A DNA stretch of 55,368 nucleotides, taken from Euzebyales bacterium (lineage in GTDB: Bacteria > Actinomycetota > Nitriliruptoria > Euzebyales > JAHELV01). Made by a program: the position numbers and the translations under genes. The DNA lies in assembly GCA_035461305.1 (NCBI GenBank), contig DATHVN010000135.1:1-55368 (forward strand), read 5' to 3'. The notes under the pieces are model-generated. The model saw only the letters and a list, made by a program, of their open reading frames with translations. It was not told where the DNA came from and did no database searches. Of the stretch, positions 1 through 55,368 are shown in pieces (the stretch's first letter is position 1; each line of letters begins with the position of its first letter).

Positions 1-739
1 GCTCGAGCATGTCGCGGAGCCATTGCCGATACTCGGCCGGCGACACCGCGATAACCTCGAACCGCATGTTGGCGTGCTGGACGCCGCAGAACTCGGCGCA
101 CTCGCCCAGATACCGCCCTGGCTCGGTGGCATGCAGGGTCAACACGTTGGTGCGTCCCGGGATCATGTCACGCTTTCCCGACAGCTGGGGCACCCAGAAG
201 CTGTGGATCACGTCCTCGGTGTGCAGCCGCACCCGCACGTCGGTGCCGGTGGGGATGTACAGCTCGTTGGCCGTCACCAGCTCGGCGTCCTCGTAGGCGA
301 ACTCCCACCAGAACTGGTAGCCGGTCGCGTCGACGACGACGTCGTCGCCGCCTGGTCGTGCCGCGATGCCCAGCAGGTCGATCACGAACAGGGATGCGAA
401 CGCAACCGATGGCAGCACGATGCCTCCGCCGACGATGAACCGGCGGTGCAGTCGCCGTTCGTGCTCCTCGTCGACGTCGCCGCTCGGTCTGCGGACCATG
501 GCGACGACGAACAGCGCCAGCCAGCCGACGAAGATTGCCCCGCCGAGGGCCAACGTGAACCACCAGATCCTGGCCGCGATCTGCGCATCGGTGCCACGCG
601 GCGCCAGCGTGCCGCTGAGGCTGCATCCGGCGAGCAGGAGCATCGTAAGGAGAACCACAGCCGTGCGGGCACGCCCCAAACGCCCCGAGTGGACCTGCTG
701 CTCGCGCAACGATGCGCCGGATGCGACGGTCATAGGCAT
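1..739 (-). CDS. ctaC: Cytochrome c oxidase subunit II (CtaC), C-terminus cut off by window edge
   Basis: CuA-bearing subunit of the aa3-type terminal oxidase, which takes electrons from cytochrome c. The reading frame starts MPMTVASG (ATG at 739; a second ATG at 733) and has a lipoprotein signal ending LLLAGC, so the N-terminus is probably lipid-anchored. Two membrane segments follow (around WWFTLALGGAIFVGW and FIVGGGIVLPSVAFASLFVI). The periplasmic cupredoxin domain has the quinol/cyt c oxidase signature IHSFWVPQLSGKRDMIPG and the CuA loop GECAEFCGVQHANM, with both Cys, the His and the Met present. The gene continues past base 1, so its end and the expected ctaD neighbour are not visible. 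No clear Shine-Dalgarno sequence was seen at either ATG. Confidence 0.95.
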   Translation of the reverse strand, partial: MPMTVASGASLREQQVHSGRLGRARTAVVLLTMLLLAGCSLSGTLAPRGTDAQIAARIWWFTLALGGAIFVGWLALFVVAMVRRPSGDVDEEHERRLHRRFIVGGGIVLPSVAFASLFVIDLLGIAARPGGDDVVVDATGYQFWWEFAYEDAELVTANELYIPTGTDVRVRLHTEDVIHSFWVPQLSGKRDMIPGRTNVLTLHATEPGRYLGECAEFCGVQHANMRFEVIAVSPAEYRQWLRDMLE

Positions 740-881
740 GCGCGACCGCGGTACCCGACCATGTGACGTCATATTCGTCGTCCGGCGAGAAGCATGGCAG
801 CCGATCAGTCTCCCCCACGCCGCGTCGTCCCCGAACGGAGTGTGCCGGATAAGACCCGGATGCGCGTGTTGGCCGGCACGG

Positions 882-2196
882 TCAGTCGCGTTGGAGCACC
901 AGTGCGGCATTGATGAGCGCGAGATGGGACAGTCCCTGGGGGTAGTTGCCCATCAGCACGCCATCTTGGAGTTCGTGTAGGGCCGCTGCGCTCCCTCCAG
1001 CTCCGAGATGCCTGAGTCATCACACGTCCACAGCGCGGTCACCAGGTTCGCCATGTCGGCGACGGGGCGCGCAGTGCGGTCGTCGAGCACACGCCCGTCA
1101 TTGGTGTAGCGCCACGTCATGTCGAGCAGGTCACCGAAGTTGCCGAGCTGCAGCTGACCGGCTGCGCCGTTGCCGATCCGCACCGGTCGGGAGTCGCGGT
1201 AGCCGCGCAGATCCAGCGTCTGGTCGGGCAGCCGGGGATCGCCGTCGAGGCCGAACATCGGCTGGATCCGGGGATGCGTCCGGTTCGTCGCACGCTGCAG
1301 CGCGGTGAACGAGGCGTGCGCCTGCGCCTGGAGACCGATGCCCATGAACGCGTCGAGGATGAACGACGCGTCGCGCACCCACCGGTAGCGGTAGTCGTAG
1401 TTGGCCGAGCCTCCGATGCGCTCCGGCAGTGCCATCGTCGCGGCGGCCGCGATCGCTCCGGAGGACTGGGAGATCAGCAGCTGCAGGGCGAGGCCGCTGC
1501 GCACGACCGCGTCCCGGTACGGCCCGTCGTACGACATGGCCGAAGCCCGCTGCCGCCAGAAGTCGGGGGTCCGGCCGATCCGCGTCGCGACCTGGTCCAG
1601 GCGTGGGAACACCAGGGGCTCGTCGTCGACGCCGACCAGGCACAGCAGGCGGCGCGAGCCCTCGGTGCACGACACGGTCGCCGTCAGCGTGCCGCCCTCC
1701 GCGCGCAGCTCGCCATCGGCATCGGTCACCACTGACACCGCTGTCGAGTCGCCTTGCGCGACCGGGTGGCCCCGTTCCATGCGCCAGCGCGTCGGTCTGC
1801 GGCCGAAGTCGAACCGCGGCCGCACGCGGACATCGACGTCGACGCGTCCGCTGACGCACTCGATGCGCCGTGCCAGCTCGACCCACGGCAGCAGGCGGCC
1901 CTCCTGCAGCGTCAGCGCATCCATGACCCGCACGACGGCGTTCGCGGTCGTGAACGGGTTCTCGAGGACGTTGGTGTCCGGTAGGTACCGCGGGCGCGCG
2001 GTGAACTCGCCGCAGGGTCGCAGCTCGAAGCTCCCGCCGCGGTCAGGGTCGAGCAGTGCCGCGAAGAACGCCGGCCCGGACAGGTCGGGAGGCAGAGCCA
2101 GTCGATGGCCCCGTCGGCAGCGACCAGCGCGGCGGCCCGCCCATCACCGATGACGCCGTACGCACTGATCGGTGCCTAGCCGTCGATCCTGTCCAT
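882..2196 (-). pseudogene. Decayed GH15 glucoamylase/glucan 1,4-alpha-glucosidase
   Basis: The remains of a GH15 family protein can be read on the minus strand in three frames. It begins MDRIDG after a good ribosome site (GGAGAGG). Codon 7, where the family usually has Tyr, is TAG (2176-2178). The frame then reads [20 protein letters not shown] and reaches DWLCLP, and one base is lost near 2085-2095. The next frame runs through [37 protein letters not shown] and DDSGISELEG, and stops at 953-955 just after TNSKMAC. The family C-terminus MGNYPQGLSHLALINAALVL continues immediately in another frame. About 430 codons remain out of the usual roughly 600, so an internal segment that normally carries part of the (alpha/alpha)6 barrel and one catalytic acid is missing. 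Three independent lesions make function very unlikely. Confidence 0.9.
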
Positions 2197-2519
2197 CGCA
2201 CCTCTCCGTGCATGTTGCCGCTCGACGACGGATGCGCCAGTTGTGCGACGCCTCGGCCGTCGGTAGCGGACCGACCGTCACGGCCGACGCGCAGGTCTCC
2301 CCACCCCGCGAGGTGACGCGGCATGCCGACGGCGGGTGGGACGATGATCCCGAGCCGGAGGTCGACGGCGCCTGCAGCCTCGACGACGCGCCGAGCTTGG
2401 CGAGCGGGTTTGTTGATGTGCACGAGCCACTCGTCCGGTGCAAGTGTGCTGCTCGCGGCGTGCATGTGGCTCCCGCAGCCGGAGATGTAGGGTCGCAGCG
2501 CGCGGCGTAGGAGGTGGCA
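2197..2519. other. Gene-free stretch between the GH15 remnant and cytochrome c
   Basis: About 320 bases separate the divergent GH15 remnant and the cytochrome c gene. I see no supported gene here. Short open frames on both strands have no recognisable motif. The right end carries the strong ribosome site AGGAGG (2509-2514) for the cytochrome c gene, so the promoter should lie within this stretch. Confidence 0.5.
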
Positions 2520-2927
2520 GTGGACGCAGTGAGGAGTGGCCGACGTGGGTCCCGTCGTCGCGCCCTCGCCGGATGGTCGCTCGTCATCACGTTGATCGTG
2601 GCCGGCTGCACCGCGCCGATGACCCGCCCGCAGCAGGTCGGTGCAGGGGAACCCGAGATCGGCCGCCGACTGATCAGCGACTACGGATGCGTGAGCTGTC
2701 ATGTGGTGCCCGGCATCGCATCGACGCCGTCGTACGTCGGTCCGCCGCTCGACCACTGGGGGCAGCGCTCCTACATCGCCGGCGCGCTGTCCAACAACCA
2801 GGAGAACCTCGTGCGCTGGATCGTGGGCCCGCAGGAGGTCGAGCCAGGCACCGCGATGCCCGACCTCGGCGTCACCGAGCAGGACGCCACGAACATCGCC
2901 GCCTACCTGCTGTCGCTCAAGGAGTGA
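2520..2927 (+). CDS. Lipoprotein monoheme cytochrome c
   Basis: Small periplasmic electron carrier of about 135 residues. The N-terminus is basic (RRGSRRR), followed by a hydrophobic stretch ending IVAGC, a lipobox that predicts a lipid anchor. One heme site, CVSCH, follows, and a likely distal ligand lies in GTAMPDLGVT. The final helix AAYLLSLKE is typical of class I cytochromes c. The GTG at 2520 lies 5 bases after AGGAGG and is preferred; an in-frame GTG at 2514 is too close to that site. It sits between an oxidase subunit and the convergent qcr genes, so a role carrying electrons from the bc complex to the oxidase is inferred, not shown. Confidence 0.88.
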   Translation: MDAVRSGRRGSRRRALAGWSLVITLIVAGCTAPMTRPQQVGAGEPEIGRRLISDYGCVSCHVVPGIASTPSYVGPPLDHWGQRSYIAGALSNNQENLVRWIVGPQEVEPGTAMPDLGVTEQDATNIAAYLLSLKE

Positions 2928-2944
2928 TCGCGGAGTGATCGCGC

Positions 2945-2969
2945 CTCGCCGCTGTGACGCGACGGCGAG
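2945..2969. terminator. Hairpin between convergent cytochrome c and qcrB
   Basis: A perfect 7-base inverted repeat (CTCGCCG / CGGCGAG with an 11-base loop) lies in the 81-base gap between two converging genes. It has no T-run on either side, which is common for actinobacterial hairpin terminators. Assigned from position and symmetry only. Confidence 0.4.
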
Positions 2970-3008
2970 CCTCACCGGCGCTCCCGCCGACCGTGCGACT
3001 GCTGTCGT

Positions 3009-4547
3009 TCACGACGGGCGGCGTCGGAGCCCGTATCGCACGAGCGAGCCCACGGCGGCGATCGCGCCCACCGCGGCGACGGCGCCGGCGAGGGTCGCTG
3101 GTCTGCCGCGATCGTCGAGTCGGTGCCGCATTTCGCCCGAACGGTGCGTGCCCACCGTGACGGCGCCGCTCGACGTCGTTGCGTGACCGGCGATCGCCGC
3201 GTCGGCCGCCTCGCCTGCGTGCGACGGTTCGAGCGGGTCGGCGCGCGACAGATCGCGTGCGGCCTTCCACACCCCGAGACCGACGAGCACCGGGAGCACG
3301 AAGAAGAGCACACGCTCGGCGTTGCGGACAGGCACGATCGACCAATCGAACGTCGTGACGAACACGTCGTCACTGCCGGCGATCAGCAGCACGACGAAGC
3401 CCGTGATCGCCGCGGCCCCCAGCGCCGTCCGGACGGGACGGTCGCGTGGGCGGTCCAGGATGTGGTGCTCAGCGTGGTCGCCCGTGAGCCAGGCCTCCAG
3501 GAACGGCCACAGGTAGAGCACGCCGAACACGACCCCGGGGTAGAGCACGGCCGGGAAGAACTGGTTCGCCACGGTCCAGGGTCCCAGTTCGAGGCTCACG
3601 CCGGGCATCAGCCGCAGCGCGCCCTGCAGCCACAGGAAATACCAGTCGGCCTGCGACCCGCTCGACACCGCGAACACGTCGTACGGGCCGTAGAGCCACA
3701 CCGGGTTGATCTGCAGGAACCCACCCATGAGGTTGAGCACCGCGGCGATGAGGAAGAACAGCCCGACCGAGAGCGTGGCGTAGGACGGCCACAGCCGTAG
3801 GCCGACGACGTTGTCCTCGCGACTGCCACGCCCCGGGAACTGCGTGTGGTGGGGGCGCGCCACGAGGAACAGGTGCACGCCGATCAGTGCGGCGATGAGC
3901 GCCGGCATCAGGAAGATGTGGACGGCGAAGAGCCTGGACAGGAACCCCTCGCCCGGATACTCGCCACCCCAGATCCAGTACGCCAGCCACGTGCCGACGA
4001 CGGGGATCGACTCGGCGATCGAGTAGCCGATGCGCACACCGGTGCCGCTGAGCAGGTCGTCGAGCAGCGAGTAGCCGGCGAAGCCCTCGGCGATGGCGAC
4101 GACCATCAGGGTGACGCCCGTGATCCAGTTCAGCTCGCGCGGCCGACGGAACGCGCCGGTGAAGAACACACGGCAGAGGTGGATGAAGATCGCGCCGAGG
4201 AACACGATGGCGGCCCAGTGGTGGGTCTGGCGGAACAGCAGGCCGGCGTCGACCGAGAACGACAGGTTGACCACGGACTCATAGGCCTCGGTCATGGTCA
4301 CGCCGCGCAGCGGCTCGTACGTGCCGGCGTAGATGACCTCGGCCTCGCTCGGTGTGTAGAACAGCGCCAGGAAGATGCCCGTCCCCACCAGCACGACGAA
4401 CGAGTACAGCGCGATCTCGCCGAACAGGAACGAGAAGTGCTTGGGGAACACGTAGTCGAGCGTCGAGCGGGTGAACTTGGCAGCGCCGACCCGCTGATCG
4501 ATCCACTGGGCGAGCCGGCCGAATGGCGTCGTCGTGTGGTTGGTCAT
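3009..4547 (-). CDS. qcrB: Cytochrome bc1 complex cytochrome b subunit (QcrB)
   Basis: Membrane subunit of menaquinol:cytochrome c reductase, 512 residues, carrying both b hemes and the quinone sites. Eight or so membrane helices are visible. Heme ligands are a His pair in helix B (H109 and H123, 13 residues between) and a pair in helix D (H210 in FAVH and H225 in IGVH, 14 between). The Qo region is DWYFLWLQGALRL, the actinobacterial form of the PEWY loop. The full-length fused cytochrome b with a long C-terminal extension is typical of actinobacteria. The start codon overlaps the qcrA stop (ATGA), so translation is coupled. Unlike the second cytochrome b in this window (33009-33776), it has no Cys at the heme ci position. 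Confidence 0.97.
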   Translation of the reverse strand: MTNHTTTPFGRLAQWIDQRVGAAKFTRSTLDYVFPKHFSFLFGEIALYSFVVLVGTGIFLALFYTPSEAEVIYAGTYEPLRGVTMTEAYESVVNLSFSVDAGLLFRQTHHWAAIVFLGAIFIHLCRVFFTGAFRRPRELNWITGVTLMVVAIAEGFAGYSLLDDLLSGTGVRIGYSIAESIPVVGTWLAYWIWGGEYPGEGFLSRLFAVHIFLMPALIAALIGVHLFLVARPHHTQFPGRGSREDNVVGLRLWPSYATLSVGLFFLIAAVLNLMGGFLQINPVWLYGPYDVFAVSSGSQADWYFLWLQGALRLMPGVSLELGPWTVANQFFPAVLYPGVVFGVLYLWPFLEAWLTGDHAEHHILDRPRDRPVRTALGAAAITGFVVLLIAGSDDVFVTTFDWSIVPVRNAERVLFFVLPVLVGLGVWKAARDLSRADPLEPSHAGEAADAAIAGHATTSSGAVTVGTHRSGEMRHRLDDRGRPATLAGAVAAVGAIAAVGSLVRYGLRRRPS

Positions 4548-5407
4548 GCGCCCGCGTCCCCGGCGTCACCCAGTCGCCATCGGTCCGGCCCGACTGGTCC
4601 CGAGAAGTCGCCGGCGGCCAGCAACAGCCCGTCCGTGTCGATGCGCAGTGGCAGCTGCGGCAGTTCCCGCGGCGCGGGGCCGAACACCGGGACCGCCCCC
4701 TGCGCCACGTCGAACGTGGCCTGGTGGCACGGGCACAGCAACAGGTAGCCGACGTTCTGGTACAAGCCGACGGGACAGCCGGCGTGCGTGCAGACCTTCG
4801 AGTAGGCGACGTACCCCTGCGGCGTCCAGTTGGCGCGTCCGGGCGGCAGGTCCAGGTCCTCCATCGGGATGCGCATCAGGACGACCTGGTCGTCGGCTCT
4901 CGGGTCACGGCCCTCGGGGAAGACCGTCACGACGCCACCGAGGTCCAGTGTGTCGGACGCGATCCGATGGCCGCGCTCGTCGATCAGGTACACACCCTCA
5001 CGCCATCCGGTCTGGCGGAGCCCCAACGACGGGGCGGGCCCCAACGACCGTGCGGGCCACACGGTGCCGAGGCCGAGTGCGCCCAGCGCCGCAGCGAGCA
5101 GCCCGCCGAGCAGCCCACGGCGTCTGATGGCCCGTCGGCCCGCCTGGAACCGCTCGGCGGTCTCACGCTCCTCCTCAGGCGGTGGGACCAGGGTCGGTCG
5201 CGGTTCCTCCGAGGACTCGTGTGGCATCAGCCGCCGCGACCACCAGGCCAGGCCGGCACCGATGCTTCCCAGCGCCACCGCGAGCGCCGCCGACAGCCAC
5301 TGCGTGCCGGCGTCGAACTGGTACGCGGCGATGAAGCCCGCGCTGGCCGCGACGCTGATCAGGAACGCCAACGCGACCCGCACGGTCCCCCCCGGCCGGT
5401 CAGCCAC
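4544..5407 (-). CDS. qcrA: Cytochrome bc1 complex Rieske iron-sulfur subunit (QcrA)
   Basis: Rieske [2Fe-2S] protein of the bc1 complex, 287 residues from a GTG start. It has the long actinobacterial N-terminus: two membrane segments (VALAFLISVAASAGFIAAY and AALAVALGSIGAGLAWW), a charged linker, then a third near the twin Arg-rich RRAIRRRGLLGG segment. The C-terminal Rieske fold has both cluster boxes, CTHAGC and CPCH. It overlaps qcrC by 8 bases upstream and qcrB by 3 bases downstream, which shows a tightly coupled qcrC-qcrA-qcrB operon. Confidence 0.96.
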   Translation of the reverse strand: MADRPGGTVRVALAFLISVAASAGFIAAYQFDAGTQWLSAALAVALGSIGAGLAWWSRRLMPHESSEEPRPTLVPPPEEERETAERFQAGRRAIRRRGLLGGLLAAALGALGLGTVWPARSLGPAPSLGLRQTGWREGVYLIDERGHRIASDTLDLGGVVTVFPEGRDPRADDQVVLMRIPMEDLDLPPGRANWTPQGYVAYSKVCTHAGCPVGLYQNVGYLLLCPCHQATFDVAQGAVPVFGPAPRELPQLPLRIDTDGLLLAAGDFSGPVGPDRWRLGDAGDAGA

Positions 5408-6197
5408 TGCGCTCTCCCAACCACGCGGTCACGAGGACCAGCACCAGCATCGCGACGAACCCGGCCAGGGTCTCGGTCGACGGACCCCAGTGGGCCAGGC
5501 CGTACCCGCCGGCGTCCTGGGGCGTCCGCAGGTAGTCGGCGTAGGCGATGACATCGTTGAGCTCCTGATCGTCGAGCTGCCGCTCGCTGAACTGCGGCAT
5601 CGCGCCGGGACCGACGCGAATGGCCTCGGCCAGCTGCCGGTTGGGCACAGCATGCAACGGCGGTGCGTTGCCGCGGTTGACCAGCGCACCGCCCTTCCCG
5701 TCCCAGTTGTGGCACGAGGCGCAGTTGAGCCGGTACAGCTCGCCGCCACGTGCCAGGTCGACGTCGGTCAGGTCGAGCTCCGGGATCGGCGGGCCCGCAC
5801 CGAGGCCGTCGACGTAGGCAACCAGCTCGCGGATCTGGGGGTCGCTGAAGGCCGGTTCGCCCCGCTTGGTCTCCTGGTCCGGCTCGTCGATGGGCATGCG
5901 CCCGCTGCGCAGCCAGTAGTCGGCACTCGCTGCTCCGACGCCGATCAGCGAGGGGCCGCGCCACGTGCCCTGGCCCTGGTTGCCATGGCAGCTCGCACAG
6001 TTGGCCTGATACAGCTCGGGCCCGAGGGGCAGCTCGCTCTCGGGGACGTCCTGGCCGTGCGCTGGTCGCAGAAACAGGAGGGTGCCTGCGACGGCGAGCA
6101 CCACCACCCACCCGAGCAGGGCCCCGGCCTGAGGTCGACGCCGGAAGGCACCAACGGACGGTCGGCGCCGCCAGATGGCGGGCTCGCTGTTCGTCAT
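5400..6197 (-). CDS. qcrC: Cytochrome bc1 complex diheme cytochrome c subunit (QcrC)
   Basis: Diheme c-type cytochrome of the actinobacterial bc1 complex, 265 residues. Two CxxCH motifs are present: CASCH near the N-terminus (YQANCASCHG) and a second (YRLNCASCHNWDGKGG). An N-terminal membrane anchor or signal (LLGWVVVLAVAGTLLFL) and a C-terminal membrane helix (AGFVAMLVLVLVTAWLGE) hold it to the membrane. The start ATG at 6197 (MTNSEPAIW) is chosen because it puts the signal near the N-terminus; a longer open frame to 6404 has no signal-like start. It is the first gene of the qcrCAB operon. The ctaE gene that often precedes qcrC in actinobacteria is not here. Confidence 0.95.
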   Translation of the reverse strand: MTNSEPAIWRRRPSVGAFRRRPQAGALLGWVVVLAVAGTLLFLRPAHGQDVPESELPLGPELYQANCASCHGNQGQGTWRGPSLIGVGAASADYWLRSGRMPIDEPDQETKRGEPAFSDPQIRELVAYVDGLGAGPPIPELDLTDVDLARGGELYRLNCASCHNWDGKGGALVNRGNAPPLHAVPNRQLAEAIRVGPGAMPQFSERQLDDQELNDVIAYADYLRTPQDAGGYGLAHWGPSTETLAGFVAMLVLVLVTAWLGERSG

Positions 6198-6372
6198 GCG
6201 GGCGGGCCTACCCCTGGTCTCTTCATACAAACGGCTGGTCGTCCGGCTCGTCACGCTACCGAGCCGCGTGTGGACCGCGGAGGCCAGTCGCCATGATGTG
6301 TGTCCTTCGGTGAGGCGGGAAGGCAGCAGAGACTCGCCCGACCTCGACAATTGACTCGATGACGGAGTGGAC

Positions 6373-7020
6373 ATGGCAGACAGCGGCACGACCGTCGTGA
6401 TCACAGGGGGGACGGCCGGCGTTGGGCGAGCGACCCCGCGCCGGTTCGCTCAGGACGGCGCCCGCATCGCCTTGCTCGCGCGCGACAGTGATCGCCTGGA
6501 CGCGACGCGCAGGGAGCTCGAGGAGATGGGCGCGGCCGTGCTCGCGCTGCCGACCGATGTGGCCGACCCCGACCGCGTAGAGGCCGCGGCGAAGGCGGTC
6601 GAGGAGGGCCTCGGCGAGACTGACATCTGGATCAACGACGCCATGGTGACGATCTACGCCGAGTTCCTCGACATCGACCCCGACGAGTTCCGCCGGGCGA
6701 CGGAGGTGACCTACCACGGAACGGTGTGGGGCACGCGGGCGGCGCTGCAGCGCATGGTCCCCCGTGACCGCGGGACGGTGGTCCAGGTCGGGTCGGCGAT
6801 GGCCTACAGCTGCCAGCAGACCGGTCAACCGTTGGATCCGGAGGGACACGACAACCTGTTCGAGCCCGCGTCCGGCGACAGGGGCGCGCACGGGCCGTTC
6901 GACGATCAGGCCCATGCGCACAGCCCCCAGCTGTGGCTGACGAGGCGCCGGGGGCCGGTCGCGCTGGCCGTGGCGGCGGTGTCGGCCGCCGCCGTCGGCA
7001 CCCTGCTCCGCCGCTCATAG
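6373..7020 (+). pseudogene. SDR family oxidoreductase with the catalytic segment deleted
   Basis: The first 140 residues form a normal Rossmann start: TGGTAGVGRAT for the NAD(P) site, D-VADPDRV, then INDAMVTIY (usually NNA) and the strand VVQVGSAMAY with the active-site Ser. The next residues, CQQTGQPLDPEGHDNLFEP and GDRGAHGPFDD, match the C-terminal end of this SDR subgroup, followed by its usual C-terminal membrane helix (VALAVAAVSAAAVGTLL). The intervening part, more than 100 residues with the YxxxK catalytic pair, is missing without a frame change. The ATG at 6373 has GGAG 5 bases upstream. A folded remnant could be made, but catalysis is not expected. Confidence 0.8.
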
Positions 7021-7032
7021 CACGCTGCGCCG

Positions 7033-7896
7033 GTGCGTGCCCGACTGCTCGTTGCGTTGGTGCTGCTGGCGAGCGCGTGCGGCGACGCGTCGCCACCGTT
7101 GGCCGAGACGTCGACCGATCGTCTCGAGCTCGAGGTCGCACTGACGCCCGATCCGCTGGTCGGCGGTCGGGAGGCGACGTTCGAGCTGCACGTCACGAAC
7201 ACCAGCGACCGGCGCGCACTGCTCACGTTCGACACGACCCAGCGCGGCGATGTGGTGCTGTCCACAGGAGACGTCGAGGTGTACCGATGGGCGGCGCGTC
7301 GGGTCTTCGCCCAGGAGCCGCACGAGGTGGCGTTCGCGCCGGGGCAGACCGTGCGTTTTCCACTGGAGGAGGAACCGCTGCCGGTCGCACCTGGGGACTA
7401 CGAGCTGATGGCCACCGTCACGGGCGTGCCCAAGCTGCGTACGATCCGCACTGCCGCCTCGGTCGTCGGCAACGCCGCCACCGAGACGCCGTCGCCTGAG
7501 CCGACCGGCCCGCCGGAGCTGTCGGTCGCCTACGTCGGGGTCGTCGCCGACTACGCCGCGGTCGTCGACGCCGGCGGCCGCGCGGCCCTGGACGCGCCGC
7601 AGGCCGACCTCGAGCAGGTCGCCGCGAGCCTCGGGCCGTTCGTCGCGGTCACGGCGGGGGGCGTCATCGGGTCCGACTCCGTCACCGAGCTGTTCGGCGC
7701 GTGGTCCGACGCCGTGGCCGAGGCGGTCAGCGACGGCGGACGCGGCGGTGCCGTCGCCGTTGCGCAGGCGCACGCAGCGGCGTCCGAGTCCGTTGATCCG
7801 CCCGCTCACGATGTGGCCCAGGCGTACGTGGAGCACCTGGACCCGATGGCTTCGACACTGCGGCGCGAGTGCGTCAGAAGCTCACGACGCAGCTGA
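7033..7896 (+). CDS. BsuPI-domain lipoprotein, 3' end probably frameshifted
   Basis: Starts GTG (MRARLLVALVLLASAC), a clean lipoprotein signal with the lipid Cys at residue 16. Residues about 30-145 match the BsuPI (intracellular proteinase inhibitor-like) beta-sandwich: TFELHVTNTSDRRALLTFDTTQRGDVVLST, VYRWAARRVFAQ and a glutamate-rich GDYELMATVTG end. The C-terminal half (residues about 165-275) is Ala-rich and helical with no family I recognise. The last 8 residues (CVRSSRRS) look wrong: the neighbouring frame from 7869 continues a helical pattern (RQKLTTQLIDEVFLLATAVD), and a third frame later reads ELEQAPVTDVLDENADG. I infer one or two indels near the end. Substrate and function are unknown. 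Confidence 0.65.
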   Translation: MRARLLVALVLLASACGDASPPLAETSTDRLELEVALTPDPLVGGREATFELHVTNTSDRRALLTFDTTQRGDVVLSTGDVEVYRWAARRVFAQEPHEVAFAPGQTVRFPLEEEPLPVAPGDYELMATVTGVPKLRTIRTAASVVGNAATETPSPEPTGPPELSVAYVGVVADYAAVVDAGGRAALDAPQADLEQVAASLGPFVAVTAGGVIGSDSVTELFGAWSDAVAEAVSDGGRGGAVAVAQAHAAASESVDPPAHDVAQAYVEHLDPMASTLRRECVRSSRRS

Positions 7897-8012
7897 TCGA
7901 CGAGGTGTTCCTGCTCGCGACGGCCGTCGATGTCGGGAGCTGGAGCAGGCACCCGTCACCGACGTCCTCGACGAGAACGCCGACGGCCGGGGATCGTCGC
8001 GGGCCTGCCCAC

Positions 8013-9338
8013 TCAATCGCTCTGGTCCGCGGCGGCCTCCCGGAGCGGCAGCTCGGGTCGGCGCAGCGTTCCGAGGCTGACCACGTCGCGTCCCATCAGC
8101 TCCCGCAGGGTCCAGTCGGACCAGACCTGCAGCTTGCGCCGCACGCTGGGCACGCGCGCGATGTGGTACGCGCGGCGCAGGTACCACGGCAGCGCACCGT
8201 GCAGATGCCGGCCGAACAGCTGGGCGACGGCGTCGTGGCGGCCGAGCGTGAGCATCTCGCCAACCATCCGGTAGCGGAACGGTGTCGGCCGGCCGCCGCG
8301 GACGACCGCGGTCAGGTTGGCGGCCAGGTGCCGTGCCTCCCGGAGAGCGTACTGGGCGCTGGGCGGGCACGTGCCACCGGTGACGATGTCGGGCACCGCC
8401 GCGCAGTCGCCGGATGACCACACGGCGTCGTGACCGGTCACGCGCAGCGTGGGGTCGACCGTGACCGCGCCGCTGTCGTCGACGGGTAGCCCGAGCTCGG
8501 CCAGAAGAGGGTTCGGCGCGACGCCGGCCGCCCACACCAGCGTGTCGGCCGGCACGGTGTCCCCGTCGGACAGCGTCAGCACGCCGCCGGTCGCGTCGTC
8601 GACCGTGGTCCCCAGCCGGATGTCGACGCCACGCCGCCGCAGCGCCGCGGCGGCCTGGTCGGCCAGTTCCTCGTCGACCATCGGCAGGATCCGGTTGGTC
8701 GCCTCGATCAGCAGCCAGTGCTGCTGCTCCGGTGCGATCTGCGGGTACAACCCCGCCGCGCTGCGCGCCATCGCCTCCAGTTCCCCGAGGGCCTCGACGC
8801 CGGAGTAGCCGCCGCCGACGAATGCGAACGTCAACGCGCGGCGCCTTGCGGCCGGGTCGGTCAGCTGGGACGCGGCTTCGAGCCGCGACAGCACGTGGTC
8901 GCGCAGGAACAGCGCCTCGGGCACCGTCGTGAACCCGACCGCGTGCTCGACCAGCCCGGGCACCGGCAGGACCTTCGTCTCGGAGCCCAACGCCAGGACG
9001 AGGTGGTCGTATCGGACCTCGGTGGTCTGGCCGTGTGTGGGCTCCACCGTGATGGTCGAGCGGGACGTGTCGACGTCGGTCAGCCGGCCCGCAACGATGT
9101 TGGTGCCGTCGAGCACGCGTCGCAGCGGGACGACCACGTCAGTGGGCTCGAGCATCCCCGAGGCCACCTCGGGCAGCAGCGACTGGTAGACCATGTAGCC
9201 GGTCGGGTTGATCAGCGTCACGGCCGCATCGTCGGCGTCGAGCGTCCGTTGCAGGCGCCACGCGGTGGTCAGGCCGACGATGCCACCGCCGACGATCACG
9301 ATGCTCGGTCGCATCTGGGTGGTCGTGGTTGCAGTCAT
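8013..9338 (-). CDS. ndh: Type II NADH dehydrogenase / NAD(P)/FAD-dependent oxidoreductase
   Basis: Membrane-associated flavoprotein of 441 residues that would pass electrons from NADH to menaquinone without pumping protons. The FAD-binding start is IVIVGGGIVGLTTAW, the NADH-binding Rossmann segment is FAFVGGGYSGVEALGEL, and the C-terminal flavin contacts are WAAGVAPNPLL and VWSSGDCAAVPD. The C-terminal region (PWYLRRAYHIARVPSVRRKLQVW) resembles the membrane-contact part of NDH-2 enzymes. ATG at 9338 is chosen because it puts the dinucleotide motif about 15 residues in; the frame stays open for a further 790 bases upstream over the photolyase gene, which is chance in GC-rich DNA. Its neighbours do not fix its role. 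Confidence 0.88.
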   Translation of the reverse strand: MTATTTTQMRPSIVIVGGGIVGLTTAWRLQRTLDADDAAVTLINPTGYMVYQSLLPEVASGMLEPTDVVVPLRRVLDGTNIVAGRLTDVDTSRSTITVEPTHGQTTEVRYDHLVLALGSETKVLPVPGLVEHAVGFTTVPEALFLRDHVLSRLEAASQLTDPAARRRALTFAFVGGGYSGVEALGELEAMARSAAGLYPQIAPEQQHWLLIEATNRILPMVDEELADQAAAALRRRGVDIRLGTTVDDATGGVLTLSDGDTVPADTLVWAAGVAPNPLLAELGLPVDDSGAVTVDPTLRVTGHDAVWSSGDCAAVPDIVTGGTCPPSAQYALREARHLAANLTAVVRGGRPTPFRYRMVGEMLTLGRHDAVAQLFGRHLHGALPWYLRRAYHIARVPSVRRKLQVWSDWTLRELMGRDVVSLGTLRRPELPLREAAADQSD

Positions 9339-9422
9339 GGGTTCGACGCTTCCCATCGCGGTCCGGCATATGCGGCACCGTCGGATGGGTAGGCCGCTGG
9401 TCCACACCGTCAGAGGTCCTTC

Positions 9423-10778
9423 ATGTCCACCGCCGTCGTCCTGTGCACCCGCGACCTGCGCGTGCACGACAACCCCGGGCTCGCCGCCGCCTGCGCCGAG
9501 GCCGACCGCGTGGTGCCGCTGTTCGTCTTCGACGACGCGGTGCTGGCCGCGCGTGTCGCCGCGCCGAACAAGGTCGCGTTCCTGCTCGACAGCGTGCGCG
9601 ACCTGGCGTCGAGCCTGCGGGACCTGGGGGGTGCGCTGTTCACGCGGCGGGGCGACGTGGTCGACGCGGTCGGTGGGGTGGTCGCCGACGTCGACGCCGA
9701 CGTCGTGCACGTCGCCGACGACGTGACCGGGTACGCGGGTCGACGGCTCGAGGAGCTGCACGGTTCGTTGGACATCGAGGTGCTGACCCACCCCGGTGTC
9801 ACCGTGGTCGCGCCGGGCGAGATCGTGTCGTCGTCGGGCGGTCACTACGAGCGCTTCACGCCGTACTGGCGGCGTTGGCGCGACGTCGAGCACCGCATGC
9901 CGGTGGATGTGCCGGACGGCGTGTCGTGCCCGTCGACCCTGCCGGTCGGCTCGATGCCCGCGCTCGGTGACCTGGTCGACGGCCCGCTGTCGCCGGACCT
10001 GCCCGACGGCGGCGAGACGGCGGGGCGCGCCCTGCTCGACGCGTGGCTGTCCGAGGGTGTCGCGACGTACGACGACGGGCACGACGACCTCGCCGGCGAC
10101 TGCACGTCGCGGCTCTCTCCCTACCTGCACCTCGGCTGCGTGTCAGCCAGCGAGGTCGTCGCGCGCGCCCCCCGCCGCGGGACCGGTGTGGACGCCTTCG
10201 TCCGACAGGTCTGCTGGCGGGACTACCACCACCAGGTGCTGGCCGGCCGCCCCGCGTCCGCGTGGGAGGACCACAACGACCGGGGTGACGTCTGGCGCGA
10301 TGACGACGAGGCGTTCGCTACGTGGCGGGAGGGCCGCACCGGCTACCCGATCGTCGACGCGGGAATGCGTCAGCTGCGGCGCGAGGGGTGGATGCACAAC
10401 CGCGCACGTCTCATCGTCGCGTCGTTCCTCGTGCGTGACCTCTACGTCGACTGGCGCGCCGGAGCGCGGCACTTCCTGTCGCTGCTCGTCGACGGCGACA
10501 TCGCGAACAACCAGATGAACTGGCAGTGGGTCGCGGGCACCGGTACCCATGCACGTCCCAACCGCGTGCTCAGCCCGCTGCGGCAGGCGGAGCGGTTCGA
10601 CCCGCACGGCGACTACGTCCGACGGTACGTGGACGAGCTCGCGGGTATCACAGGCAGCGCGGTCCACCGGCCGTGGGAGTTCGATGACGAGGTCCGTGCG
10701 GACCTCGACTACCCCGACCCGATCGTCGACCACGCTGACGCGGTCGACCGCTTCCGGGCAGCGCGGGGACTGGACTGA
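9423..10778 (+). CDS. phr: Deoxyribodipyrimidine photolyase (class I type)
   Basis: Light-driven repair of UV-made pyrimidine dimers using FAD and an antenna cofactor; cytoplasmic, 451 residues. The N-terminal alpha/beta photolyase domain begins VVLCTRDLRVHDNPGL. The C-terminal FAD domain has the conserved blocks VRQVCWRDYHHQVL, GYPIVDAGMRQLRREGWMHN (split here for length: the RQLR..GWMHNRAR core), FLSLLVDGDIANNQMNWQWV and GTGTHARPNRVLSP. Length and motif order are those of CPD photolyases. A cryptochrome-like role cannot be excluded from sequence alone. It starts 84 bases from the divergent ndh gene. Confidence 0.95.
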   Translation: MSTAVVLCTRDLRVHDNPGLAAACAEADRVVPLFVFDDAVLAARVAAPNKVAFLLDSVRDLASSLRDLGGALFTRRGDVVDAVGGVVADVDADVVHVADDVTGYAGRRLEELHGSLDIEVLTHPGVTVVAPGEIVSSSGGHYERFTPYWRRWRDVEHRMPVDVPDGVSCPSTLPVGSMPALGDLVDGPLSPDLPDGGETAGRALLDAWLSEGVATYDDGHDDLAGDCTSRLSPYLHLGCVSASEVVARAPRRGTGVDAFVRQVCWRDYHHQVLAGRPASAWEDHNDRGDVWRDDDEAFATWREGRTGYPIVDAGMRQLRREGWMHNRARLIVASFLVRDLYVDWRAGARHFLSLLVDGDIANNQMNWQWVAGTGTHARPNRVLSPLRQAERFDPHGDYVRRYVDELAGITGSAVHRPWEFDDEVRADLDYPDPIVDHADAVDRFRAARGLD

Positions 10779-10807
10779 GGCAGCACACCGGACACAGGAG
10801 CAGGTCG

Positions 10808-11314
10808 ATGTCGGACACCCAACCGAGCACCAGGCCGGTCGAGGCGGCGTTCGCCGACGCTGCGCAGGCCGAGCGGGCCGTCGTGCAGTTGCAGGAGCAC
10901 GGCATCCCGGCCGACCGCATCGACGTCGAGCACGGCGCGACGGCCGCCCCGGGGCGCACCGCGGCGGAGGACACCGAGACGATGAACCGCATGGCGGGCT
11001 CGTGGTGGGGCGGTGTGGTGCTGGGCGCGATCGCCGGCGGGCTGCTCGGCGCCCTCATCGGCGTCGTCGTGTCGGGCCCGGGGACCGGCGTGTTCTGGGG
11101 TCTGTCGTTCGGCGTCGGTGGCGCCGGTGCCGGACTGGGCGCGCTCTACGGCATGTTCAGCGGGTTCGTCGGGCGCAGCAGCCGCACCCGCCAGTTCGAC
11201 GACGACCACCGGCCGGAGCTGAGCGACGCGGTGCGGCTGCTGGTCGCCGTCGAGCCGGACCAGCTCGACACCGTGCGCCGCATCGTGCGCGAGAAGGGCG
11301 GCACGTTGTCGTAG
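10808..11314 (+). CDS. Membrane protein with a general-stress (YflT/17M-like) N-terminal domain
   Basis: Protein of 168 residues. The N-terminal 40 residues (VEAAFADAAQAERAVVQLQEHGIPADRIDV) follow the general stress protein 17M pattern. Two glycine-rich membrane helices follow (GVVLGAIAGGLLGALIGVVVSG and VFWGLSFGVGGAGAGLGALYG). A C-terminal tail again has a ferredoxin-like pattern (AVRLLVAVEPDQLDTVRRIVREKGG). It follows the photolyase gene by 29 bases in the same direction and could be cotranscribed. GGAG lies upstream of the ATG. Function unknown; a stress role is only suggested by the domain and the neighbour. Confidence 0.75.
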   Translation: MSDTQPSTRPVEAAFADAAQAERAVVQLQEHGIPADRIDVEHGATAAPGRTAAEDTETMNRMAGSWWGGVVLGAIAGGLLGALIGVVVSGPGTGVFWGLSFGVGGAGAGLGALYGMFSGFVGRSSRTRQFDDDHRPELSDAVRLLVAVEPDQLDTVRRIVREKGGTLS

Positions 11315-11477
11315 GCCCGTCGTGGGCGCCGCAACGGTCCTTTGACGAGCTTGGCTTGGTGGAGTGGCTCACGCCACGTCGCGCCCGTCTGAGAAGCTTG
11401 GCGCTGCTGTCGGGTCGCCGCGTCGATGGCGTCCTGGCCGCCTGCACGGCCACCAGCTCGCAGCGCCGTACCGCGCG

Positions 11478-12104
11478 TTACAGCGTCGCGACCAGGTCGA
11501 CGGGCGTGTCGACGACCGTCGCCGGTCCGCGCGCGGTGAGCGCACTGTCGCCGAAGCCGCCGCTGCGTACCGCGATCATCTGCATGCCGACCCGCCGGGC
11601 CGCCGCCACGTCCCATGGGCTGTCACCGACGAGCACGGCGTGCGCGGGCTCGACCTCGATCTCCCGGCACGCCGCGACCAGCAGGTCGGCCGCGGGCTTG
11701 GCGTCGTCGACCGCGTCGGCGTCGGTCGCCGGCAGCTGCGGGTCACCGAGCGCGTCGAGGAGGGCCTCGCGGATGGCCGCCTGTGCCGACGTGGCGATCA
11801 CCGTCGGCACGCCGCGCCGGTCGAGGTCCTCCAGCAACGCGGTGGCCCCGACCGTGGGACGCAACCGGTCGCGCTGCTCGAGGAACAGCTCCTCGTGCGC
11901 GTCGGTGATGGCGTCCAGGTCGTCGGGCGCGCCACTCAGCAGCCAGGTCACCAGCCGGCTGCCGCCGAGCCCGATGCCCCGGTGGATCCGGTCGAGTGGC
12001 ACGTGGTGACCATGGTCGCTGAGCGCCCGGTCCCACGCCAGGACGTGATGGTAGACGGAGTCGACGAGCGTCCCGTCCAGATCGAGCACGACACCGAGCC
12101 GCAC
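11478..12104 (-). CDS. HAD superfamily hydrolase (phosphoglycolate phosphatase/beta-phosphoglucomutase-like)
   Basis: Cytoplasmic phosphatase-type enzyme of 208 residues. HAD motif I is DLDGTLVDS with the nucleophile Asp near residue 7, motif II is in VIATSAQ, motif III is the Lys in DDAKPAADL, and motif IV is VLVGDSPWD. The alpha-helical cap lies between motifs I and II, as in subclass I enzymes. The start GTG at 12104 lies 6 bases after AAAGGA; the frame is open upstream but the DxD motif must be near the N-terminus. The substrate cannot be told. Confidence 0.9.
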   Translation of the reverse strand: MRLGVVLDLDGTLVDSVYHHVLAWDRALSDHGHHVPLDRIHRGIGLGGSRLVTWLLSGAPDDLDAITDAHEELFLEQRDRLRPTVGATALLEDLDRRGVPTVIATSAQAAIREALLDALGDPQLPATDADAVDDAKPAADLLVAACREIEVEPAHAVLVGDSPWDVAAARRVGMQMIAVRSGGFGDSALTARGPATVVDTPVDLVATL

Positions 12105-12184
12105 GGCAGGTCCTTTCGAGGTGGGCGACGTCCTTCGTCCTACCCCGTGCGCCGCCGCACCATCGCGCTCGCCGTGGCTGTCGA

Positions 12185-12271
12185 TCAGCGTGCCAGGACC
12201 AGCTGCAGCGCCATCGCCCCGACGATTGCCACGAGCAGGACCGTGATCGCGATGGTGGTCGCCGGCCGCAC
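12185..12271 (-). CDS. Predicted 28-residue single-helix membrane peptide
   Basis: A short frame starts GTG at 12271, eight bases after GGGAGG, and encodes VRPATT, a 19-residue hydrophobic helix (IAITVLLVAIVGAMALQLV) and LAR. It begins just 2 bases after the stop of the TIM-barrel gene, and its ribosome site lies within that gene's last codons, so it would be the second gene of an operon. The composition is exactly that of a one-span membrane peptide, but at this length chance cannot be excluded. Confidence 0.45.
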   Translation of the reverse strand: MRPATTIAITVLLVAIVGAMALQLVLAR

Positions 12272-12273
12272 CG

Positions 12274-13191
12274 TCAGAACCTCCCGGGTCGTGCGTGCCC
12301 ACTCGATGCCGGTGTGCGGTCCACGATCGGCACGCCCACGCCGGTCTCGTCCAGCGCCAGCTCGTCGGCGAGGCGCTGAGCCCCGGGAGCACCCGGCTCG
12401 TCGGGAGCCGGGAGCTCGCCCCGCAGCCACCGCTCCGCGCGCTCGCGCTGACCGGAGAGGAACCGCACGAGGTCGTCGCGGTCGTCGGCGTACGGGCGGA
12501 TGTCGAGCTCCAGGGTCACGGTGCCGCTGTAGCCGCTGCGCCCGACATGCGCGAGGAAGCGGTCGATCGGCAGCATGCCCGTGTCGAGTGGTGCGTGGCT
12601 GTCCTTGCCGTTGCCCAGGTTGTTCGACACGTGTAGGTGCACGACGCGGTCGCGCAGCGCATGCCACGCCTGGAACAGGTCGACGCCGGTGACCGCGAAG
12701 TGGCTCGTGTCGAACACGACGTGGCGGAACGCCGTCAGCTCGTCGGGCCGGACGACCGACGAGAACGGCAGGCCCCACAGCGGGTAGAGGTTCTCCATGC
12801 CGAAATGCAGGTGCCGGTCGGCGGCCTCGTCGGCGGCGTCGGTCCGGGCCCAGTCCGTGTGCGCACGTTCCCACCGCATCGGGGCGTGCGCGACGAGAAT
12901 GCTCGCGCCGACCTCGTCGGCCAGCTCGAGCGACCGGCGCGACTTGTCGACGTAGTTCCCGCTGAGGACGTTGCGGAGGAACAGCATGTACGGGCCGTGC
13001 ACCACGGGTACCGACAGGCCGGCCTCGCGTGCGAAGTTGCAGATCTTGTCGCTGTCCCGGGTCTCGGCGCTGTGCGAGAACAGGACCTCGACGCCGGTGA
13101 AGCCGGCCTCGGAGAACAGGTCCATGGTCCAGCCCAGCGGGCTGAACATGAATGGGCCGGTCGCGCCGAGCACCTGCGGAGCTGAGGTCAT
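12274..13191 (-). CDS. Sugar phosphate isomerase/epimerase family protein (xylose isomerase-like TIM barrel)
   Basis: A cytoplasmic TIM-barrel protein of 305 residues of the AP endonuclease 2/xylose isomerase-like superfamily. Metal-site strands are visible in order: GVEVLFSH, VVHGPYMLF, LVAHAP, FGMENLYP (Glu), HVVFDTSHF (Asp/His), VVHLHVSNN (His) and VTLELDIRP (Glu). The last 45 residues are Pro/Ala-rich and probably disordered. A TAGCCT box sits 6 bases before the ATG, suggesting a leaderless transcript. The actual substrate is not determinable. Confidence 0.8.
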   Translation of the reverse strand: MTSAPQVLGATGPFMFSPLGWTMDLFSEAGFTGVEVLFSHSAETRDSDKICNFAREAGLSVPVVHGPYMLFLRNVLSGNYVDKSRRSLELADEVGASILVAHAPMRWERAHTDWARTDAADEAADRHLHFGMENLYPLWGLPFSSVVRPDELTAFRHVVFDTSHFAVTGVDLFQAWHALRDRVVHLHVSNNLGNGKDSHAPLDTGMLPIDRFLAHVGRSGYSGTVTLELDIRPYADDRDDLVRFLSGQRERAERWLRGELPAPDEPGAPGAQRLADELALDETGVGVPIVDRTPASSGHARPGRF

Positions 13192-13197
13192 GCTGCC

Positions 13198-13203
13198 AGG
13201 CTA
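13198..13203 (-). promoter_or_regulatory. Candidate -10 box for the TIM-barrel gene (leaderless start)
   Basis: TAGCCT on the minus strand, 6 bases before the ATG at 13191, matches the actinobacterial TAnnnT -10 pattern at the distance expected when transcription starts at the A of the ATG. The GCTAGC core is symmetric, so it could also serve the divergent glutaredoxin gene. Confidence 0.4.
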
Positions 13204-13260
13204 GCGAGCATGCCTGTCGCTTCGTGGCGGGTGGGCACAGCGGAGGAGGTCGAGCCAGCC

Positions 13261-13500
13261 GTGGTCACACGCCGGAGGGTCACTGTCTACACCCGGCGGG
13301 GCTGCCACCTGTGCGAGGACGCCATCGCGATCGTCCGGAGGGTCGCCACGGGCCGGGCGGACGTCGAGCTGGTCGACATCGACGGCGACCCGCACCTGTT
13401 CGAGCGCTACACGGTCCGCGTGCCGGTGATCGCGGTCGACGGCGTCGAGATCGCCGAGTACCAGATCGCCGCGGACCAGCTGGAGCACGCGCTGCGCTGA
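13261..13500 (+). CDS. Glutaredoxin-like protein
   Basis: Small thiol-redox protein of 79 residues. The first strand RRVTVYTRRGCHLC leads into the CxxC active site (C15 and C18), followed by ELVDIDGDPHLFERYTVRVPVIAVDG with the cis-Pro of thioredoxin folds and a C-terminal helix. GTG at 13261 is chosen because GGAGGAGG lies about 11 bases upstream and the strand then begins at residue 6, as in relatives; an ATG at 13210 in the same frame would add 17 residues. The redox partner is unknown. Confidence 0.85.
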   Translation: MVTRRRVTVYTRRGCHLCEDAIAIVRRVATGRADVELVDIDGDPHLFERYTVRVPVIAVDGVEIAEYQIAADQLEHALR

Positions 13501-13529
13501 CGGCTGGGTCGTGGTCAGGCGCACGCTGA

Positions 13530-13739
13530 CCTGGTGTCCGCGATGCACGCGGTGCCAGCGAGTCGCCGGGCGAGAGCCTGACGCGCCAGCTGCTGCGCAC
13601 TCTGGGCGTACCCGCGCCGCGGCAGCAGGACCGGATCCGGCTGCCATCCAGAGCCGTCGCCCGTGTCGACTTCCTGCTCGCCGGGCATGTCGTGGTGGTG
13701 GAGTTTCGATGTCCCGGACCCTCGACCGCACGGTCGTGA
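13530..13739 (+). pseudogene. Remnant of a DUF559-type (Vsr-like nuclease fold) C-terminal domain
   Basis: One frame bounded by stops reads SESPGESLTRQLLRTLGVP, then RQQDRIRL and ARVDFLLAGHVVVVEF. This is the pattern seen at the start of DUF559 domains attached to AbiEi-like proteins (SPGES-R-L-GLP, RVDFAW, VEFDG). No start codon or N-terminal domain is present, and the frame stops just after the VEF strand, before the remaining nuclease residues. I read it as a leftover piece of a deleted gene in the 370-base gap between the glutaredoxin gene and rex. Confidence 0.6.
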
Positions 13740-13872
13740 CGCGAGCGGACACGCTCGTAGGTGTCCTCGTGAAACGACCGCGACGGTCGGGCGTGACACG
13801 CAAGGCTTTGAGGCGGTCGGCCCGCACGCCTACGCTGGTTGGGTCCGGCACCGAATCGTCCGAAGGCCGCAC

Positions 13873-14577
13873 GTGGCCCCCCGTCAGATCCCCGAAGCGA
13901 GCGTCTCACGCCTGCCGGTGTATCTGCGTGCGCTGGTCGAGCTGGCCGAGCAGGGCGTGCACACCGTCTCGAGCGTGGCGCTCGCGGACGCCGCAGGTGT
14001 CAACTCGGCCAAGATCCGCAAGGACTTGTCCTACCTCGGCTCCTACGGCACGCGCGGCGTCGGCTACGACGTCGAGTACCTCATCCACCAGATCAGCCGG
14101 GAGCTGGGACTCGAACAGGACTGGCCGACGTGCATCGTCGGCATCGGCAACCTGGGCCGCGCGCTGGCCCAGTACGGCGGGTTCGGTCAGCGTGGGTTCA
14201 GGATCGCTGCGCTGTTCGACGCCGACGCCTCGAAGGTGGGCACGGGCCTCGGGGGGTTGGCCATCGCCCACATCGACGACATGGACCGGGTGATCAAGGA
14301 GCACGAGATCACCATCGCCATCATCGCCGTCCCGGCACGCAACGCACAGGACGTCGCCGATCGGCTCGTCGCCGCCGGCATCACCTCGATCCTGAACTTC
14401 GCGCCGTCCGTGATCCAGGTGCCCGACCACATCAGCCTGCGCAAGGTCGACCTGTCGATCGAGCTGCAGATCCTGTCGTTCTACGAACAGCGCAAGGTGG
14501 CGCAGGAGTCCGTGCTGCGCGGGACGACCCGCCGACGCCTCGAGGCGGTCGAGCGCGACAGCGGCGCGGACGCCTGA
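13873..14577 (+). CDS. rex: Redox-sensing transcriptional repressor Rex
   Basis: Homodimeric repressor that reads the NADH/NAD+ ratio and releases DNA when NADH is high. 234 residues. The N-terminal winged helix has the typical VSRLPVYLRAL and the recognition segment VNSAKIRKDLSYLGSYGTRGVGYDV. The Rossmann domain begins CIVGIGNLGRALAQYGGF, and the C-terminal swapped helix is SIELQILSFYEQRK. The GTG at 13873 follows AAGG. It heads the tetrapyrrole cluster, 16 bases before the next gene, so heme synthesis may be linked to respiratory redox state; Rex target sites were not identified. Confidence 0.96.
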   Translation: MAPRQIPEASVSRLPVYLRALVELAEQGVHTVSSVALADAAGVNSAKIRKDLSYLGSYGTRGVGYDVEYLIHQISRELGLEQDWPTCIVGIGNLGRALAQYGGFGQRGFRIAALFDADASKVGTGLGGLAIAHIDDMDRVIKEHEITIAIIAVPARNAQDVADRLVAAGITSILNFAPSVIQVPDHISLRKVDLSIELQILSFYEQRKVAQESVLRGTTRRRLEAVERDSGADA

Positions 14578-14593
14578 CCCCAGGGGCGCCGCG

Positions 14594-15265
14594 ATGACCG
14601 ACGCGCAGGTCCCGGCCGCCGGCGTGCCCGTCCTGGTGTATCCAGCGCGGCTGCGGGTGCTCTGTGTCGGTGGCGGCGTCGTCGCCACCGGCAAGATCAC
14701 GGATCTGCTCGACGGAGGTGCGCGGGTGCGGGTCATCGCTCCCGAGGTGACCGCCACGCTGCGGCAGGCGGCCGACGAGGGTCGGCTGCGGTGGCGGCGC
14801 GGACACTACCGCCCGGACGACATCAGTGACGCGAACCTCGTGCTCGCGGCGACCGGTTCGCCACAGGTCAACGCGGCGGTCGCGGCGGACGCGGACGCGG
14901 CGGGGCGTCTGTGCGTCCGCGTCGACGACGGACCCGCCGGCAGCGCCGCGATGATGGGATCGGTCAGGCGCGGACCGCTCGTGCTGGGCGTCGCGACCAC
15001 CGGCGCGGCGCCCGCGCTGACCCGTCTGGTGCGCCGCGAGCTGGCGGACCGCTACGGTCCCGAGCACGGCGTGCTCGCAGAGCTGAGTGTCGAGCTGCGG
15101 AGTGACCCGCGGGTCGTCGCCGCGCTCGGCGATCTGGACGTCGAGACGCGCCGCGCGCGTTGGCGCGCCGTGTACCACCCGGATATCCTCGACCTCATTC
15201 GAGCCGGACGTCTCGATCAGGCAAAGGAAGCTGCGTTAGCGTGTCTGTTGTCGTCGTCGGACTGA
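14594..15265 (+). CDS. Precorrin-2 dehydrogenase/sirohydrochlorin ferrochelatase (CysG N-terminal type)
   Basis: A 223-residue bifunctional enzyme of siroheme synthesis acting on precorrin-2: an NAD-dependent oxidation and iron insertion. The Rossmann motif is VLCVGGGVVATGKITDLL. The family block NLVLAATGSPQVN follows, then the active-site region AGSAAMMGSVRRGPLVLGVATTGAAPALTR and the C-terminal helical domain. Its product chain begins from the methylated substrate made by the CobA domain encoded at 17458. Its end overlaps the start of hemA by 25 bases, showing coupled translation. Confidence 0.9.
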   Translation: MTDAQVPAAGVPVLVYPARLRVLCVGGGVVATGKITDLLDGGARVRVIAPEVTATLRQAADEGRLRWRRGHYRPDDISDANLVLAATGSPQVNAAVAADADAAGRLCVRVDDGPAGSAAMMGSVRRGPLVLGVATTGAAPALTRLVRRELADRYGPEHGVLAELSVELRSDPRVVAALGDLDVETRRARWRAVYHPDILDLIRAGRLDQAKEAALACLLSSSD

Positions 15266-16500
15266 ATCACCGGCACGCCTCGCTTGAGCAGCTCGAGCGG
15301 CTGGCGGTGTCTGCGGACCAGGCCCCCAAAGCGCTGCTGTCGCTGACGCAGCGCACCCACATCGCCGAGGCGGTCGTGCTGTCGACGTGCAACCGCGTAG
15401 AGGTGTACGCGTTGGTCCACCGCTTCCACGGCGGCATCGCCGACGTGCGCGCCTTCCTGTGCGAGTGGGGCGGCATGGCGCCCGAGGACCTCGACGGCCT
15501 CACGTACGAGTACCACGACGAGCGTGCCGTCGCCCACCTGTTCTCGGTCGCCTGCGGCTTGGACTCCGTCGTCATCGGCGAGCGCCAGGTGGCCCGCCAG
15601 GTCAAGCACGCGCTGTTGGCCGCCCGCGCCGAGGACGCGTGTGGCTCGCGGCTGGGCGTGGTGTTCGAGCGCGCGCTGCGGGTCGCTCGACGGGTGCGCA
15701 CCGGCACACGGCTCGAGCACGCCGCGTCGTCCATGCTCGACGCGGGCATCGAGGCGGCACTGACGCACCTCGACACACTCACGGGGCGCACCGTCCTGCT
15801 CGTCGGTGCCGGCAAGATCGGCGCGATGGCGGCCCGCGAGCTCGGTCCGCTGACGGGGCGGCTGCTCGTGACGAACCGGACCGCCGAGCGCGCCGAGCGG
15901 CTGGCGGTCCACGGTGCCACCCCGGTGCCCATGGACGACATCGAACGGGGCCTGGCCACCGCGGACCTCGTGATCAGCTCCACGGCGTCGCGGGGTGCGA
16001 TCATCACACGCGACCTGCTCGAACGGGTCGTCACCCAGCGCGACGGGAGGCAGCTCGTGCTGGTCGACCTCGCGGTGCCGCGGGACGTCGCCGGTGACTG
16101 CCGGGACGTCGACGGCGTGGTGGTGCTCGACGTCGACGCCGTCTCGTCGACCGTGACGTCCGCCCCCGCCGTGACCGAGCTGGCGCGCGCGAAGACGATC
16201 GTGGCCGAGGAGGTCGCCGCGTTGACGGCCTGGCAGCAGGCGCGGCCGGTCGAGCCGACCATCGCGGCACTGCGGCGGCGGGCAGAGGAGGTCCGCGTCG
16301 AGGAGGTCGAGCGCCTCGCATCCCGGCTCGGCGGGCTCGACGAGCGGCAGCGCGCCGCCGTCGAGCAGCTGACCCGGGGCATCGTCAACACCCTCCTGCA
16401 CGAGCCGACCGTCCGCCTGAAGACGGCGGCGGGCGACGACGCGGCGTGGCGTGCCGAGGTTGTGCGGGACCTGTTCGACCTCGACGATCTCGGCGACTGA
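15241..16500 (+). CDS. hemA: Glutamyl-tRNA reductase
   Basis: First committed enzyme of the C5 heme pathway: NADPH reduction of glutamyl-tRNA to glutamate-1-semialdehyde, later handled by HemL. 419 residues. The start VSVVVVGLNHRHASLE and the catalytic Cys50 in VVLSTCNRVEVYA are characteristic, followed by VIGERQVARQVK, the NADPH domain VLLVGAGKIGAMAARE, LVDLAVPRDV and the C-terminal dimerisation helices. GTG at 15241 lies inside the end of the preceding gene. Confidence 0.97.
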   Translation: MSVVVVGLNHRHASLEQLERLAVSADQAPKALLSLTQRTHIAEAVVLSTCNRVEVYALVHRFHGGIADVRAFLCEWGGMAPEDLDGLTYEYHDERAVAHLFSVACGLDSVVIGERQVARQVKHALLAARAEDACGSRLGVVFERALRVARRVRTGTRLEHAASSMLDAGIEAALTHLDTLTGRTVLLVGAGKIGAMAARELGPLTGRLLVTNRTAERAERLAVHGATPVPMDDIERGLATADLVISSTASRGAIITRDLLERVVTQRDGRQLVLVDLAVPRDVAGDCRDVDGVVVLDVDAVSSTVTSAPAVTELARAKTIVAEEVAALTAWQQARPVEPTIAALRRRAEEVRVEEVERLASRLGGLDERQRAAVEQLTRGIVNTLLHEPTVRLKTAAGDDAAWRAEVVRDLFDLDDLGD

Positions 16501-16511
16501 GCGGTCTGCAC

Positions 16512-17468
16512 GTGTTGCGCATCGCGACACGCCGCTCCGCGCTGGCGCGCGCCCAGGCGACGCAGGTCGGCCTGTCGCTCGGCGTGCCGTTCGAGCTCGT
16601 CCCCATGGCGACCACCGGGGACCTCCATCCGGACCGGGCGATCGAGGCGTTCGACACCAAGGGGATGTTCGTCGACGCCATCCGCGTCGCGGTCGCCGAC
16701 GGCTCGTGCGAGCTCGCCGTGCACTCGGCCAAGGACCTGCCCGGCGATGCCGTCCCCGGGCTCACCATCGGGGCGTATCCCCGGCGGGAGGACCCGCGCG
16801 ACGTCCTGATCACCGCCGAGGGCCACCTGCTGCGCTCGCTGCCGTCGGTGGCCACGGTCGGCACGTCCAGCGGGCGGCGCAGGCTGCAGCTGCTGCGCGT
16901 GCGGCCGGACCTGCAGGTGCTCGCGGTGCGCGGCAACGTCGACACGCGCCTGCGCAAGGTCGTCGACGGTGAGCTGGTCGCCGTGGTCGTTGCGCTGGCC
17001 GGGCTGCGCCGTCTCTACACCGACCCGTCGGAGGGTGGCGTCGGGCCGCTCGGGCTGCCGCTGAAGGCCGTGACGCTCGAGCCGGGGGAGTGCCTTCCCG
17101 CCCCCGCGCAGGGCGCGCTCGCCGTCGAGTGCCGAGCCGACGACGCGGACACGCTCGCCGTGCTGGCCAACGTCGACGATCCCGGGACACGCGTGGCCGT
17201 CCGGACGGAGCGGACGTTCCAGCGCGCGCTCGGTGGCGGCTGCCTGACGCCGATCGGCGCGCTGGCGACCGTGCACGGCAACGGCCTCGAGCTGGCGGGG
17301 ATGCTCGCTGACCCGGTGCGCCGACGGGTGCTGCGCCAGACCGCGACGGGCACCACGTCCGCCCCGGAGGCCGTGGCCCGCGCACTTGCCGACCGGATCC
17401 GCGAGCTGGGCGGCGAGGAGATGCTGCGCAACATCGACACGCAGGTCCGGGCCGGCCATGGACGATGA
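16512..17468 (+). CDS. hemC: Porphobilinogen deaminase (hydroxymethylbilane synthase)
   Basis: Joins four porphobilinogens into hydroxymethylbilane. 318 residues. Visible motifs are RIATRRSALARAQA, the FDTKGMFVDAI and LAVHSAKDLPG substrate blocks, GTSSGRRRLQLL, VRGNVDTRLRK, PAPAQGALAVECR and the cofactor site with Cys244 (GGGCLTPIGA), where the dipyrromethane cofactor is attached. The start is GTG at 16512, 11 bases after the hemA stop. Its end overlaps the next gene by 11 bases. Confidence 0.97.
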   Translation: MLRIATRRSALARAQATQVGLSLGVPFELVPMATTGDLHPDRAIEAFDTKGMFVDAIRVAVADGSCELAVHSAKDLPGDAVPGLTIGAYPRREDPRDVLITAEGHLLRSLPSVATVGTSSGRRRLQLLRVRPDLQVLAVRGNVDTRLRKVVDGELVAVVVALAGLRRLYTDPSEGGVGPLGLPLKAVTLEPGECLPAPAQGALAVECRADDADTLAVLANVDDPGTRVAVRTERTFQRALGGGCLTPIGALATVHGNGLELAGMLADPVRRRVLRQTATGTTSAPEAVARALADRIRELGGEEMLRNIDTQVRAGHGR

Positions 17469-19029
17469 GCAGCTCGGCCTTGCCGGGCCGTCCGCGCGGC
17501 CCGGCACGGTCCATCTGGTCGGTGCCGGACCGGGCGACCCCGGCCTGCTGAGCCTGCGCGCGGCACACCTGCTGCGCACCGCGACCGTCGTGGCGTACGA
17601 CCGCCTGGCGCCGACCGCGGCGCTCGCGCTGTGTCCCGCCGAGGCTCGCCTGACCTACGTCGGCAAGCAGCCTGACGGGCACGCGCTGTCGCAGGACGAG
17701 ATCAACGCGCTGCTGGTACGTGAGGCGCGAGCGGGCGAGGCGGTCGTCCGGCTCAAGGGCGGTGACCCGTTCGTGCTCGGCCGTGGCTCCGAGGAGGCGC
17801 AGGCCTGCCGGGACGCGGACGTGCCGTTCGAGGTCGTGCCGGGCGTCACCTCGGCCATCGCCGGTCCCGCCTACGCGGGGGTGCCGGTGACCCATCGCGG
17901 GCTGGCGCCGGCGTTCGCGGTCGTCACCGGCCACGAGGACCCGACCAAGGACACCACCCAGGTCGACTACGACGCGCTCGCCCGGTTCCCGGGGACGCTC
18001 GTGCTGCTCATGGGAGTCGGACGGCTCGGCGGGATCGCCGCCGCGCTGCAGGCCGCGGGTCGTGGGGCTTCGACACCGGTTGCCGTGGTCCAGTGGGCGT
18101 CGACGCCCCGTCAGCGCACCGTCGTCGCTACGCTCGACACGGTCGAGCGACGCGTCGCGGAGGCCGGCGTGTCGTCGCCCGCCATCATCGTCGTCGGCGA
18201 CGTCGCCGCCCTGCACCACCAGCTCGCCTGGTTCGAGGGCGCCGGGCACGACTGGGTCACCGAGCGGCGGCCGCTGCACGGCCGGCGGGTGCTCGTGCCG
18301 CGCACGCGCCAGCAGGCCAGCGAGCTGTCATCGCGGTTGCGGGCGCTCGGGGCCGAGCCGGTCGAGGCGCCGACGATCGCCATCGAGCCCACCCGCGAAC
18401 CCGACGCGTTGCGCAAGCGGGTCGCCGAGATCGCCGACGGCGCGTTCGACTGGGTCGCGCTGACCAGCGTCAACGGCGTGGCGGCGCTGTGGGAGCACAT
18501 CACCGCGCTCGGGGCCGACGCCCGCCTGTTGGCGCGGACCCGCGTGGCGGCCGTAGGATCGGGCACCGCCGGTGCGCTGCGCCGCCATGGCATCATCGCC
18601 GACGTCGTGCCGGACCGCTTCACCACCCGCGGCCTGGCAGGCGCGCTGGTCGCCGCCGGGCCACCGCAGCGGGTCCTGCTGCCGCGTGCCGACATCGCGA
18701 CGCCGATGCTGGCCGACCTGCTCCGGCGGGCGGACTGGGACGTAATCGAGGTCGAGTCGTACCGGACGGTGCGGGCCACCGCGCTGGACCCCGATGTGCA
18801 CCGGGACCTGCGCGGGGGCGGGATCGACGTCGTGGCGTTCGCATCGTCGTCGACGGTGCGCAACCTCGTCGACCTGCTCGGCGGTCCACTGGACGGTGCC
18901 GTCCGCGTCGCCGCGATCGGCCCCGTGACCGCCGACACCTGCCGCGAGCTCGGCCTCCGCGTTGACGCGGAGGCGGACCCGCACGACCTCGACGGCCTCG
19001 TGGCGGCCGTCGTCGAGGCCGCGCGGTAG
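17458..19029 (+). CDS. cobA-hemD: Fused uroporphyrinogen-III C-methyltransferase/uroporphyrinogen-III synthase (CobA-HemD)
   Basis: A 523-residue fusion. The N-terminal half (about 17-250) is the SAM-dependent methyltransferase that makes precorrin-2: VHLVGAGPGDPGLLSLRA, VAYDRLA, RLKGGDPFVLGRGSEEA, VVPGVTSAIAGPAYAGVPVTHRG and a VVQWAST segment. The C-terminal half (about 265-520) is a HemD fold: RRVLVPRTRQQASELSSRL, WVALTSVNGVAALWE, VAAVGSGTAGALRRHG, LLPRADIATPMLADLL and VVAFASSSTVRNLVDLL. It gives both the siroheme/cobalamin branch and the heme branch their substrate. This fusion is common in actinobacteria. Confidence 0.96.
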   Translation: MDDEQLGLAGPSARPGTVHLVGAGPGDPGLLSLRAAHLLRTATVVAYDRLAPTAALALCPAEARLTYVGKQPDGHALSQDEINALLVREARAGEAVVRLKGGDPFVLGRGSEEAQACRDADVPFEVVPGVTSAIAGPAYAGVPVTHRGLAPAFAVVTGHEDPTKDTTQVDYDALARFPGTLVLLMGVGRLGGIAAALQAAGRGASTPVAVVQWASTPRQRTVVATLDTVERRVAEAGVSSPAIIVVGDVAALHHQLAWFEGAGHDWVTERRPLHGRRVLVPRTRQQASELSSRLRALGAEPVEAPTIAIEPTREPDALRKRVAEIADGAFDWVALTSVNGVAALWEHITALGADARLLARTRVAAVGSGTAGALRRHGIIADVVPDRFTTRGLAGALVAAGPPQRVLLPRADIATPMLADLLRRADWDVIEVESYRTVRATALDPDVHRDLRGGGIDVVAFASSSTVRNLVDLLGGPLDGAVRVAAIGPVTADTCRELGLRVDAEADPHDLDGLVAAVVEAAR

Positions 19030-19244
19030 GAGAGGTGTCATAGGGCGGGCCGTCGGCGGGGATGACACGGCACACGTCCTCTGGGGGACACCCAATGCGC
19101 AGTCTGTTCGCAGCGCCGCTGTTGCTCTGCCGCGCCTTCCTCGCCGCGTATGGCGACTGCGGCGAGGACGGCGGCAGCGACGGCCAGGAACAGGAGCAGG
19201 ACGGCTGACACGGAGGTCAGCGGGACGGGACCGTCGGTGACCGG

Positions 19245-19250
19245 TAGGCT
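19245..19250 (+). promoter_or_regulatory. Candidate -10 box for hemB (leaderless start)
   Basis: TAGGCT lies 8 bases before the hemB ATG, matching TAnnnT. The hemB ATG has no purine-rich ribosome site, which fits a leaderless transcript starting at or near the ATG. It implies that hemB, although last in the cluster, can be transcribed on its own. Confidence 0.5.
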
Positions 19251-19258
19251 CTGCGACG

Positions 19259-20254
19259 ATGCAGCCGCCGCCGTTCCCGACGTCCCGTCCCCGCCGACTG
19301 CGGCGCACCCCCGCGGTGCGCGCGCTGGTGCGTGAGACGACGCTGACGCCCGACCGCCTCGTTGCCCCGCTGTTCGTCAAGGAGGGCATCGACGAGCCGC
19401 AGCCGGTGCGGTCGATGCCAGGCGTCACGCAGCACACCGTCGCCAGCCTGCGCGACGAGGCGAAGGACCTGCGCGCGGCGGGGGTGACCGCCGTGCTGCT
19501 CTTCGGTGTGCCAGCCGCCAAGGACCCGGAGGGTTCCGAGGCCTGGAACGACGACGGGGTGCTGCAGCAGGCTCTACGCGCGCTGCGTGACGACCACGGC
19601 GACGGCATCGTCCTGCTGGTCGACACGTGCCTCGACGAGTACACCTCGCACGGCCACTGCGGGCCGCTGCGCGCTGACGGCACGGTGGACAACGACGCAG
19701 CGAACGCCGCCTACGCCCGGGCCGCCGTCAGCCAGGCGGCAGCCGGTGCCGACATGGTCGCGCCGTCCGGGATGATGGACGGGCAGGTCGCGGTGATCCG
19801 CGCCGCGCTCGATGACGCCGGGCACGCCGAGACGACCGGCATCATGGCCTACTGCAGCAAGTACGCGAGCGCGCTGTACGGTCCCTTCCGCGATGCGGCC
19901 GAGTGCGCGCCGCAGTTCGGCGACCGCACCACGTACCAGCTCGATCCGGCCAACGGTGACGAGGGCGTCCGCGAGGCGTTGGTCGACGCCGCAGAGGGCG
20001 CCGATGTGCTGATGGTCAAGCCCGCGGTCGCCTACCTGGACCTGGTGTGGCGCGTGAAGGAGGCCACCCGGATGCCGCTTGCCGCGTACCACGTGTCGGG
20101 CGAGTACGCGATGGTCCACGCGGCCGCCGAGCGCGGCTGGCTCGACGGCGACCGCGCGATGGCCGAGGTGCTCACGTCGATCGCCCGCGCCGGCGCGGAC
20201 CAGGTCATCACCTACGCCGCCGCGTGGATGGCCCGCCGCCTCTCCAGTGGCTGA
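19259..20254 (+). CDS. hemB: Delta-aminolevulinic acid dehydratase (porphobilinogen synthase)
   Basis: Condenses two aminolevulinates to porphobilinogen. 331 residues. Motifs: RLRRTPAVRALVRETTLTP, PLFVKEG, SMPGV, the metal loop DTCLDEYTSHGHCG, VAPSGMMDGQV, the Schiff-base Lys regions AYCSKYASALYGPFRDA and VLMVKPAVAYLD, and YHVSGEYAM. The metal loop has Cys124, Asp126 and Cys134: the middle Cys of the three-Cys zinc site is Asp, so it is intermediate between the Zn and Mg forms. There are 229 bases between the cobA-hemD stop and this ATG with no supported gene. Confidence 0.97.
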   Translation: MQPPPFPTSRPRRLRRTPAVRALVRETTLTPDRLVAPLFVKEGIDEPQPVRSMPGVTQHTVASLRDEAKDLRAAGVTAVLLFGVPAAKDPEGSEAWNDDGVLQQALRALRDDHGDGIVLLVDTCLDEYTSHGHCGPLRADGTVDNDAANAAYARAAVSQAAAGADMVAPSGMMDGQVAVIRAALDDAGHAETTGIMAYCSKYASALYGPFRDAAECAPQFGDRTTYQLDPANGDEGVREALVDAAEGADVLMVKPAVAYLDLVWRVKEATRMPLAAYHVSGEYAMVHAAAERGWLDGDRAMAEVLTSIARAGADQVITYAAAWMARRLSSG

Positions 20255-20346
20255 CACCACCTTGCGTTTCCGGTACGAAGCACGGTGGTCGTCGTTCGGT
20301 GCGGGGGGCGTGCGTGCCGGCTGCCGGCGTGTGGTCGGGAGGCCAT

Positions 20347-20703
20347 GTGACCACCGGTGACCGCCGCGCGGTGGTCGACGCCCACGTGGCCGCCTTCAAC
20401 GCCGCCGACCTCGTGGCGGTGATGGACGGGTTCGCCGACGACGCGGTGCTGTCGGTCGGCGACCAGACGGTGATCGGTGCCCGTGCGATCCGCACGTTGT
20501 TCGCCGACAGCTTCGCCTCACCCGTCACGGCGGAGCTGACGCTCCACCGGGCCGTCGTCGAGGGCGACACGATCGCCTGCGAGCTGACCGAGCAGCTCAC
20601 CGTCGAGGGCACGAGCCACACGATCGACGTCGCCGCCTTCTACACGGTGCGTGACGGCCGGCTGGTCCGCGTCCGCATCTACCGGGACCTCGGACCCGCG
20701 TGA
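20347..20703 (+). CDS. NTF2-like (SnoaL-type) small protein
   Basis: 118 residues with the cone-shaped alpha+beta fold pattern of the SnoaL/ketosteroid-isomerase-like group: VVDAHVAAFNAADLVAVMDGFADDAVLSVGD, GARAIRTLF, ELTLHRAVVEGDTIACELTEQL and the last strands IDVAAFYTVRDGRLVRVRIYRD. The GTG at 20347 is 4 bases after GGGAGG. The fold serves as enzyme or binding protein in many settings, so no function can be given. It stands alone between hemB and a decayed region. Confidence 0.75.
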   Translation: MTTGDRRAVVDAHVAAFNAADLVAVMDGFADDAVLSVGDQTVIGARAIRTLFADSFASPVTAELTLHRAVVEGDTIACELTEQLTVEGTSHTIDVAAFYTVRDGRLVRVRIYRDLGPA

Positions 20704-20847
20704 CCCTTCGCGATGGCCGCCGGACGCGGCACGCCGTCCCGCGGATCCCGAACGCCCGCGCCGCCGGCGGCTCAGGCCTCGACGGCGGCCACCGACGTTC
20801 GTGCCACGCGTCGGCCAGCGGTCGACCACGACCATGCCGGCCGTCGT

Positions 20848-21325
20848 TCAAGTCATCGAGATCCGCTCCCGTTCGCGGCGTCCGGCCGAGGGCGCCCGCC
20901 GAGACAGATCGACCAGTGCGCGCCGGAGCATGGCGCGGACGACAACCGGGTGGACGAGGCGGGCGATACCGAGGTACGGGCGGCCGCCGCGGTTGTTCAC
21001 ACGGGCGACGGTCGAGACGGTCATCGAGCCGTCGGCGATCAGGATCGACGCCCGGAAGTCGAGGTGACGATCGTCGGTGCCCAGCAGCACCTCGTCGGCG
21101 GTCTCGGCGACGGGGTCGAAGGCCGACACGCAACCCCGATCGATGCCGATCAGCCCGACGAAGGTGTTGCGCACCAGCATCGCCGCGTCGATCCACATCG
21201 GCACGGTCCCGGAACACCGCGGTCCGCCAGACCTCCGGGTCGCGGCTGACATGCGCAGGCAGTCCGGACAAGATGCGCGTCGGCGACGTCGCAGTGGTCG
21301 AACGCGTGCCGCGCGAGTGACCCAT
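20848..21325 (-). pseudogene. DUF2867-family protein broken by two frameshifts
   Basis: The minus strand spells one continuous DUF2867-like protein only if two single-base shifts are corrected. Frame A gives LARHAFDHCDVADAHLV, frame B gives LPAHVSRDPEVWRTAVFRDR (shift near 21262-21272), and frame C gives MWIDAAMLVRNTFVGLIGIDRG, EVLLGTDDRHLDFRASILI, STVARVNNRGGRPYLGIARL and the C-terminus (shift near 21212-21218). The C-terminal two thirds is in good order and ends with a proper stop. The start codon is uncertain. About 145 bases of empty sequence separate it from the NTF2-like gene. Confidence 0.75.
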
Positions 21326-21339
21326 CGGCGGGATGGCGA

Positions 21340-21690
21340 CCGACCGCGTGGATCTGCCAGCCGGACCGCGCGGAGCAGGCGGACCAGCGGCGACCAACGC
21401 GTGGGCCCGTCGATCCGACCGGTGGCCGCAAGCTCGACGTTGTCGAGGGCGTCCTCGATCAGCGCGTCATGCAGCGGACGGGCGATGGTCGGCCACAGCG
21501 CGCGCAACACGCCGGCCAGGCGACCATGCATCTCGTGCGTCACGACACACGCCGTGTCGTCAATCGCGTCGACCCGCAGCTCGTGCCAGCCGTCGAGGCC
21601 GGCGTCCTCGGCGAATCGGAAGCGCACGCGTCGTCGGGGTTCGTAGGTGATCACCGTGTAGCGGATCCGGCCGGGGCCGCCGGTTGTCGC
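21340..21690 (-). pseudogene. SRPBCC-family protein lacking its N-terminus
   Basis: A minus-strand frame reads GGPGRIRYTVITYEPRRRVRF, WHELRVDAIDDTACVVTHEMHG and RPLHDALIEDALDNVELAATG, the pattern of the C-terminal two thirds of an SRPBCC (START-like) lipid-binding fold. Nothing upstream encodes the first helix and strands and no start codon is found; the homologous signal ends abruptly near 21690, where the divergent TetR remnant begins. It lies directly upstream of the DUF2867 remnant on the same strand and in the same frame as that gene's last part, so they were probably one operon. Confidence 0.65.
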
Positions 21691-22226
21691 GCGACGACTG
21701 CACGTGCGGCGTTGCAGGCGATCGCAGCGGGAGGCATGCGATCGGTCGCCATCGAGCGGCTCACGGGCGAGCTCGGTACGACCAAGGGCAGCTTCTACTG
21801 GCACTTCCGCGAGCGCGCCGAGCTCGTCGATGCGGCGCTGACGCTGTTGGAGCGCGAACACACCGCGGCGGTCATCGAGGCGCTGGATCGCGAACCGGAC
21901 GCCGCGACACGCCTGCGTACGCTGTTCACCCTGATCGTCACGGCCGCACGGGAGGACCGCGTCGAGCTGCCGTTGCTGGCCCACGCCGCGGACCCGACGG
22001 TCCGGTCGGTGCTCGAGCGGGTGACCCCGCGGCGCATCGACTACGTGACCGAGGCGTTCGAGCAGATCGGCTTCCCGCACGCCGCCGCGCGCTGCTCGCG
22101 TACACGGCCTACCTGGGCCACCTCCAGCTGCTCCACACCACCGACGAGTTGCCGGCACCGCCCTCCGATCTGTGGCGCGCGCACCTCGACGAGGCACTCG
22201 ACGCATTGCTGCTCGACGCACGATGA
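21691..22226 (+). pseudogene. TetR-family regulator lacking its start and carrying a frameshift
   Basis: The frame reads ALQAIAAGGMRSVAIERL, GELGTTKGSFYWHFRERAEL (the TetR helix-turn-helix with the usual GSFYWHF) and a ligand-binding domain up to FEQIGFPHA, then loses one base near 22078-22088 and continues in the next frame as ALLAYTAYLGHLQLLHTTDEL and DLWRAHLDEALDALLLDAR. Corrected, it is a normal-length TetR C-terminus. The first 10-15 residues and the start codon are absent. It was most likely the regulator of the divergent SRPBCC/DUF2867 genes; one deletion seems to have removed both 5' ends and the promoter between them. Confidence 0.75.
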
Positions 22227-22297
22227 TGCGTGCTGCGCCGGCCGCCGTGCGGGGGCTAGGCTCGGCGGTGCTCAGCGACGACCGGAGCCTTTCGACC

Positions 22298-23305
22298 ATG
22301 CGGTACCGCAAGCTCACGCCCGAGATCGAAGTCAGCGAGGTCGGCTTCGGCAACTGGACGGTGACCACCGGGTGGTGGGGCCACTACACCGAGGCGGAGG
22401 CTGTCGACCTGCACCGCGCGGCCTTCGACGCCGGCATCACCTTCTTCGACACCGCCGACGCCTACGCCGAGGGCGATGCCGAGCGCGTGTTGGGCAGGGC
22501 GCTCGGCGACGTGCGCGATCAGGTCGTGATCGCCACCAAGTTCGGCTACGACATCTCCGACGCGGCGACCGCCAACCGCCGCGGACAGCAGGAGCGGGCG
22601 AAGGACTTCTCGCTCGACACGGTGCGCGCGGCGCTCGACGACAGCCTGCGCAGGCTGGGCCTCGACCACATCGACCTGTGGCAGCTGCACAACCCACGCA
22701 TGGGCCACATCGACGACGACGCGCTGTTCGCGTTCCTCGACGAGGCTCGCGAGGCCGGCAAGATCCGCGCGTTCGGCGTCGCGCTCGGCCCGAAGATCGG
22801 CTGGCTCGAGGAGGGCGTCCACGCCATGCGTACCCGGCGGGTGCCGGCGATGCAGATGATCTACAACGTGCTCGAGCAGTCCCCGGGCCGTGAGCTGCTC
22901 GACGTCGCCGCCGAGACGGGCACGAAGATGGTCGTGCGGGTCCCCCACTCGAGTGGGATGCTCGAGGGCAACCTGACCGAGGACACGGTGTTCCCAAAGA
23001 CGGACCACCGCCGGCATCGGCCGCGCAGCTGGCTCGTCGAGGGCGTGCAGAAGGTGGCGACGCTCGACTTCCTGACCGGGCCGGACCGGACCCTGGGCCA
23101 GGCCGCGCTGCGCTGGGTGCTCGCTGACGCCCACGTCGCGAGCACGCTGCCCAACATCTACGGACGGGAGCAGATCACGGAGTTCGCGCGTGCAGCGGAC
23201 ACGCCGGACCTGACCACTGACGAGCTCGCCCGCGTGGCGGAGCTGTACGCCGGCAACTTCGGGGTCGTACCGCTCGCCGACCAGGCGACGAAGGTGAACG
23301 CCTGA
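22298..23305 (+). CDS. Aldo/keto reductase
   Basis: NADP(H)-dependent (beta/alpha)8 oxidoreductase of 335 residues. The start MRYRKLTPEIEVSEVGFGNW and FFDTADAYAEGDAERVLG carry the catalytic Asp and Tyr; the Lys is in VVIATKFGYD and the His in DLWQLHNPR. The C-terminal cofactor block is TLPNIYGREQITEFA. An insertion after GMLEGN (EDTVFPKTDHRRHRPRSW) matches a subgroup often annotated as general AKRs. A TAGGCT box lies 36 bases upstream. It appears intact, unlike the genes just before it. Confidence 0.92.
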   Translation: MRYRKLTPEIEVSEVGFGNWTVTTGWWGHYTEAEAVDLHRAAFDAGITFFDTADAYAEGDAERVLGRALGDVRDQVVIATKFGYDISDAATANRRGQQERAKDFSLDTVRAALDDSLRRLGLDHIDLWQLHNPRMGHIDDDALFAFLDEAREAGKIRAFGVALGPKIGWLEEGVHAMRTRRVPAMQMIYNVLEQSPGRELLDVAAETGTKMVVRVPHSSGMLEGNLTEDTVFPKTDHRRHRPRSWLVEGVQKVATLDFLTGPDRTLGQAALRWVLADAHVASTLPNIYGREQITEFARAADTPDLTTDELARVAELYAGNFGVVPLADQATKVNA

Positions 23306-23334
23306 CGCGCCCGCAGCGGCGTCCGACCAACGAT

Positions 23335-23499
23335 CTGGGGACGCGCCCCAACGCCGAGCCGTCGAAACGTCCCCACAGCGCGAGCGCGCAGGCGGACTGG
23401 GGACGCGCCCCAACGCCGAGCCGTCGAAACGTCCCCACAGCGCGAGCGCGCAGGCGGACTGAGGACGCGCCCCAACGCCGAGCCGTCGAAACGTCCCCA
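23335..23499. repeat. 62-bp tandem repeat, 2.7 copies
   Basis: Units start at 23335, 23397 and 23459. The first two are identical over 62 bases; the third has one change (CTGAGG for CTGGGG) and stops after 41 bases. Each unit contains the inverted repeat GGGGACG / CGTCCCC, so each can fold into a hairpin. It fills most of the gap between the aldo/keto reductase and hemL. It is not a CRISPR because there are no unique spacers. Near-identity of the units shows recent expansion. Confidence 0.95.
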
Positions 23500-23539
23500 G
23501 CAGCAGCGAGGCAGTCACGAGCGGGGAGGAGCACCGGAC

Positions 23540-24832
23540 ATGGCCAGCACCGAGTCAGCGCAGCGGTCAGCTCAGCTGTACGCGCGGGCGCAGCGCGTGA
23601 TCCCAGGCGGTGTCAACTCGCCGGTCCGCGCGTTCCGGGGCGTGGGCGGGACGCCCCGCTTCATCGCGCGCGGTGACGGCGCCCACCTGCACGACGTCGA
23701 CGGTCGCCGCTACATCGACTACGTCAACAGCTGGGGCCCGCTGATCCTGGGGCACGGCCGCCGTGAGGTGGTCGAGGCGGCCCGTGACGCGCTGGAGCGC
23801 GGGTCGAGCTTCGGAGCGCCGACCGAAGCCGAGGTCGCGCTGGCGGAGGAGATCGTCGAGCGGGTCCCGGGCGTCGATCAGGTGCGGTGCGTGTCGAGCG
23901 GCACCGAGGCGACCATGAGCGCCATCCGGTTGGCCCGCGGCGCGACCGGCCGTCCGAAGCTCGTCAAGTTCGCCGGTCACTACCACGGCCACAGCGACGC
24001 GCTGCTCGTCGTGGCAGGCAGCGGCGTGGCGACGTTCGGCCTGCCCGACTCGCCGGGTGTGACGCGGGGCGCGGCGGCCGACACGATCGTCGTGCCGTGG
24101 AACGACGTCGACGCGGTGGACGCGGTCTTCGCCGAGTTCGGGGACCGGGTCGCGGCCGTCATCTGCGAGCCGGTCGCGGCGAACATGGGGGTCGTGCCGC
24201 CGGAGCCCGGCTTCCTTCAGCACCTGCGCGATCTGACGCGCACCCACGGCGCCCTACTGCTGTTCGACGAGGTGATGACCGGCTTCCGGCTCGCCCGCGG
24301 CGGCGCCTGCGAGGTGTTCGGCATCACGCCCGACCTCGTCGCGCTCGGCAAGGTCGTTGGCGGTGGCTTCCCGCTCGCGGCGTTCGGTGGGCGGGCCGAT
24401 GTCATGGCCCAGCTCGCGCCGGTCGGTCCAATCTACCAGGCGGGCACGCTGTCGGGCAACCCGGTGGCCGTCGCCGCCGGCCTGGCACAGCTGCGCCTGC
24501 TCGACGCCGACGTCTACGCGGGGCTCGACCGGCGGGCCGACCGCATGCTCGACGGCCTGGCGAAGGCCCTCGCCGAGCGCGGCGTGCCCGCGCAGATCCA
24601 GCGGGTGCGGTCGCTGGCAGGGCTGTTCTTCGCCGATGCGCCGGTCCGGGACTTCGACCAGGCGCGGGCTGCTGACCACGACCGGTACGCCCGATTCTTC
24701 CACGGCATGCTCGACCGTGGGATCTACCTGCCGCCGTCGGGCTACGAGGCGTTCTTCTTCAGCGTCGCCCAGACCGACGACGACCTCGACGCGACGGTCG
24801 CCGCGGCCGCCGAGGTCGCGACGACGCTGTAG
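23540..24832 (+). CDS. hemL: Glutamate-1-semialdehyde 2,1-aminomutase
   Basis: PLP enzyme that turns glutamate-1-semialdehyde into 5-aminolevulinate, the step after HemA. 430 residues. Typical blocks are [78 protein letters not shown] and [16 protein letters not shown] with the PLP-binding Lys271, then [17 protein letters not shown]. It lies apart from the main hem cluster, after a repeat array. A GGGGAGGAG ribosome site precedes the ATG. Confidence 0.97.
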
Positions 24833-24936
24833 CGGTCGAGGCCGACGCGGAGACGGTGCCCGTCCTACCTTCGATGTGCCGTTCGTCCGTAGGCTGGCTA
24901 CGGTGCCGGATACGAACGACGAGGGGATCGAGAACC

Positions 24937-27870
24937 ATGGCACGCAGACGCCGTCGCCGCCGTGGCGGCCACCGCACCAGACTGCATCGTCCAGGGGCGG
25001 CCGATGCCGCCGACGACCTCGGGCCCCCACCTCTGGACCACGTGCGGGCGGCGCTTGACGAGCCGCACCCCCTGACGCTGCTCGCGGTCGCCAGCAGCAT
25101 GCTCCACGTGCTGGAGCCGGCGCGGCCGGCTCCGGTGCCCATCGCGGACGACGAGGACGCCCGCGATCTGCCCTCGGTGCCGGAACTGGCAGCGTCGTTC
25201 ATCCAGATCGACACCGTAGAGACGACGGCGCTGTTGGGCGTGTTCGCCGAGCTGATCGACGACGACGTCCTCGCCAGGCGGATGCGCCGCGCCGTCGCCG
25301 GGCGTACGCACCGCATGCCCTCGTGGCTGACCGGCCTGACGCCGATCGAGGTGCACACCGCCGTCGCGCTGTCGCACGTGCTCGGCGATGGCGACAACGT
25401 CATGCTCGGCGTCCGCACGGCCGTCGGCGACGAGCTCACGGTCGCTGTCTACATCGACCACAACCTCGGGACGGTCGTCAAGGACGCGTTCGTGATCGGC
25501 GAGTCGCTGGAGGCCGTGGTCGAGGAGTTCGCCGCCGCCGCCGACGACCCCGACGTCGCGTCGCACGAGCTGGGTCCGGCCGACGCACGCGCCAGGATCG
25601 ACGCGGCGATGGAGCTCGCGGCGATCACCTGGCCGCCGTTGGAGACCGACACCTGGCCTGCGTGCAGACCGCTGGTCCGGTGGGTGCTGCGGCACCTTCC
25701 GCCCGGCGGACAGGGCTACGTCCGACCGGAGTGGAGCGACCACGACCGCGCGGAGCTCACCGAGCGGTTCTTCGCCTCGCGCTTCGGTCGTGTCGAGGAC
25801 GATGCCGACGGCCGCAGCCTGTTCGAGTCGCTGCTGTGGTTCGGCTGTGACTACGGGCCCGGTGATCCGCTGCGGTGGAGTCCCGTGGCGGTCGAGATCC
25901 TGCTGACCGACTGGCTGCCGCGCAAGGTCGTGGCCGACGTCGCGTTCCTGTCCCGCGCGCCTGACCTGCTGCGCGCGTTCGTCCGGTTCAGCCACGAGGA
26001 GCGTGGCATCCGCGACGAGCTGACCGCCGAGACGTTGGCGGCCATCGACGACCTGGAGGACGGGTACCAGGAGGTCATCCGCTCACTGCGACCGCAGGGA
26101 CCGGCGGCACTGATGGCGGCGATGGGCGTGCCCGTCGGCGACGGCCCGTTCGGCACCGACATCGCACCATGGTGGGCCGACGCCAGCTACGAGGAGCTGG
26201 CGTTCGATTCACTGGCCCGCGCCGTCGGCGGTCGCGCGCAGCTCGAGGTCCTCGACCGCGCGGCACTGCCCGACGAAGCCTTCGCGTGGGACGTGGTCTC
26301 CGACGACGTCATCGACCGGGTTCGCGACGTGCTGACGCTGACCGACCAGTGCTGCGACGAGCTGCTCGACGTCGAGTACCGCACGGCATGCCGGCGCCTG
26401 CTCGCCGACGTCGCCGCAGCCGACCCGCAGATCTTCCGTCGTCGGGGCCGCGCCGAGACCGCGGCGGCCGCGATCGCCTGGATCGTCGGGAAGGCCAACC
26501 GGCTGTTCGACACCCACCGGACAAATGTCGCCGTCGCCGACGTCGTGGGCTGGTTCGGGGTGTCGGGCAGTCCGTCGCAGCGCGCCGCCACGATGCTCAC
26601 GGCCCTGGGAGTCGACGACGCCAGCGCGTACAGCATGGATCTCGGTACGCCCCGCTACCTGGTGTCCGAGCGTCGCCGGGATCTGAGCCAGCGTCGCGAC
26701 GCCCTGCAGACGGCACGGTCCCGGACGACGAGCACCGCACCCGACGACGATGATCCACGTGCTGTGCTGTCCGACGCCGTGCACGGTGGGGAGCTGGCCG
26801 ATCTGCTCGCAGAGCGACGGACGACCGGGGCGACGGCGGCCACGAGCGAGCCGGTGGGCGGCGACCTGACCTCGCTCGACGCGTCGCACCCGGACCCTGC
26901 TCCCAACCGGACCACGGACGTCGCGACCGCCGTCGGCTGGTTCCCACCGGACCAGTTCACCGTCGCCCGCGAGCGCTGGCCCGAGCTCGCGCAGCGCTGG
27001 GCCAGCGACGACCACACCGCGTACGCCCGCGGCATCCAGGGGCATTTGCTCGACCTCTCCCGCGCGGCGGGCCGCAACCCGCAGGTCGTGCCGCTGGTGG
27101 TCGACGAGCTCGACGCGTACGCCGAGGAGCACGGAACCGACCCGGGCGCTCCGGAGACGCGGGCCGCGTTCGCAGCCGACGCCGCACGTGGCGGACGTGG
27201 CGTGGCGTGGCCACCGCGGCGCAATGCACCGTGCTGGTGCGGCAGTGGGCGCAAGTACAAGAAGTGTTGCGACACGGTGCCGGCCGACCCGGCCCAACGT
27301 CGGACGGTGGGCACGTACGAGTTCGACGTCAGGCTCGCCGGCGTGTCGCCATCCGTGTGGCGCCGGTTCCGTCTGGACGCCAGCGGGACGTTCGCCGATC
27401 TGCACCACGCGATCCAGGACGCCTGCGGCTGGGAGGACGCGCACCTGTTCAGGTTCACCACCCCGGACGGCGCAGCGATCGCAGGATCGGCGTTCGATGG
27501 TGGGTTCGGAGACGTGGAGCCCGCCGCCCACACCGTGCCGCTGGGACACCACTTCGCCGCGCAGGACCGCTGCATCTACGAGTACGACCTCGGCGACAGC
27601 TGGATCCACGACGTCACCGTCGTCGACCGCACCGCCGCACCGGCGACGTTCGCGCGCCAGCTGGTCGACGGCGGCCGCGCGTTCCCGCCCGAGGACTGCG
27701 GTGGTCTGCCCGGCTACGAGCAGTGCGTCGCACTGGCGACCGGTCGGGACGACCTCGGTGGGCGGTTCGGACCGCACGGCCCCGGCGACCTGCGCGAGTG
27801 GCTCGGCGAGTGGGATCCCGAGGCGTTCGACCGCGAGCAGATCGCCCGCTGGTTCGACCAGCGGAGGTGA
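24937..27870 (+). CDS. 977-residue protein with DUF6398-like, SEC-C and pRiA4b ORF-3-like domains
   Basis: Large cytoplasmic protein with an Arg-rich start (MARRRRRRRGGHRTR). Residues about 60-480 form a long alpha-helical region I do not recognise. At about 505-570 the segment AIAWIVGKANRLFD and VADVVGWFGVSGSPSQRAATM resembles DUF6398, a helix-turn-helix-like module. A spacer of about 100 polar residues follows. At 766-778 is a zinc-binding SEC-C motif, CWCGSGRKYKKCC, and about 795-970 is a plasmid pRiA4b ORF-3-like domain (YEFDVRLAGVSPSVWRRF, DLHHAIQDACGWEDAHLF, YEYDLGDSWIHDV, FPPEDCGGLPGYE). The ATG at 24937 follows GAGGGG. No function is known for this arrangement. Its stop precedes the MOSC gene by 6 bases. 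Confidence 0.85.
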   Translation: MARRRRRRRGGHRTRLHRPGAADAADDLGPPPLDHVRAALDEPHPLTLLAVASSMLHVLEPARPAPVPIADDEDARDLPSVPELAASFIQIDTVETTALLGVFAELIDDDVLARRMRRAVAGRTHRMPSWLTGLTPIEVHTAVALSHVLGDGDNVMLGVRTAVGDELTVAVYIDHNLGTVVKDAFVIGESLEAVVEEFAAAADDPDVASHELGPADARARIDAAMELAAITWPPLETDTWPACRPLVRWVLRHLPPGGQGYVRPEWSDHDRAELTERFFASRFGRVEDDADGRSLFESLLWFGCDYGPGDPLRWSPVAVEILLTDWLPRKVVADVAFLSRAPDLLRAFVRFSHEERGIRDELTAETLAAIDDLEDGYQEVIRSLRPQGPAALMAAMGVPVGDGPFGTDIAPWWADASYEELAFDSLARAVGGRAQLEVLDRAALPDEAFAWDVVSDDVIDRVRDVLTLTDQCCDELLDVEYRTACRRLLADVAAADPQIFRRRGRAETAAAAIAWIVGKANRLFDTHRTNVAVADVVGWFGVSGSPSQRAATMLTALGVDDASAYSMDLGTPRYLVSERRRDLSQRRDALQTARSRTTSTAPDDDDPRAVLSDAVHGGELADLLAERRTTGATAATSEPVGGDLTSLDASHPDPAPNRTTDVATAVGWFPPDQFTVARERWPELAQRWASDDHTAYARGIQGHLLDLSRAAGRNPQVVPLVVDELDAYAEEHGTDPGAPETRAAFAADAARGGRGVAWPPRRNAPCWCGSGRKYKKCCDTVPADPAQRRTVGTYEFDVRLAGVSPSVWRRFRLDASGTFADLHHAIQDACGWEDAHLFRFTTPDGAAIAGSAFDGGFGDVEPAAHTVPLGHHFAAQDRCIYEYDLGDSWIHDVTVVDRTAAPATFARQLVDGGRAFPPEDCGGLPGYEQCVALATGRDDLGGRFGPHGPGDLREWLGEWDPEAFDREQIARWFDQRR

Positions 27871-27876
27871 CGCGGC

Positions 27877-28678
27877 ATGGGCCAGGGGGTGCACGGTGAT
27901 CGAGCCGGAGGTACGGATCCGGTGCGGGCGGACCCGCACGTCACCCACGTCAACGTCGCCACGCCGCGGCCCAAGATGGTCGGCAACCGGGTGGTCGGGA
28001 CCGCTATCGACAAGCACCCGGTGGACGGGCGGGTCGAGGTCGGCATGGAGGGCTTGGTCACGGACCAGGTCGGTGACGCGAGGCACCACGGCGGCAACGA
28101 GCAGGCGTTGTACGCCTTCGCCGGCGAGGACTACGACCACTGGGAGCACGAGCTGGGCCGTGAGTTGCGCCCGGGTCTGTTCGGCGAGAACCTGACGACC
28201 CGGGGCATCGACGTCAACGCTGTGCTGATCGGCGAACGCGGGCGCATCGGGACCGTGAGGGTGGAGGTGAGTGGACCCCGGATCCCGTGCGCGACGTTCG
28301 CTGTGTCAGGTGGGGGAGAAGGGCTGGCCCCGGAGGTTCGGCGCCCTCGATCGCACCGGCGCCTACCTGCGCGTGCTGGAGGTCGGCGCGATCGCAGCAG
28401 GCGACCGGATCGAGGTCGTCGACCGTCCGGACCACGACGTCACCGTGTCTGACGCCCATCGCATCCACCGCCGCGCCCGGGACGAGGCCGCGCGGCTGGT
28501 CGGCCTGCCCGGCCTGGCGACGTCGATGGCCGACTGGGCCCGGGCAGTGGGCGAACGGTGCGGGGGTGACGCGGCGGGGCGGGGGGACAGCGGGCGCTCC
28601 GCGCTGAGATCGTCGCAGACCGGTCAGGCGGCGTCGGTGAGGAGGTCCATCAGCTGGGCGGCGTTGCGCACGCCGTAG
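27877..28678 (+). pseudogene. MOSC-domain protein (YiiM type) with a +1 frameshift
   Basis: MOSC proteins carry sulfur or molybdenum-pterin-linked reactions. The first frame gives HVTHVNVATPRPKMVGNRVVGTAIDK, GDARHHGGNEQALYAFAGEDYDHWE, LRPGLFGENLTTRGIDVNAVLIGERGRIG and VEVSGPRIPCATFA, where PRIPC holds the expected active Cys. One extra base near 28300-28306 puts the rest in another frame: CQVGEKGWPRRFGALDRTGAYLRVLEVGAIAAGDRIEVV and the C-terminal helices ending near VGER. The shifted frame has no stop until 28678, inside the opposite DUF72 gene. A sequencing error or a real inactivation would look the same here. Confidence 0.8.
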
Positions 28679-29523
28679 TCCTGGTAGCAGTTGTTGAAGA
28701 TCGCGTGCGTCTCCGACGCGCCGTCGGCCAGCTCGGCGACCTGTGGTGCCCACTGCCGCAGCTCGTCCTCGGAGTACAGGTAGCGGAAGCGCTCGGCCGG
28801 GGAGATGCCCGACGCCTCCCACGTTTCGCTGTTGCGCCCGTGGAACCGCATGACCGCGAGGTCGGCCGTCACAGCGAGCACCGGCGGCACCGACGAGTCG
28901 AAGCCCTGCGGCTCGTCGACGCAGACGTAGGCGAGCCCCCGGTTCTCCAGCTGGCGCAGGGTCTTGGGGCCGCTCTCGCCGGAGAACCAGCTGGCGTGAC
29001 GGAACTCCACGGCGACGTCGTAGTCGGGCAGCCGGTCGGCCAGCGAGTCCAGGTACCTGCGGTTGTCACGTCGGTTCGTGAACCACTTCGGGAACTGCAG
29101 GAACACCCCACCGAGCTTGCCGGCCGAGTGTAGGGGCAGCAGGGCCTCGGCGAACTTCGCGAAGGCCAGGTCGACGGCCTGCTCGGGGAGGTGGGACAGG
29201 TAGGCCGAGCCGCCGCGGGACCGCTCCTCCGGGAGGTGGGCGAGCACCTCGTCCCATACCGCGTCACGCCGAGCGGGGTGGTGCGTCAGCAGCGCGAACG
29301 CCTTGACGTCCATGCGGAAGTCCACGGGGGTGCGCTCGGTCCACAGGCCGACCAGCTCCCGGGACGGCGGGTAGTAGTAGGTCGCGTCGACCTCCACCAC
29401 GTTGAACTGCGACGCGTAGTACTTCAGGCGATCCTCCGCCGACATCGACTTGTCGGGGTACCAGTCGCTGTCGCGGATGAGGGTGCGGTCCGTCCACGAC
29501 GCGGTGCCGACCCGGATGTCCAT
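28624..29523 (-). CDS. DUF72 family protein
   Basis: 299-residue TIM-barrel-like protein of the conserved DUF72 family (YecE type), function unknown. It starts MDIRVGTASWTDRTLI, as nearly all members do (RVGTSGW), with VEVDATYYYPPS, FRMDVKAFALLTHH, GVFLQFPKWF, VAVEFRHASW, YVCVDEPQGF, VMRFHGRN and HAIFNNCYQDYGVRNA in order. The ATG at 29523 follows GAGAGGAG. Its 3' end overlaps the shifted end of the MOSC remnant on the other strand. Confidence 0.93.
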   Translation of the reverse strand: MDIRVGTASWTDRTLIRDSDWYPDKSMSAEDRLKYYASQFNVVEVDATYYYPPSRELVGLWTERTPVDFRMDVKAFALLTHHPARRDAVWDEVLAHLPEERSRGGSAYLSHLPEQAVDLAFAKFAEALLPLHSAGKLGGVFLQFPKWFTNRRDNRRYLDSLADRLPDYDVAVEFRHASWFSGESGPKTLRQLENRGLAYVCVDEPQGFDSSVPPVLAVTADLAVMRFHGRNSETWEASGISPAERFRYLYSEDELRQWAPQVAELADGASETHAIFNNCYQDYGVRNAAQLMDLLTDAA

Positions 29524-29581
29524 GGGGCACTCCTCTCGCGAGCGGCGTCCGGCGGGTCCGTCCGCCCTCAGCATTCCCGAC

Positions 29582-30979
29582 TCAGGATCGCATCGCGCGG
29601 TAGCCGGCCATGATCGCCTCGACCGAGCGGTCCACGTCGCTGGTGTCGGTCTGCCAGTTCGAGACCGAGATGCGCAGGAGCCGTCGGCCGCGCCACGTCG
29701 TCCCGCCCATCCAGCAGGTGCCCTCGCGCTGGACCGCGGCGGCGACGGCGTGCGCGTCGACGTCGTCGAAGCCGACCAGCACCTGGTTGAGCACGACGTC
29801 GTTGTGGATGGTGATGCCCGGCTCGGCGGCGAGCCGCTCGGCGAACCGCGATGCCATGGCGCAGCAGCGGTCGACCGTGGTCACCACCCCGGTGCGACCC
29901 AGAGAGCGCAGGGCTGCCCAGACCGCGAAGCCCCGCGCCCGGCGCGAGGCCTCGGGCGTCCACTGCATCGCGTCGCGAGCCTCGTCGTCGAACGCCAGGT
30001 AGGACGCCTGCGCCGGATCGGTGCCGGTCGCCGCCGTGTGGCTGGCCGGGTGCGCGGTGAACACCATCCCCGAGTCGTACGGCACGTTCAGCCACTTGTG
30101 CGCGTCGACGGCCCACGAGTCGGCGCGGTCGATGCCGGCGATGTGGCGGCGCAGCCGTGGCGAGCACGCGGCCCACAGCCCGAAGGCGCCGTCGACGTGG
30201 ACCCACGCACCGTGCCCGTGGGCGACGTCGCAGATGGCACCCACAGGGTCGAGTGCGCCGGTGTTGACGTTGCCGGCCTGTGCGCAGACGATCACCGGTC
30301 CCTCGATGCCGTCCAGCACGTCCGCGAGCGCGCCGGAGCGCATCGCACCGTTGTCGTCGACGTCGACGGGCACCGGCCGCCCACCCAGCCCCACGAACCG
30401 CATGCCGCGGTCCACGGTCGAATGCCGCTCCGCACCCGCGACGACGGTCACCGGGGGTCCGCCGGCCAGCCCGTCGCGCTCGACGTCCCGGCCCACTGCC
30501 GCGAGCAGGTGGTGGCGCGCGACGGCCAGCGCCGTCGTGTTCGCCATCTGCCCGCCGGTCACGAGCCCGAGCGACGCGTCCGCCGGCAGGCCCAGCAGCT
30601 CCACCAGCCAGGTCCGCACGACCTCTTCGGCCGTGGCCGCCAGGGGTCCGCCGACATGCATCGCAGCGTTCTGGTCCCAGACGGCCGCCAGCATGTCGGC
30701 CGCCATCGCCGCCGGCAGCGCGCCGCCGGTGACGAAGCCGAAGTAGCGGGCGGACGTGGTCGCGGTCATCGTGGCGTCGGCGTCGCGCGCGAGGGTGTCG
30801 ACGACCGCGACGGGGTCGGCCCCTTCGTCCGGCAGGGGGCCGTTGAGCGCGGCCCGGAGCTGCTCGCTCGCGGCGGTCGCCCGCACCGGACGCGCGTCGA
30901 GGCCGTGCAGGTAGCGCGCGGCATGGGTGTGCACCGCGTCGAGCAGCCGGGTGGTCGTGTCGGGGTCGGGTCGTGGCAT
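29582..30979 (-). CDS. PLP-dependent decarboxylase/aminotransferase-fold protein
   Basis: 465-residue fold-type I PLP enzyme of the group II decarboxylase superfamily. The N-terminal region has SARYFGFVTGGALPAAMAADML; PLP-site blocks are GLVTGGQMANTTALAVARH, HSTVDRGMRFVGLG, AQAGNVNTGALDPV, WVHVDGAFGLWA and the Lys in WAVDAHKWLNVPYDSG. The C-terminal domain ends LRISVSNWQTDTSDVDRSVEA. The ATG at 30979 follows AGGA. Family members act on aromatic or acidic amino acids, but the substrate here is unknown. Confidence 0.9.
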   Translation of the reverse strand: MPRPDPDTTTRLLDAVHTHAARYLHGLDARPVRATAASEQLRAALNGPLPDEGADPVAVVDTLARDADATMTATTSARYFGFVTGGALPAAMAADMLAAVWDQNAAMHVGGPLAATAEEVVRTWLVELLGLPADASLGLVTGGQMANTTALAVARHHLLAAVGRDVERDGLAGGPPVTVVAGAERHSTVDRGMRFVGLGGRPVPVDVDDNGAMRSGALADVLDGIEGPVIVCAQAGNVNTGALDPVGAICDVAHGHGAWVHVDGAFGLWAACSPRLRRHIAGIDRADSWAVDAHKWLNVPYDSGMVFTAHPASHTAATGTDPAQASYLAFDDEARDAMQWTPEASRRARGFAVWAALRSLGRTGVVTTVDRCCAMASRFAERLAAEPGITIHNDVVLNQVLVGFDDVDAHAVAAAVQREGTCWMGGTTWRGRRLLRISVSNWQTDTSDVDRSVEAIMAGYRAMRS

Positions 30980-31017
30980 CCCGGATCCTGTGCTCGGGAG
31001 ATCGTGGCCGGATGCTA

Positions 31018-31225
31018 GGGGCTGCCTCCGGTCCCGGCCGGCATTCGGGCGCATCTGCATCCCGGCTCGCGTCGTTGCGGCTCGCGCCGACACAAGCCCG
31101 GTGTTCGTCGCTCACGCACCCTTCGAGCCGGGCGCAGCTGCCCTGGTCGCCGTGCGGAGGCTCCCTGGGCCGTTGGGACTCGAGCGTCGGCCGGACGACC
31201 AAGCGCACGACCGGGCCACGAGACA
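31018..31225. repeat. Dispersed intergenic repeat, copy 1 (about 200 bp)
   Basis: This gap of about 325 bases between the PLP decarboxylase and the TlpA gene has no supported gene. It holds a copy of a repeat also found at 45855-46068. The shared core GGTCCCGGCCGGCATTCG begins at 31030, followed by CATCCCGGCTCGCGTCGTTG and then the GTTCGTCGCTCAC block; similarity then continues, weaker, to CACGAGACAGACC near 31225. The remainder (31226-31306) is unremarkable. Confidence 0.85.
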
Positions 31226-31306
31226 GACCTAGCCAGGACGGCGGGGAGACGGCTCGATCGACGGTCCTGCTGACGGTCCGCGGCGGCATGCGATGCTGGC
31301 AGCACG

Positions 31307-31927
31307 ATGTCCCGGACCGAGACGCCGACCGAACCCGTGGCCGTGGAGCGTGCACGGTCAGCTCGCCCGACCCTGCGGCTCGTCGCGGTCGTCGGCCTGC
31401 TGGTCGTCCTGGGCATCGCTGGCGTCGCCATGCTGCGCCCTGACCCCCCGGCACCGGCCGCCGGCGGTGTGACCGCCGACACGCCACGGCTGGGTGCGCC
31501 CGACCGCGCGGTCGGACGGCCCATACCCGATGTGACGCTGCCGCCCCTGGCCGGCCTCGGGCCGTCGGGTGGCCTGGCGCTGCCGCCCGGCGACGGTGAG
31601 CCGATGGTCATCAACTTCTGGGCCAGCTGGTGCCAGCCGTGCGTCGACGAGATGCCGATGCTTCAGCGGGTCGCCGACGACCTGGATCTCACCATCGTAG
31701 GCGTGGACTACATCGATCAGGCCGACAAGGCCGTCGCGCTGGCGGAGCGGCTCGGGATCCGCTACCCGCTCGTGCGTGACGACGAGGGCACCTTCGGGCA
31801 GGCGGTCGGGCTGGCCGGCACGCCTACGACACTGCTCGTGGACGGCGATGGGGTCGTGCGCCGCCGGTTGACCGGCGAGCTCACGGAGCAGCAGCTGCGG
31901 GACGCCATCGCGGCCGATCTCGGGTGA
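31307..31927 (+). CDS. TlpA-family membrane-anchored thioredoxin
   Basis: 206-residue thiol oxidoreductase facing outside the membrane. One N-terminal membrane helix (LRLVAVVGLLVVLGIAGVAML) is followed by a thioredoxin domain with INFWASWCQPC (Cys109 and Cys112), TIVGVDYID, the cis-Pro loop GLAGTPTTLLVDGDG and a final helix. It heads the second bc module and is the first of two TlpA-like proteins here, so a role in keeping apocytochrome c thiols reduced is inferred. Confidence 0.88.
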   Translation: MSRTETPTEPVAVERARSARPTLRLVAVVGLLVVLGIAGVAMLRPDPPAPAAGGVTADTPRLGAPDRAVGRPIPDVTLPPLAGLGPSGGLALPPGDGEPMVINFWASWCQPCVDEMPMLQRVADDLDLTIVGVDYIDQADKAVALAERLGIRYPLVRDDEGTFGQAVGLAGTPTTLLVDGDGVVRRRLTGELTEQQLRDAIAADLG

Positions 31928-32046
31928 GCGCCCGCGCGCTGGAGGTTGGCGTCGGTGAGGGGTGATCGGTACAGTTGCCCTGCGCCGGCGGCGCTCCCCG
32001 GATCGGTGGATCGCCGGACCCGCAGCTGACGAAAGGGCGCTCGAGG

Positions 32047-32526
32047 ATGAACGTGATGGGGGACTTCTTCGCCACGCTGCCCGCCGCGCTGAGAGCGCTG
32101 TGGGACTTCGGCGACGGGTTCGTCGGCGTCGTCCTGATGGTCGCCAGCATCGGCATGATCGTGGTCTTCTCGGGGCTCGCGTACCAGCTGCGTGAGCGCC
32201 TGGGCTGGCTGTCGGCCCTGTTCGGCTCCATGGCCGTCCTGCTCGGACTGTGGTGGGCCCTGGGCATCATCCCGTCGGCCTGGATCTACTTCGCCGACTC
32301 GCAGAGTGAACTGTTGGCGGACAGCATCGTCCCGAGCGCGATCGTCATCGGTCAGCTCGAGGTCGCGTCGAACTTCTACAACGTGTTCCGCGACTCGATC
32401 GTCATGGCCGAGGCCACGGTCGTGCTGCTCGTGGGCGCGTGGTTGATCTTTGCAGTCCAGAAGCGGTTCCCGGGCGGGCTGGCCGAGGGTGAGGGGCGCG
32501 GCCCGACCACCGGCGGATACAAGTAG
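32047..32526 (+). CDS. Small multi-span membrane protein of the second bc operon
   Basis: 159 residues with three likely membrane helices: VVLMVASIGMIVVFSGLAY, SALFGSMAVLLGLWWALGII with a following aromatic segment, and EATVVLLVGAWLIFAVQ. The C-terminus is a hydrophilic GEGRGPTTGGYK tail. The ATG at 32047 follows AAAGGG by about 8 bases. It ends 16 bases before the ferredoxin gene, so it is most likely a membrane subunit or assembly factor of the same complex. I do not recognise a family. Confidence 0.75.
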   Translation: MNVMGDFFATLPAALRALWDFGDGFVGVVLMVASIGMIVVFSGLAYQLRERLGWLSALFGSMAVLLGLWWALGIIPSAWIYFADSQSELLADSIVPSAIVIGQLEVASNFYNVFRDSIVMAEATVVLLVGAWLIFAVQKRFPGGLAEGEGRGPTTGGYK

Positions 32527-32542
32527 AGGGGCGGAGCATCCG

Positions 32543-32887
32543 ATGGGCCTGACCGACAAGGGACTCCACCCGACGATCTTCGATGACTACCGCATCGAGA
32601 CCGTCGACCCAGGATGGCTGCAGGAGCGAGTCAAGCCGAAGCGCCACATCGGGCTGACGGCGGAGCTGTGCATCCTGTGTCGCGCATGCGAGGACGTGTG
32701 CCCGTGGGAGTGCATCTGGATGCTGGCGCCGAACATCGTCACCGATGCCGAGTCCGAAGAGGTCATGACGCTCGCGAACACCGCCACGGCGGTGTTCGTC
32801 ATCGATGACAACGAGTGCACCCGCTGTGCGATCTGCGTCGAGCGCTGTCCTTCGGACGCGCTCTGGCTGGGCCGCACGAGCGCCTGA
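32543..32887 (+). CDS. 2x[4Fe-4S] ferredoxin of the second bc operon
   Basis: 114-residue soluble iron-sulfur protein. Two cluster motifs are complete: C43-x2-C46-x2-C49-x3-C53 (CILCRACEDVCP) and C92-x2-C95-x2-C98-x3-C102 (CTRCAICVERCP). The spacing between them and the N-terminal GLTAELCILC resemble NuoI-type membrane ferredoxins. No signal peptide, so it acts in the cytoplasm. Its place between a membrane protein and cytochrome b in one operon suggests that it docks on the cytoplasmic face of the bc complex. This is inference. Confidence 0.9.
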   Translation: MGLTDKGLHPTIFDDYRIETVDPGWLQERVKPKRHIGLTAELCILCRACEDVCPWECIWMLAPNIVTDAESEEVMTLANTATAVFVIDDNECTRCAICVERCPSDALWLGRTSA

Positions 32888-33008
32888 CGACAACTCTGGG
32901 GGGCCTGGTTCCGCAGACGACTGGCGGACCGGCTCCGCCGGACAGAAACTGAAGAGGGTGACACGGCTCCGCTGACGTGTCGCATCGAGACAGAACAGGA
33001 CCAACCGC

Positions 33009-33776
33009 GTGGCGAACATCCCGAGCGCCGACGAGCTGAAGAAGCGCCTGCAGGACAACGTCATCTGGAAGTCGATGTTCCGGCCGGGCTCGATCTACCG
33101 CAAGGGCTACCGCGACACGTCACGCGACCGTGCGCTGGCCGCCATGAACAACGTCCTGTACCACCTGCACCCCGTGAAGGTCAAGCGTCACGGCCTCAAG
33201 CTCACCTACACCTACTGCCTGGGCGGCACCAGCTTCTTCCTCTTCATCCTGTTGACCGTCACCGGCATCTTCCTGATGTTCTTCTACCGGCCGGCCGCCG
33301 GCGCGGGCAGCGAGATCGCCTACCTCGACATGCAGAACCTGCGCGCCAACGTGCAGTTCGGCGATCTGGTCCGCAACATGCACCGGTGGGGCGCCCACCT
33401 GATGGTGTTCACGACCTTCCTGCACATGGCCAGGGTCTTCTACCACGGTGCCTACAAGCCGCCCCGCGAGTTCAACTGGGTCGTCGGGGTCATCCTGCTG
33501 TTGACCACGCTGTTCCTCGCGTTCACCGGCTACCTGCTGCCCTGGGACCAGCTGGCGATCTGGGCGGTCCAGGTCGGCACGAGCATGGCCGGGTTCACGC
33601 CGGTGTTCGGACAGCAGATCCAGTTCGCCCTGCTCGGTGGCGTCGAGATCGGACCCGAGACGCTGCTGCGCTGGTACGTGCTGCACGTCCTCGCGCTGCC
33701 GTTCATCCTGACCATCTTCCTGGCGGTGCACTTCTGGCGCATCCGCAAGGACGGCGGCATCTCCGGGCCACTGTAG
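33009..33776 (+). CDS. Cytochrome b, b6-like N-terminal subunit of a second bc complex
   Basis: 255 residues, the length of a split cytochrome b6 rather than a fused cytochrome b. Helix A begins YTYCLGGTSFFLF, where Cys70 aligns with the Cys of the b6/Bacillus QcrB YC(L/F)GG motif that covalently holds heme ci. Heme b ligands are H125 and H139 in helix B (13 residues between) and H226 and H241 in helix D (14 between). The Qo-side segment is GYLLPWDQLAIWA. It starts GTG at 33009 and is followed 13 bases later by the subunit IV-like gene. It would oxidise menaquinol in the membrane. Confidence 0.93.
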   Translation: MANIPSADELKKRLQDNVIWKSMFRPGSIYRKGYRDTSRDRALAAMNNVLYHLHPVKVKRHGLKLTYTYCLGGTSFFLFILLTVTGIFLMFFYRPAAGAGSEIAYLDMQNLRANVQFGDLVRNMHRWGAHLMVFTTFLHMARVFYHGAYKPPREFNWVVGVILLLTTLFLAFTGYLLPWDQLAIWAVQVGTSMAGFTPVFGQQIQFALLGGVEIGPETLLRWYVLHVLALPFILTIFLAVHFWRIRKDGGISGPL

Positions 33777-33789
33777 GGAAGGGTCGACG

Positions 33790-34800
33790 ATGGCTGAAGA
33801 TCCAGGGATCGACCAGGAGACCTTCGACAGGCTGGTCGCCGAGGGGCAGCCCGAACGCGTGGCGCGCGCCAAGGCGAAGGCAGCCGCGGCCCGCAAGTCC
33901 CGGCAGGCCGAGGCGTCGGCCGGCGACGGAGCGGCGAGCGGCGACGGCGGTGGCGGTGGCGAGACACCCGAGCAGGTCCAGGAGCGGGTGTTCAACGAGC
34001 TCGTCGCCGAGGGACAGCCGGAGCGTGTGGCCCGTGCCAAGGCCAAGGCGGCCGCGGCGCGCGCCAAGCGGTCGTCCGAGTCGGAGGCGGAGCCCGCGAA
34101 GCAGCCGTCGGCGTCGGGAGCGAAGGCCGCTGCCGCGCCGGCCGCTGCCGCTACCGCGGGCAACGGTGCGAGCGGCGCCGGCAACGGCGTCGCGTTGACG
34201 CCCGAGCAGCGCCAGCAGCGGGTCGCCGCGGCGCTGGCCGCGCGGGGGGAGGGTGGTCCGCACGAGCGGACGGGCGGCGTCGAGACGAAGTACGCGGGGC
34301 AGGAGCACACCCACCGGCTGCTGGCGATGGTGCCGCCGACTGGCATCCAGCAGATCCGCGGCAAGCAGGACGACAAGGCCTACACATGGCCGCACCTGCT
34401 GACGGCGGAGTTCGTCTGCCTGATGGCGGTGACCGCGTTCCTGTTCGTCTTCAGCGCCCTGGCCCCCGCGCCACTGCGTGAGCTGGCGAACCCCAACGTC
34501 ACTCCGAACCCCTCCAAAGCCCCGTGGTACTTCCTCGGGCTTCAGGAGATGCTGCGGTACTGGCACCCGATGGTCGCCGGCGTGACGATCCCATTGATCA
34601 TCGGTCCGCTCGGTTTGATCGCGATCCCGTACCTGGACCGCAACCCATCGATGCGCCCCGAGCGACGCAAGTTCGCCTACATGCTGTTCACGATGTTCCT
34701 GGTCGCGGCGTCGACGCTGACGCTGGCAGGCTCGTTCTTCCGTGGTCCGGGGTTCAACTGGACCTGGCCGTGGGCCGACGGCATCTGGTTCACCCTGTGA
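33790..34800 (+). CDS. Cytochrome b subunit IV-like protein with an Ala/Lys-rich duplicated N-terminus
   Basis: 336 residues. The C-terminal half (about 195-336) is the subunit IV part of cytochrome b: helix TAEFVCLMAVTAFLFVFSAL, the Qo loop PSKAPWYFLGLQEML (PEWY counterpart at 243-247), and the helices GVTIPLIIGPLGLIAIPY and FAYMLFTMFLVAASTLTLAG. The N-terminal 160 residues are extra: a motif containing LVAEGQPERVARAKAKAAAA occurs twice (about 15-34 and 71-90), joined by Gly/Ser and Ala-rich linkers. That part has no membrane helix and should lie in the cytoplasm. It is followed 13 bases later by the Rieske gene. Confidence 0.9.
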   Translation: MAEDPGIDQETFDRLVAEGQPERVARAKAKAAAARKSRQAEASAGDGAASGDGGGGGETPEQVQERVFNELVAEGQPERVARAKAKAAAARAKRSSESEAEPAKQPSASGAKAAAAPAAAATAGNGASGAGNGVALTPEQRQQRVAAALAARGEGGPHERTGGVETKYAGQEHTHRLLAMVPPTGIQQIRGKQDDKAYTWPHLLTAEFVCLMAVTAFLFVFSALAPAPLRELANPNVTPNPSKAPWYFLGLQEMLRYWHPMVAGVTIPLIIGPLGLIAIPYLDRNPSMRPERRKFAYMLFTMFLVAASTLTLAGSFFRGPGFNWTWPWADGIWFTL

Positions 34801-34813
34801 CGGAGGTGGCGTG

Positions 34814-35605
34814 ATGATGCTCGAGATCCTCGCGACGACGGCCGCGGGCCTGCTGGTGCTGGCCTGGTGGCTGCGCCGCGCCGCGCTGCGCCCGGCTGCT
34901 GTGCGCGCGCGCCCGGTCCCGGCGCCGGCCGAGCCTCCGTGCGCCGGTGACGTGCTGCTGATGGCGGCGCCGCCCGACACAGCGACAGGTGGACAGCCCA
35001 CGGCCCGGCAGCAGCCGCCCCCCGCGGCGAGCAAGCCGCCGAAGCGCAAGGCGAGCGGTCCCACACGTCGCCAGTTCGTCAAGTGGGGGATGGGTCTGGG
35101 GATGCTGGGCGTCCTCACGGGGTTCGCGACCGCCAGCCTCGCGTTCATCTGGCCCAACCTGCGCGGTGGGTTCGGTGCGCAGCTGCCGGTCGGGACCGAG
35201 GACGACATCCTCAGCGAGATCGACGCCAACGAGGGCCGCTTCGAGTTACCCGAGGCGCGCTCGCTGATCGTGAGGTACGACGGGAGCCTTGACCCGGAGG
35301 GGCAGTACGCCGAGATCACGAACCAGACCAGCATCATGGCGCTGTACCAGAAGTGCGTGCACCTGGGGTGCAAGGTGCCGTGGTGCGCCGAGTCGCAGTG
35401 GTGGGAGTGCCCGTGCCACGGGTCGAAGTACAACCGCTGGGGCGAGTGGCAGTCGGGGCCTGCACCCCGCGGCCTCGACCGCTTCGTGGTCGAGGAGGTC
35501 GAGGGGCAGATCGTCATCGACACCTCCGCGGTGATCACGGGCCCGTCGCGCTCGGCCGCGGTGTTGAACCAGCCACCCGAGGGTCCGCACTGCGTGGGCA
35601 TATGA
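34814..35605 (+). CDS. Rieske [2Fe-2S] subunit of the second bc complex
   Basis: 263 residues. After an N-terminal hydrophobic segment (ILATTAAGLLVLAWWL) and a Pro-rich linker there is a twin-arginine motif, TRRQFVKWGM (84-93), before the second hydrophobic helix, as in Tat-exported Rieske proteins. Cluster boxes are CVHLGC (Cys181, His183, Cys186) and CPCHGS (Cys199, Cys201, His202). Two more Cys lie outside the boxes (Cys191 and Cys260). The start ATG at 34814 is 7 bases after GGAGG. It is clearly distinct from QcrA in sequence and layout. Confidence 0.94.
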   Translation: MMLEILATTAAGLLVLAWWLRRAALRPAAVRARPVPAPAEPPCAGDVLLMAAPPDTATGGQPTARQQPPPAASKPPKRKASGPTRRQFVKWGMGLGMLGVLTGFATASLAFIWPNLRGGFGAQLPVGTEDDILSEIDANEGRFELPEARSLIVRYDGSLDPEGQYAEITNQTSIMALYQKCVHLGCKVPWCAESQWWECPCHGSKYNRWGEWQSGPAPRGLDRFVVEEVEGQIVIDTSAVITGPSRSAAVLNQPPEGPHCVGI

Positions 35606-35651
35606 GGCCGCGCGTCCACGCCGACCTGGCACGCATGGAAGGACCGATCTG

Positions 35652-36662
35652 GTGAGCCCCCTTGTTGCCGTTGCGATCCTGGCCCTGGCGGCCGTGCTCG
35701 TACCGGTGGTCCTGTACACACGCAGTGCGCGCGGACGCAAGCCGTGGATCGAGGACGTCCCCAGCGCCATGCGGCCCGGCTACTCCGACGAGGAGCTCGA
35801 GGGCAGGATCCGCATGCGCTACCTCACGTGGGGCGTCATGCTGACGATCTTCTTCGCCCTCGCGCTGCCGCTGTACTGGATCAACGAACAGCGCCGGCTG
35901 AGCAACGAGGTCGAGGGCTTCTTCACGGTCGCGGTCGAGCGGGGCGAGACGCTCTACACGGAGAACTGCGCGCTGTGTCACGGTGCGGACCTCAGTGGTG
36001 GTGGTGCCGCCTCGCCGTACAACGCCGACGAGAACTGGCCCGCTCCCAACCTGGCGACGATCGCGGCACGCTACGACAACAACCCCAACATCACCGATAT
36101 CCGCCAGTACATCATCAACACCCTCGAGCACGGTCGGCCGGGTACCCCGATGCCGACCTGGGGCGCCGCATACGGCGGCCCGTGGAACGACCAGCAGATC
36201 GAGGAGGTCGCCGACTTCATCCTGTCGCGTCAGGTCGACGACACCGCCGAGGCGCAACAGGCGTCGGCGCTGAGCGGCCAGGAGCTGTTCGAGGGCAACT
36301 GTGCCCGGTGCCACGGGGAGGACGGCCGCAGCGGCGACGGACGACCGGGACCGTCACTGGTCGGCGTGTTCGAGCGTCACAGCCGCGACACGGTGCTCGG
36401 CATCCTGCAGAACGGCATCTACCTGGGCACGGGCGTCACGATGCCGCCGTGGCAGAGCGGCTACTTCTACCCCACGAGCCCGGGTGAGGAGGGCGGGCCC
36501 GCGGTGTACGAGGACACGGCGCTCAACAAGATCATCGACTACCTCGAGGAGCTCCAGCCCGCCGAGCTCCCGGCGGACGCCGGGCAGTACAACACGCCGG
36601 GTGTCGGCGAGGACGAGCGCGGTCCGTCCGGTGACGCCGGCAGCGACGAGGGAGAGGCGTGA
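35652..36662 (+). CDS. Membrane diheme cytochrome c of the second bc complex
   Basis: 336 residues with two membrane helices at the N-terminus (VAVAILALAAVLVPVVLY and WGVMLTIFFALALPLYWI) and two cytochrome c domains: CALCH (Cys106, Cys109, His110) and CARCH (Cys217, Cys220, His221). Candidate axial Met residues are M167 (PGTPMPTW) and M264 (GVTMPPW). The C-terminal tail is acidic. The start is GTG at 35652, and the stop overlaps the next ATG (TGATG). It would replace cytochrome c1/f as electron exit of the complex. Confidence 0.93.
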   Translation: MSPLVAVAILALAAVLVPVVLYTRSARGRKPWIEDVPSAMRPGYSDEELEGRIRMRYLTWGVMLTIFFALALPLYWINEQRRLSNEVEGFFTVAVERGETLYTENCALCHGADLSGGGAASPYNADENWPAPNLATIAARYDNNPNITDIRQYIINTLEHGRPGTPMPTWGAAYGGPWNDQQIEEVADFILSRQVDDTAEAQQASALSGQELFEGNCARCHGEDGRSGDGRPGPSLVGVFERHSRDTVLGILQNGIYLGTGVTMPPWQSGYFYPTSPGEEGGPAVYEDTALNKIIDYLEELQPAELPADAGQYNTPGVGEDERGPSGDAGSDEGEA

Positions 36663-37627
36663 TGGCCGGTCTGCACACGGTCCTGCTGGCGGTCGCGGCG
36701 GCCGAGGAGTACGTCCCGCCGGACGACTGGCGCGGGGTGATCGCGCTGCCCGCCGGCATCATCATCTTCTTCGGCGCGATCTTCCTGCTGCTCAAGAGCA
36801 ACCTCGGCACCCGCCGTGCCTACCTGGTCGAGGCCAGCTGCTTCTTCGGCTTCATGCTGATCCTGAGCCTGTTCTGGGGCTTCGGCGCACCGGGGACGCC
36901 GCGCAACACGGGTCCGCAGTCGCTGCCCGGCCAACCGGCGGACTACTACACGCCGAAGTGGGTCGCGTTCGCCGGTGACAGCACGCTGGCGCAGGAACGG
37001 TTCGGCCTGGTCCAGCAGTTTCCCGAGGGCTTCCAGGAGGAGGGCGGCGGTGACGGCGACGCCGCTGCGGGCGGCGGTGAGGGCGCGGCCGGCGGTGGCG
37101 GCGAGGAGGCCGAGGCCGGGGCCGAGGGCGCGGACGACTCCGCGGCGGGAGGCGCCGACGAGATCGGCAACTTCTTCCGCGAGGAGCGCGGCGGCGTCAC
37201 GTTGATCGGCGACGAGTGGGTGCTGGCCGGTCCGCCGCTCGTGGCGACCGCCGAGAACGGGGAGAAGGTGGTCGGCGCGACGTATGCCAAGCCGTTCGCG
37301 TTCAACGACGACGGCGAGATCCCCGAAGGCCCTAATGGGCAGCCACTGTTCACCGAGGACCAGGTCGGGCAGCCGATCCCTGAGGACTTCCCGGTGCCGT
37401 CCGGGCTGGACCAGGCGGTGCAGGACCTCGTGACGCCGGAGACGTTCACGGCATACGCCTTCTTCGATCCTGGCTTTGCGTTCTTCCCCTCGCTCGTGAT
37501 GATCGTGATCTCCGCTGTCGGCTTCGTCCTCCACGCGCTGCTACTCGGTTGGGATGAGAACCGTGAGAAGGAGCGCTCGGTCGAGGAGGTCGTGATCGAA
37601 CGCGAGCCGGTCGGAGCCGGCCGATGA
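36662..37627 (+). CDS. Membrane protein of unknown function ending the second bc operon
   Basis: 321 residues. The N-terminus is hydrophobic (TVLLAVAAAEE), then two helices (GVIALPAGIIIFFGAIFLLL and ASCFFGFMLILSLFWGFG), a Gly/Glu/Ala low-complexity stretch (about 125-165), a hydrophilic domain with GVTLIGDEWVLAG and YAKPFAFNDDG, and a last helix (FFPSLVMIVISAVGFVLHALLLG) before a charged tail. No cofactor motif is seen. Translational overlap with the diheme cytochrome gene makes it a probable structural subunit. I recognise no family. Confidence 0.8.
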   Translation: MAGLHTVLLAVAAAEEYVPPDDWRGVIALPAGIIIFFGAIFLLLKSNLGTRRAYLVEASCFFGFMLILSLFWGFGAPGTPRNTGPQSLPGQPADYYTPKWVAFAGDSTLAQERFGLVQQFPEGFQEEGGGDGDAAAGGGEGAAGGGGEEAEAGAEGADDSAAGGADEIGNFFREERGGVTLIGDEWVLAGPPLVATAENGEKVVGATYAKPFAFNDDGEIPEGPNGQPLFTEDQVGQPIPEDFPVPSGLDQAVQDLVTPETFTAYAFFDPGFAFFPSLVMIVISAVGFVLHALLLGWDENREKERSVEEVVIEREPVGAGR

Positions 37628-37756
37628 CCGGCCGTAGCCGACGAGCGCGGCGCACCGGCTGCCACATGTCGTAGCTCGCTGCCACGCGGGCGCCGCGCCG
37701 CCCTCGGCGGACGACGGAGCTCCTGCGCCGCCGTCTGCCGCACGCACGCGCGACCC

Positions 37757-37762
37757 TAGACT
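37757..37762 (+). promoter_or_regulatory. Candidate -10 box for the second TlpA gene (leaderless start)
   Basis: TAGACT lies 7 bases before the ATG at 37770, and there is no ribosome site in between. It fits a leaderless transcript and suggests that the cytochrome c maturation genes start their own transcription unit after the bc operon. Confidence 0.5.
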
Positions 37763-37769
37763 GGCCGCG

Positions 37770-38321
37770 ATGCCTCGCCTCCTGCTGGTTGTCGCCGCCT
37801 TGGCCGTGCTGACCGCCGGCTGCACGCTGGGAACGGCCGCCGAGGGCGACGGCTTCGTGTCCGCTGACGGCACGACCGACATCGCCGCCGGCGAGCGTGA
37901 GCCTGCGCCGGAGGTCACCGGGCCCACCCTCGACGGTTCGCCGCTCGCGCTCGCCGACCTCAACGGGCCCGTCGTCGTCAACTTCTGGGCGTCGTGGTGC
38001 GGGCCGTGCGCCCAGGAGGCGCCGCATCTGGCAGCCATCGCGGAGCGGTACGCCGACCGGGGTGTGCAGGTCGTCGGCGTCAACGTCCGGGACACGACCG
38101 CCAACGCGCTGGCGTTCGAGCGCGAGTACGACATCTCGTACCCGTCATGGGATGACGAGAGCGCCCAGATCGCCTCCCAGTTCGGCGCGCTCGGACCCGC
38201 CGGGCTGCCCAGCACCGTCCTGCTCGACGCCGACCACCGCGTCGCGTCGCGGATGTTCGGTGCCGTGAAAGCCCGTCAGGTGGCGCCGCGGCTCGACGCG
38301 CTGCTGGCCGAGGCCGGGTGA
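37770..38321 (+). CDS. TlpA/ResA-like thioredoxin lipoprotein
   Basis: 183 residues. The signal LLLVVAALAVLTAGC is a lipobox. The thioredoxin domain has VVVNFWASWCGPC (Cys77 and Cys80), VQVVGVNVRDT, the loop GPAGLPSTVLLDADH with cis-Pro, and a final helix. In System II cytochrome c maturation a ResA-type lipoprotein keeps the CxxCH cysteines reduced, taking electrons from CcdA, whose gene follows; that role is inferred from context. Confidence 0.9.
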   Translation: MPRLLLVVAALAVLTAGCTLGTAAEGDGFVSADGTTDIAAGEREPAPEVTGPTLDGSPLALADLNGPVVVNFWASWCGPCAQEAPHLAAIAERYADRGVQVVGVNVRDTTANALAFEREYDISYPSWDDESAQIASQFGALGPAGLPSTVLLDADHRVASRMFGAVKARQVAPRLDALLAEAG

Positions 38322-38408
38322 GGCTCGGCCGTCACGTTCCGCTCCGGACCCGACCCATCCACGGTCCTCCACGGAACGCGACGGCTCCACGAGGAAAGGA
38401 CGTCGCAG

Positions 38409-39161
38409 ATGTCGCCGGGCGAGCTGATCACCGACGCGAACCTGCTGGTCGCGGCCGCCGTGGCCCTCGCTGCAGGGATCGTGTCGTTCGCGTCGCCATG
38501 CGTCGTGCCACTGGTGCCCGGCTACCTGTCCTACATGACGGGGCTGTCCGCGTCGGAGCTGTCGTCGACGGATGGCAGCCGGTTGAGGGTGCTGGCCGGT
38601 GGGCTGCTGTTCGTGTTCGGCTTCGCCATCCCCTTCAGCCTGCTGGGCCTGCTCGGCGGCAGCCTGTCTGCGATGCTGCAGAACCGCGGGTGGCAGATCG
38701 TCCTGGGCCTCGTGGTCGCGGGGCTGGGCCTGACGTTCACCGGCCTGCTGCCGTTCGACCTCCTGCGGCGGGAGGCGCGCGTCACCGACCAGGCGATCGA
38801 CCGGGGCGTGCTCGGCGCCATGCCACTGGGCTTCGTGTTCGGCGTCGGCTGGACGCCGTGCATCGGACCGGCCCTGTCCGCGATCTTCGCGCTGTCGGCG
38901 GCGACGGGCGGCAGCGCCGTGCGCGGCGGCGTGCTCGGCTTCGTGTACGCGGTCGGCCTCGGGGTGCCCTTCATCCTGCTGGGCCTGGCGTTCCAGCAGG
39001 CCGGGCACACGCTCGGGTTCCTGCGCCGCAACGCGCACACGATCCAGGTCATCGGTGGCGTGATGCTGGTCCTCGTGGGCCTGGCGATCGCGACCGGCCT
39101 GTGGACCGCCCTGATCCAGCGCCTCCTCCCGGTCATCGGCAGCTTCGAGACGGCCATCTGA
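38409..39161 (+). CDS. ccdA: Cytochrome c biogenesis protein CcdA
   Basis: 250-residue membrane protein with six predicted helices that passes reducing power from cytoplasmic thioredoxin across the membrane. The reactive Cys pair is Cys31 ([17 protein letters not shown]) and Cys151 ([13 protein letters not shown]), both next to the conserved prolines. The ATG at 38409 follows AGGAAAGGA by about 7 bases. It is flanked by TlpA and ResB, the usual System II set. Confidence 0.95.
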
Positions 39162-39183
39162 TGTAGTCGGCGACACGGGACCG

Positions 39184-39320
39184 GGCGGCGCGGGTGCCCG
39201 GATCTTCGACCGACTCACGCTACGCGCCCACGTCGCCCGCGTCGCACCGTCGGCGGCGCGGGTGTCGGATCTTCGGCCGACCCACGCCACCCGGACCCAC
39301 GTCGCCTGCGTCGCATGGTC
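39184..39320. repeat. 68-bp tandem duplication between ccdA and resB
   Basis: Two units start at 39184 and 39252, each opening GGCGGCGCGGGTG, then a CGGATCTTCG block and CCCACGTCGCC-GCGTCGCA; they differ at about a dozen positions. The duplication fills most of the 188-base gap. No strong hairpin was found. Confidence 0.8.
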
Positions 39321-39349
39321 GCCGTGGACCGTCATAGGGTGGGTGGCCG

Positions 39350-40975
39350 ATGGCCGAGACCAGGACGCGGGCGAACCGCCCGTCAGCGCAGGAGCCGCGC
39401 TCCGGATGGGCGCGGCTGCCCATGATCCCGGGGCCGTGGGAGACGCTCGTCATCGCGTGGCGACGGCTGCGCCGGATGTCGACCGCACTACTCCTGCTGT
39501 TCAGCCTGGCGATCGCGTCGATCGTGGCGACGTTCATCCCACAGGAGCCCCTGGTGCCCGACACGGTCGCGCGGTGGCGGACCGGTGCGGCCGGTCCCGG
39601 CCGGGCCGTCGCGCGGCTGCTCGATGGCGCGGGCGTCTTCGACGTCTTCTCCTCGTGGTGGTTCACGACGCTGACGGTGCTGCTGCTCGTGAGCCTGACC
39701 GGCTGCCTGCTTCCGCGGTACCTCGCCTTCTGGCGGACGGCCCGACGGCCACCGGCGACGGGGCGCAGCCTCGACCGCCTGACCAACCACGCCCTGCTCA
39801 CGACCTCGGAAGCGCCCGACGCCGCGCTTGATCGGATCGACCGGATCCTGGGCCGGTGCCGGTTCGGCCGCCGCCGTGTGCCCGCCGACGACGCGCCGTC
39901 GGGCCACGCCCAGCTGGCCGCCGAGAAGGGGCACTGGCGCGAGGGCGGCAACCTGGTGTTCCACAGCGCGTTCTACGTGCTGTTCATCGGTGTCGCGGTC
40001 GCGCAGACGTTCGGGTTCACCGGCCAGATCAACGTCGTGGAGGGAGGGACCTTCACCGACACCCGCATCGTGTACGGCAACGTGCGTGCGGGGCGCTGGT
40101 TCGGCATCGACGAGCACCGCGGCTTCCAGGTCCGCCTCGACGACTTCGACGCGACGTACCACGCCAACGGCACGCCGGACGACTTCGTCTCGACAGTCAC
40201 GGTGCTCGACGAGGGCGCCGTCGCCCGTGAGGGCGCGACCGTGCGGGTCAACGCTCCGCTGCGCTACGACGGGATGAAGCTGTACCAGTTGCGGTTCGGC
40301 ATGGCCCCACGCGTGGTGGTCAGGGCAGGTGACACGGTCCTGTTCGACGACAGCGTGATGATGGCCGACAACGGCGGCGTCTGGACGGGCACCGCCAAGG
40401 TCAAGACCAGCGGTGCCGATCAGATCGCCCTCGACCTCGCGCTGCTGCCCGACTTCGCGCTCGACGGCCGGGGCCGGCCGGTCAGCCGGAGCCCGCAGCC
40501 GGACAACCCGGTGCTCTTCGCGGACCTGTGGGTCGGGGAGCTCGGCCTCGAGCGGTCGGTCGACGCGAGCCAGTTCATCCGTGACGGCGAGCCGGTCGCG
40601 GGGGCGACGCTGACCCCCGGCGACACCAGCGATCCGCTGCTCGGCAACCTCACTGTGGAGTTCGCCGAGCTGCCGATGTGGTCGGGGTTCCAGGTGTCCC
40701 ACGCGCCCGGCCGATGGACGATGCTGGTCGGCTGCGTTGCACTGCTGATCGGCCTGGTGGCCTCGCTCTACGGCTACCGACGGCGCGTCTGGGCGGAGGC
40801 CTGGCGCGAGGCCGACGGAACGACCCGGGTCGTGCTCGCGGGTGTCGCACTGCAGCGTAAAGTGGAGTTCGCCGGGGCCTTCGAGGCACTCGTGGCCGAT
40901 GTGCGGGCCGCCCTGCCGACCGCCGGACAGCGCCAGGCACAGGAGACGACCATGACGGATGCGCACCATGGCTGA
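39350..40975 (+). CDS. resB: Cytochrome c biogenesis protein ResB (Ccs1)
   Basis: 541 residues. Half of the System II heme-attachment machine with CcsA. N-terminal helices STALLLLFSLAIASIVATFIP and FTTLTVLLLVSLTGCLLPRY, a third (FHSAFYVLFIGVAVAQTFGF), a large outside domain (about 220-430) and a last helix (MLVGCVALLIGLVASLYGY) are in the expected order. The heme-handling His lies in the helix with NLVFHSAFY. The stop overlaps the start of the ccsA gene by 17 bases. Confidence 0.94.
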   Translation: MAETRTRANRPSAQEPRSGWARLPMIPGPWETLVIAWRRLRRMSTALLLLFSLAIASIVATFIPQEPLVPDTVARWRTGAAGPGRAVARLLDGAGVFDVFSSWWFTTLTVLLLVSLTGCLLPRYLAFWRTARRPPATGRSLDRLTNHALLTTSEAPDAALDRIDRILGRCRFGRRRVPADDAPSGHAQLAAEKGHWREGGNLVFHSAFYVLFIGVAVAQTFGFTGQINVVEGGTFTDTRIVYGNVRAGRWFGIDEHRGFQVRLDDFDATYHANGTPDDFVSTVTVLDEGAVAREGATVRVNAPLRYDGMKLYQLRFGMAPRVVVRAGDTVLFDDSVMMADNGGVWTGTAKVKTSGADQIALDLALLPDFALDGRGRPVSRSPQPDNPVLFADLWVGELGLERSVDASQFIRDGEPVAGATLTPGDTSDPLLGNLTVEFAELPMWSGFQVSHAPGRWTMLVGCVALLIGLVASLYGYRRRVWAEAWREADGTTRVVLAGVALQRKVEFAGAFEALVADVRAALPTAGQRQAQETTMTDAHHG

Positions 40976-42068
40976 GCTGTCCGACACGCTGTTCTACACG
41001 GCACTCGGCCTGTACGTGCTCGCGATGACGGTCTACTTCTTCGCCATGGCCTTCACGCGTGTGACCCTGGATGGTGTCCTGTCGCCCACACGGGCGGGCA
41101 GCCGTGCCGGTCGCGTCGCGACTGTGCTCACCGTCGCGGGCGTTTGTGTGCATGCGGGCAGCAGCATCCTGCGCGGCCTCGAGACCAGCCGCATCCCGCT
41201 GGGCAACATGTTCGAGTACTCGTCGATCATCGCCCTGCTCGCGGTCGCCGGTGGCCTGGTGGTGCTGCAGGCCCGTCTCGGCCACACCCACCTGATGGGC
41301 TTCGTCCTCGCGGCAGCGGCGCTGATGATGGGTGCGGGCTGGCTGCTGTTCGTGCCCGCCGGTCCACTCGTACCGGCGCTCGAGAGCTACTGGTTCAACA
41401 TCCACGTGACGGCGATGGTCGGATCAGCCGCCATCTTCCTGCTTGCGTTCCTCGCGACGGCCCTGTACCTGGCGCGTGACACGGCCGAGCGGCGCGTGGC
41501 AACGCGCTCCGGCGCCGGCTACCGCGCCGGCACCGTAGGCGCGGCCCACGTCGAGCTCGCCGAGCGCACCGCCGAGGACGCGACGATCACGTCGCCGCTC
41601 GAGCTGCGTCGTGTGCTGTCGCCGTTGTGGTTCGTCGTCGTGCCCGGCGTGCTGCTGGCGCTGTACGGCTCGGACGGTGGCGTGCGTGGCGCCGTCGGTG
41701 GTGCGGTGATCGGCGGCGGGCTCGGCGCCTCGGCGTGGTACGCGATACCCCACCTTCCGGCCGCCGCCGAGCTGGACACGCTGGCCTACCGCATCACGGC
41801 GTTCGCGATGCCGATCTACACGTTCGGCGTGATCTGCGGCGCGATCTGGGCAGAGGAGGCGTGGGGGCGGTACTGGGGCTGGGATCCCAAGGAGACGGGA
41901 GCGTTCTTCACGTGGGTGCTCTACGCCGCATACCTGCACGCGCGGGCGACCTATGGCTGGCGTGGACGCCGGGCGGCGTGGATCGGCGTGGCAGCCTACG
42001 TCGGGCTGCTGGTCACCTACTTCGCCGTCAACCTCGTCGTCGTCGGCCTGCACTCGTACGCGACCTGA
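40959..42068 (+). CDS. ccsA: Cytochrome c biogenesis protein CcsA/CcsB (ResC)
   Basis: 369-residue heme-handling membrane protein with about eight helices. The WWD-type loop is WGRYWGWDPKETGAFFTW, and His residues at the loop edges and in LHAR and NLVVVGLHSY would ligate heme. A central hydrophilic insert (about 170-205) is longer than in many relatives. The ATG at 40959 and a second at 40968 are both possible; AGGAG lies further upstream than ideal. Confidence 0.95.
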   Translation: MRTMAELSDTLFYTALGLYVLAMTVYFFAMAFTRVTLDGVLSPTRAGSRAGRVATVLTVAGVCVHAGSSILRGLETSRIPLGNMFEYSSIIALLAVAGGLVVLQARLGHTHLMGFVLAAAALMMGAGWLLFVPAGPLVPALESYWFNIHVTAMVGSAAIFLLAFLATALYLARDTAERRVATRSGAGYRAGTVGAAHVELAERTAEDATITSPLELRRVLSPLWFVVVPGVLLALYGSDGGVRGAVGGAVIGGGLGASAWYAIPHLPAAAELDTLAYRITAFAMPIYTFGVICGAIWAEEAWGRYWGWDPKETGAFFTWVLYAAYLHARATYGWRGRRAAWIGVAAYVGLLVTYFAVNLVVVGLHSYAT

Positions 42069-42085
42069 CCTGACGCAGCCGGGTC

Positions 42086-42150
42086 GGGGTCTTCCGCCGC
42101 CAGTCCCGGCCGGCATTCGAGTCGCGTCTGCATCCCGGCCAGGGCGCCGT
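42086..42150. repeat. Dispersed intergenic repeat, short copy 3
   Basis: A piece of the repeat seen at 31018 and 45855: GTCCCGGCCGGCATTCG followed by CGTCTGCATCCCGGC. Only about 40-65 bases match, so this is a truncated copy. It lies right after the ccsA stop. Confidence 0.7.
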
Positions 42151-42486
42151 GGGGAGTTGTGAACCTGAACTGGTCAGCTTGCGCGATCCTCGATCGGCAG
42201 GTCGAGGTCGGCGACGTGTCGTACGAGCGCGATGCGGCTGCCGTACCGCGTTCGAGGGCAGCCTCGAGCGCTCCGCGGCAGGGGGATGAGGTGCCGACCA
42301 CCGGGTCCGAGGTGCGGAGGTCGACGACGAAGTGGAAGCGGGTCGCCGACGAGGTCCAGCGCGTACCGCCGCAGCCGCTCGGCCCGTACCGCGAACGAAC
42401 TGTCGGCCCCACGGGTCGCCCATGATTCCGCGGCGGGGTGGGTAGGGTCTGGCCAGCACGCGAACCGATCGGGGAGGCGACCAGTC
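42151..42486. other. Gene-poor gap before the aldolase, possible decayed minus-strand frame
   Basis: No supported gene between the repeat fragment and the aldolase. On the minus strand, pieces in two frames ([18 protein letters not shown], then [18 protein letters not shown], then [18 protein letters not shown]) give a helix-strand pattern a little like a STAS domain, but only with two frame changes, so I call it a possible remnant only. The right end has the aldolase ribosome site GGGGAGG. Confidence 0.3.
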
Positions 42487-43542
42487 ATGCCCGACATCAC
42501 GTCACTGCTCGGCGACGAGGCCGACGACCTGTTGTCGTACGAGTGCAAGACACTGCCACGCGAGGACCTGCACCTGCCCGGCCCGGATTTCGTCGACCGC
42601 GTGGTCGCCGGGTCCGACCGTTCACCGGCCGTCATGCGCAGCCTGCAGTCGCTGTTCGACCATGGCCGCCTCGCCGGGACCGGATACGTGTCGATCCTGC
42701 CGGTCGACCAGGGCATCGAGCACTCCGCCGCGGCGTCCTTCGCGCCGAACCCGCGCTACTTCGACCCGCAGGCGATCGTCGAACTCGCGATCGAGGGCGG
42801 GTGCAACGCGGTCGCGAGCACGCTCGGTGTCCTGGGTGCGGTCTCACGACGCTACGCGCACCGCATCCCGTTCATCGTGAAGCTGAACCACAACGAGCTG
42901 CTCACGCACCCCAACACCCACGACCAGGTCATGTTCGCCTCGGTCCAGCAGGCGTTCGACGTGGGTGCCGTCGGGGCGGGCGCGACGATCTACTTCGGCT
43001 CCGGCGAGTCGATGCGCCAGCTGCAGGAGGTCCGCGAGGCTTTCCAGCACGCCCACACATTGGGTATGTTCACCGTGCTGTGGTGCTACCTGCGCAACAG
43101 CGCCTTCAAGGTCGGCGGCACCGATTACCACACGGCCGCCGACCTGACCGGTCAGGCCAACCACCTCGGTGTGACGATCGAGTCCGACATCATCAAGCAG
43201 AAGCAGCCGGAGACGAACGGTGGCTACCGTGCGATCCAGAACTTCGGACGCACGAGCGACCTGGTCTACGACCGCCTGGTGACCGACCATCCGATCGATC
43301 TGACGCGCTGGCAGGTCGTCAACTGCTACATGGGTCGCGCCGGGCTGATCAACTCCGGTGGGGCGTCGTCGGGTGACTCGGACCTCGCCGATGCCGTGCG
43401 CACGGCGGTGATCAACAAGCGTGCCGGAGGCATGGGCCTGATCTCCGGCCGCAAGGCGTTCCAGCGACCGACGGCGGAGGGCGTCGAGCTGCTCAACGCC
43501 ATCCAGGATGTGTACCTGGCGACGGAGGTCACGGTCGCCTAG
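42487..43542 (+). CDS. Class I fructose-bisphosphate aldolase (archaeal/DhnA type)
   Basis: 351-residue TIM-barrel enzyme that splits or forms fructose 1,6-bisphosphate through a Lys Schiff base. Motifs: [50 protein letters not shown], the Schiff-base strand [12 protein letters not shown] (candidate Lys) and [12 protein letters not shown] for phosphate binding. The ATG follows GGGGAGG by 9 bases. It is a single gene ending at a strong hairpin. Confidence 0.93.
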
Positions 43543-43554
43543 CGGCCACGATCT

Positions 43555-43591
43555 GGGGTGTCGACCGGACCGGGGGGTCGGTCGGCACCCC
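43555..43591. terminator. Strong hairpin between convergent aldolase and ATPase genes
   Basis: GGGGTGTCGACCGGACC pairs with GGTCGGTCGGCACCCC with one bulge and one mismatch around a short G loop. It lies in the 69-base gap between two converging genes and could end transcription from both sides. Confidence 0.65.
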
Positions 43592-43611
43592 GTTCATCCT
43601 GGGAGTGCCCG

Positions 43612-45000
43612 TCATTCCGCGTAGAGGTCGGCGGGGCGCGTGACCCCCTGACCGTCTCGGGCGAGCACCACGATCTCGTCGGGCTCGGCGTACGGTGACC
43701 CGGCCAGCATCTCCCTCACACGTCGCCGCTCCCGGTCGAGGTCGGCATTGGTTGTCCATTGCGCCGAGCCGGCGGCGACCGCGGCGCCGCCGGCGAGGGC
43801 CAGCGCGTCGACCTCGCCATCCCCGGTCGTCGACCACCAGGGGCCGCAGTCAGCCTGGTGCCCGTCGGCCAGCACAGACCGCAGCACCATGCGCAGGCTG
43901 CGCTGCTGGCTCGCGGCGAGCGTCGACCGGTTCGCGGCCAGCACCCCCGCCCCGCGTCCCAACTCGAACGCCTCGCGGTGGGGGAGCACGATCGCCAGCC
44001 ACAGGCGCAGGAACGCGTCACGCACCTCGTAGCGGACCCGCCGCGTGCGCCGCGCGTCCTCGCCGACCGGAGTGACGCGGTCGACCAGACGCAGCGCCTC
44101 GAGCAGCGCCAGCGCCTCGCTGGTCGACGCGGGGGCGAGGCCGGTGCGCTCGCGCAGCGCCGAGAAGCTCTCGGCGCCCAGCGCGATGAGCTCCAGCACC
44201 CTCGCGGCCGCCGAGCCGGGCGTCAGCTCCTGCAGGACCACGGTGCCCTCGTCGCCGAGCGGCGCACCCGGTCCGTCGAGCAGCTCGGTGAGGTTGGTGA
44301 GCAGGCCCTCCCGCGGATCCCACAACGTGAGGTAACGCGGCATGCCGCCGAGCGTGCAGTAGGCCTCCATCCACGTGTCAGGATCGTCACCGCCAACGAG
44401 CAGGGGCGCCTCGTGCCACGTGAACGGCGCGAGCCGCAGGTGGGCGTCGGCGCGGCCGAACAGGGGCGCGTCGGCGGCGACCAGCTCCTCCATGAGCCCG
44501 ACGTGACTGCCGGCGAGCACGACCGACAGCCGGCTGTCGCGGCGGTGGTCCCAGCGCGCCTGCAGCGTGCTGGGCAGCGTCCGGTCGGCCTCGCACAGGT
44601 AGGGGAACTCGTCGATGATCAGCAGCAACGGCTCGTCTCGTGCTCGGGCGAGCAGGTAGCCAAGCGCCGCGTCCCAGCTCGGGAGGTGCCCCAGGTCGAG
44701 CAGGTCGCCGGGCTGTGCGGGCAGGACCGCGCGGATGCGCTCCTCGAGCCGGCGCAGTGCCTCGCCGATCGGTGCGCGCGTGCCGGGCAGGAAGATGGCG
44801 CGTCGCGACGCGGAGAACTGGTCGAGGAGGGCGGTCTTGCCGACACGTCGCCGACCCGACACCACGGCCATGCCGCCGTCGTCGCCGCACGCCCGTTCGA
44901 GCGCGCGCAGCTCCCGCTCGCGGTTGACGAACCCTCCCCGTGACCGGCGCAGCCGGTCAGCCTCGTGCGTCGTGGAACCGTGCTCCGCGATGTGTGGCAT
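43612..45000 (-). CDS. AAA+ ATPase with C-terminal DUF234-type nuclease-like domain
   Basis: 462 residues. A STAND/AAA P-loop is near the start, GRRRVGKT (49-56), then Walker B LLLIIDEFPYL (about 124-134) and the sensor-1 strand LSVVLAGSHVGLM. A winged-helix region (AAARVLELIALGAESFSALRERTGL) follows, and the last part (DGEVDALAL with a beta-strand pattern) resembles the DUF234 nuclease-like fold found in archaeal-type ATPases. The ATG at 45000 has no ribosome site. Four 16-bp repeats lie 51-114 bases upstream. These proteins are widespread and their role is unknown. Confidence 0.88.
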   Translation of the reverse strand: MPHIAEHGSTTHEADRLRRSRGGFVNRERELRALERACGDDGGMAVVSGRRRVGKTALLDQFSASRRAIFLPGTRAPIGEALRRLEERIRAVLPAQPGDLLDLGHLPSWDAALGYLLARARDEPLLLIIDEFPYLCEADRTLPSTLQARWDHRRDSRLSVVLAGSHVGLMEELVAADAPLFGRADAHLRLAPFTWHEAPLLVGGDDPDTWMEAYCTLGGMPRYLTLWDPREGLLTNLTELLDGPGAPLGDEGTVVLQELTPGSAAARVLELIALGAESFSALRERTGLAPASTSEALALLEALRLVDRVTPVGEDARRTRRVRYEVRDAFLRLWLAIVLPHREAFELGRGAGVLAANRSTLAASQQRSLRMVLRSVLADGHQADCGPWWSTTGDGEVDALALAGGAAVAAGSAQWTTNADLDRERRRVREMLAGSPYAEPDEIVVLARDGQGVTRPADLYAE

Positions 45001-45050
45001 CGCTGCAGTCTGCCATCGCCGGGACGGTCACCGGTGGATCTGCCGTCGCC

Positions 45051-45114
45051 GAAGCTTGGCCGCGCCGAAGTTCGGTAGGACCGAAGTTCCGTAAGAGCGA
45101 AGTTTGTCGTCCAC
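45051..45114. repeat. Four 16-bp direct repeats (iterons) upstream of the AAA ATPase
   Basis: Units start at 45051, 45067, 45083 and 45099, each beginning GAAG(C/T)T: GAAGCTTGGCCGCGCC, GAAGTTCGGTAGGACC, GAAGTTCCGTAAGAGC and GAAGTTTGTCGTCCAC. The middle two are most alike. Overlapping them is the perfect palindrome TTCGGT-AGG-ACCGAA (45071-45085). Regular spacing and dyad symmetry point to protein binding, but no regulator is known. Confidence 0.7.
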
Positions 45115-45196
45115 GTACCTGCCCGGCGTTCGCCCTGGCGCAGCAAACACCAGGGGTCCTAGTGTTAGCGGCTGAGCGTCGAGAGGAGCGACGGAC

Positions 45197-45826
45197 GTGT
45201 CGAGGTTGGCGGCGGGAGCGGTCTCCGCACTGCTCGGTGCGCTGATCGGCGTGGGCGTCCTCGTCGTGCTGGAGCGTTCGCGGACCGAAGCCATCGCACC
45301 GGTGGCAGCGGCTGCGACCGAGATCACGTCGACGGCGCCGGACGCCGGGGCGGGCGAGGCGTCCTCGCCGGAGCCACGCGAGCCGGTCGCCGATCCCGTC
45401 CGGGTGGTCATCCCGGCGATCGACGTCGACGCCGACCTCGTGGCGGTGGGCCTCAACCCCGATCAGTCGATGGAGGTCCCGGACTTCGGCGAGGCCGGAT
45501 GGTATGAGCCGGGACCGCGTCCGGGGGAGCCGGGCCCGGCGGTCATCGCCGCACACGTCGACTCGGTCGCGGGCCCCGACGTGTTCTACCGGCTGCGCGA
45601 GCTCGAGCCGGGCGACGAGATCACGGTCGAGCACGCCGACGGCGCGCGCTCGACGTTCGCGGTGCGCGACGCCGAGCAGCAGGACAAGGACGACCTGCCC
45701 GTCGAACGCATCTGGAACGACACCGACGACAGCGTGCTCCGCCTCATCACCTGCGGCGGCGAGTTCGACCGGCAGCGGCGCAGCTACGAGTCCAACGTCA
45801 TCGTCTACGCGGACGCCCGCGGCTGA
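45197..45826 (+). CDS. srtF: Class F sortase
   Basis: 209-residue membrane-anchored transpeptidase. One N-terminal helix (AVSALLGALIGVGVLVVLE), an Ala/Pro linker, then the sortase barrel: VRVVIPAIDVDADLVAVGL, GWYEPGPRPGEPGPAVIAAHVDS with the catalytic His, and LRLITCGGEF with Cys186, followed by a basic segment RQRRSYESNVIVYA providing the Arg. No C-terminal helix, as in class F. The GTG at 45197 follows GAGAGGAG. Confidence 0.93.
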   Translation: MSRLAAGAVSALLGALIGVGVLVVLERSRTEAIAPVAAAATEITSTAPDAGAGEASSPEPREPVADPVRVVIPAIDVDADLVAVGLNPDQSMEVPDFGEAGWYEPGPRPGEPGPAVIAAHVDSVAGPDVFYRLRELEPGDEITVEHADGARSTFAVRDAEQQDKDDLPVERIWNDTDDSVLRLITCGGEFDRQRRSYESNVIVYADARG

Positions 45827-45854
45827 CGCCGACGGCTCCGTCGGCCGGGGTCGG

Positions 45855-46068
45855 CCCTGGGGTCTGTCTCCCGGTCCCGGCCGGCATTCGGTCGCATCCG
45901 CATCCCGGCTCGCGTCGTTGCGGCTCGCGCCGACATGGGCCTCGTGTTCGTCGCTCACCGCGCCGTGTGACCTGGGCGCCACTCCTGGTCGCCGTGCCGT
46001 GAGCGCCCTGGGCGGTTGGGCGTCCGGCGTCAGCGAGACGACCAGGCGCACGACTGGTCCGAGAGACT
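45855..46068. repeat. Dispersed intergenic repeat, copy 2 (about 210 bp)
   Basis: Homologous to 31018-31225 along its whole length: the core starting at 45873 (GGTCCCGGCCGGCATTCG), CATCCCGGCTCGCGTCGTTG, GTTCGTCGCTCAC, then TGGTCGCCGTGC, GGGCGGTTGGG and GACGACCAGGCGCACGAC blocks. It lies between the sortase gene and the 3' end of the next, convergent gene. It has no open frame with coding character. Confidence 0.85.
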
Positions 46069-46420
46069 AGTCGTCGTCCGGCTCGATGGTCGGCGGGCCG
46101 CTGCCGGCCATCGTGCCCGGTGACCGCTTCGCAACGCCCGCCCACATGGCGGCCGCCAGGAAGATCGCGATGCCGAGGACGAGCACCCACGGGGACCTGA
46201 AGAGGAAGACCGACGCCGTGATGAGCGCGCCGACGGCCATCAGCGCGATCGGACCGTTGCTGCCGCCCGTCGTGACCGAGCCGTAGGGTCCGGTGCCCGG
46301 TTCGGTGGTCGGGTGCGTCTCGTGGTCGGGCAGTTTGGCAAAGTCCCCCTCGGCGTCGCGGCGCTGGATGCGATCGGCGCTCTGCTCGACCGATGGTGGG
46401 ACCTGGTGCTCGTCGGCCAC
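46067..46420 (-). CDS. Small membrane protein with a hydrophilic N-terminus
   Basis: 117 residues. The first 70 are charged and Pro/Thr-rich (QSADRIQRRDAEGDFAKLPD and HETHPTTEPGTGPYG), followed by two adjacent membrane helices (IALMAVGALITASVFLF and PWVLVLGIAIFLAAAMWAGV) and a short acidic tail ending PDDD. The start is GTG at 46420, 7 bases after GGAAGG. A layout like this is common in actinobacteria (HGxxx-type small membrane proteins) and no function is known. Confidence 0.7.
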   Translation of the reverse strand: MADEHQVPPSVEQSADRIQRRDAEGDFAKLPDHETHPTTEPGTGPYGSVTTGGSNGPIALMAVGALITASVFLFRSPWVLVLGIAIFLAAAMWAGVAKRSPGTMAGSGPPTIEPDDD

Positions 46421-46569
46421 CGTGCGGCCTTCCGGTCTCGTCTGTTCGTGACGTACGACGATAGCGAACAGCACGGCCGGGCAGCCAGACCTGTCCGCTC
46501 GATACGGCGGGTGCAACTGCCGCCCGCGGCTGGACGGTCAACACTCACACACGACCACCCGGATGCCGA

Positions 46570-47211
46570 GTGCGGGGTGTGGAGACGTTGCAGAACCTTG
46601 GACGGATGCTGGTCGCGGCGCTGTTGGTGCTCATGGTCGTGCTGCCCACGGCCGCGGTCGGCGGCGAACCCAGCGATGCGCCGCTGTCCGACGTGCCCGG
46701 CGAGTACGTGCCAGCGCTACGCGCCGCCGCGGACGGCCTCGGCCTGTCGTACGACGAGCTGACGTCCGCGTCCGAGGACGAGTTGCAGGCACTGCTGTGC
46801 GACAAGCTCGATGAGACGTCGACCGACGAGATCGTCGCCCAGGCCCGCGCGGCGCTCGACAAGGCGCCCGAGGAGGAGCTCGCCCAATTCAGCGACGCCG
46901 AGCGCGAGCATCTGACGAAGACCCTGCCTTCGCTCATCGGCCAGGTCGAGTCGAGGTACTGCGACGGTGACGCCGGGACCTCCGGTGACGACACCTCGGG
47001 CGACGGCGTCGATGAGACGAACGACACCAATGCCGGGACGTCGGACGCCGGCGGCTCGTCGGACGGCGACATCCCCGTCCCGACCCGCGTCGACACCGGC
47101 GGTGGCGGTGCGGGTGGCGTGGGCACGGTCCCCGTCGCCTTCGGCGCCCTGTTCGCCGCGCTGTTCGGCCTGGTCGGCGTGGGTGTCACCACGCGGCGTC
47201 CCACCGGCTGA
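46570..47211 (+). CDS. Secreted, cell-wall-sorted type protein (probable sortase substrate)
   Basis: 213 residues. A signal peptide (LVAALLVLMVVLPTAAVGG) leads into a helical domain of about 110 residues with two Cys (LLCDKL and SRYCDG). A Gly/Ser/Thr/Asp-rich linker comes next, then PVPTRVDTGGGG, a hydrophobic helix (VAFGALFAALFGLVGVGV) and a basic end (TTRRPTG). This tail order (TG-type motif, helix, Arg) is that of sortase substrates, and the sortase gene is less than 1 kb upstream. The start GTG at 46570 or 46579 is uncertain. Confidence 0.75.
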   Translation: MRGVETLQNLGRMLVAALLVLMVVLPTAAVGGEPSDAPLSDVPGEYVPALRAAADGLGLSYDELTSASEDELQALLCDKLDETSTDEIVAQARAALDKAPEEELAQFSDAEREHLTKTLPSLIGQVESRYCDGDAGTSGDDTSGDGVDETNDTNAGTSDAGGSSDGDIPVPTRVDTGGGGAGGVGTVPVAFGALFAALFGLVGVGVTTRRPTG

Positions 47212-47300
47212 GCCCCAGCGGCACCGGCCACGCGGCCCGTTCGCTCCTGGCGCGGACGGGCCGCCACCGTGTCCATGCCCACCAGCGCGCGCGTGCCGTG

Positions 47301-48233
47301 TCAACGCACCGTGGTTGACACCGCCCCACGGTCGGCGCGGTCGTCGGAGGCCACGGCGGGGGAGCGAGCGACAGCCGACAGCCACATGGTGACGGCGGCG
47401 ATCCACACGAGGCATGCACCGAGCAGGTGCGCGCCGACGAGCACCTCGGGCAGGCCGGTGAAGTACTGGACGTAGCCGATGAGCCCCTGGGCGAGCGACG
47501 CGCCCAGCAGGGTGGCCACGGCGCGCTGGACGCGCACCGGCGCGGCGGTGGCCCGCAGCCCGAACCACAGCGCGACGGCCAGGCCGAGGAGCAGGAAGAC
47601 GCCGTCGGCGTGGAACTGGCTGGTGACCCGCGGGTCCAGGCCGAGGCGCGGGGTACCGACGTCGCCCGCGTGCGGACCGGTCGCGGTGACCAGGGTCCCC
47701 AGGGCCAGCACCGTGGCGACCACGCCGAGCAGCAGGTGCTGCACGCGTCGCAGCTCGGGTCGGATGACCACCTCGGCCAGCCCGTCGGGCCTCCGCACCC
47801 GGTCGTGCAGCACGACCGCGATGGCGATCAGCCCGATCGACAGCAGAAAGTGCGCCGCGACGATCAGCGGGTGCAGGCCCGTGAGCACGGTGATCCCGCC
47901 CAGCACGCCCTGCCCGAGGATGCCGGCCACGAGCGCCGCCGCCAGGCGCACCTGGTCACGACGGCGGGGTCGTCCCCGCCACACGGCGACCAGCACGGTG
48001 AGCGCGACCGCGAGCACGACGAAGCTCAGCAGGCGGTTGCCGAACTCGATGGCCTGGTGCCACGCGGCGACCTCCGCCGAGGCCAGCGGCACGACGCTGC
48101 CGTCGTTGCACGTCGGCCACTCGGGGCACCCGAGGCCCGAACCCGTCAGCCTGACCGCGCCGCCGGTCACGACGATCGCGACGTTGGTGACGACCGCCGC
48201 CAGAGTGAGCCGGCGCGTGGCTGCGACAGACAT
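47301..48233 (-). CDS. ctaA: Heme A synthase CtaA (COX15-like)
   Basis: 310-residue membrane enzyme that oxidises the methyl group of heme O to give heme A for the aa3 oxidase. About eight helices. The first outside loop has GSGLGCPEWPTC with the regulatory Cys pair, and His ligands lie in AAWHQAIEFGNRL, LIVAAHFLLS, TSQFHADGVFL and LVGAHLLGA, one in each of the four expected helices. The ctaB partner is not in the window. ATG at 48233. Confidence 0.93.
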   Translation of the reverse strand: MSVAATRRLTLAAVVTNVAIVVTGGAVRLTGSGLGCPEWPTCNDGSVVPLASAEVAAWHQAIEFGNRLLSFVVLAVALTVLVAVWRGRPRRRDQVRLAAALVAGILGQGVLGGITVLTGLHPLIVAAHFLLSIGLIAIAVVLHDRVRRPDGLAEVVIRPELRRVQHLLLGVVATVLALGTLVTATGPHAGDVGTPRLGLDPRVTSQFHADGVFLLLGLAVALWFGLRATAAPVRVQRAVATLLGASLAQGLIGYVQYFTGLPEVLVGAHLLGACLVWIAAVTMWLSAVARSPAVASDDRADRGAVSTTVR

Positions 48234-48283
48234 GCGGCGATGGTACCGACGCGGCCGCGCGCCGGTCGCCGCGTGCGCGCGTC

Positions 48284-49495
48284 TCAGTCCCGCGTGCCGA
48301 TGGCCGCGGTGTCACCGGCACGCCTCCGCAGCGCGCCGCGGTCGACCTTGCCCAGCGCCGTGCGCGGCAGGGAGGCGACCACCTCAACCTGGCGCGGCAC
48401 CATCGCGGCCGGCGCGGTCGCCCGGACGTGGGCGCGCAGGTCCTCGGCTGCCGGTGGTGAGGTGACGTCGGTCGCCACGACGTAGGCGACGACCCGCTGG
48501 CCCCATTCGGCGTCGGCGACCCCGATCACCGCGGCGTCCGCGACCCGAGGATGGGTCCGCAGGATGGCAGCGACCTCGGTCGTCGCGACATTGACCCCGC
48601 CACTGATGACGATGTCGTCGCTGCGGCCCGTCACGACCAGGCGGCCCTCGTCGAACCGCCCGACGTCCCTGCTGCGGAACCAGCCCCAGGCGTCGAGCAG
48701 CGGCACCAGCCGGCCACCCACGCGGTACCCGTCGGCCAGCACCGTGCCCCGCAGGAGGACCCGCTCATCCGGATCGATCGCCACGGCGACCCCGTCGAGC
48801 GGCACGCCGTCGTAGACGCATCCGCCGCAGGTCTCGGTCATGCCGTAGCTCACGGTCACACGGGCGCCCGCAGCGGTGGCGCGGGCGAGCAGGTCGGGCG
48901 GGGGGGCCGCGCCGCCGAGGAGGATCCGCTCGAACCGGCCGACGTCGACGCCGCGTTCGAGCAGGCGGTGCAGCATCGTCGGCACGAGCGCGACGTGGGT
49001 CGCCGCCGTCGCGCCAGCGACCGCGGCCGCGTCGAAGCGGTCGTGCAGCACGGGCGGCGTCCCCGCGGCGCGTGCCCGCAGGACGACCATGAGGCCGGCG
49101 ATGTGGTGCACCGGCAACACGCCGAGCCAGCGTGCGGCGCCCGCGTCGAGCCGGTCGACGCTCGCCGCAACTCCGGCATCCAGCGCGCAGCGGCTGATCA
49201 TGACCCCACGCGCGGCGCCGGTCGTCCCGGACGTGCGGACCACCAGCGCCGTGCCGTGCGGGACCTCGGCGCCGTCGCCGAGGTCGCGCTCGCCGTCGGC
49301 GTCGCGCACCGCGTGCGCGCCGAGGCCAACGGCGATCCGTTCGACGGCCGCATCCGGCAGCGTCGGGTCCAGCGGCAGCGCCGCGTCCCCGGCCCGCCAC
49401 ACGTCGTCGATCATCGCGACGGCCGCCCCTCCGGTCGGGCGCACGGCGATCAGCCGTACGCCGCTCCGGCGCGCGCTAGCCTGCGATGGGTCCAT
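48284..49495 (-). CDS. menE: o-Succinylbenzoate-CoA ligase (MenE)
   Basis: 403-residue AMP-forming acyl-CoA synthetase of menaquinone synthesis. The P-loop is VVRTSGTTGAARGVMIS, followed by GVLPVHHIAGLMVVLRA, ILLGGAAPPPDLLARA, VSYGMTETCGGCVYDG, WFRSRDVGRFDEGRLVVTGRSDDIVISGG and the C-terminal Lys in PRTALGKVDRGALRRR. It is short for the superfamily, as MenE usually is. It is divergent from menA with only 40 bases between starts. A TAGCGT box is 7 bases before the ATG. Confidence 0.92.
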   Translation of the reverse strand: MDPSQASARRSGVRLIAVRPTGGAAVAMIDDVWRAGDAALPLDPTLPDAAVERIAVGLGAHAVRDADGERDLGDGAEVPHGTALVVRTSGTTGAARGVMISRCALDAGVAASVDRLDAGAARWLGVLPVHHIAGLMVVLRARAAGTPPVLHDRFDAAAVAGATAATHVALVPTMLHRLLERGVDVGRFERILLGGAAPPPDLLARATAAGARVTVSYGMTETCGGCVYDGVPLDGVAVAIDPDERVLLRGTVLADGYRVGGRLVPLLDAWGWFRSRDVGRFDEGRLVVTGRSDDIVISGGVNVATTEVAAILRTHPRVADAAVIGVADAEWGQRVVAYVVATDVTSPPAAEDLRAHVRATAPAAMVPRQVEVVASLPRTALGKVDRGALRRRAGDTAAIGTRD

Positions 49496-49502
49496 CGTCC
49501 AC

Positions 49503-49517
49503 ACGCTAGCGATCGCT
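49503..49517. promoter_or_regulatory. Divergent menE/menA promoter region with a palindrome
   Basis: On the minus strand TAGCGT (49503-49508) sits 7 bases before the menE ATG, matching a leaderless -10 box. On the plus strand the overlapping perfect palindrome AGCGATCGCT (49508-49517) lies between this box and the menA ribosome site GGGAG. The shared 40-base gap means both genes are probably controlled together. Confidence 0.45.
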
Positions 49518-49535
49518 GGAGACGGGAGTCGGCCC

Positions 49536-50435
49536 GTGGCGGCTGAGGTCTGGGTGGCCGCGGCGCGGCCGCGGACGCTGCCGGCCGCCCTGTCACCCGT
49601 GCTGGTCGGAACGGCGTCGGCCACGCGCGTGGTCGGGTGGCGCATGGCGGCCGCGCTCGTGGTGGCGCTGGCCGTGCAGGTCGCCGTCAACTTCGCCAAC
49701 GACTACTTCGACGGGGTCCGTGGCGTGGACACCGCGGACCGCCGTGGACCACAGCGCGCGGTCGCGTCCGGCCACGTCGCACCGGAGCGCATGCGGACGG
49801 CGATCGTGGCGGCGCTGGCCGTCGCCGCCGTCGCGGGGCTGGCGCTGGCCGCGGCGGTCGGGTGGCAACTGCTGCTGGTCGGCCTGGCGTGCTTCGCCGC
49901 CGCGATCGGCTACAGCGGTGGGCCACGGCCGTACGCGTCCACCGGGCTCGGCGAGGTGTTCGTGTTCGCCTTCTTCGGGTTGGTCGCGACGATGGGCTCG
50001 GCCTACGTGCAGGACGAGCAGCTGCGCTGGCTGCCCGCCGTGGCCGCGGTCCCGGTGGGGCTGCTGTCGGTCGCGCTGCTGGTCGTCAACAACCTGCGCG
50101 ACATCCCGACGGACGCACGGACCGGCAAGCGCACGCTCGCGGTGCGCCTCGGGGAGCGGCCGACCTTCTACCTGTACATCGTGCTGATCAACACCGCGAT
50201 CCTGTCGACCGGCATGGTGGCGCTGGTCTCGCTGTCGGTGTGGCCGGCCGTCGCCTTCCTCGCCGTGCCGCTCGCGCTGAGCGCGCAGAACAAGGTGGCG
50301 GCCGGGATGGAGGCCGACGACGCCGCAGTGCTGGTCGCGGGCCTCGCGATGACCGGGCTCCTGCAGCTCGTCTACGGCCTGCTGCTCGCCGGCGGGCTGA
50401 CGATGGCATCCATCGCGCCCGGCGTGTTCCTGTGA
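49536..50435 (+). CDS. menA: 1,4-Dihydroxy-2-naphthoate polyprenyltransferase (MenA)
   Basis: 299-residue membrane UbiA-family enzyme that adds the polyprenyl tail to DHNA. The start VWVAAARPRTLPAALSPVLVGT is typical; the first Asp-rich site is NFANDYFDGVRGVDTADR and the second region is VNNLRDIPTDARTGKRTLAVRLG. About nine helices. The GTG at 49536 follows GGGAG by 7 bases. Its stop overlaps the next start (GTGA). Confidence 0.95.
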   Translation: MAAEVWVAAARPRTLPAALSPVLVGTASATRVVGWRMAAALVVALAVQVAVNFANDYFDGVRGVDTADRRGPQRAVASGHVAPERMRTAIVAALAVAAVAGLALAAAVGWQLLLVGLACFAAAIGYSGGPRPYASTGLGEVFVFAFFGLVATMGSAYVQDEQLRWLPAVAAVPVGLLSVALLVVNNLRDIPTDARTGKRTLAVRLGERPTFYLYIVLINTAILSTGMVALVSLSVWPAVAFLAVPLALSAQNKVAAGMEADDAAVLVAGLAMTGLLQLVYGLLLAGGLTMASIAPGVFL

Positions 50436-51412
50436 CGGTGCCGTCGATGGGGTCCCCGTGGATGCAGGTCGACGATGCCGGGACGACGGTCGTGGCGGCG
50501 TTCGACATCCCGCTGCGGCTGCGGTTCCGAGGCGTCACGTCCCGCACCGGCGTCCTGGTGCGGGGCGCGGCCGGATGGGGGGAGTGGTCGCCGTTCGCCG
50601 ACCACCGCCCGCATCTGGCTGCACGCTGGTGGCGTGCCGCGCACGAGGCCGCCACCCGGGCGTGGCCGCGTGCGCGACGCGACACGGTGCCGGTCAATGC
50701 GATCGTGCCCGTCGTCGACCCCCAGCGCGCCCACGACCTCACCCGGGCGTCGGGCTGCACGACCGCCAAGGTCAAGGTTGGCGACGCCGGCGACGTGGCG
50801 CGGGTCGAGGCCGTCCGTGACGCCCTGGGTCCCGACGGCAGGCTGCGGCTGGACGTCAACGCCGCATGGGACCTCGAGACCGCCGTCGAGAAGCTGCGCG
50901 CACTGGCGCGGTTCGACCTGGAGTACGTCGAGCAGCCCGTGGCCGACCTCGCCGACTTCGCTCGGCTGCGCACGCGGGTGGACGTGCCCCTGGCCGCCGA
51001 CGAGTCGGTGCGCCTGGCGCCGGACCCGCTGCACATCCGAGGGATCGACGCCACCGACGTCGTGATCCTCAAGGTCCAGCCGCTCGGCGGCGTGTGGCGC
51101 TGCCTCGAGGTCGCCGAGGCCTGTGGCCGCCCGGCTGTCGTGTCGTCGGCGGTCGAGACGTCTGTCGGCCTCGCCGCGGGGGTTGCGCTCGCGGCGGCGC
51201 TGCCCGACCTGCCCCACGCCTGCGGGCTCGGCACCGCGACGCTGCTGGCCGGTGACGTCGTGGAGGACCCGCTCGTGCCGGTCGATGGCCAGCTGGCCGT
51301 GCGGCGTCCCGTCCCGTCGGTGCCGCTGATCGATCGATGGTCGGCCGGCGACGACGTCGTAGCCGCATGGGGTCGGCGCCTGGACACGGTGCGGGAGGTC
51401 GTGGGCGCGTGA
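50432..51412 (+). CDS. menC: o-Succinylbenzoate synthase (MenC)
   Basis: 326-residue enolase-superfamily dehydratase. N-terminal cap with FDIPLRLRFRGVTSRTGVLV and GWGEWSPF; barrel residues TAKVKVG (Lys), LRLDVNAAWD (Asp/Asn), EYVEQPV (Glu), PLAADESVR (Asp/Glu) and VVILKVQPLGG (Lys) are all present. The GTG at 50432 overlaps the menA stop, and the gene overlaps menD by 4 bases; in-frame ATGs at 50447 and 50462 are alternatives. Confidence 0.93.
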   Translation: MTVPSMGSPWMQVDDAGTTVVAAFDIPLRLRFRGVTSRTGVLVRGAAGWGEWSPFADHRPHLAARWWRAAHEAATRAWPRARRDTVPVNAIVPVVDPQRAHDLTRASGCTTAKVKVGDAGDVARVEAVRDALGPDGRLRLDVNAAWDLETAVEKLRALARFDLEYVEQPVADLADFARLRTRVDVPLAADESVRLAPDPLHIRGIDATDVVILKVQPLGGVWRCLEVAEACGRPAVVSSAVETSVGLAAGVALAAALPDLPHACGLGTATLLAGDVVEDPLVPVDGQLAVRRPVPSVPLIDRWSAGDDVVAAWGRRLDTVREVVGA

Positions 51413-53118
51413 ACCCGTCGACCGCGCAGGCGCGCGTGCTCGCCGACGAGTTCGCTCGCGGTGGGCTGTGCCACACCGTGATCGCCCCCGGCTCGCGCTC
51501 GGCGCCGCTGGCGCTGGCGTTCGACGCACACCCGGACGTGACCGTCCACGTCGAGATCGACGAGCGCTCGGCGGCGTTCCTCGCGCTCGGCATCGGCAGG
51601 GCGTCGAGGCAGCCGGCCGCGGTCGTGTGCTCGTCGGGCACCGCCGCCGTCAACTTCCACCCCGCGGTCGTCGAGGCCCACCACTCCCGCACGCCCCTGG
51701 TCGTGCTGACCGCCGACCGGCCCCCGGAGCTGCGGGCCACCGGCGCGAACCAGACGATCGACCAGCCCGGCGTGTACGGCGGCGTGACGCGCTGGTCGGT
51801 CGACATCAGCGTCGCAGAGCGGCGCGCCGGCGCGGTCGCCTACTGGCGGTCGATCGCCGCCCGAGCGCTCGCGGAGGCGCGGGGCCACCCCGCCGGGCCG
51901 GTCCACTGCAACGTCGGCCTGCGCGAGCCGCTGGTGCCCGATCGCGACGACGACTGGATCGAGCCCCTCGACGGGATCCGCGAGGCGGGCCAGCCGTGGG
52001 CGACCCGCACGGTCGACCTCGGGCTGCCGGTGCCGTCGCTGGTCGCCGAGGCCGCCGGCCTGGTCGACGCGCACCCGCGCGGCGCGCTGGTCCTGGGAGA
52101 CGTCGAGGTCGACGGTGTCGTCGTCGCCGGGTTCGCCACGGTGGCCGGCTGGCCGGTCATAGCCGAGCCGCACAGCGGCGCGCGCACGGGTGACCACGTC
52201 GTCAGCACCGCCGACCTGCTCCTGGCCGATCCCGGGTTCGCCGACGCGCACCGACCGGACGTCGCGGTGGTCATCGGTCGGCCGGTGCTGACCCGCAGCG
52301 TCCGACGGTGGCTCGACGGCGTGCCACGGACCGTGGTTGTCGACGCCGACGGCGCATGGCTGGATCCCGGGCGCACAGTCGAGCGCATCGTGCGAGCCGA
52401 TCCCACCGCGCTGCTGCATGACGTGACGGACCGGCTCGACGGCCGGCGCACGACCCACTTCCTGGCGCAGTGGCAGCACGCGGAGCGGTCCGCTCGCGCG
52501 GCGGTCGACGCCGTGCTGGACGAGCGGTCCGCGCCCACCGAGCCCCGTGTCGCACGTGACCTGGCCGCGTGCCTGCCGGACGGCTCAGCGCTCGTCGCCG
52601 CGTCGAGCATGCCGATCCGCGACCTCTCGGCGGTCATGCGGCCGCGGCGCGGCCTGCGGGTCCTGGGCAACCGGGGCGCGAGCGGCATCGACGGGTTCGT
52701 GTCGACCACCCTTGGCGTCGCCATCGGCCACGACGGCCCGGTCGCCTCGCTGTGCGGCGACCTTTCGCTGCTGCACGACCAGAACGGCTTCCTCCTGGCG
52801 GACGCTGCCGAGCTGGATGCGGTCTTCGTCGTCGTCAACAACGACGGTGGCGGGATCTTCTCGCTGCTCGAGCAGCGCGAGGTGGAGGGCTTCGAGCGCC
52901 TGTTCGGCACCCCGCACGGCATCGCGTTCGCATCCCTGGCGGCGCTCTACGGGGTGGCGTACCACCCGCTGCCACGTGCCGCCGACCTGGCCGACACGGT
53001 CTGCGGCGCGCTGGATCTCGGCGGACTGCATCTGGTGGAGGTCCGCACCGACCGCGACGCCAACGCCGCCCTGCACCGCGAGCTGAGCGCCACGGTCGCC
53101 GCCGTCCTCCAGCACTGA
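51409..53118 (+). CDS. menD: SEPHCHC synthase (MenD)
   Basis: 569-residue thiamine diphosphate enzyme joining isochorismate and 2-oxoglutarate. N-terminal TVIAPGSRSAPLALAF and VHVEIDERSAAFLALGIGRAS hold the catalytic Glu; VVCSSGTAAVNFHPAVVEAHHSRTPLVVLTADRPPEL follows; the C-terminal domain has GNRGASGIDGFVST and the TPP-binding LCGDLSLLHD to VNNDGGGIFS. GTG start at 51409, translationally coupled to menC. Confidence 0.96.
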   Translation: MNPSTAQARVLADEFARGGLCHTVIAPGSRSAPLALAFDAHPDVTVHVEIDERSAAFLALGIGRASRQPAAVVCSSGTAAVNFHPAVVEAHHSRTPLVVLTADRPPELRATGANQTIDQPGVYGGVTRWSVDISVAERRAGAVAYWRSIAARALAEARGHPAGPVHCNVGLREPLVPDRDDDWIEPLDGIREAGQPWATRTVDLGLPVPSLVAEAAGLVDAHPRGALVLGDVEVDGVVVAGFATVAGWPVIAEPHSGARTGDHVVSTADLLLADPGFADAHRPDVAVVIGRPVLTRSVRRWLDGVPRTVVVDADGAWLDPGRTVERIVRADPTALLHDVTDRLDGRRTTHFLAQWQHAERSARAAVDAVLDERSAPTEPRVARDLAACLPDGSALVAASSMPIRDLSAVMRPRRGLRVLGNRGASGIDGFVSTTLGVAIGHDGPVASLCGDLSLLHDQNGFLLADAAELDAVFVVVNNDGGGIFSLLEQREVEGFERLFGTPHGIAFASLAALYGVAYHPLPRAADLADTVCGALDLGGLHLVEVRTDRDANAALHRELSATVAAVLQH

Positions 53119-53134
53119 TCCGCCCGGCGCGCCT

Positions 53135-53245
53135 GCCACGGTCCCGCCTGCGTGGCAGCCGGTCACGATATCTCGGTGCTGGTTGCCACGGTCCCCCGTG
53201 TGTGGCAGCCGGTCACGGAATCTCGGTCCTGGTTGCCACGCTCAG
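53135..53245. repeat. 50-bp tandem hairpin repeat between convergent menD and menF
   Basis: Units start at 53135 and 53185, with an 11-base third start at 53235. Each holds an inverted repeat: TGCCACG / CGTGGCA with a 10-base loop in unit 1, with one mismatch in unit 2, then GCCGGTCACG and TCTCGGT-CTGGTT. It fills nearly the whole 123-base gap between two converging genes, so it could be a double terminator. Confidence 0.85.
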
Positions 53246-54492
53246 AAGGCGGACTGCATCGCGCGCAGCTTCAGGCGGGTCTCCTCGAGCTCTGATTCGG
53301 GAAGCGAGTCGCCGACGATGCCGGCACCGGCGAACAGCCGGGCGCGAGCGCCGTCGACCTGCGCGCAGCGCAGCGCGATCGCCAGCTCGCCGTCGCCCGC
53401 GGCGTCGACCCACCCGACCGGTCCCGCGTACCTCCCACGGTCGATGGTCTCGAGCTCCGCGATCAGCTCCAGTGCCCGCGCCGTGGGCGTCCCACCGACC
53501 GCTGCCGTCGGATGCAGCCGCTCCGCCAGCGTCAGCGCGTCGACCGATGACACGAGCGTGCCCGTGACCGACGTCGCCAGGTGCATGACATTGGCGAGCC
53601 GCAGCAGGTGGGGGGTGTCCTCCACGTCGAGGCGGGCGGTGAGCGGCTCCAGCGTCGCGTGCACCGACGCCACGGCCGGGCGGTGCTCTGCGAGGTCCTT
53701 GGCCGACGCGAGCAGGCGATCGCCGAGCCGGCGGTCCTCTGCGTCGTCGGCGCCGCGTCGGGCCGTCCCTGCCAGCACGAGCGAGCGCAGCCGGTCACCT
53801 GTCCGGCGGATCAACAGCTCGGGCGAGGCACCGACCAGGCCCGCGACGCGGAACGTGAAGCAGTCCGGGAAGCGGTCCCGCAGGCGGGTCACCAGCGTGA
53901 CGAGGTCGAACGGCGCCTCGCTGTACACCTGCCGGTCCCTGGCGAGCACGACCTTCTCGACGTCACCCGCCCGGATGCGGCGCACCGCGCGGTCGACCGC
54001 GTCGAGCCAGCCGATCTCGGCGGCGCTCGCCCCCGCGTAGCGCACCCGCGGGGACGGGCGCGGCGCCGGCGGCGGGTCCGCCAGCCGCAGATCGTCGTCG
54101 GCGACGGGTCGGTCGCCGACGACGGTGAGCCACGCCCGACCATCGCGGCGACGGACAACGGTCCGCGGGATGACCAGCACCGAGCCGGTCGCGGCCGGAT
54201 CGAATGTCAGGCTGGCGAACGCGACCGGGCCGGGCGTGCCGGTGTCGTCGGACACGATCGCGGCGAACCGCCGGGCCAGACGGTCGGCGGCCGCAGCCCG
54301 GGCGGCCTCGTCGTCCAAGGTCAGCCGAGTCGCTGCGCCCCAGCCGGCGAGCTCCACCGAGGGCCCCAGCCAGCACCACTCGCCGCCGGCGAGCACGGCG
54401 CCGGCGGCCACGGCCTCGACCTCGACGGTCCGGGACCACAGGCGTGGCGACGGTGCGGCCGCCGTCGTCGTACGTGTCGTGACGTCGGTCAC
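53242..54492 (-). CDS. menF: Isochorismate synthase (MenF/EntC type)
   Basis: 416-residue chorismate-binding enzyme that supplies isochorismate to MenD. The anthranilate/isochorismate-synthase fold has VEKVVLARDRQVYS, FRVAGLVGASPELLIRRTGDRLRSLVLAGTARRG, LANVMHLATSVTGTL, LHPTAAVGGTPTARALELI, ETIDRGRYAGPVGWVDAAGDGELAIALRCAQV and LFAGAGIVGDSLPESELEET. The GTG at 54492 overlaps the MerR-like gene's stop by 4 bases. Confidence 0.94.
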   Translation of the reverse strand: MTDVTTRTTTAAAPSPRLWSRTVEVEAVAAGAVLAGGEWCWLGPSVELAGWGAATRLTLDDEAARAAAADRLARRFAAIVSDDTGTPGPVAFASLTFDPAATGSVLVIPRTVVRRRDGRAWLTVVGDRPVADDDLRLADPPPAPRPSPRVRYAGASAAEIGWLDAVDRAVRRIRAGDVEKVVLARDRQVYSEAPFDLVTLVTRLRDRFPDCFTFRVAGLVGASPELLIRRTGDRLRSLVLAGTARRGADDAEDRRLGDRLLASAKDLAEHRPAVASVHATLEPLTARLDVEDTPHLLRLANVMHLATSVTGTLVSSVDALTLAERLHPTAAVGGTPTARALELIAELETIDRGRYAGPVGWVDAAGDGELAIALRCAQVDGARARLFAGAGIVGDSLPESELEETRLKLRAMQSAF

Positions 54493-55013
54493 GTGCGCTC
54501 CCGCAGTCGGTCGTGGGCGGCGTTGACGAGCAGGCGCCGGAAGTGGTGGCCGACCAGCGTGCTCGTCGCCGGCAGCATGTGGCTGAACGCCGTGAGCAGC
54601 CGTGCCGCCGCGTCGTCCTCGTCGGCGGCCTGCGACCGGATCGGGTCCCGGACGAACCGCAGGAACAGCTCCACGGCGTGGTCGGCGATCGTCCGCATGG
54701 CCGCCGTGTGCTCGCGGGCGAGGCTGAACAGCTCGTCCAGCGGCAGGCCGGCCTCGACCAGCGCCAGCCCGGCGCGCAGGGCCTCGACGTCGGCCAGTGT
54801 GTAGCGGCGGTCGTCGTCGGTCGCCCTGGGGATCAGCAGGCCCTCGCGCTCGACCGCCTCGAGCAGGGAGGCCGGCAGCTCGGCATGGTCTGCGAGTTGC
54901 TCGAGCGTCAGCAGCTCGACCTCCGTGTCCCCGTCCTCCCCGGGCAGCGGCCCGGACAGCGCGGCCGCGAGTGCCGCGTCCGCAGCGGGCAGGGAATCGT
55001 GGTCGGACGCCAT
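54489..55013 (-). CDS. MerR-family-like transcriptional regulator
   Basis: 174 residues. Residues about 30-90 fit a MerR winged helix: ELLTLEQLADHAELPASLLEAVEREGLLIP, then the YTLADVEALRAGLALVEAGLPLDELFSL part typical of the second half of the domain. The C-terminal region is helical without recognisable metal or ligand residues. It is translationally coupled to menF, so it may adjust menaquinone synthesis, which is inference. A TAGCAT box is 6 bases before the ATG. Confidence 0.75.
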   Translation of the reverse strand: MASDHDSLPAADAALAAALSGPLPGEDGDTEVELLTLEQLADHAELPASLLEAVEREGLLIPRATDDDRRYTLADVEALRAGLALVEAGLPLDELFSLAREHTAAMRTIADHAVELFLRFVRDPIRSQAADEDDAAARLLTAFSHMLPATSTLVGHHFRRLLVNAAHDRLRERT

Positions 55014-55019
55014 GCGCCA

Positions 55020-55025
55020 ATGCTA
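55020..55025 (-). promoter_or_regulatory. Candidate -10 box for the MerR-like gene (leaderless start)
   Basis: TAGCAT on the minus strand, 6 bases before the ATG at 55013, with no ribosome site between, matching the TAnnnT pattern seen at hemB, the second TlpA gene, the TIM-barrel gene and menE. Confidence 0.45.
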
Positions 55026-55052
55026 GGCCTCAGTGCACGGTCGGGTGCGGCG

Positions 55053-55368
55053 TCAGCCCGTGCGGCACCTCGCGTCGAGCGCGGCGGCGGCGCGGTCGCG
55101 CGCCCAGTTCCAAGACAAGGACGGCTCGCCGGCAACGGGCACGGTACGGGTGCACAACGCCGCGCGCAGCTGCGCACGGTACGGAGGATCGAGCCGGTCG
55201 GCGACGTCGACCAGGACGGGTACGGCGTCGTCGGACAGCCCGGCGGCGTAGCCGACGTCGAGGCGTCCAGTCTGCTCCCAGTGCCGGATGTTGTGGTGGA
55301 CGACGAGCGCCTCGGGGTTGACCACGTTGAGGACCAGCAGCACGGCCAGACCGGTGCCTGCGGCGAAC
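55053..55368 (-). CDS. DUF4173-family membrane protein, C-terminal part only
   Basis: The last 104 codons of a gene that enters from beyond the right edge. A membrane helix (LAVLLVLNVVNPEALV) is followed by VVHHNIRHWEQTGRLDVGYAAGLSDDAVPVLVDVADRL, the conserved C-terminal block of DUF4173 proteins, then a short tail SWNWARDRAAAALDARC. Function unknown. It ends 40 bases before the start of the MerR-like gene. Confidence 0.75.
   Translation of the reverse strand, partial: FAAGTGLAVLLVLNVVNPEALVVHHNIRHWEQTGRLDVGYAAGLSDDAVPVLVDVADRLDPPYRAQLRAALCTRTVPVAGEPSLSWNWARDRAAAALDARCRTG

Follow-up and report, generated by a model that had tools for sequence, protein, structure and literature searches.

A gene for a 462-residue ATPase (positions 43612..45000, minus strand) lies on a 55,368-nucleotide contig of an Euzebyales bacterium, the whole of which was analysed and is called the window below. 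An earlier note, made from the letters alone, had drawn attention to short repeats at regular steps ahead of this gene and had suggested that the ATPase may bind them. The locus raises the question of which protein such repeats serve, whether relatives of the gene carry them, and what their occupancy would do to the gene.

The repeat array before the window ATPase gene

The repeats proved to be real: GAAGCT, GAAGTT, GAAGTT and GAAGTT start at 45051, 45067, 45083 and 45099, at steps of 16, 16 and 16, and the palindrome TTCGGT-AGG-ACCGAA reported within them is present at 45071-45085. The array lies just upstream of the ATPase, as had been stated, its end being 50 bp from the start codon (45000, minus strand). 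The proposed repeat unit GAAG(C/T)T is present, but the true unit is longer and consists of a 9-bp palindrome plus a 7-bp spacer. Read on the ATPase strand the repeat takes the form of an odd palindrome, CGAA(S)TTCG, and a motif scan delimits an array (45050..45106, minus strand) of four such CGAAGTTCG-like sites at exact 16-bp steps: site 1, CAAACTTCG, at 45098..45106 with one mismatch; site 2, GGAACTTCG, at 45082..45090 with one mismatch; site 3, CGAACTTCG, at 45066..45074, exact; and site 4, CAAGCTTCG, at 45050..45058 with two mismatches, all on the minus strand. Since a 9-bp palindrome alternates with a 7-bp spacer, the array contains two kinds of dyad, centred on the 9-mers and on the spacers respectively. 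The 15-bp palindrome recovered by inverted-repeat finding is the spacer-centred dyad between sites 2 and 3, with its half-sites one helical turn (11 bp) apart, and would correspond to the footprint of one dimer of a winged helix-turn-helix (wHTH) domain.

The self-similarity of the array at lag 16 reaches P = 0.003, the floor of 300 shuffles. A two-copy pattern occurs twice in the window, both times in the array, against an expectation of 0.00 from 100 shuffles, and a relaxed version of it has three matches in the 4.24-Mb genome, two in the array and one on another contig, inside a reading frame that is sulfotransferase-like by eye. A fifth, decayed site, CAGACTGCA, was recognized by motif scan and ortholog comparison close to the start (45004..45012, minus strand; register -12), a place held in most orthologs by C(A/G)AACTTCG or TGAACTTCG; from its position it is possibly the -10 element of a leaderless transcript. 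A sigma-70 consensus scan of the window array found no promoter. A sortase gene (45197-45826) diverges from the intergenic region that holds the array, and several of the orthologs seen have other upstream genes. Between its start codon and the conserved FVNRERE (44940-45000) the window protein carries about 20 additional residues; most orthologs begin instead with MPNFVNRE or MANFVNRE.

Conservation in orthologs and features of the ATPase

Sixty-one related genomes (the window's own included) were searched, of which 36 gave a protein match, and 22 genes were retrieved, namely the window's own and 21 orthologs of 66-89% identity. The array is conserved upstream of orthologs, so that the refuting outcome named in the earlier note did not occur: 20 of the 22 genes (window included) have two sites 16 bp apart, where a site has at most two mismatches to the motif and the spacing is exactly 16 bp. 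The same two-site rule is satisfied by 3/440 shuffled 260-nt pieces; a looser control, for which 260-nt pieces were taken from anywhere in the ortholog loci, on either strand and without removing the arrays, gave 42/642. The exceptions are L006, with two sites 32 bp apart, and L022, with a single site. In 18/22 genes the pair is placed at -12/+4 or -15/+1, over or at the start codon. A site falls within codons 1-5 in 20/22 (18 at +4 and 2 at +1), which mostly encode M-(P/A)-(K/N)-F-V, with residue 3 mostly alternating between K and N along with the centre base S of the palindrome. The four genomes of the window's genus carry an array further upstream: sites fall between -121 and -58 in the window gene and in L005-L007, and in the window and L005 the copy near the start has decayed. 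A search of the 61 genomes with at most two mismatches to the motif returned 33 matches, against 2 for the reversed pattern. All 17 matches with 0-1 mismatch are at a window-clade ATPase gene, as are 8 of the 16 with two mismatches; the remaining 8 are strays, and five of these come from genomes that lack an ortholog.

The protein behind these arrays combines an ATPase_2 (STAND-like AAA) domain, a winged helix and a PD-(D/E)XK-like C-terminus. It matches PF01637 (ATPase_2) above cut-off (E 3.7e-15), has the Walker A motif GRRRVGKT, and matches the PDC-S27 profile with E 5e-22. The wHTH, the proposed DNA-binding part, spans residues 264-326 (44023..44211, minus strand); the Pfam MarR_2 match (E 4e-6; 27.3 bits against a cut-off of 27) covers residues 264-318, and the end of the wing was set by eye on the alignment. 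An AlphaFold2 model with mean pLDDT 94.6 shows three helices followed by two strands in this region. The DUF234 label given earlier needs correction, as the window protein has no PF03008 match at E<=0.001, in contrast to 73 of 78 aligned members; ATPase_2 and PDC-S27 are matched by 78/78. A nuclease-like C-terminus stands as a statement about fold family but not about activity in the window clade, where E-x-K has been lost: the window protein keeps the nuclease D, followed by S-x-Q in place of the family E-x-K (residues 412-414; 43759..43767, minus strand). Neither E nor K is kept in any of the 19 window-clade proteins covering the site, while D, E and K are all present in 89 of 113 other members. 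The window protein thus has the domain order of the ATPase_2-DUF234/PDC-S27 proteins, from which it differs in giving no DUF234 match and in belonging to a clade without E-x-K.

We take the ATPase_2-DUF234 proteins to be COG1672. The description of the family as one whose function is unknown still stands, and it corresponds to the PADLOC candidate defence system PDC-S27. In the account given by PMC12988326, PDC-S27 is an ATPase fused to PD-(D/E)XK, a candidate in archaea and bacteria, and experimental validation is pending for most such ATPase-PD-(D/E)XK candidates; the words 'promoter' and 'operator' have 0 occurrences in the main text of that paper.

The closest solved folds to residues 1-317 are the Pyrococcus abyssi ATPase 2QEN (Z 24.8 over 299 residues; profile match E 2.5e-20) and SSO1545, 2FNA (Z 22.6 over 293 residues; E 8e-15), both with rmsd of about 3 A. 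These matches stop near residue 317, before the C-terminal nuclease-like domain of the window protein. Next come plant NLRs, CED-4 and Orc/Cdc6 proteins (1w5t Z 16.4, 2qby Z 14.2), and this series of fold matches fits a STAND-type ATPase. For a comparison with plasmid replication iterons, which stand beside a replication-initiator gene, the ATPase fold is thus near that of Orc1/Cdc6, its best matches being 2QEN and 2FNA. A maltose-system structure is also among the fold matches. The STAND regulators MalT and IniR likewise join an ATPase to a DNA-binding domain; IniR is described as a regulator of the iniBAC operon in which an AAA+ domain like SSO1545 is followed by a MalT-like middle domain and, at the C-terminus, a LuxR-like DNA-binding domain (PMC5760070). 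Unlike in IniR, the small wHTH of the window protein lies between the ATPase and the nuclease-like domain, and its only recognised target is its own gene.

A near-constant pitch with changing letters across the family

A by-eye reading of distant paralogues, each apparently with an array of its own, prompted a test over the whole family, i.e. ATPase_2-wHTH-PD-(D/E)XK genes (DUF234, PADLOC PDC-S27). The region -150..+60 of each start was scored for self-similarity at lags 8 to 30 against 300 dinucleotide-preserving shuffles, and a start was counted as passing at P<=0.01 at lag 15 or 16. L013 and L051-L053 were left out before start matching (L013 was later read by motif); an N-terminal match was found in 137/140 loci (all but L038, L040 and L050), and 134 of these had enough upstream DNA. 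Of the 134 discovery starts, 52 reached P<=0.01 at lag 15, 20 at lag 16 and 11 at lag 30, with 0 to 5 starts at every other lag; 184 control ORF starts from the same loci gave 4 at lag 15 and 3 at lag 16, or 7 in total. Restricting the comparison to the 92 starts not inspected beforehand (78 of 80 named bacterial or archaeal records and 14 others), 51/92 pass against 7/184 controls (Fisher P about 1e-22, relatedness not modelled). Of the paralogs earlier read by eye 5/21 pass, several holding just two or three diverged copies. When the discovery set is reduced to representatives at 50% identity 28/55 still pass, which excludes redundancy of the sample as the source of the signal.

A replication set of 57 loci, from which 4 without a start match and 13 seen before were removed, left 40 starts, used without clustering. 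Of these 30 pass (21/24 haloarchaeal and 9/16 mixed), other lags being passed by 0-1 starts except lag 30, with 6. The enrichment at lag 30 is the 30-bp harmonic, and no other pitch is enriched. Tiling of 174 loci placed the signal in -120..0 (83/172), with 0-8% at all other offsets to +1560 and lags 14/17 at 0-7 loci throughout; it found no second array to +1560. The shuffles, lag test, replication and tiling together rule out chance or a simple tandem repeat, and the 184 control ORF starts with the tiling rule out a feature shared by gene starts at large. Among the sampled relatives, about half or more carry 15/16-bp arrays at the gene start; those that do not pass at P<=0.01 number 41/92 unseen starts, 10/40 replication starts and 16/21 by-eye paralogs. 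By record name, passing starts come from actinobacteria, clostridia, Chloroflexi, planctomycetes, proteobacteria, haloarchaea, a Methanosarcinaceae and a Pyrodictiaceae archaeon. The pitch is 16 in the window clade, L034/L134-L136, L035/L188, L234 and L236, and 15 in the other passing starts; these include L017, a window-clade gene whose lag-15 match is not the operator motif.

The letters of the arrays differ between clades while the pitch remains near-constant at 15 or 16 bp, i.e. 1.5 helical turns; examples are ATAATCCAGATTATG (L123), AATTCCAAAATAGCC (L127) and TGTAGTACA at step 16 (L035). Before a DUF234 gene at L234, CAATTATTGTGATTAA is repeated at a 16-bp step with 33/33 matches; the Methanosarcinaceae genome that holds it (G373) has 15 DUF234 and 17 DUF4143 matches. 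Haloferax volcanii is among the control genomes that have a DUF234 match. Among paralogues, 12 of 15 family genes in six genomes reach P<=0.01 (7 were already in the discovery set, and 7 of the 8 new ones pass), and arrays within one genome differ in sequence except between near-copies. Of the 84 starts reaching P<=0.03, 47 show dyad symmetry of the folded unit (P<=0.05), and in 57 the array ends no later than the start anchor. Comparison of array similarity with protein similarity gave a partial value of 0.24 for the ATPase domain and 0.12 for the recognition helix (permutation P=0.003), and 21 of the top 40 covarying columns fall in the ATPase, the excess in the recognition helix having P=0.023 and that in recognition helix and wing being small. 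The recognition helix and wing covary weakly with the array sequence beyond phylogeny; we do not use this covariation as proof of self-binding, since the ATPase domain tracks the arrays better.

A haloarchaeal two-site pattern from one clade had 11 matches at up to one mismatch in 40 genomes, and its reversed control had 10, so only exact matches carry weight. Each of the five exact matches marks the start of a family gene, in one case a truncated copy; of the 6 one-mismatch matches, 3 adjoin family genes and the remaining 3 lack a full family gene nearby. The truncated copy, at L281 (G324:C8), is a family gene that matches over its first 72 residues only and is preceded by a haloarchaeal array; one of the 3 matches without a full gene, at L279 (G364:C2), is an array-like stretch with no family gene at all, perhaps a relic. 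A triple-site pattern, used to look for viral decoys, matched 4 viral contigs (L288-L291): at L289 the match is a simple 8-bp repeat, at L288 and L291 it is a 16-bp tandem repeat, and at L290 it falls inside a reading frame. Family ATPases were also seen at 14 loci on IMG/VR contigs (L292-L305, viral status as labelled), 4 of which show lag 15 at P<=0.01.

The DUF4143 ATPases (PDC-S01) are also a single-gene AAA family, with start arrays in part of the sample, and three of the scanned DUF4143 proteins match PDC-S01, which is described, like PDC-S27, as an ATPase fused to PD-(D/E)XK (PMC12988326). Their pitch is 22-23 bp, as against 15-16 bp in the PDC-S27 family, and the latter pitch was rejected for them, lags 15 and 16 passing in 1 and 0 of 29 and in 0 and 0 of 26 starts. 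Lags 22 and 23 pass (P<=0.01) in 5 and 10 of 29 starts, 14 in total, in a first sample from the window's phylum (L148-L177), and in 2 and 2 of 26 in a second (L250-L277), where all 4 are from genome G109, which had also given the first sample a start. An earlier run with a stricter motif, using 17 of 30 loci, had lag 22 in 4, lag 23 in 3 and lag 15 in 2. The DUF4143 starts L154 and L165 have near-perfect tandem units.

A candidate autoregulatory operator and its implications

That the array belongs to the ATPase is borne out by 20/22 orthologs, by all 17 close motif matches and by the same-pitch arrays in relatives. With the array tied to the ATPase, and with relatives showing the same pitch in other letters, self-binding is the most economical reading: quite probably each ATPase binds its own array through the winged helix as phased dimers and represses its own gene. 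Two of the features expected of such a system are found, namely repeats before or over the start of the gene and a DNA-binding domain in its product. The array would then be a cooperative operator, in which one wHTH dimer spans each 6-7-bp spacer with its half-sites 10-11 bp, or one helical turn, apart, and neighbouring dimers contact half-sites 5 bp apart within the 9-mer, on the opposite face, so that dimers would stack at a pitch of about 10.5 + 5 = 15-16 bp. This half-site geometry favours binding by the protein's own winged helix. The start codon of window-clade genes lies under the -12 and +4 sites, which probably also overlap the -10 element of a leaderless transcript; protein bound there would block transcription. 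At three picked bacterial loci a sigma-70-like match has its -10 overlapping or next to the array, with a chance expectation of 0.2-0.8 matches each (0.8 at L126). Judging solely by the position of the array, over or just before the start, repression is likelier than activation. Such repression would keep a costly STAND ATPase at a low level, and if the ATPase were recruited elsewhere or changed its nucleotide state the operator would clear and the gene would be induced. Paralogues, having their own arrays, need not cross-regulate.

It is unlikely that a separate host regulator, rather than the ATPase, binds the arrays. Such a regulator would need a new specificity for each paralogue, given that array sequences differ between paralogues of one genome, and yet the same pitch across bacteria and archaea; close matches to the window-clade motif occur only at that clade's gene; and the ATPase, which has a winged helix of its own, is always present (the loci having been chosen by the ATPase). 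In its favour, the ATPase's binding of the array rests on inference, array sequence is followed more closely by the ATPase domain than by the wHTH, and in the window a local regulator shared with the divergent sortase gene is conceivable. There is also a small chance that the arrays are assembly platforms, the ATPase forming a phased stack on the sole array at its own start, with the bound state as the armed but inactive form of a STAND sensor. Occupancy of the self-operator would in that case be the sensing step of the PDC-S27 family: if the platform or its transcription were lost, through host takeover, DNA degradation or decoy DNA, the gene would be induced and the ATPase-nuclease released to oligomerise, and the window clade, without its nuclease residues, would be a derived pure regulator.

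Improbable is a further possibility, that the array is a target of the ATPase-nuclease itself, for instance a site at which a selfish single-gene element is cleaved, replicated or mobilised, as might be suggested by the PD-(D/E)XK-type C-terminus of the family, a fold near Orc1/Cdc6, a profile match to the transposon ATPase TnsC, and the haloarchaeal truncated copy and orphan array-like site. The window clade has lost the E and K from all 19 proteins covering the site and still keeps the array, which points to a regulatory role and makes a cleavage site unlikely, and the phased signal is confined to -120..0 with no second array to +1560. It is very improbable that the repeats are a fortuitous by-product of the conserved N-terminal codons (M-P/A-K/N-F-V) or of RNA structure around the start codon, even with a site in codons 1-5 of 20/22 orthologs, as the -12/-15 site (18/22) and the distal sites of the window's genus are non-coding, residue 3 is mostly K/N at the palindrome centre, residues 2-3 vary across the wider family, and 57/84 arrays end at or before the start anchor.

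Under the preferred reading, a cooperative operator of the ATPase's own gene, the arrays may be set beside known autorepressors. Proteins of the MarR family, the C proteins of restriction-modification systems and AbiEi repress their own genes from an operator over their own promoter, with palindromic half-sites. The probable placement over the gene's own promoter, the palindromic half-sites and the proposed cooperativity are shared with these operators; but those autorepressors are separate small regulators, whereas in the present case repression would come from the effector ATPase itself. The PDC-S27 arrays also differ in having a near-constant family pitch with changing letters. Cooperative autoregulation is a regulatory device of an already-known kind. 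Literature searches limited to open-licence papers found no earlier report of these arrays, and what appears to be new is an array that recurs across a family of STAND-type ATPases with a nuclease-like domain, near-constant in pitch and free in sequence.

The array rule helps to locate true starts and decayed copies of PDC-S27 family genes. Near-constant pitch combined with free letters also makes the family a large natural collection of protein-operator pairs from which wHTH specificity could be learned. As a defence candidate PDC-S27 is abundant and still unvalidated, and the arrays give its members a testable candidate DNA ligand. A cognate DNA site for many members would turn 'function unknown' into direct tests of binding, footprint, reporter activity and ATP dependence.
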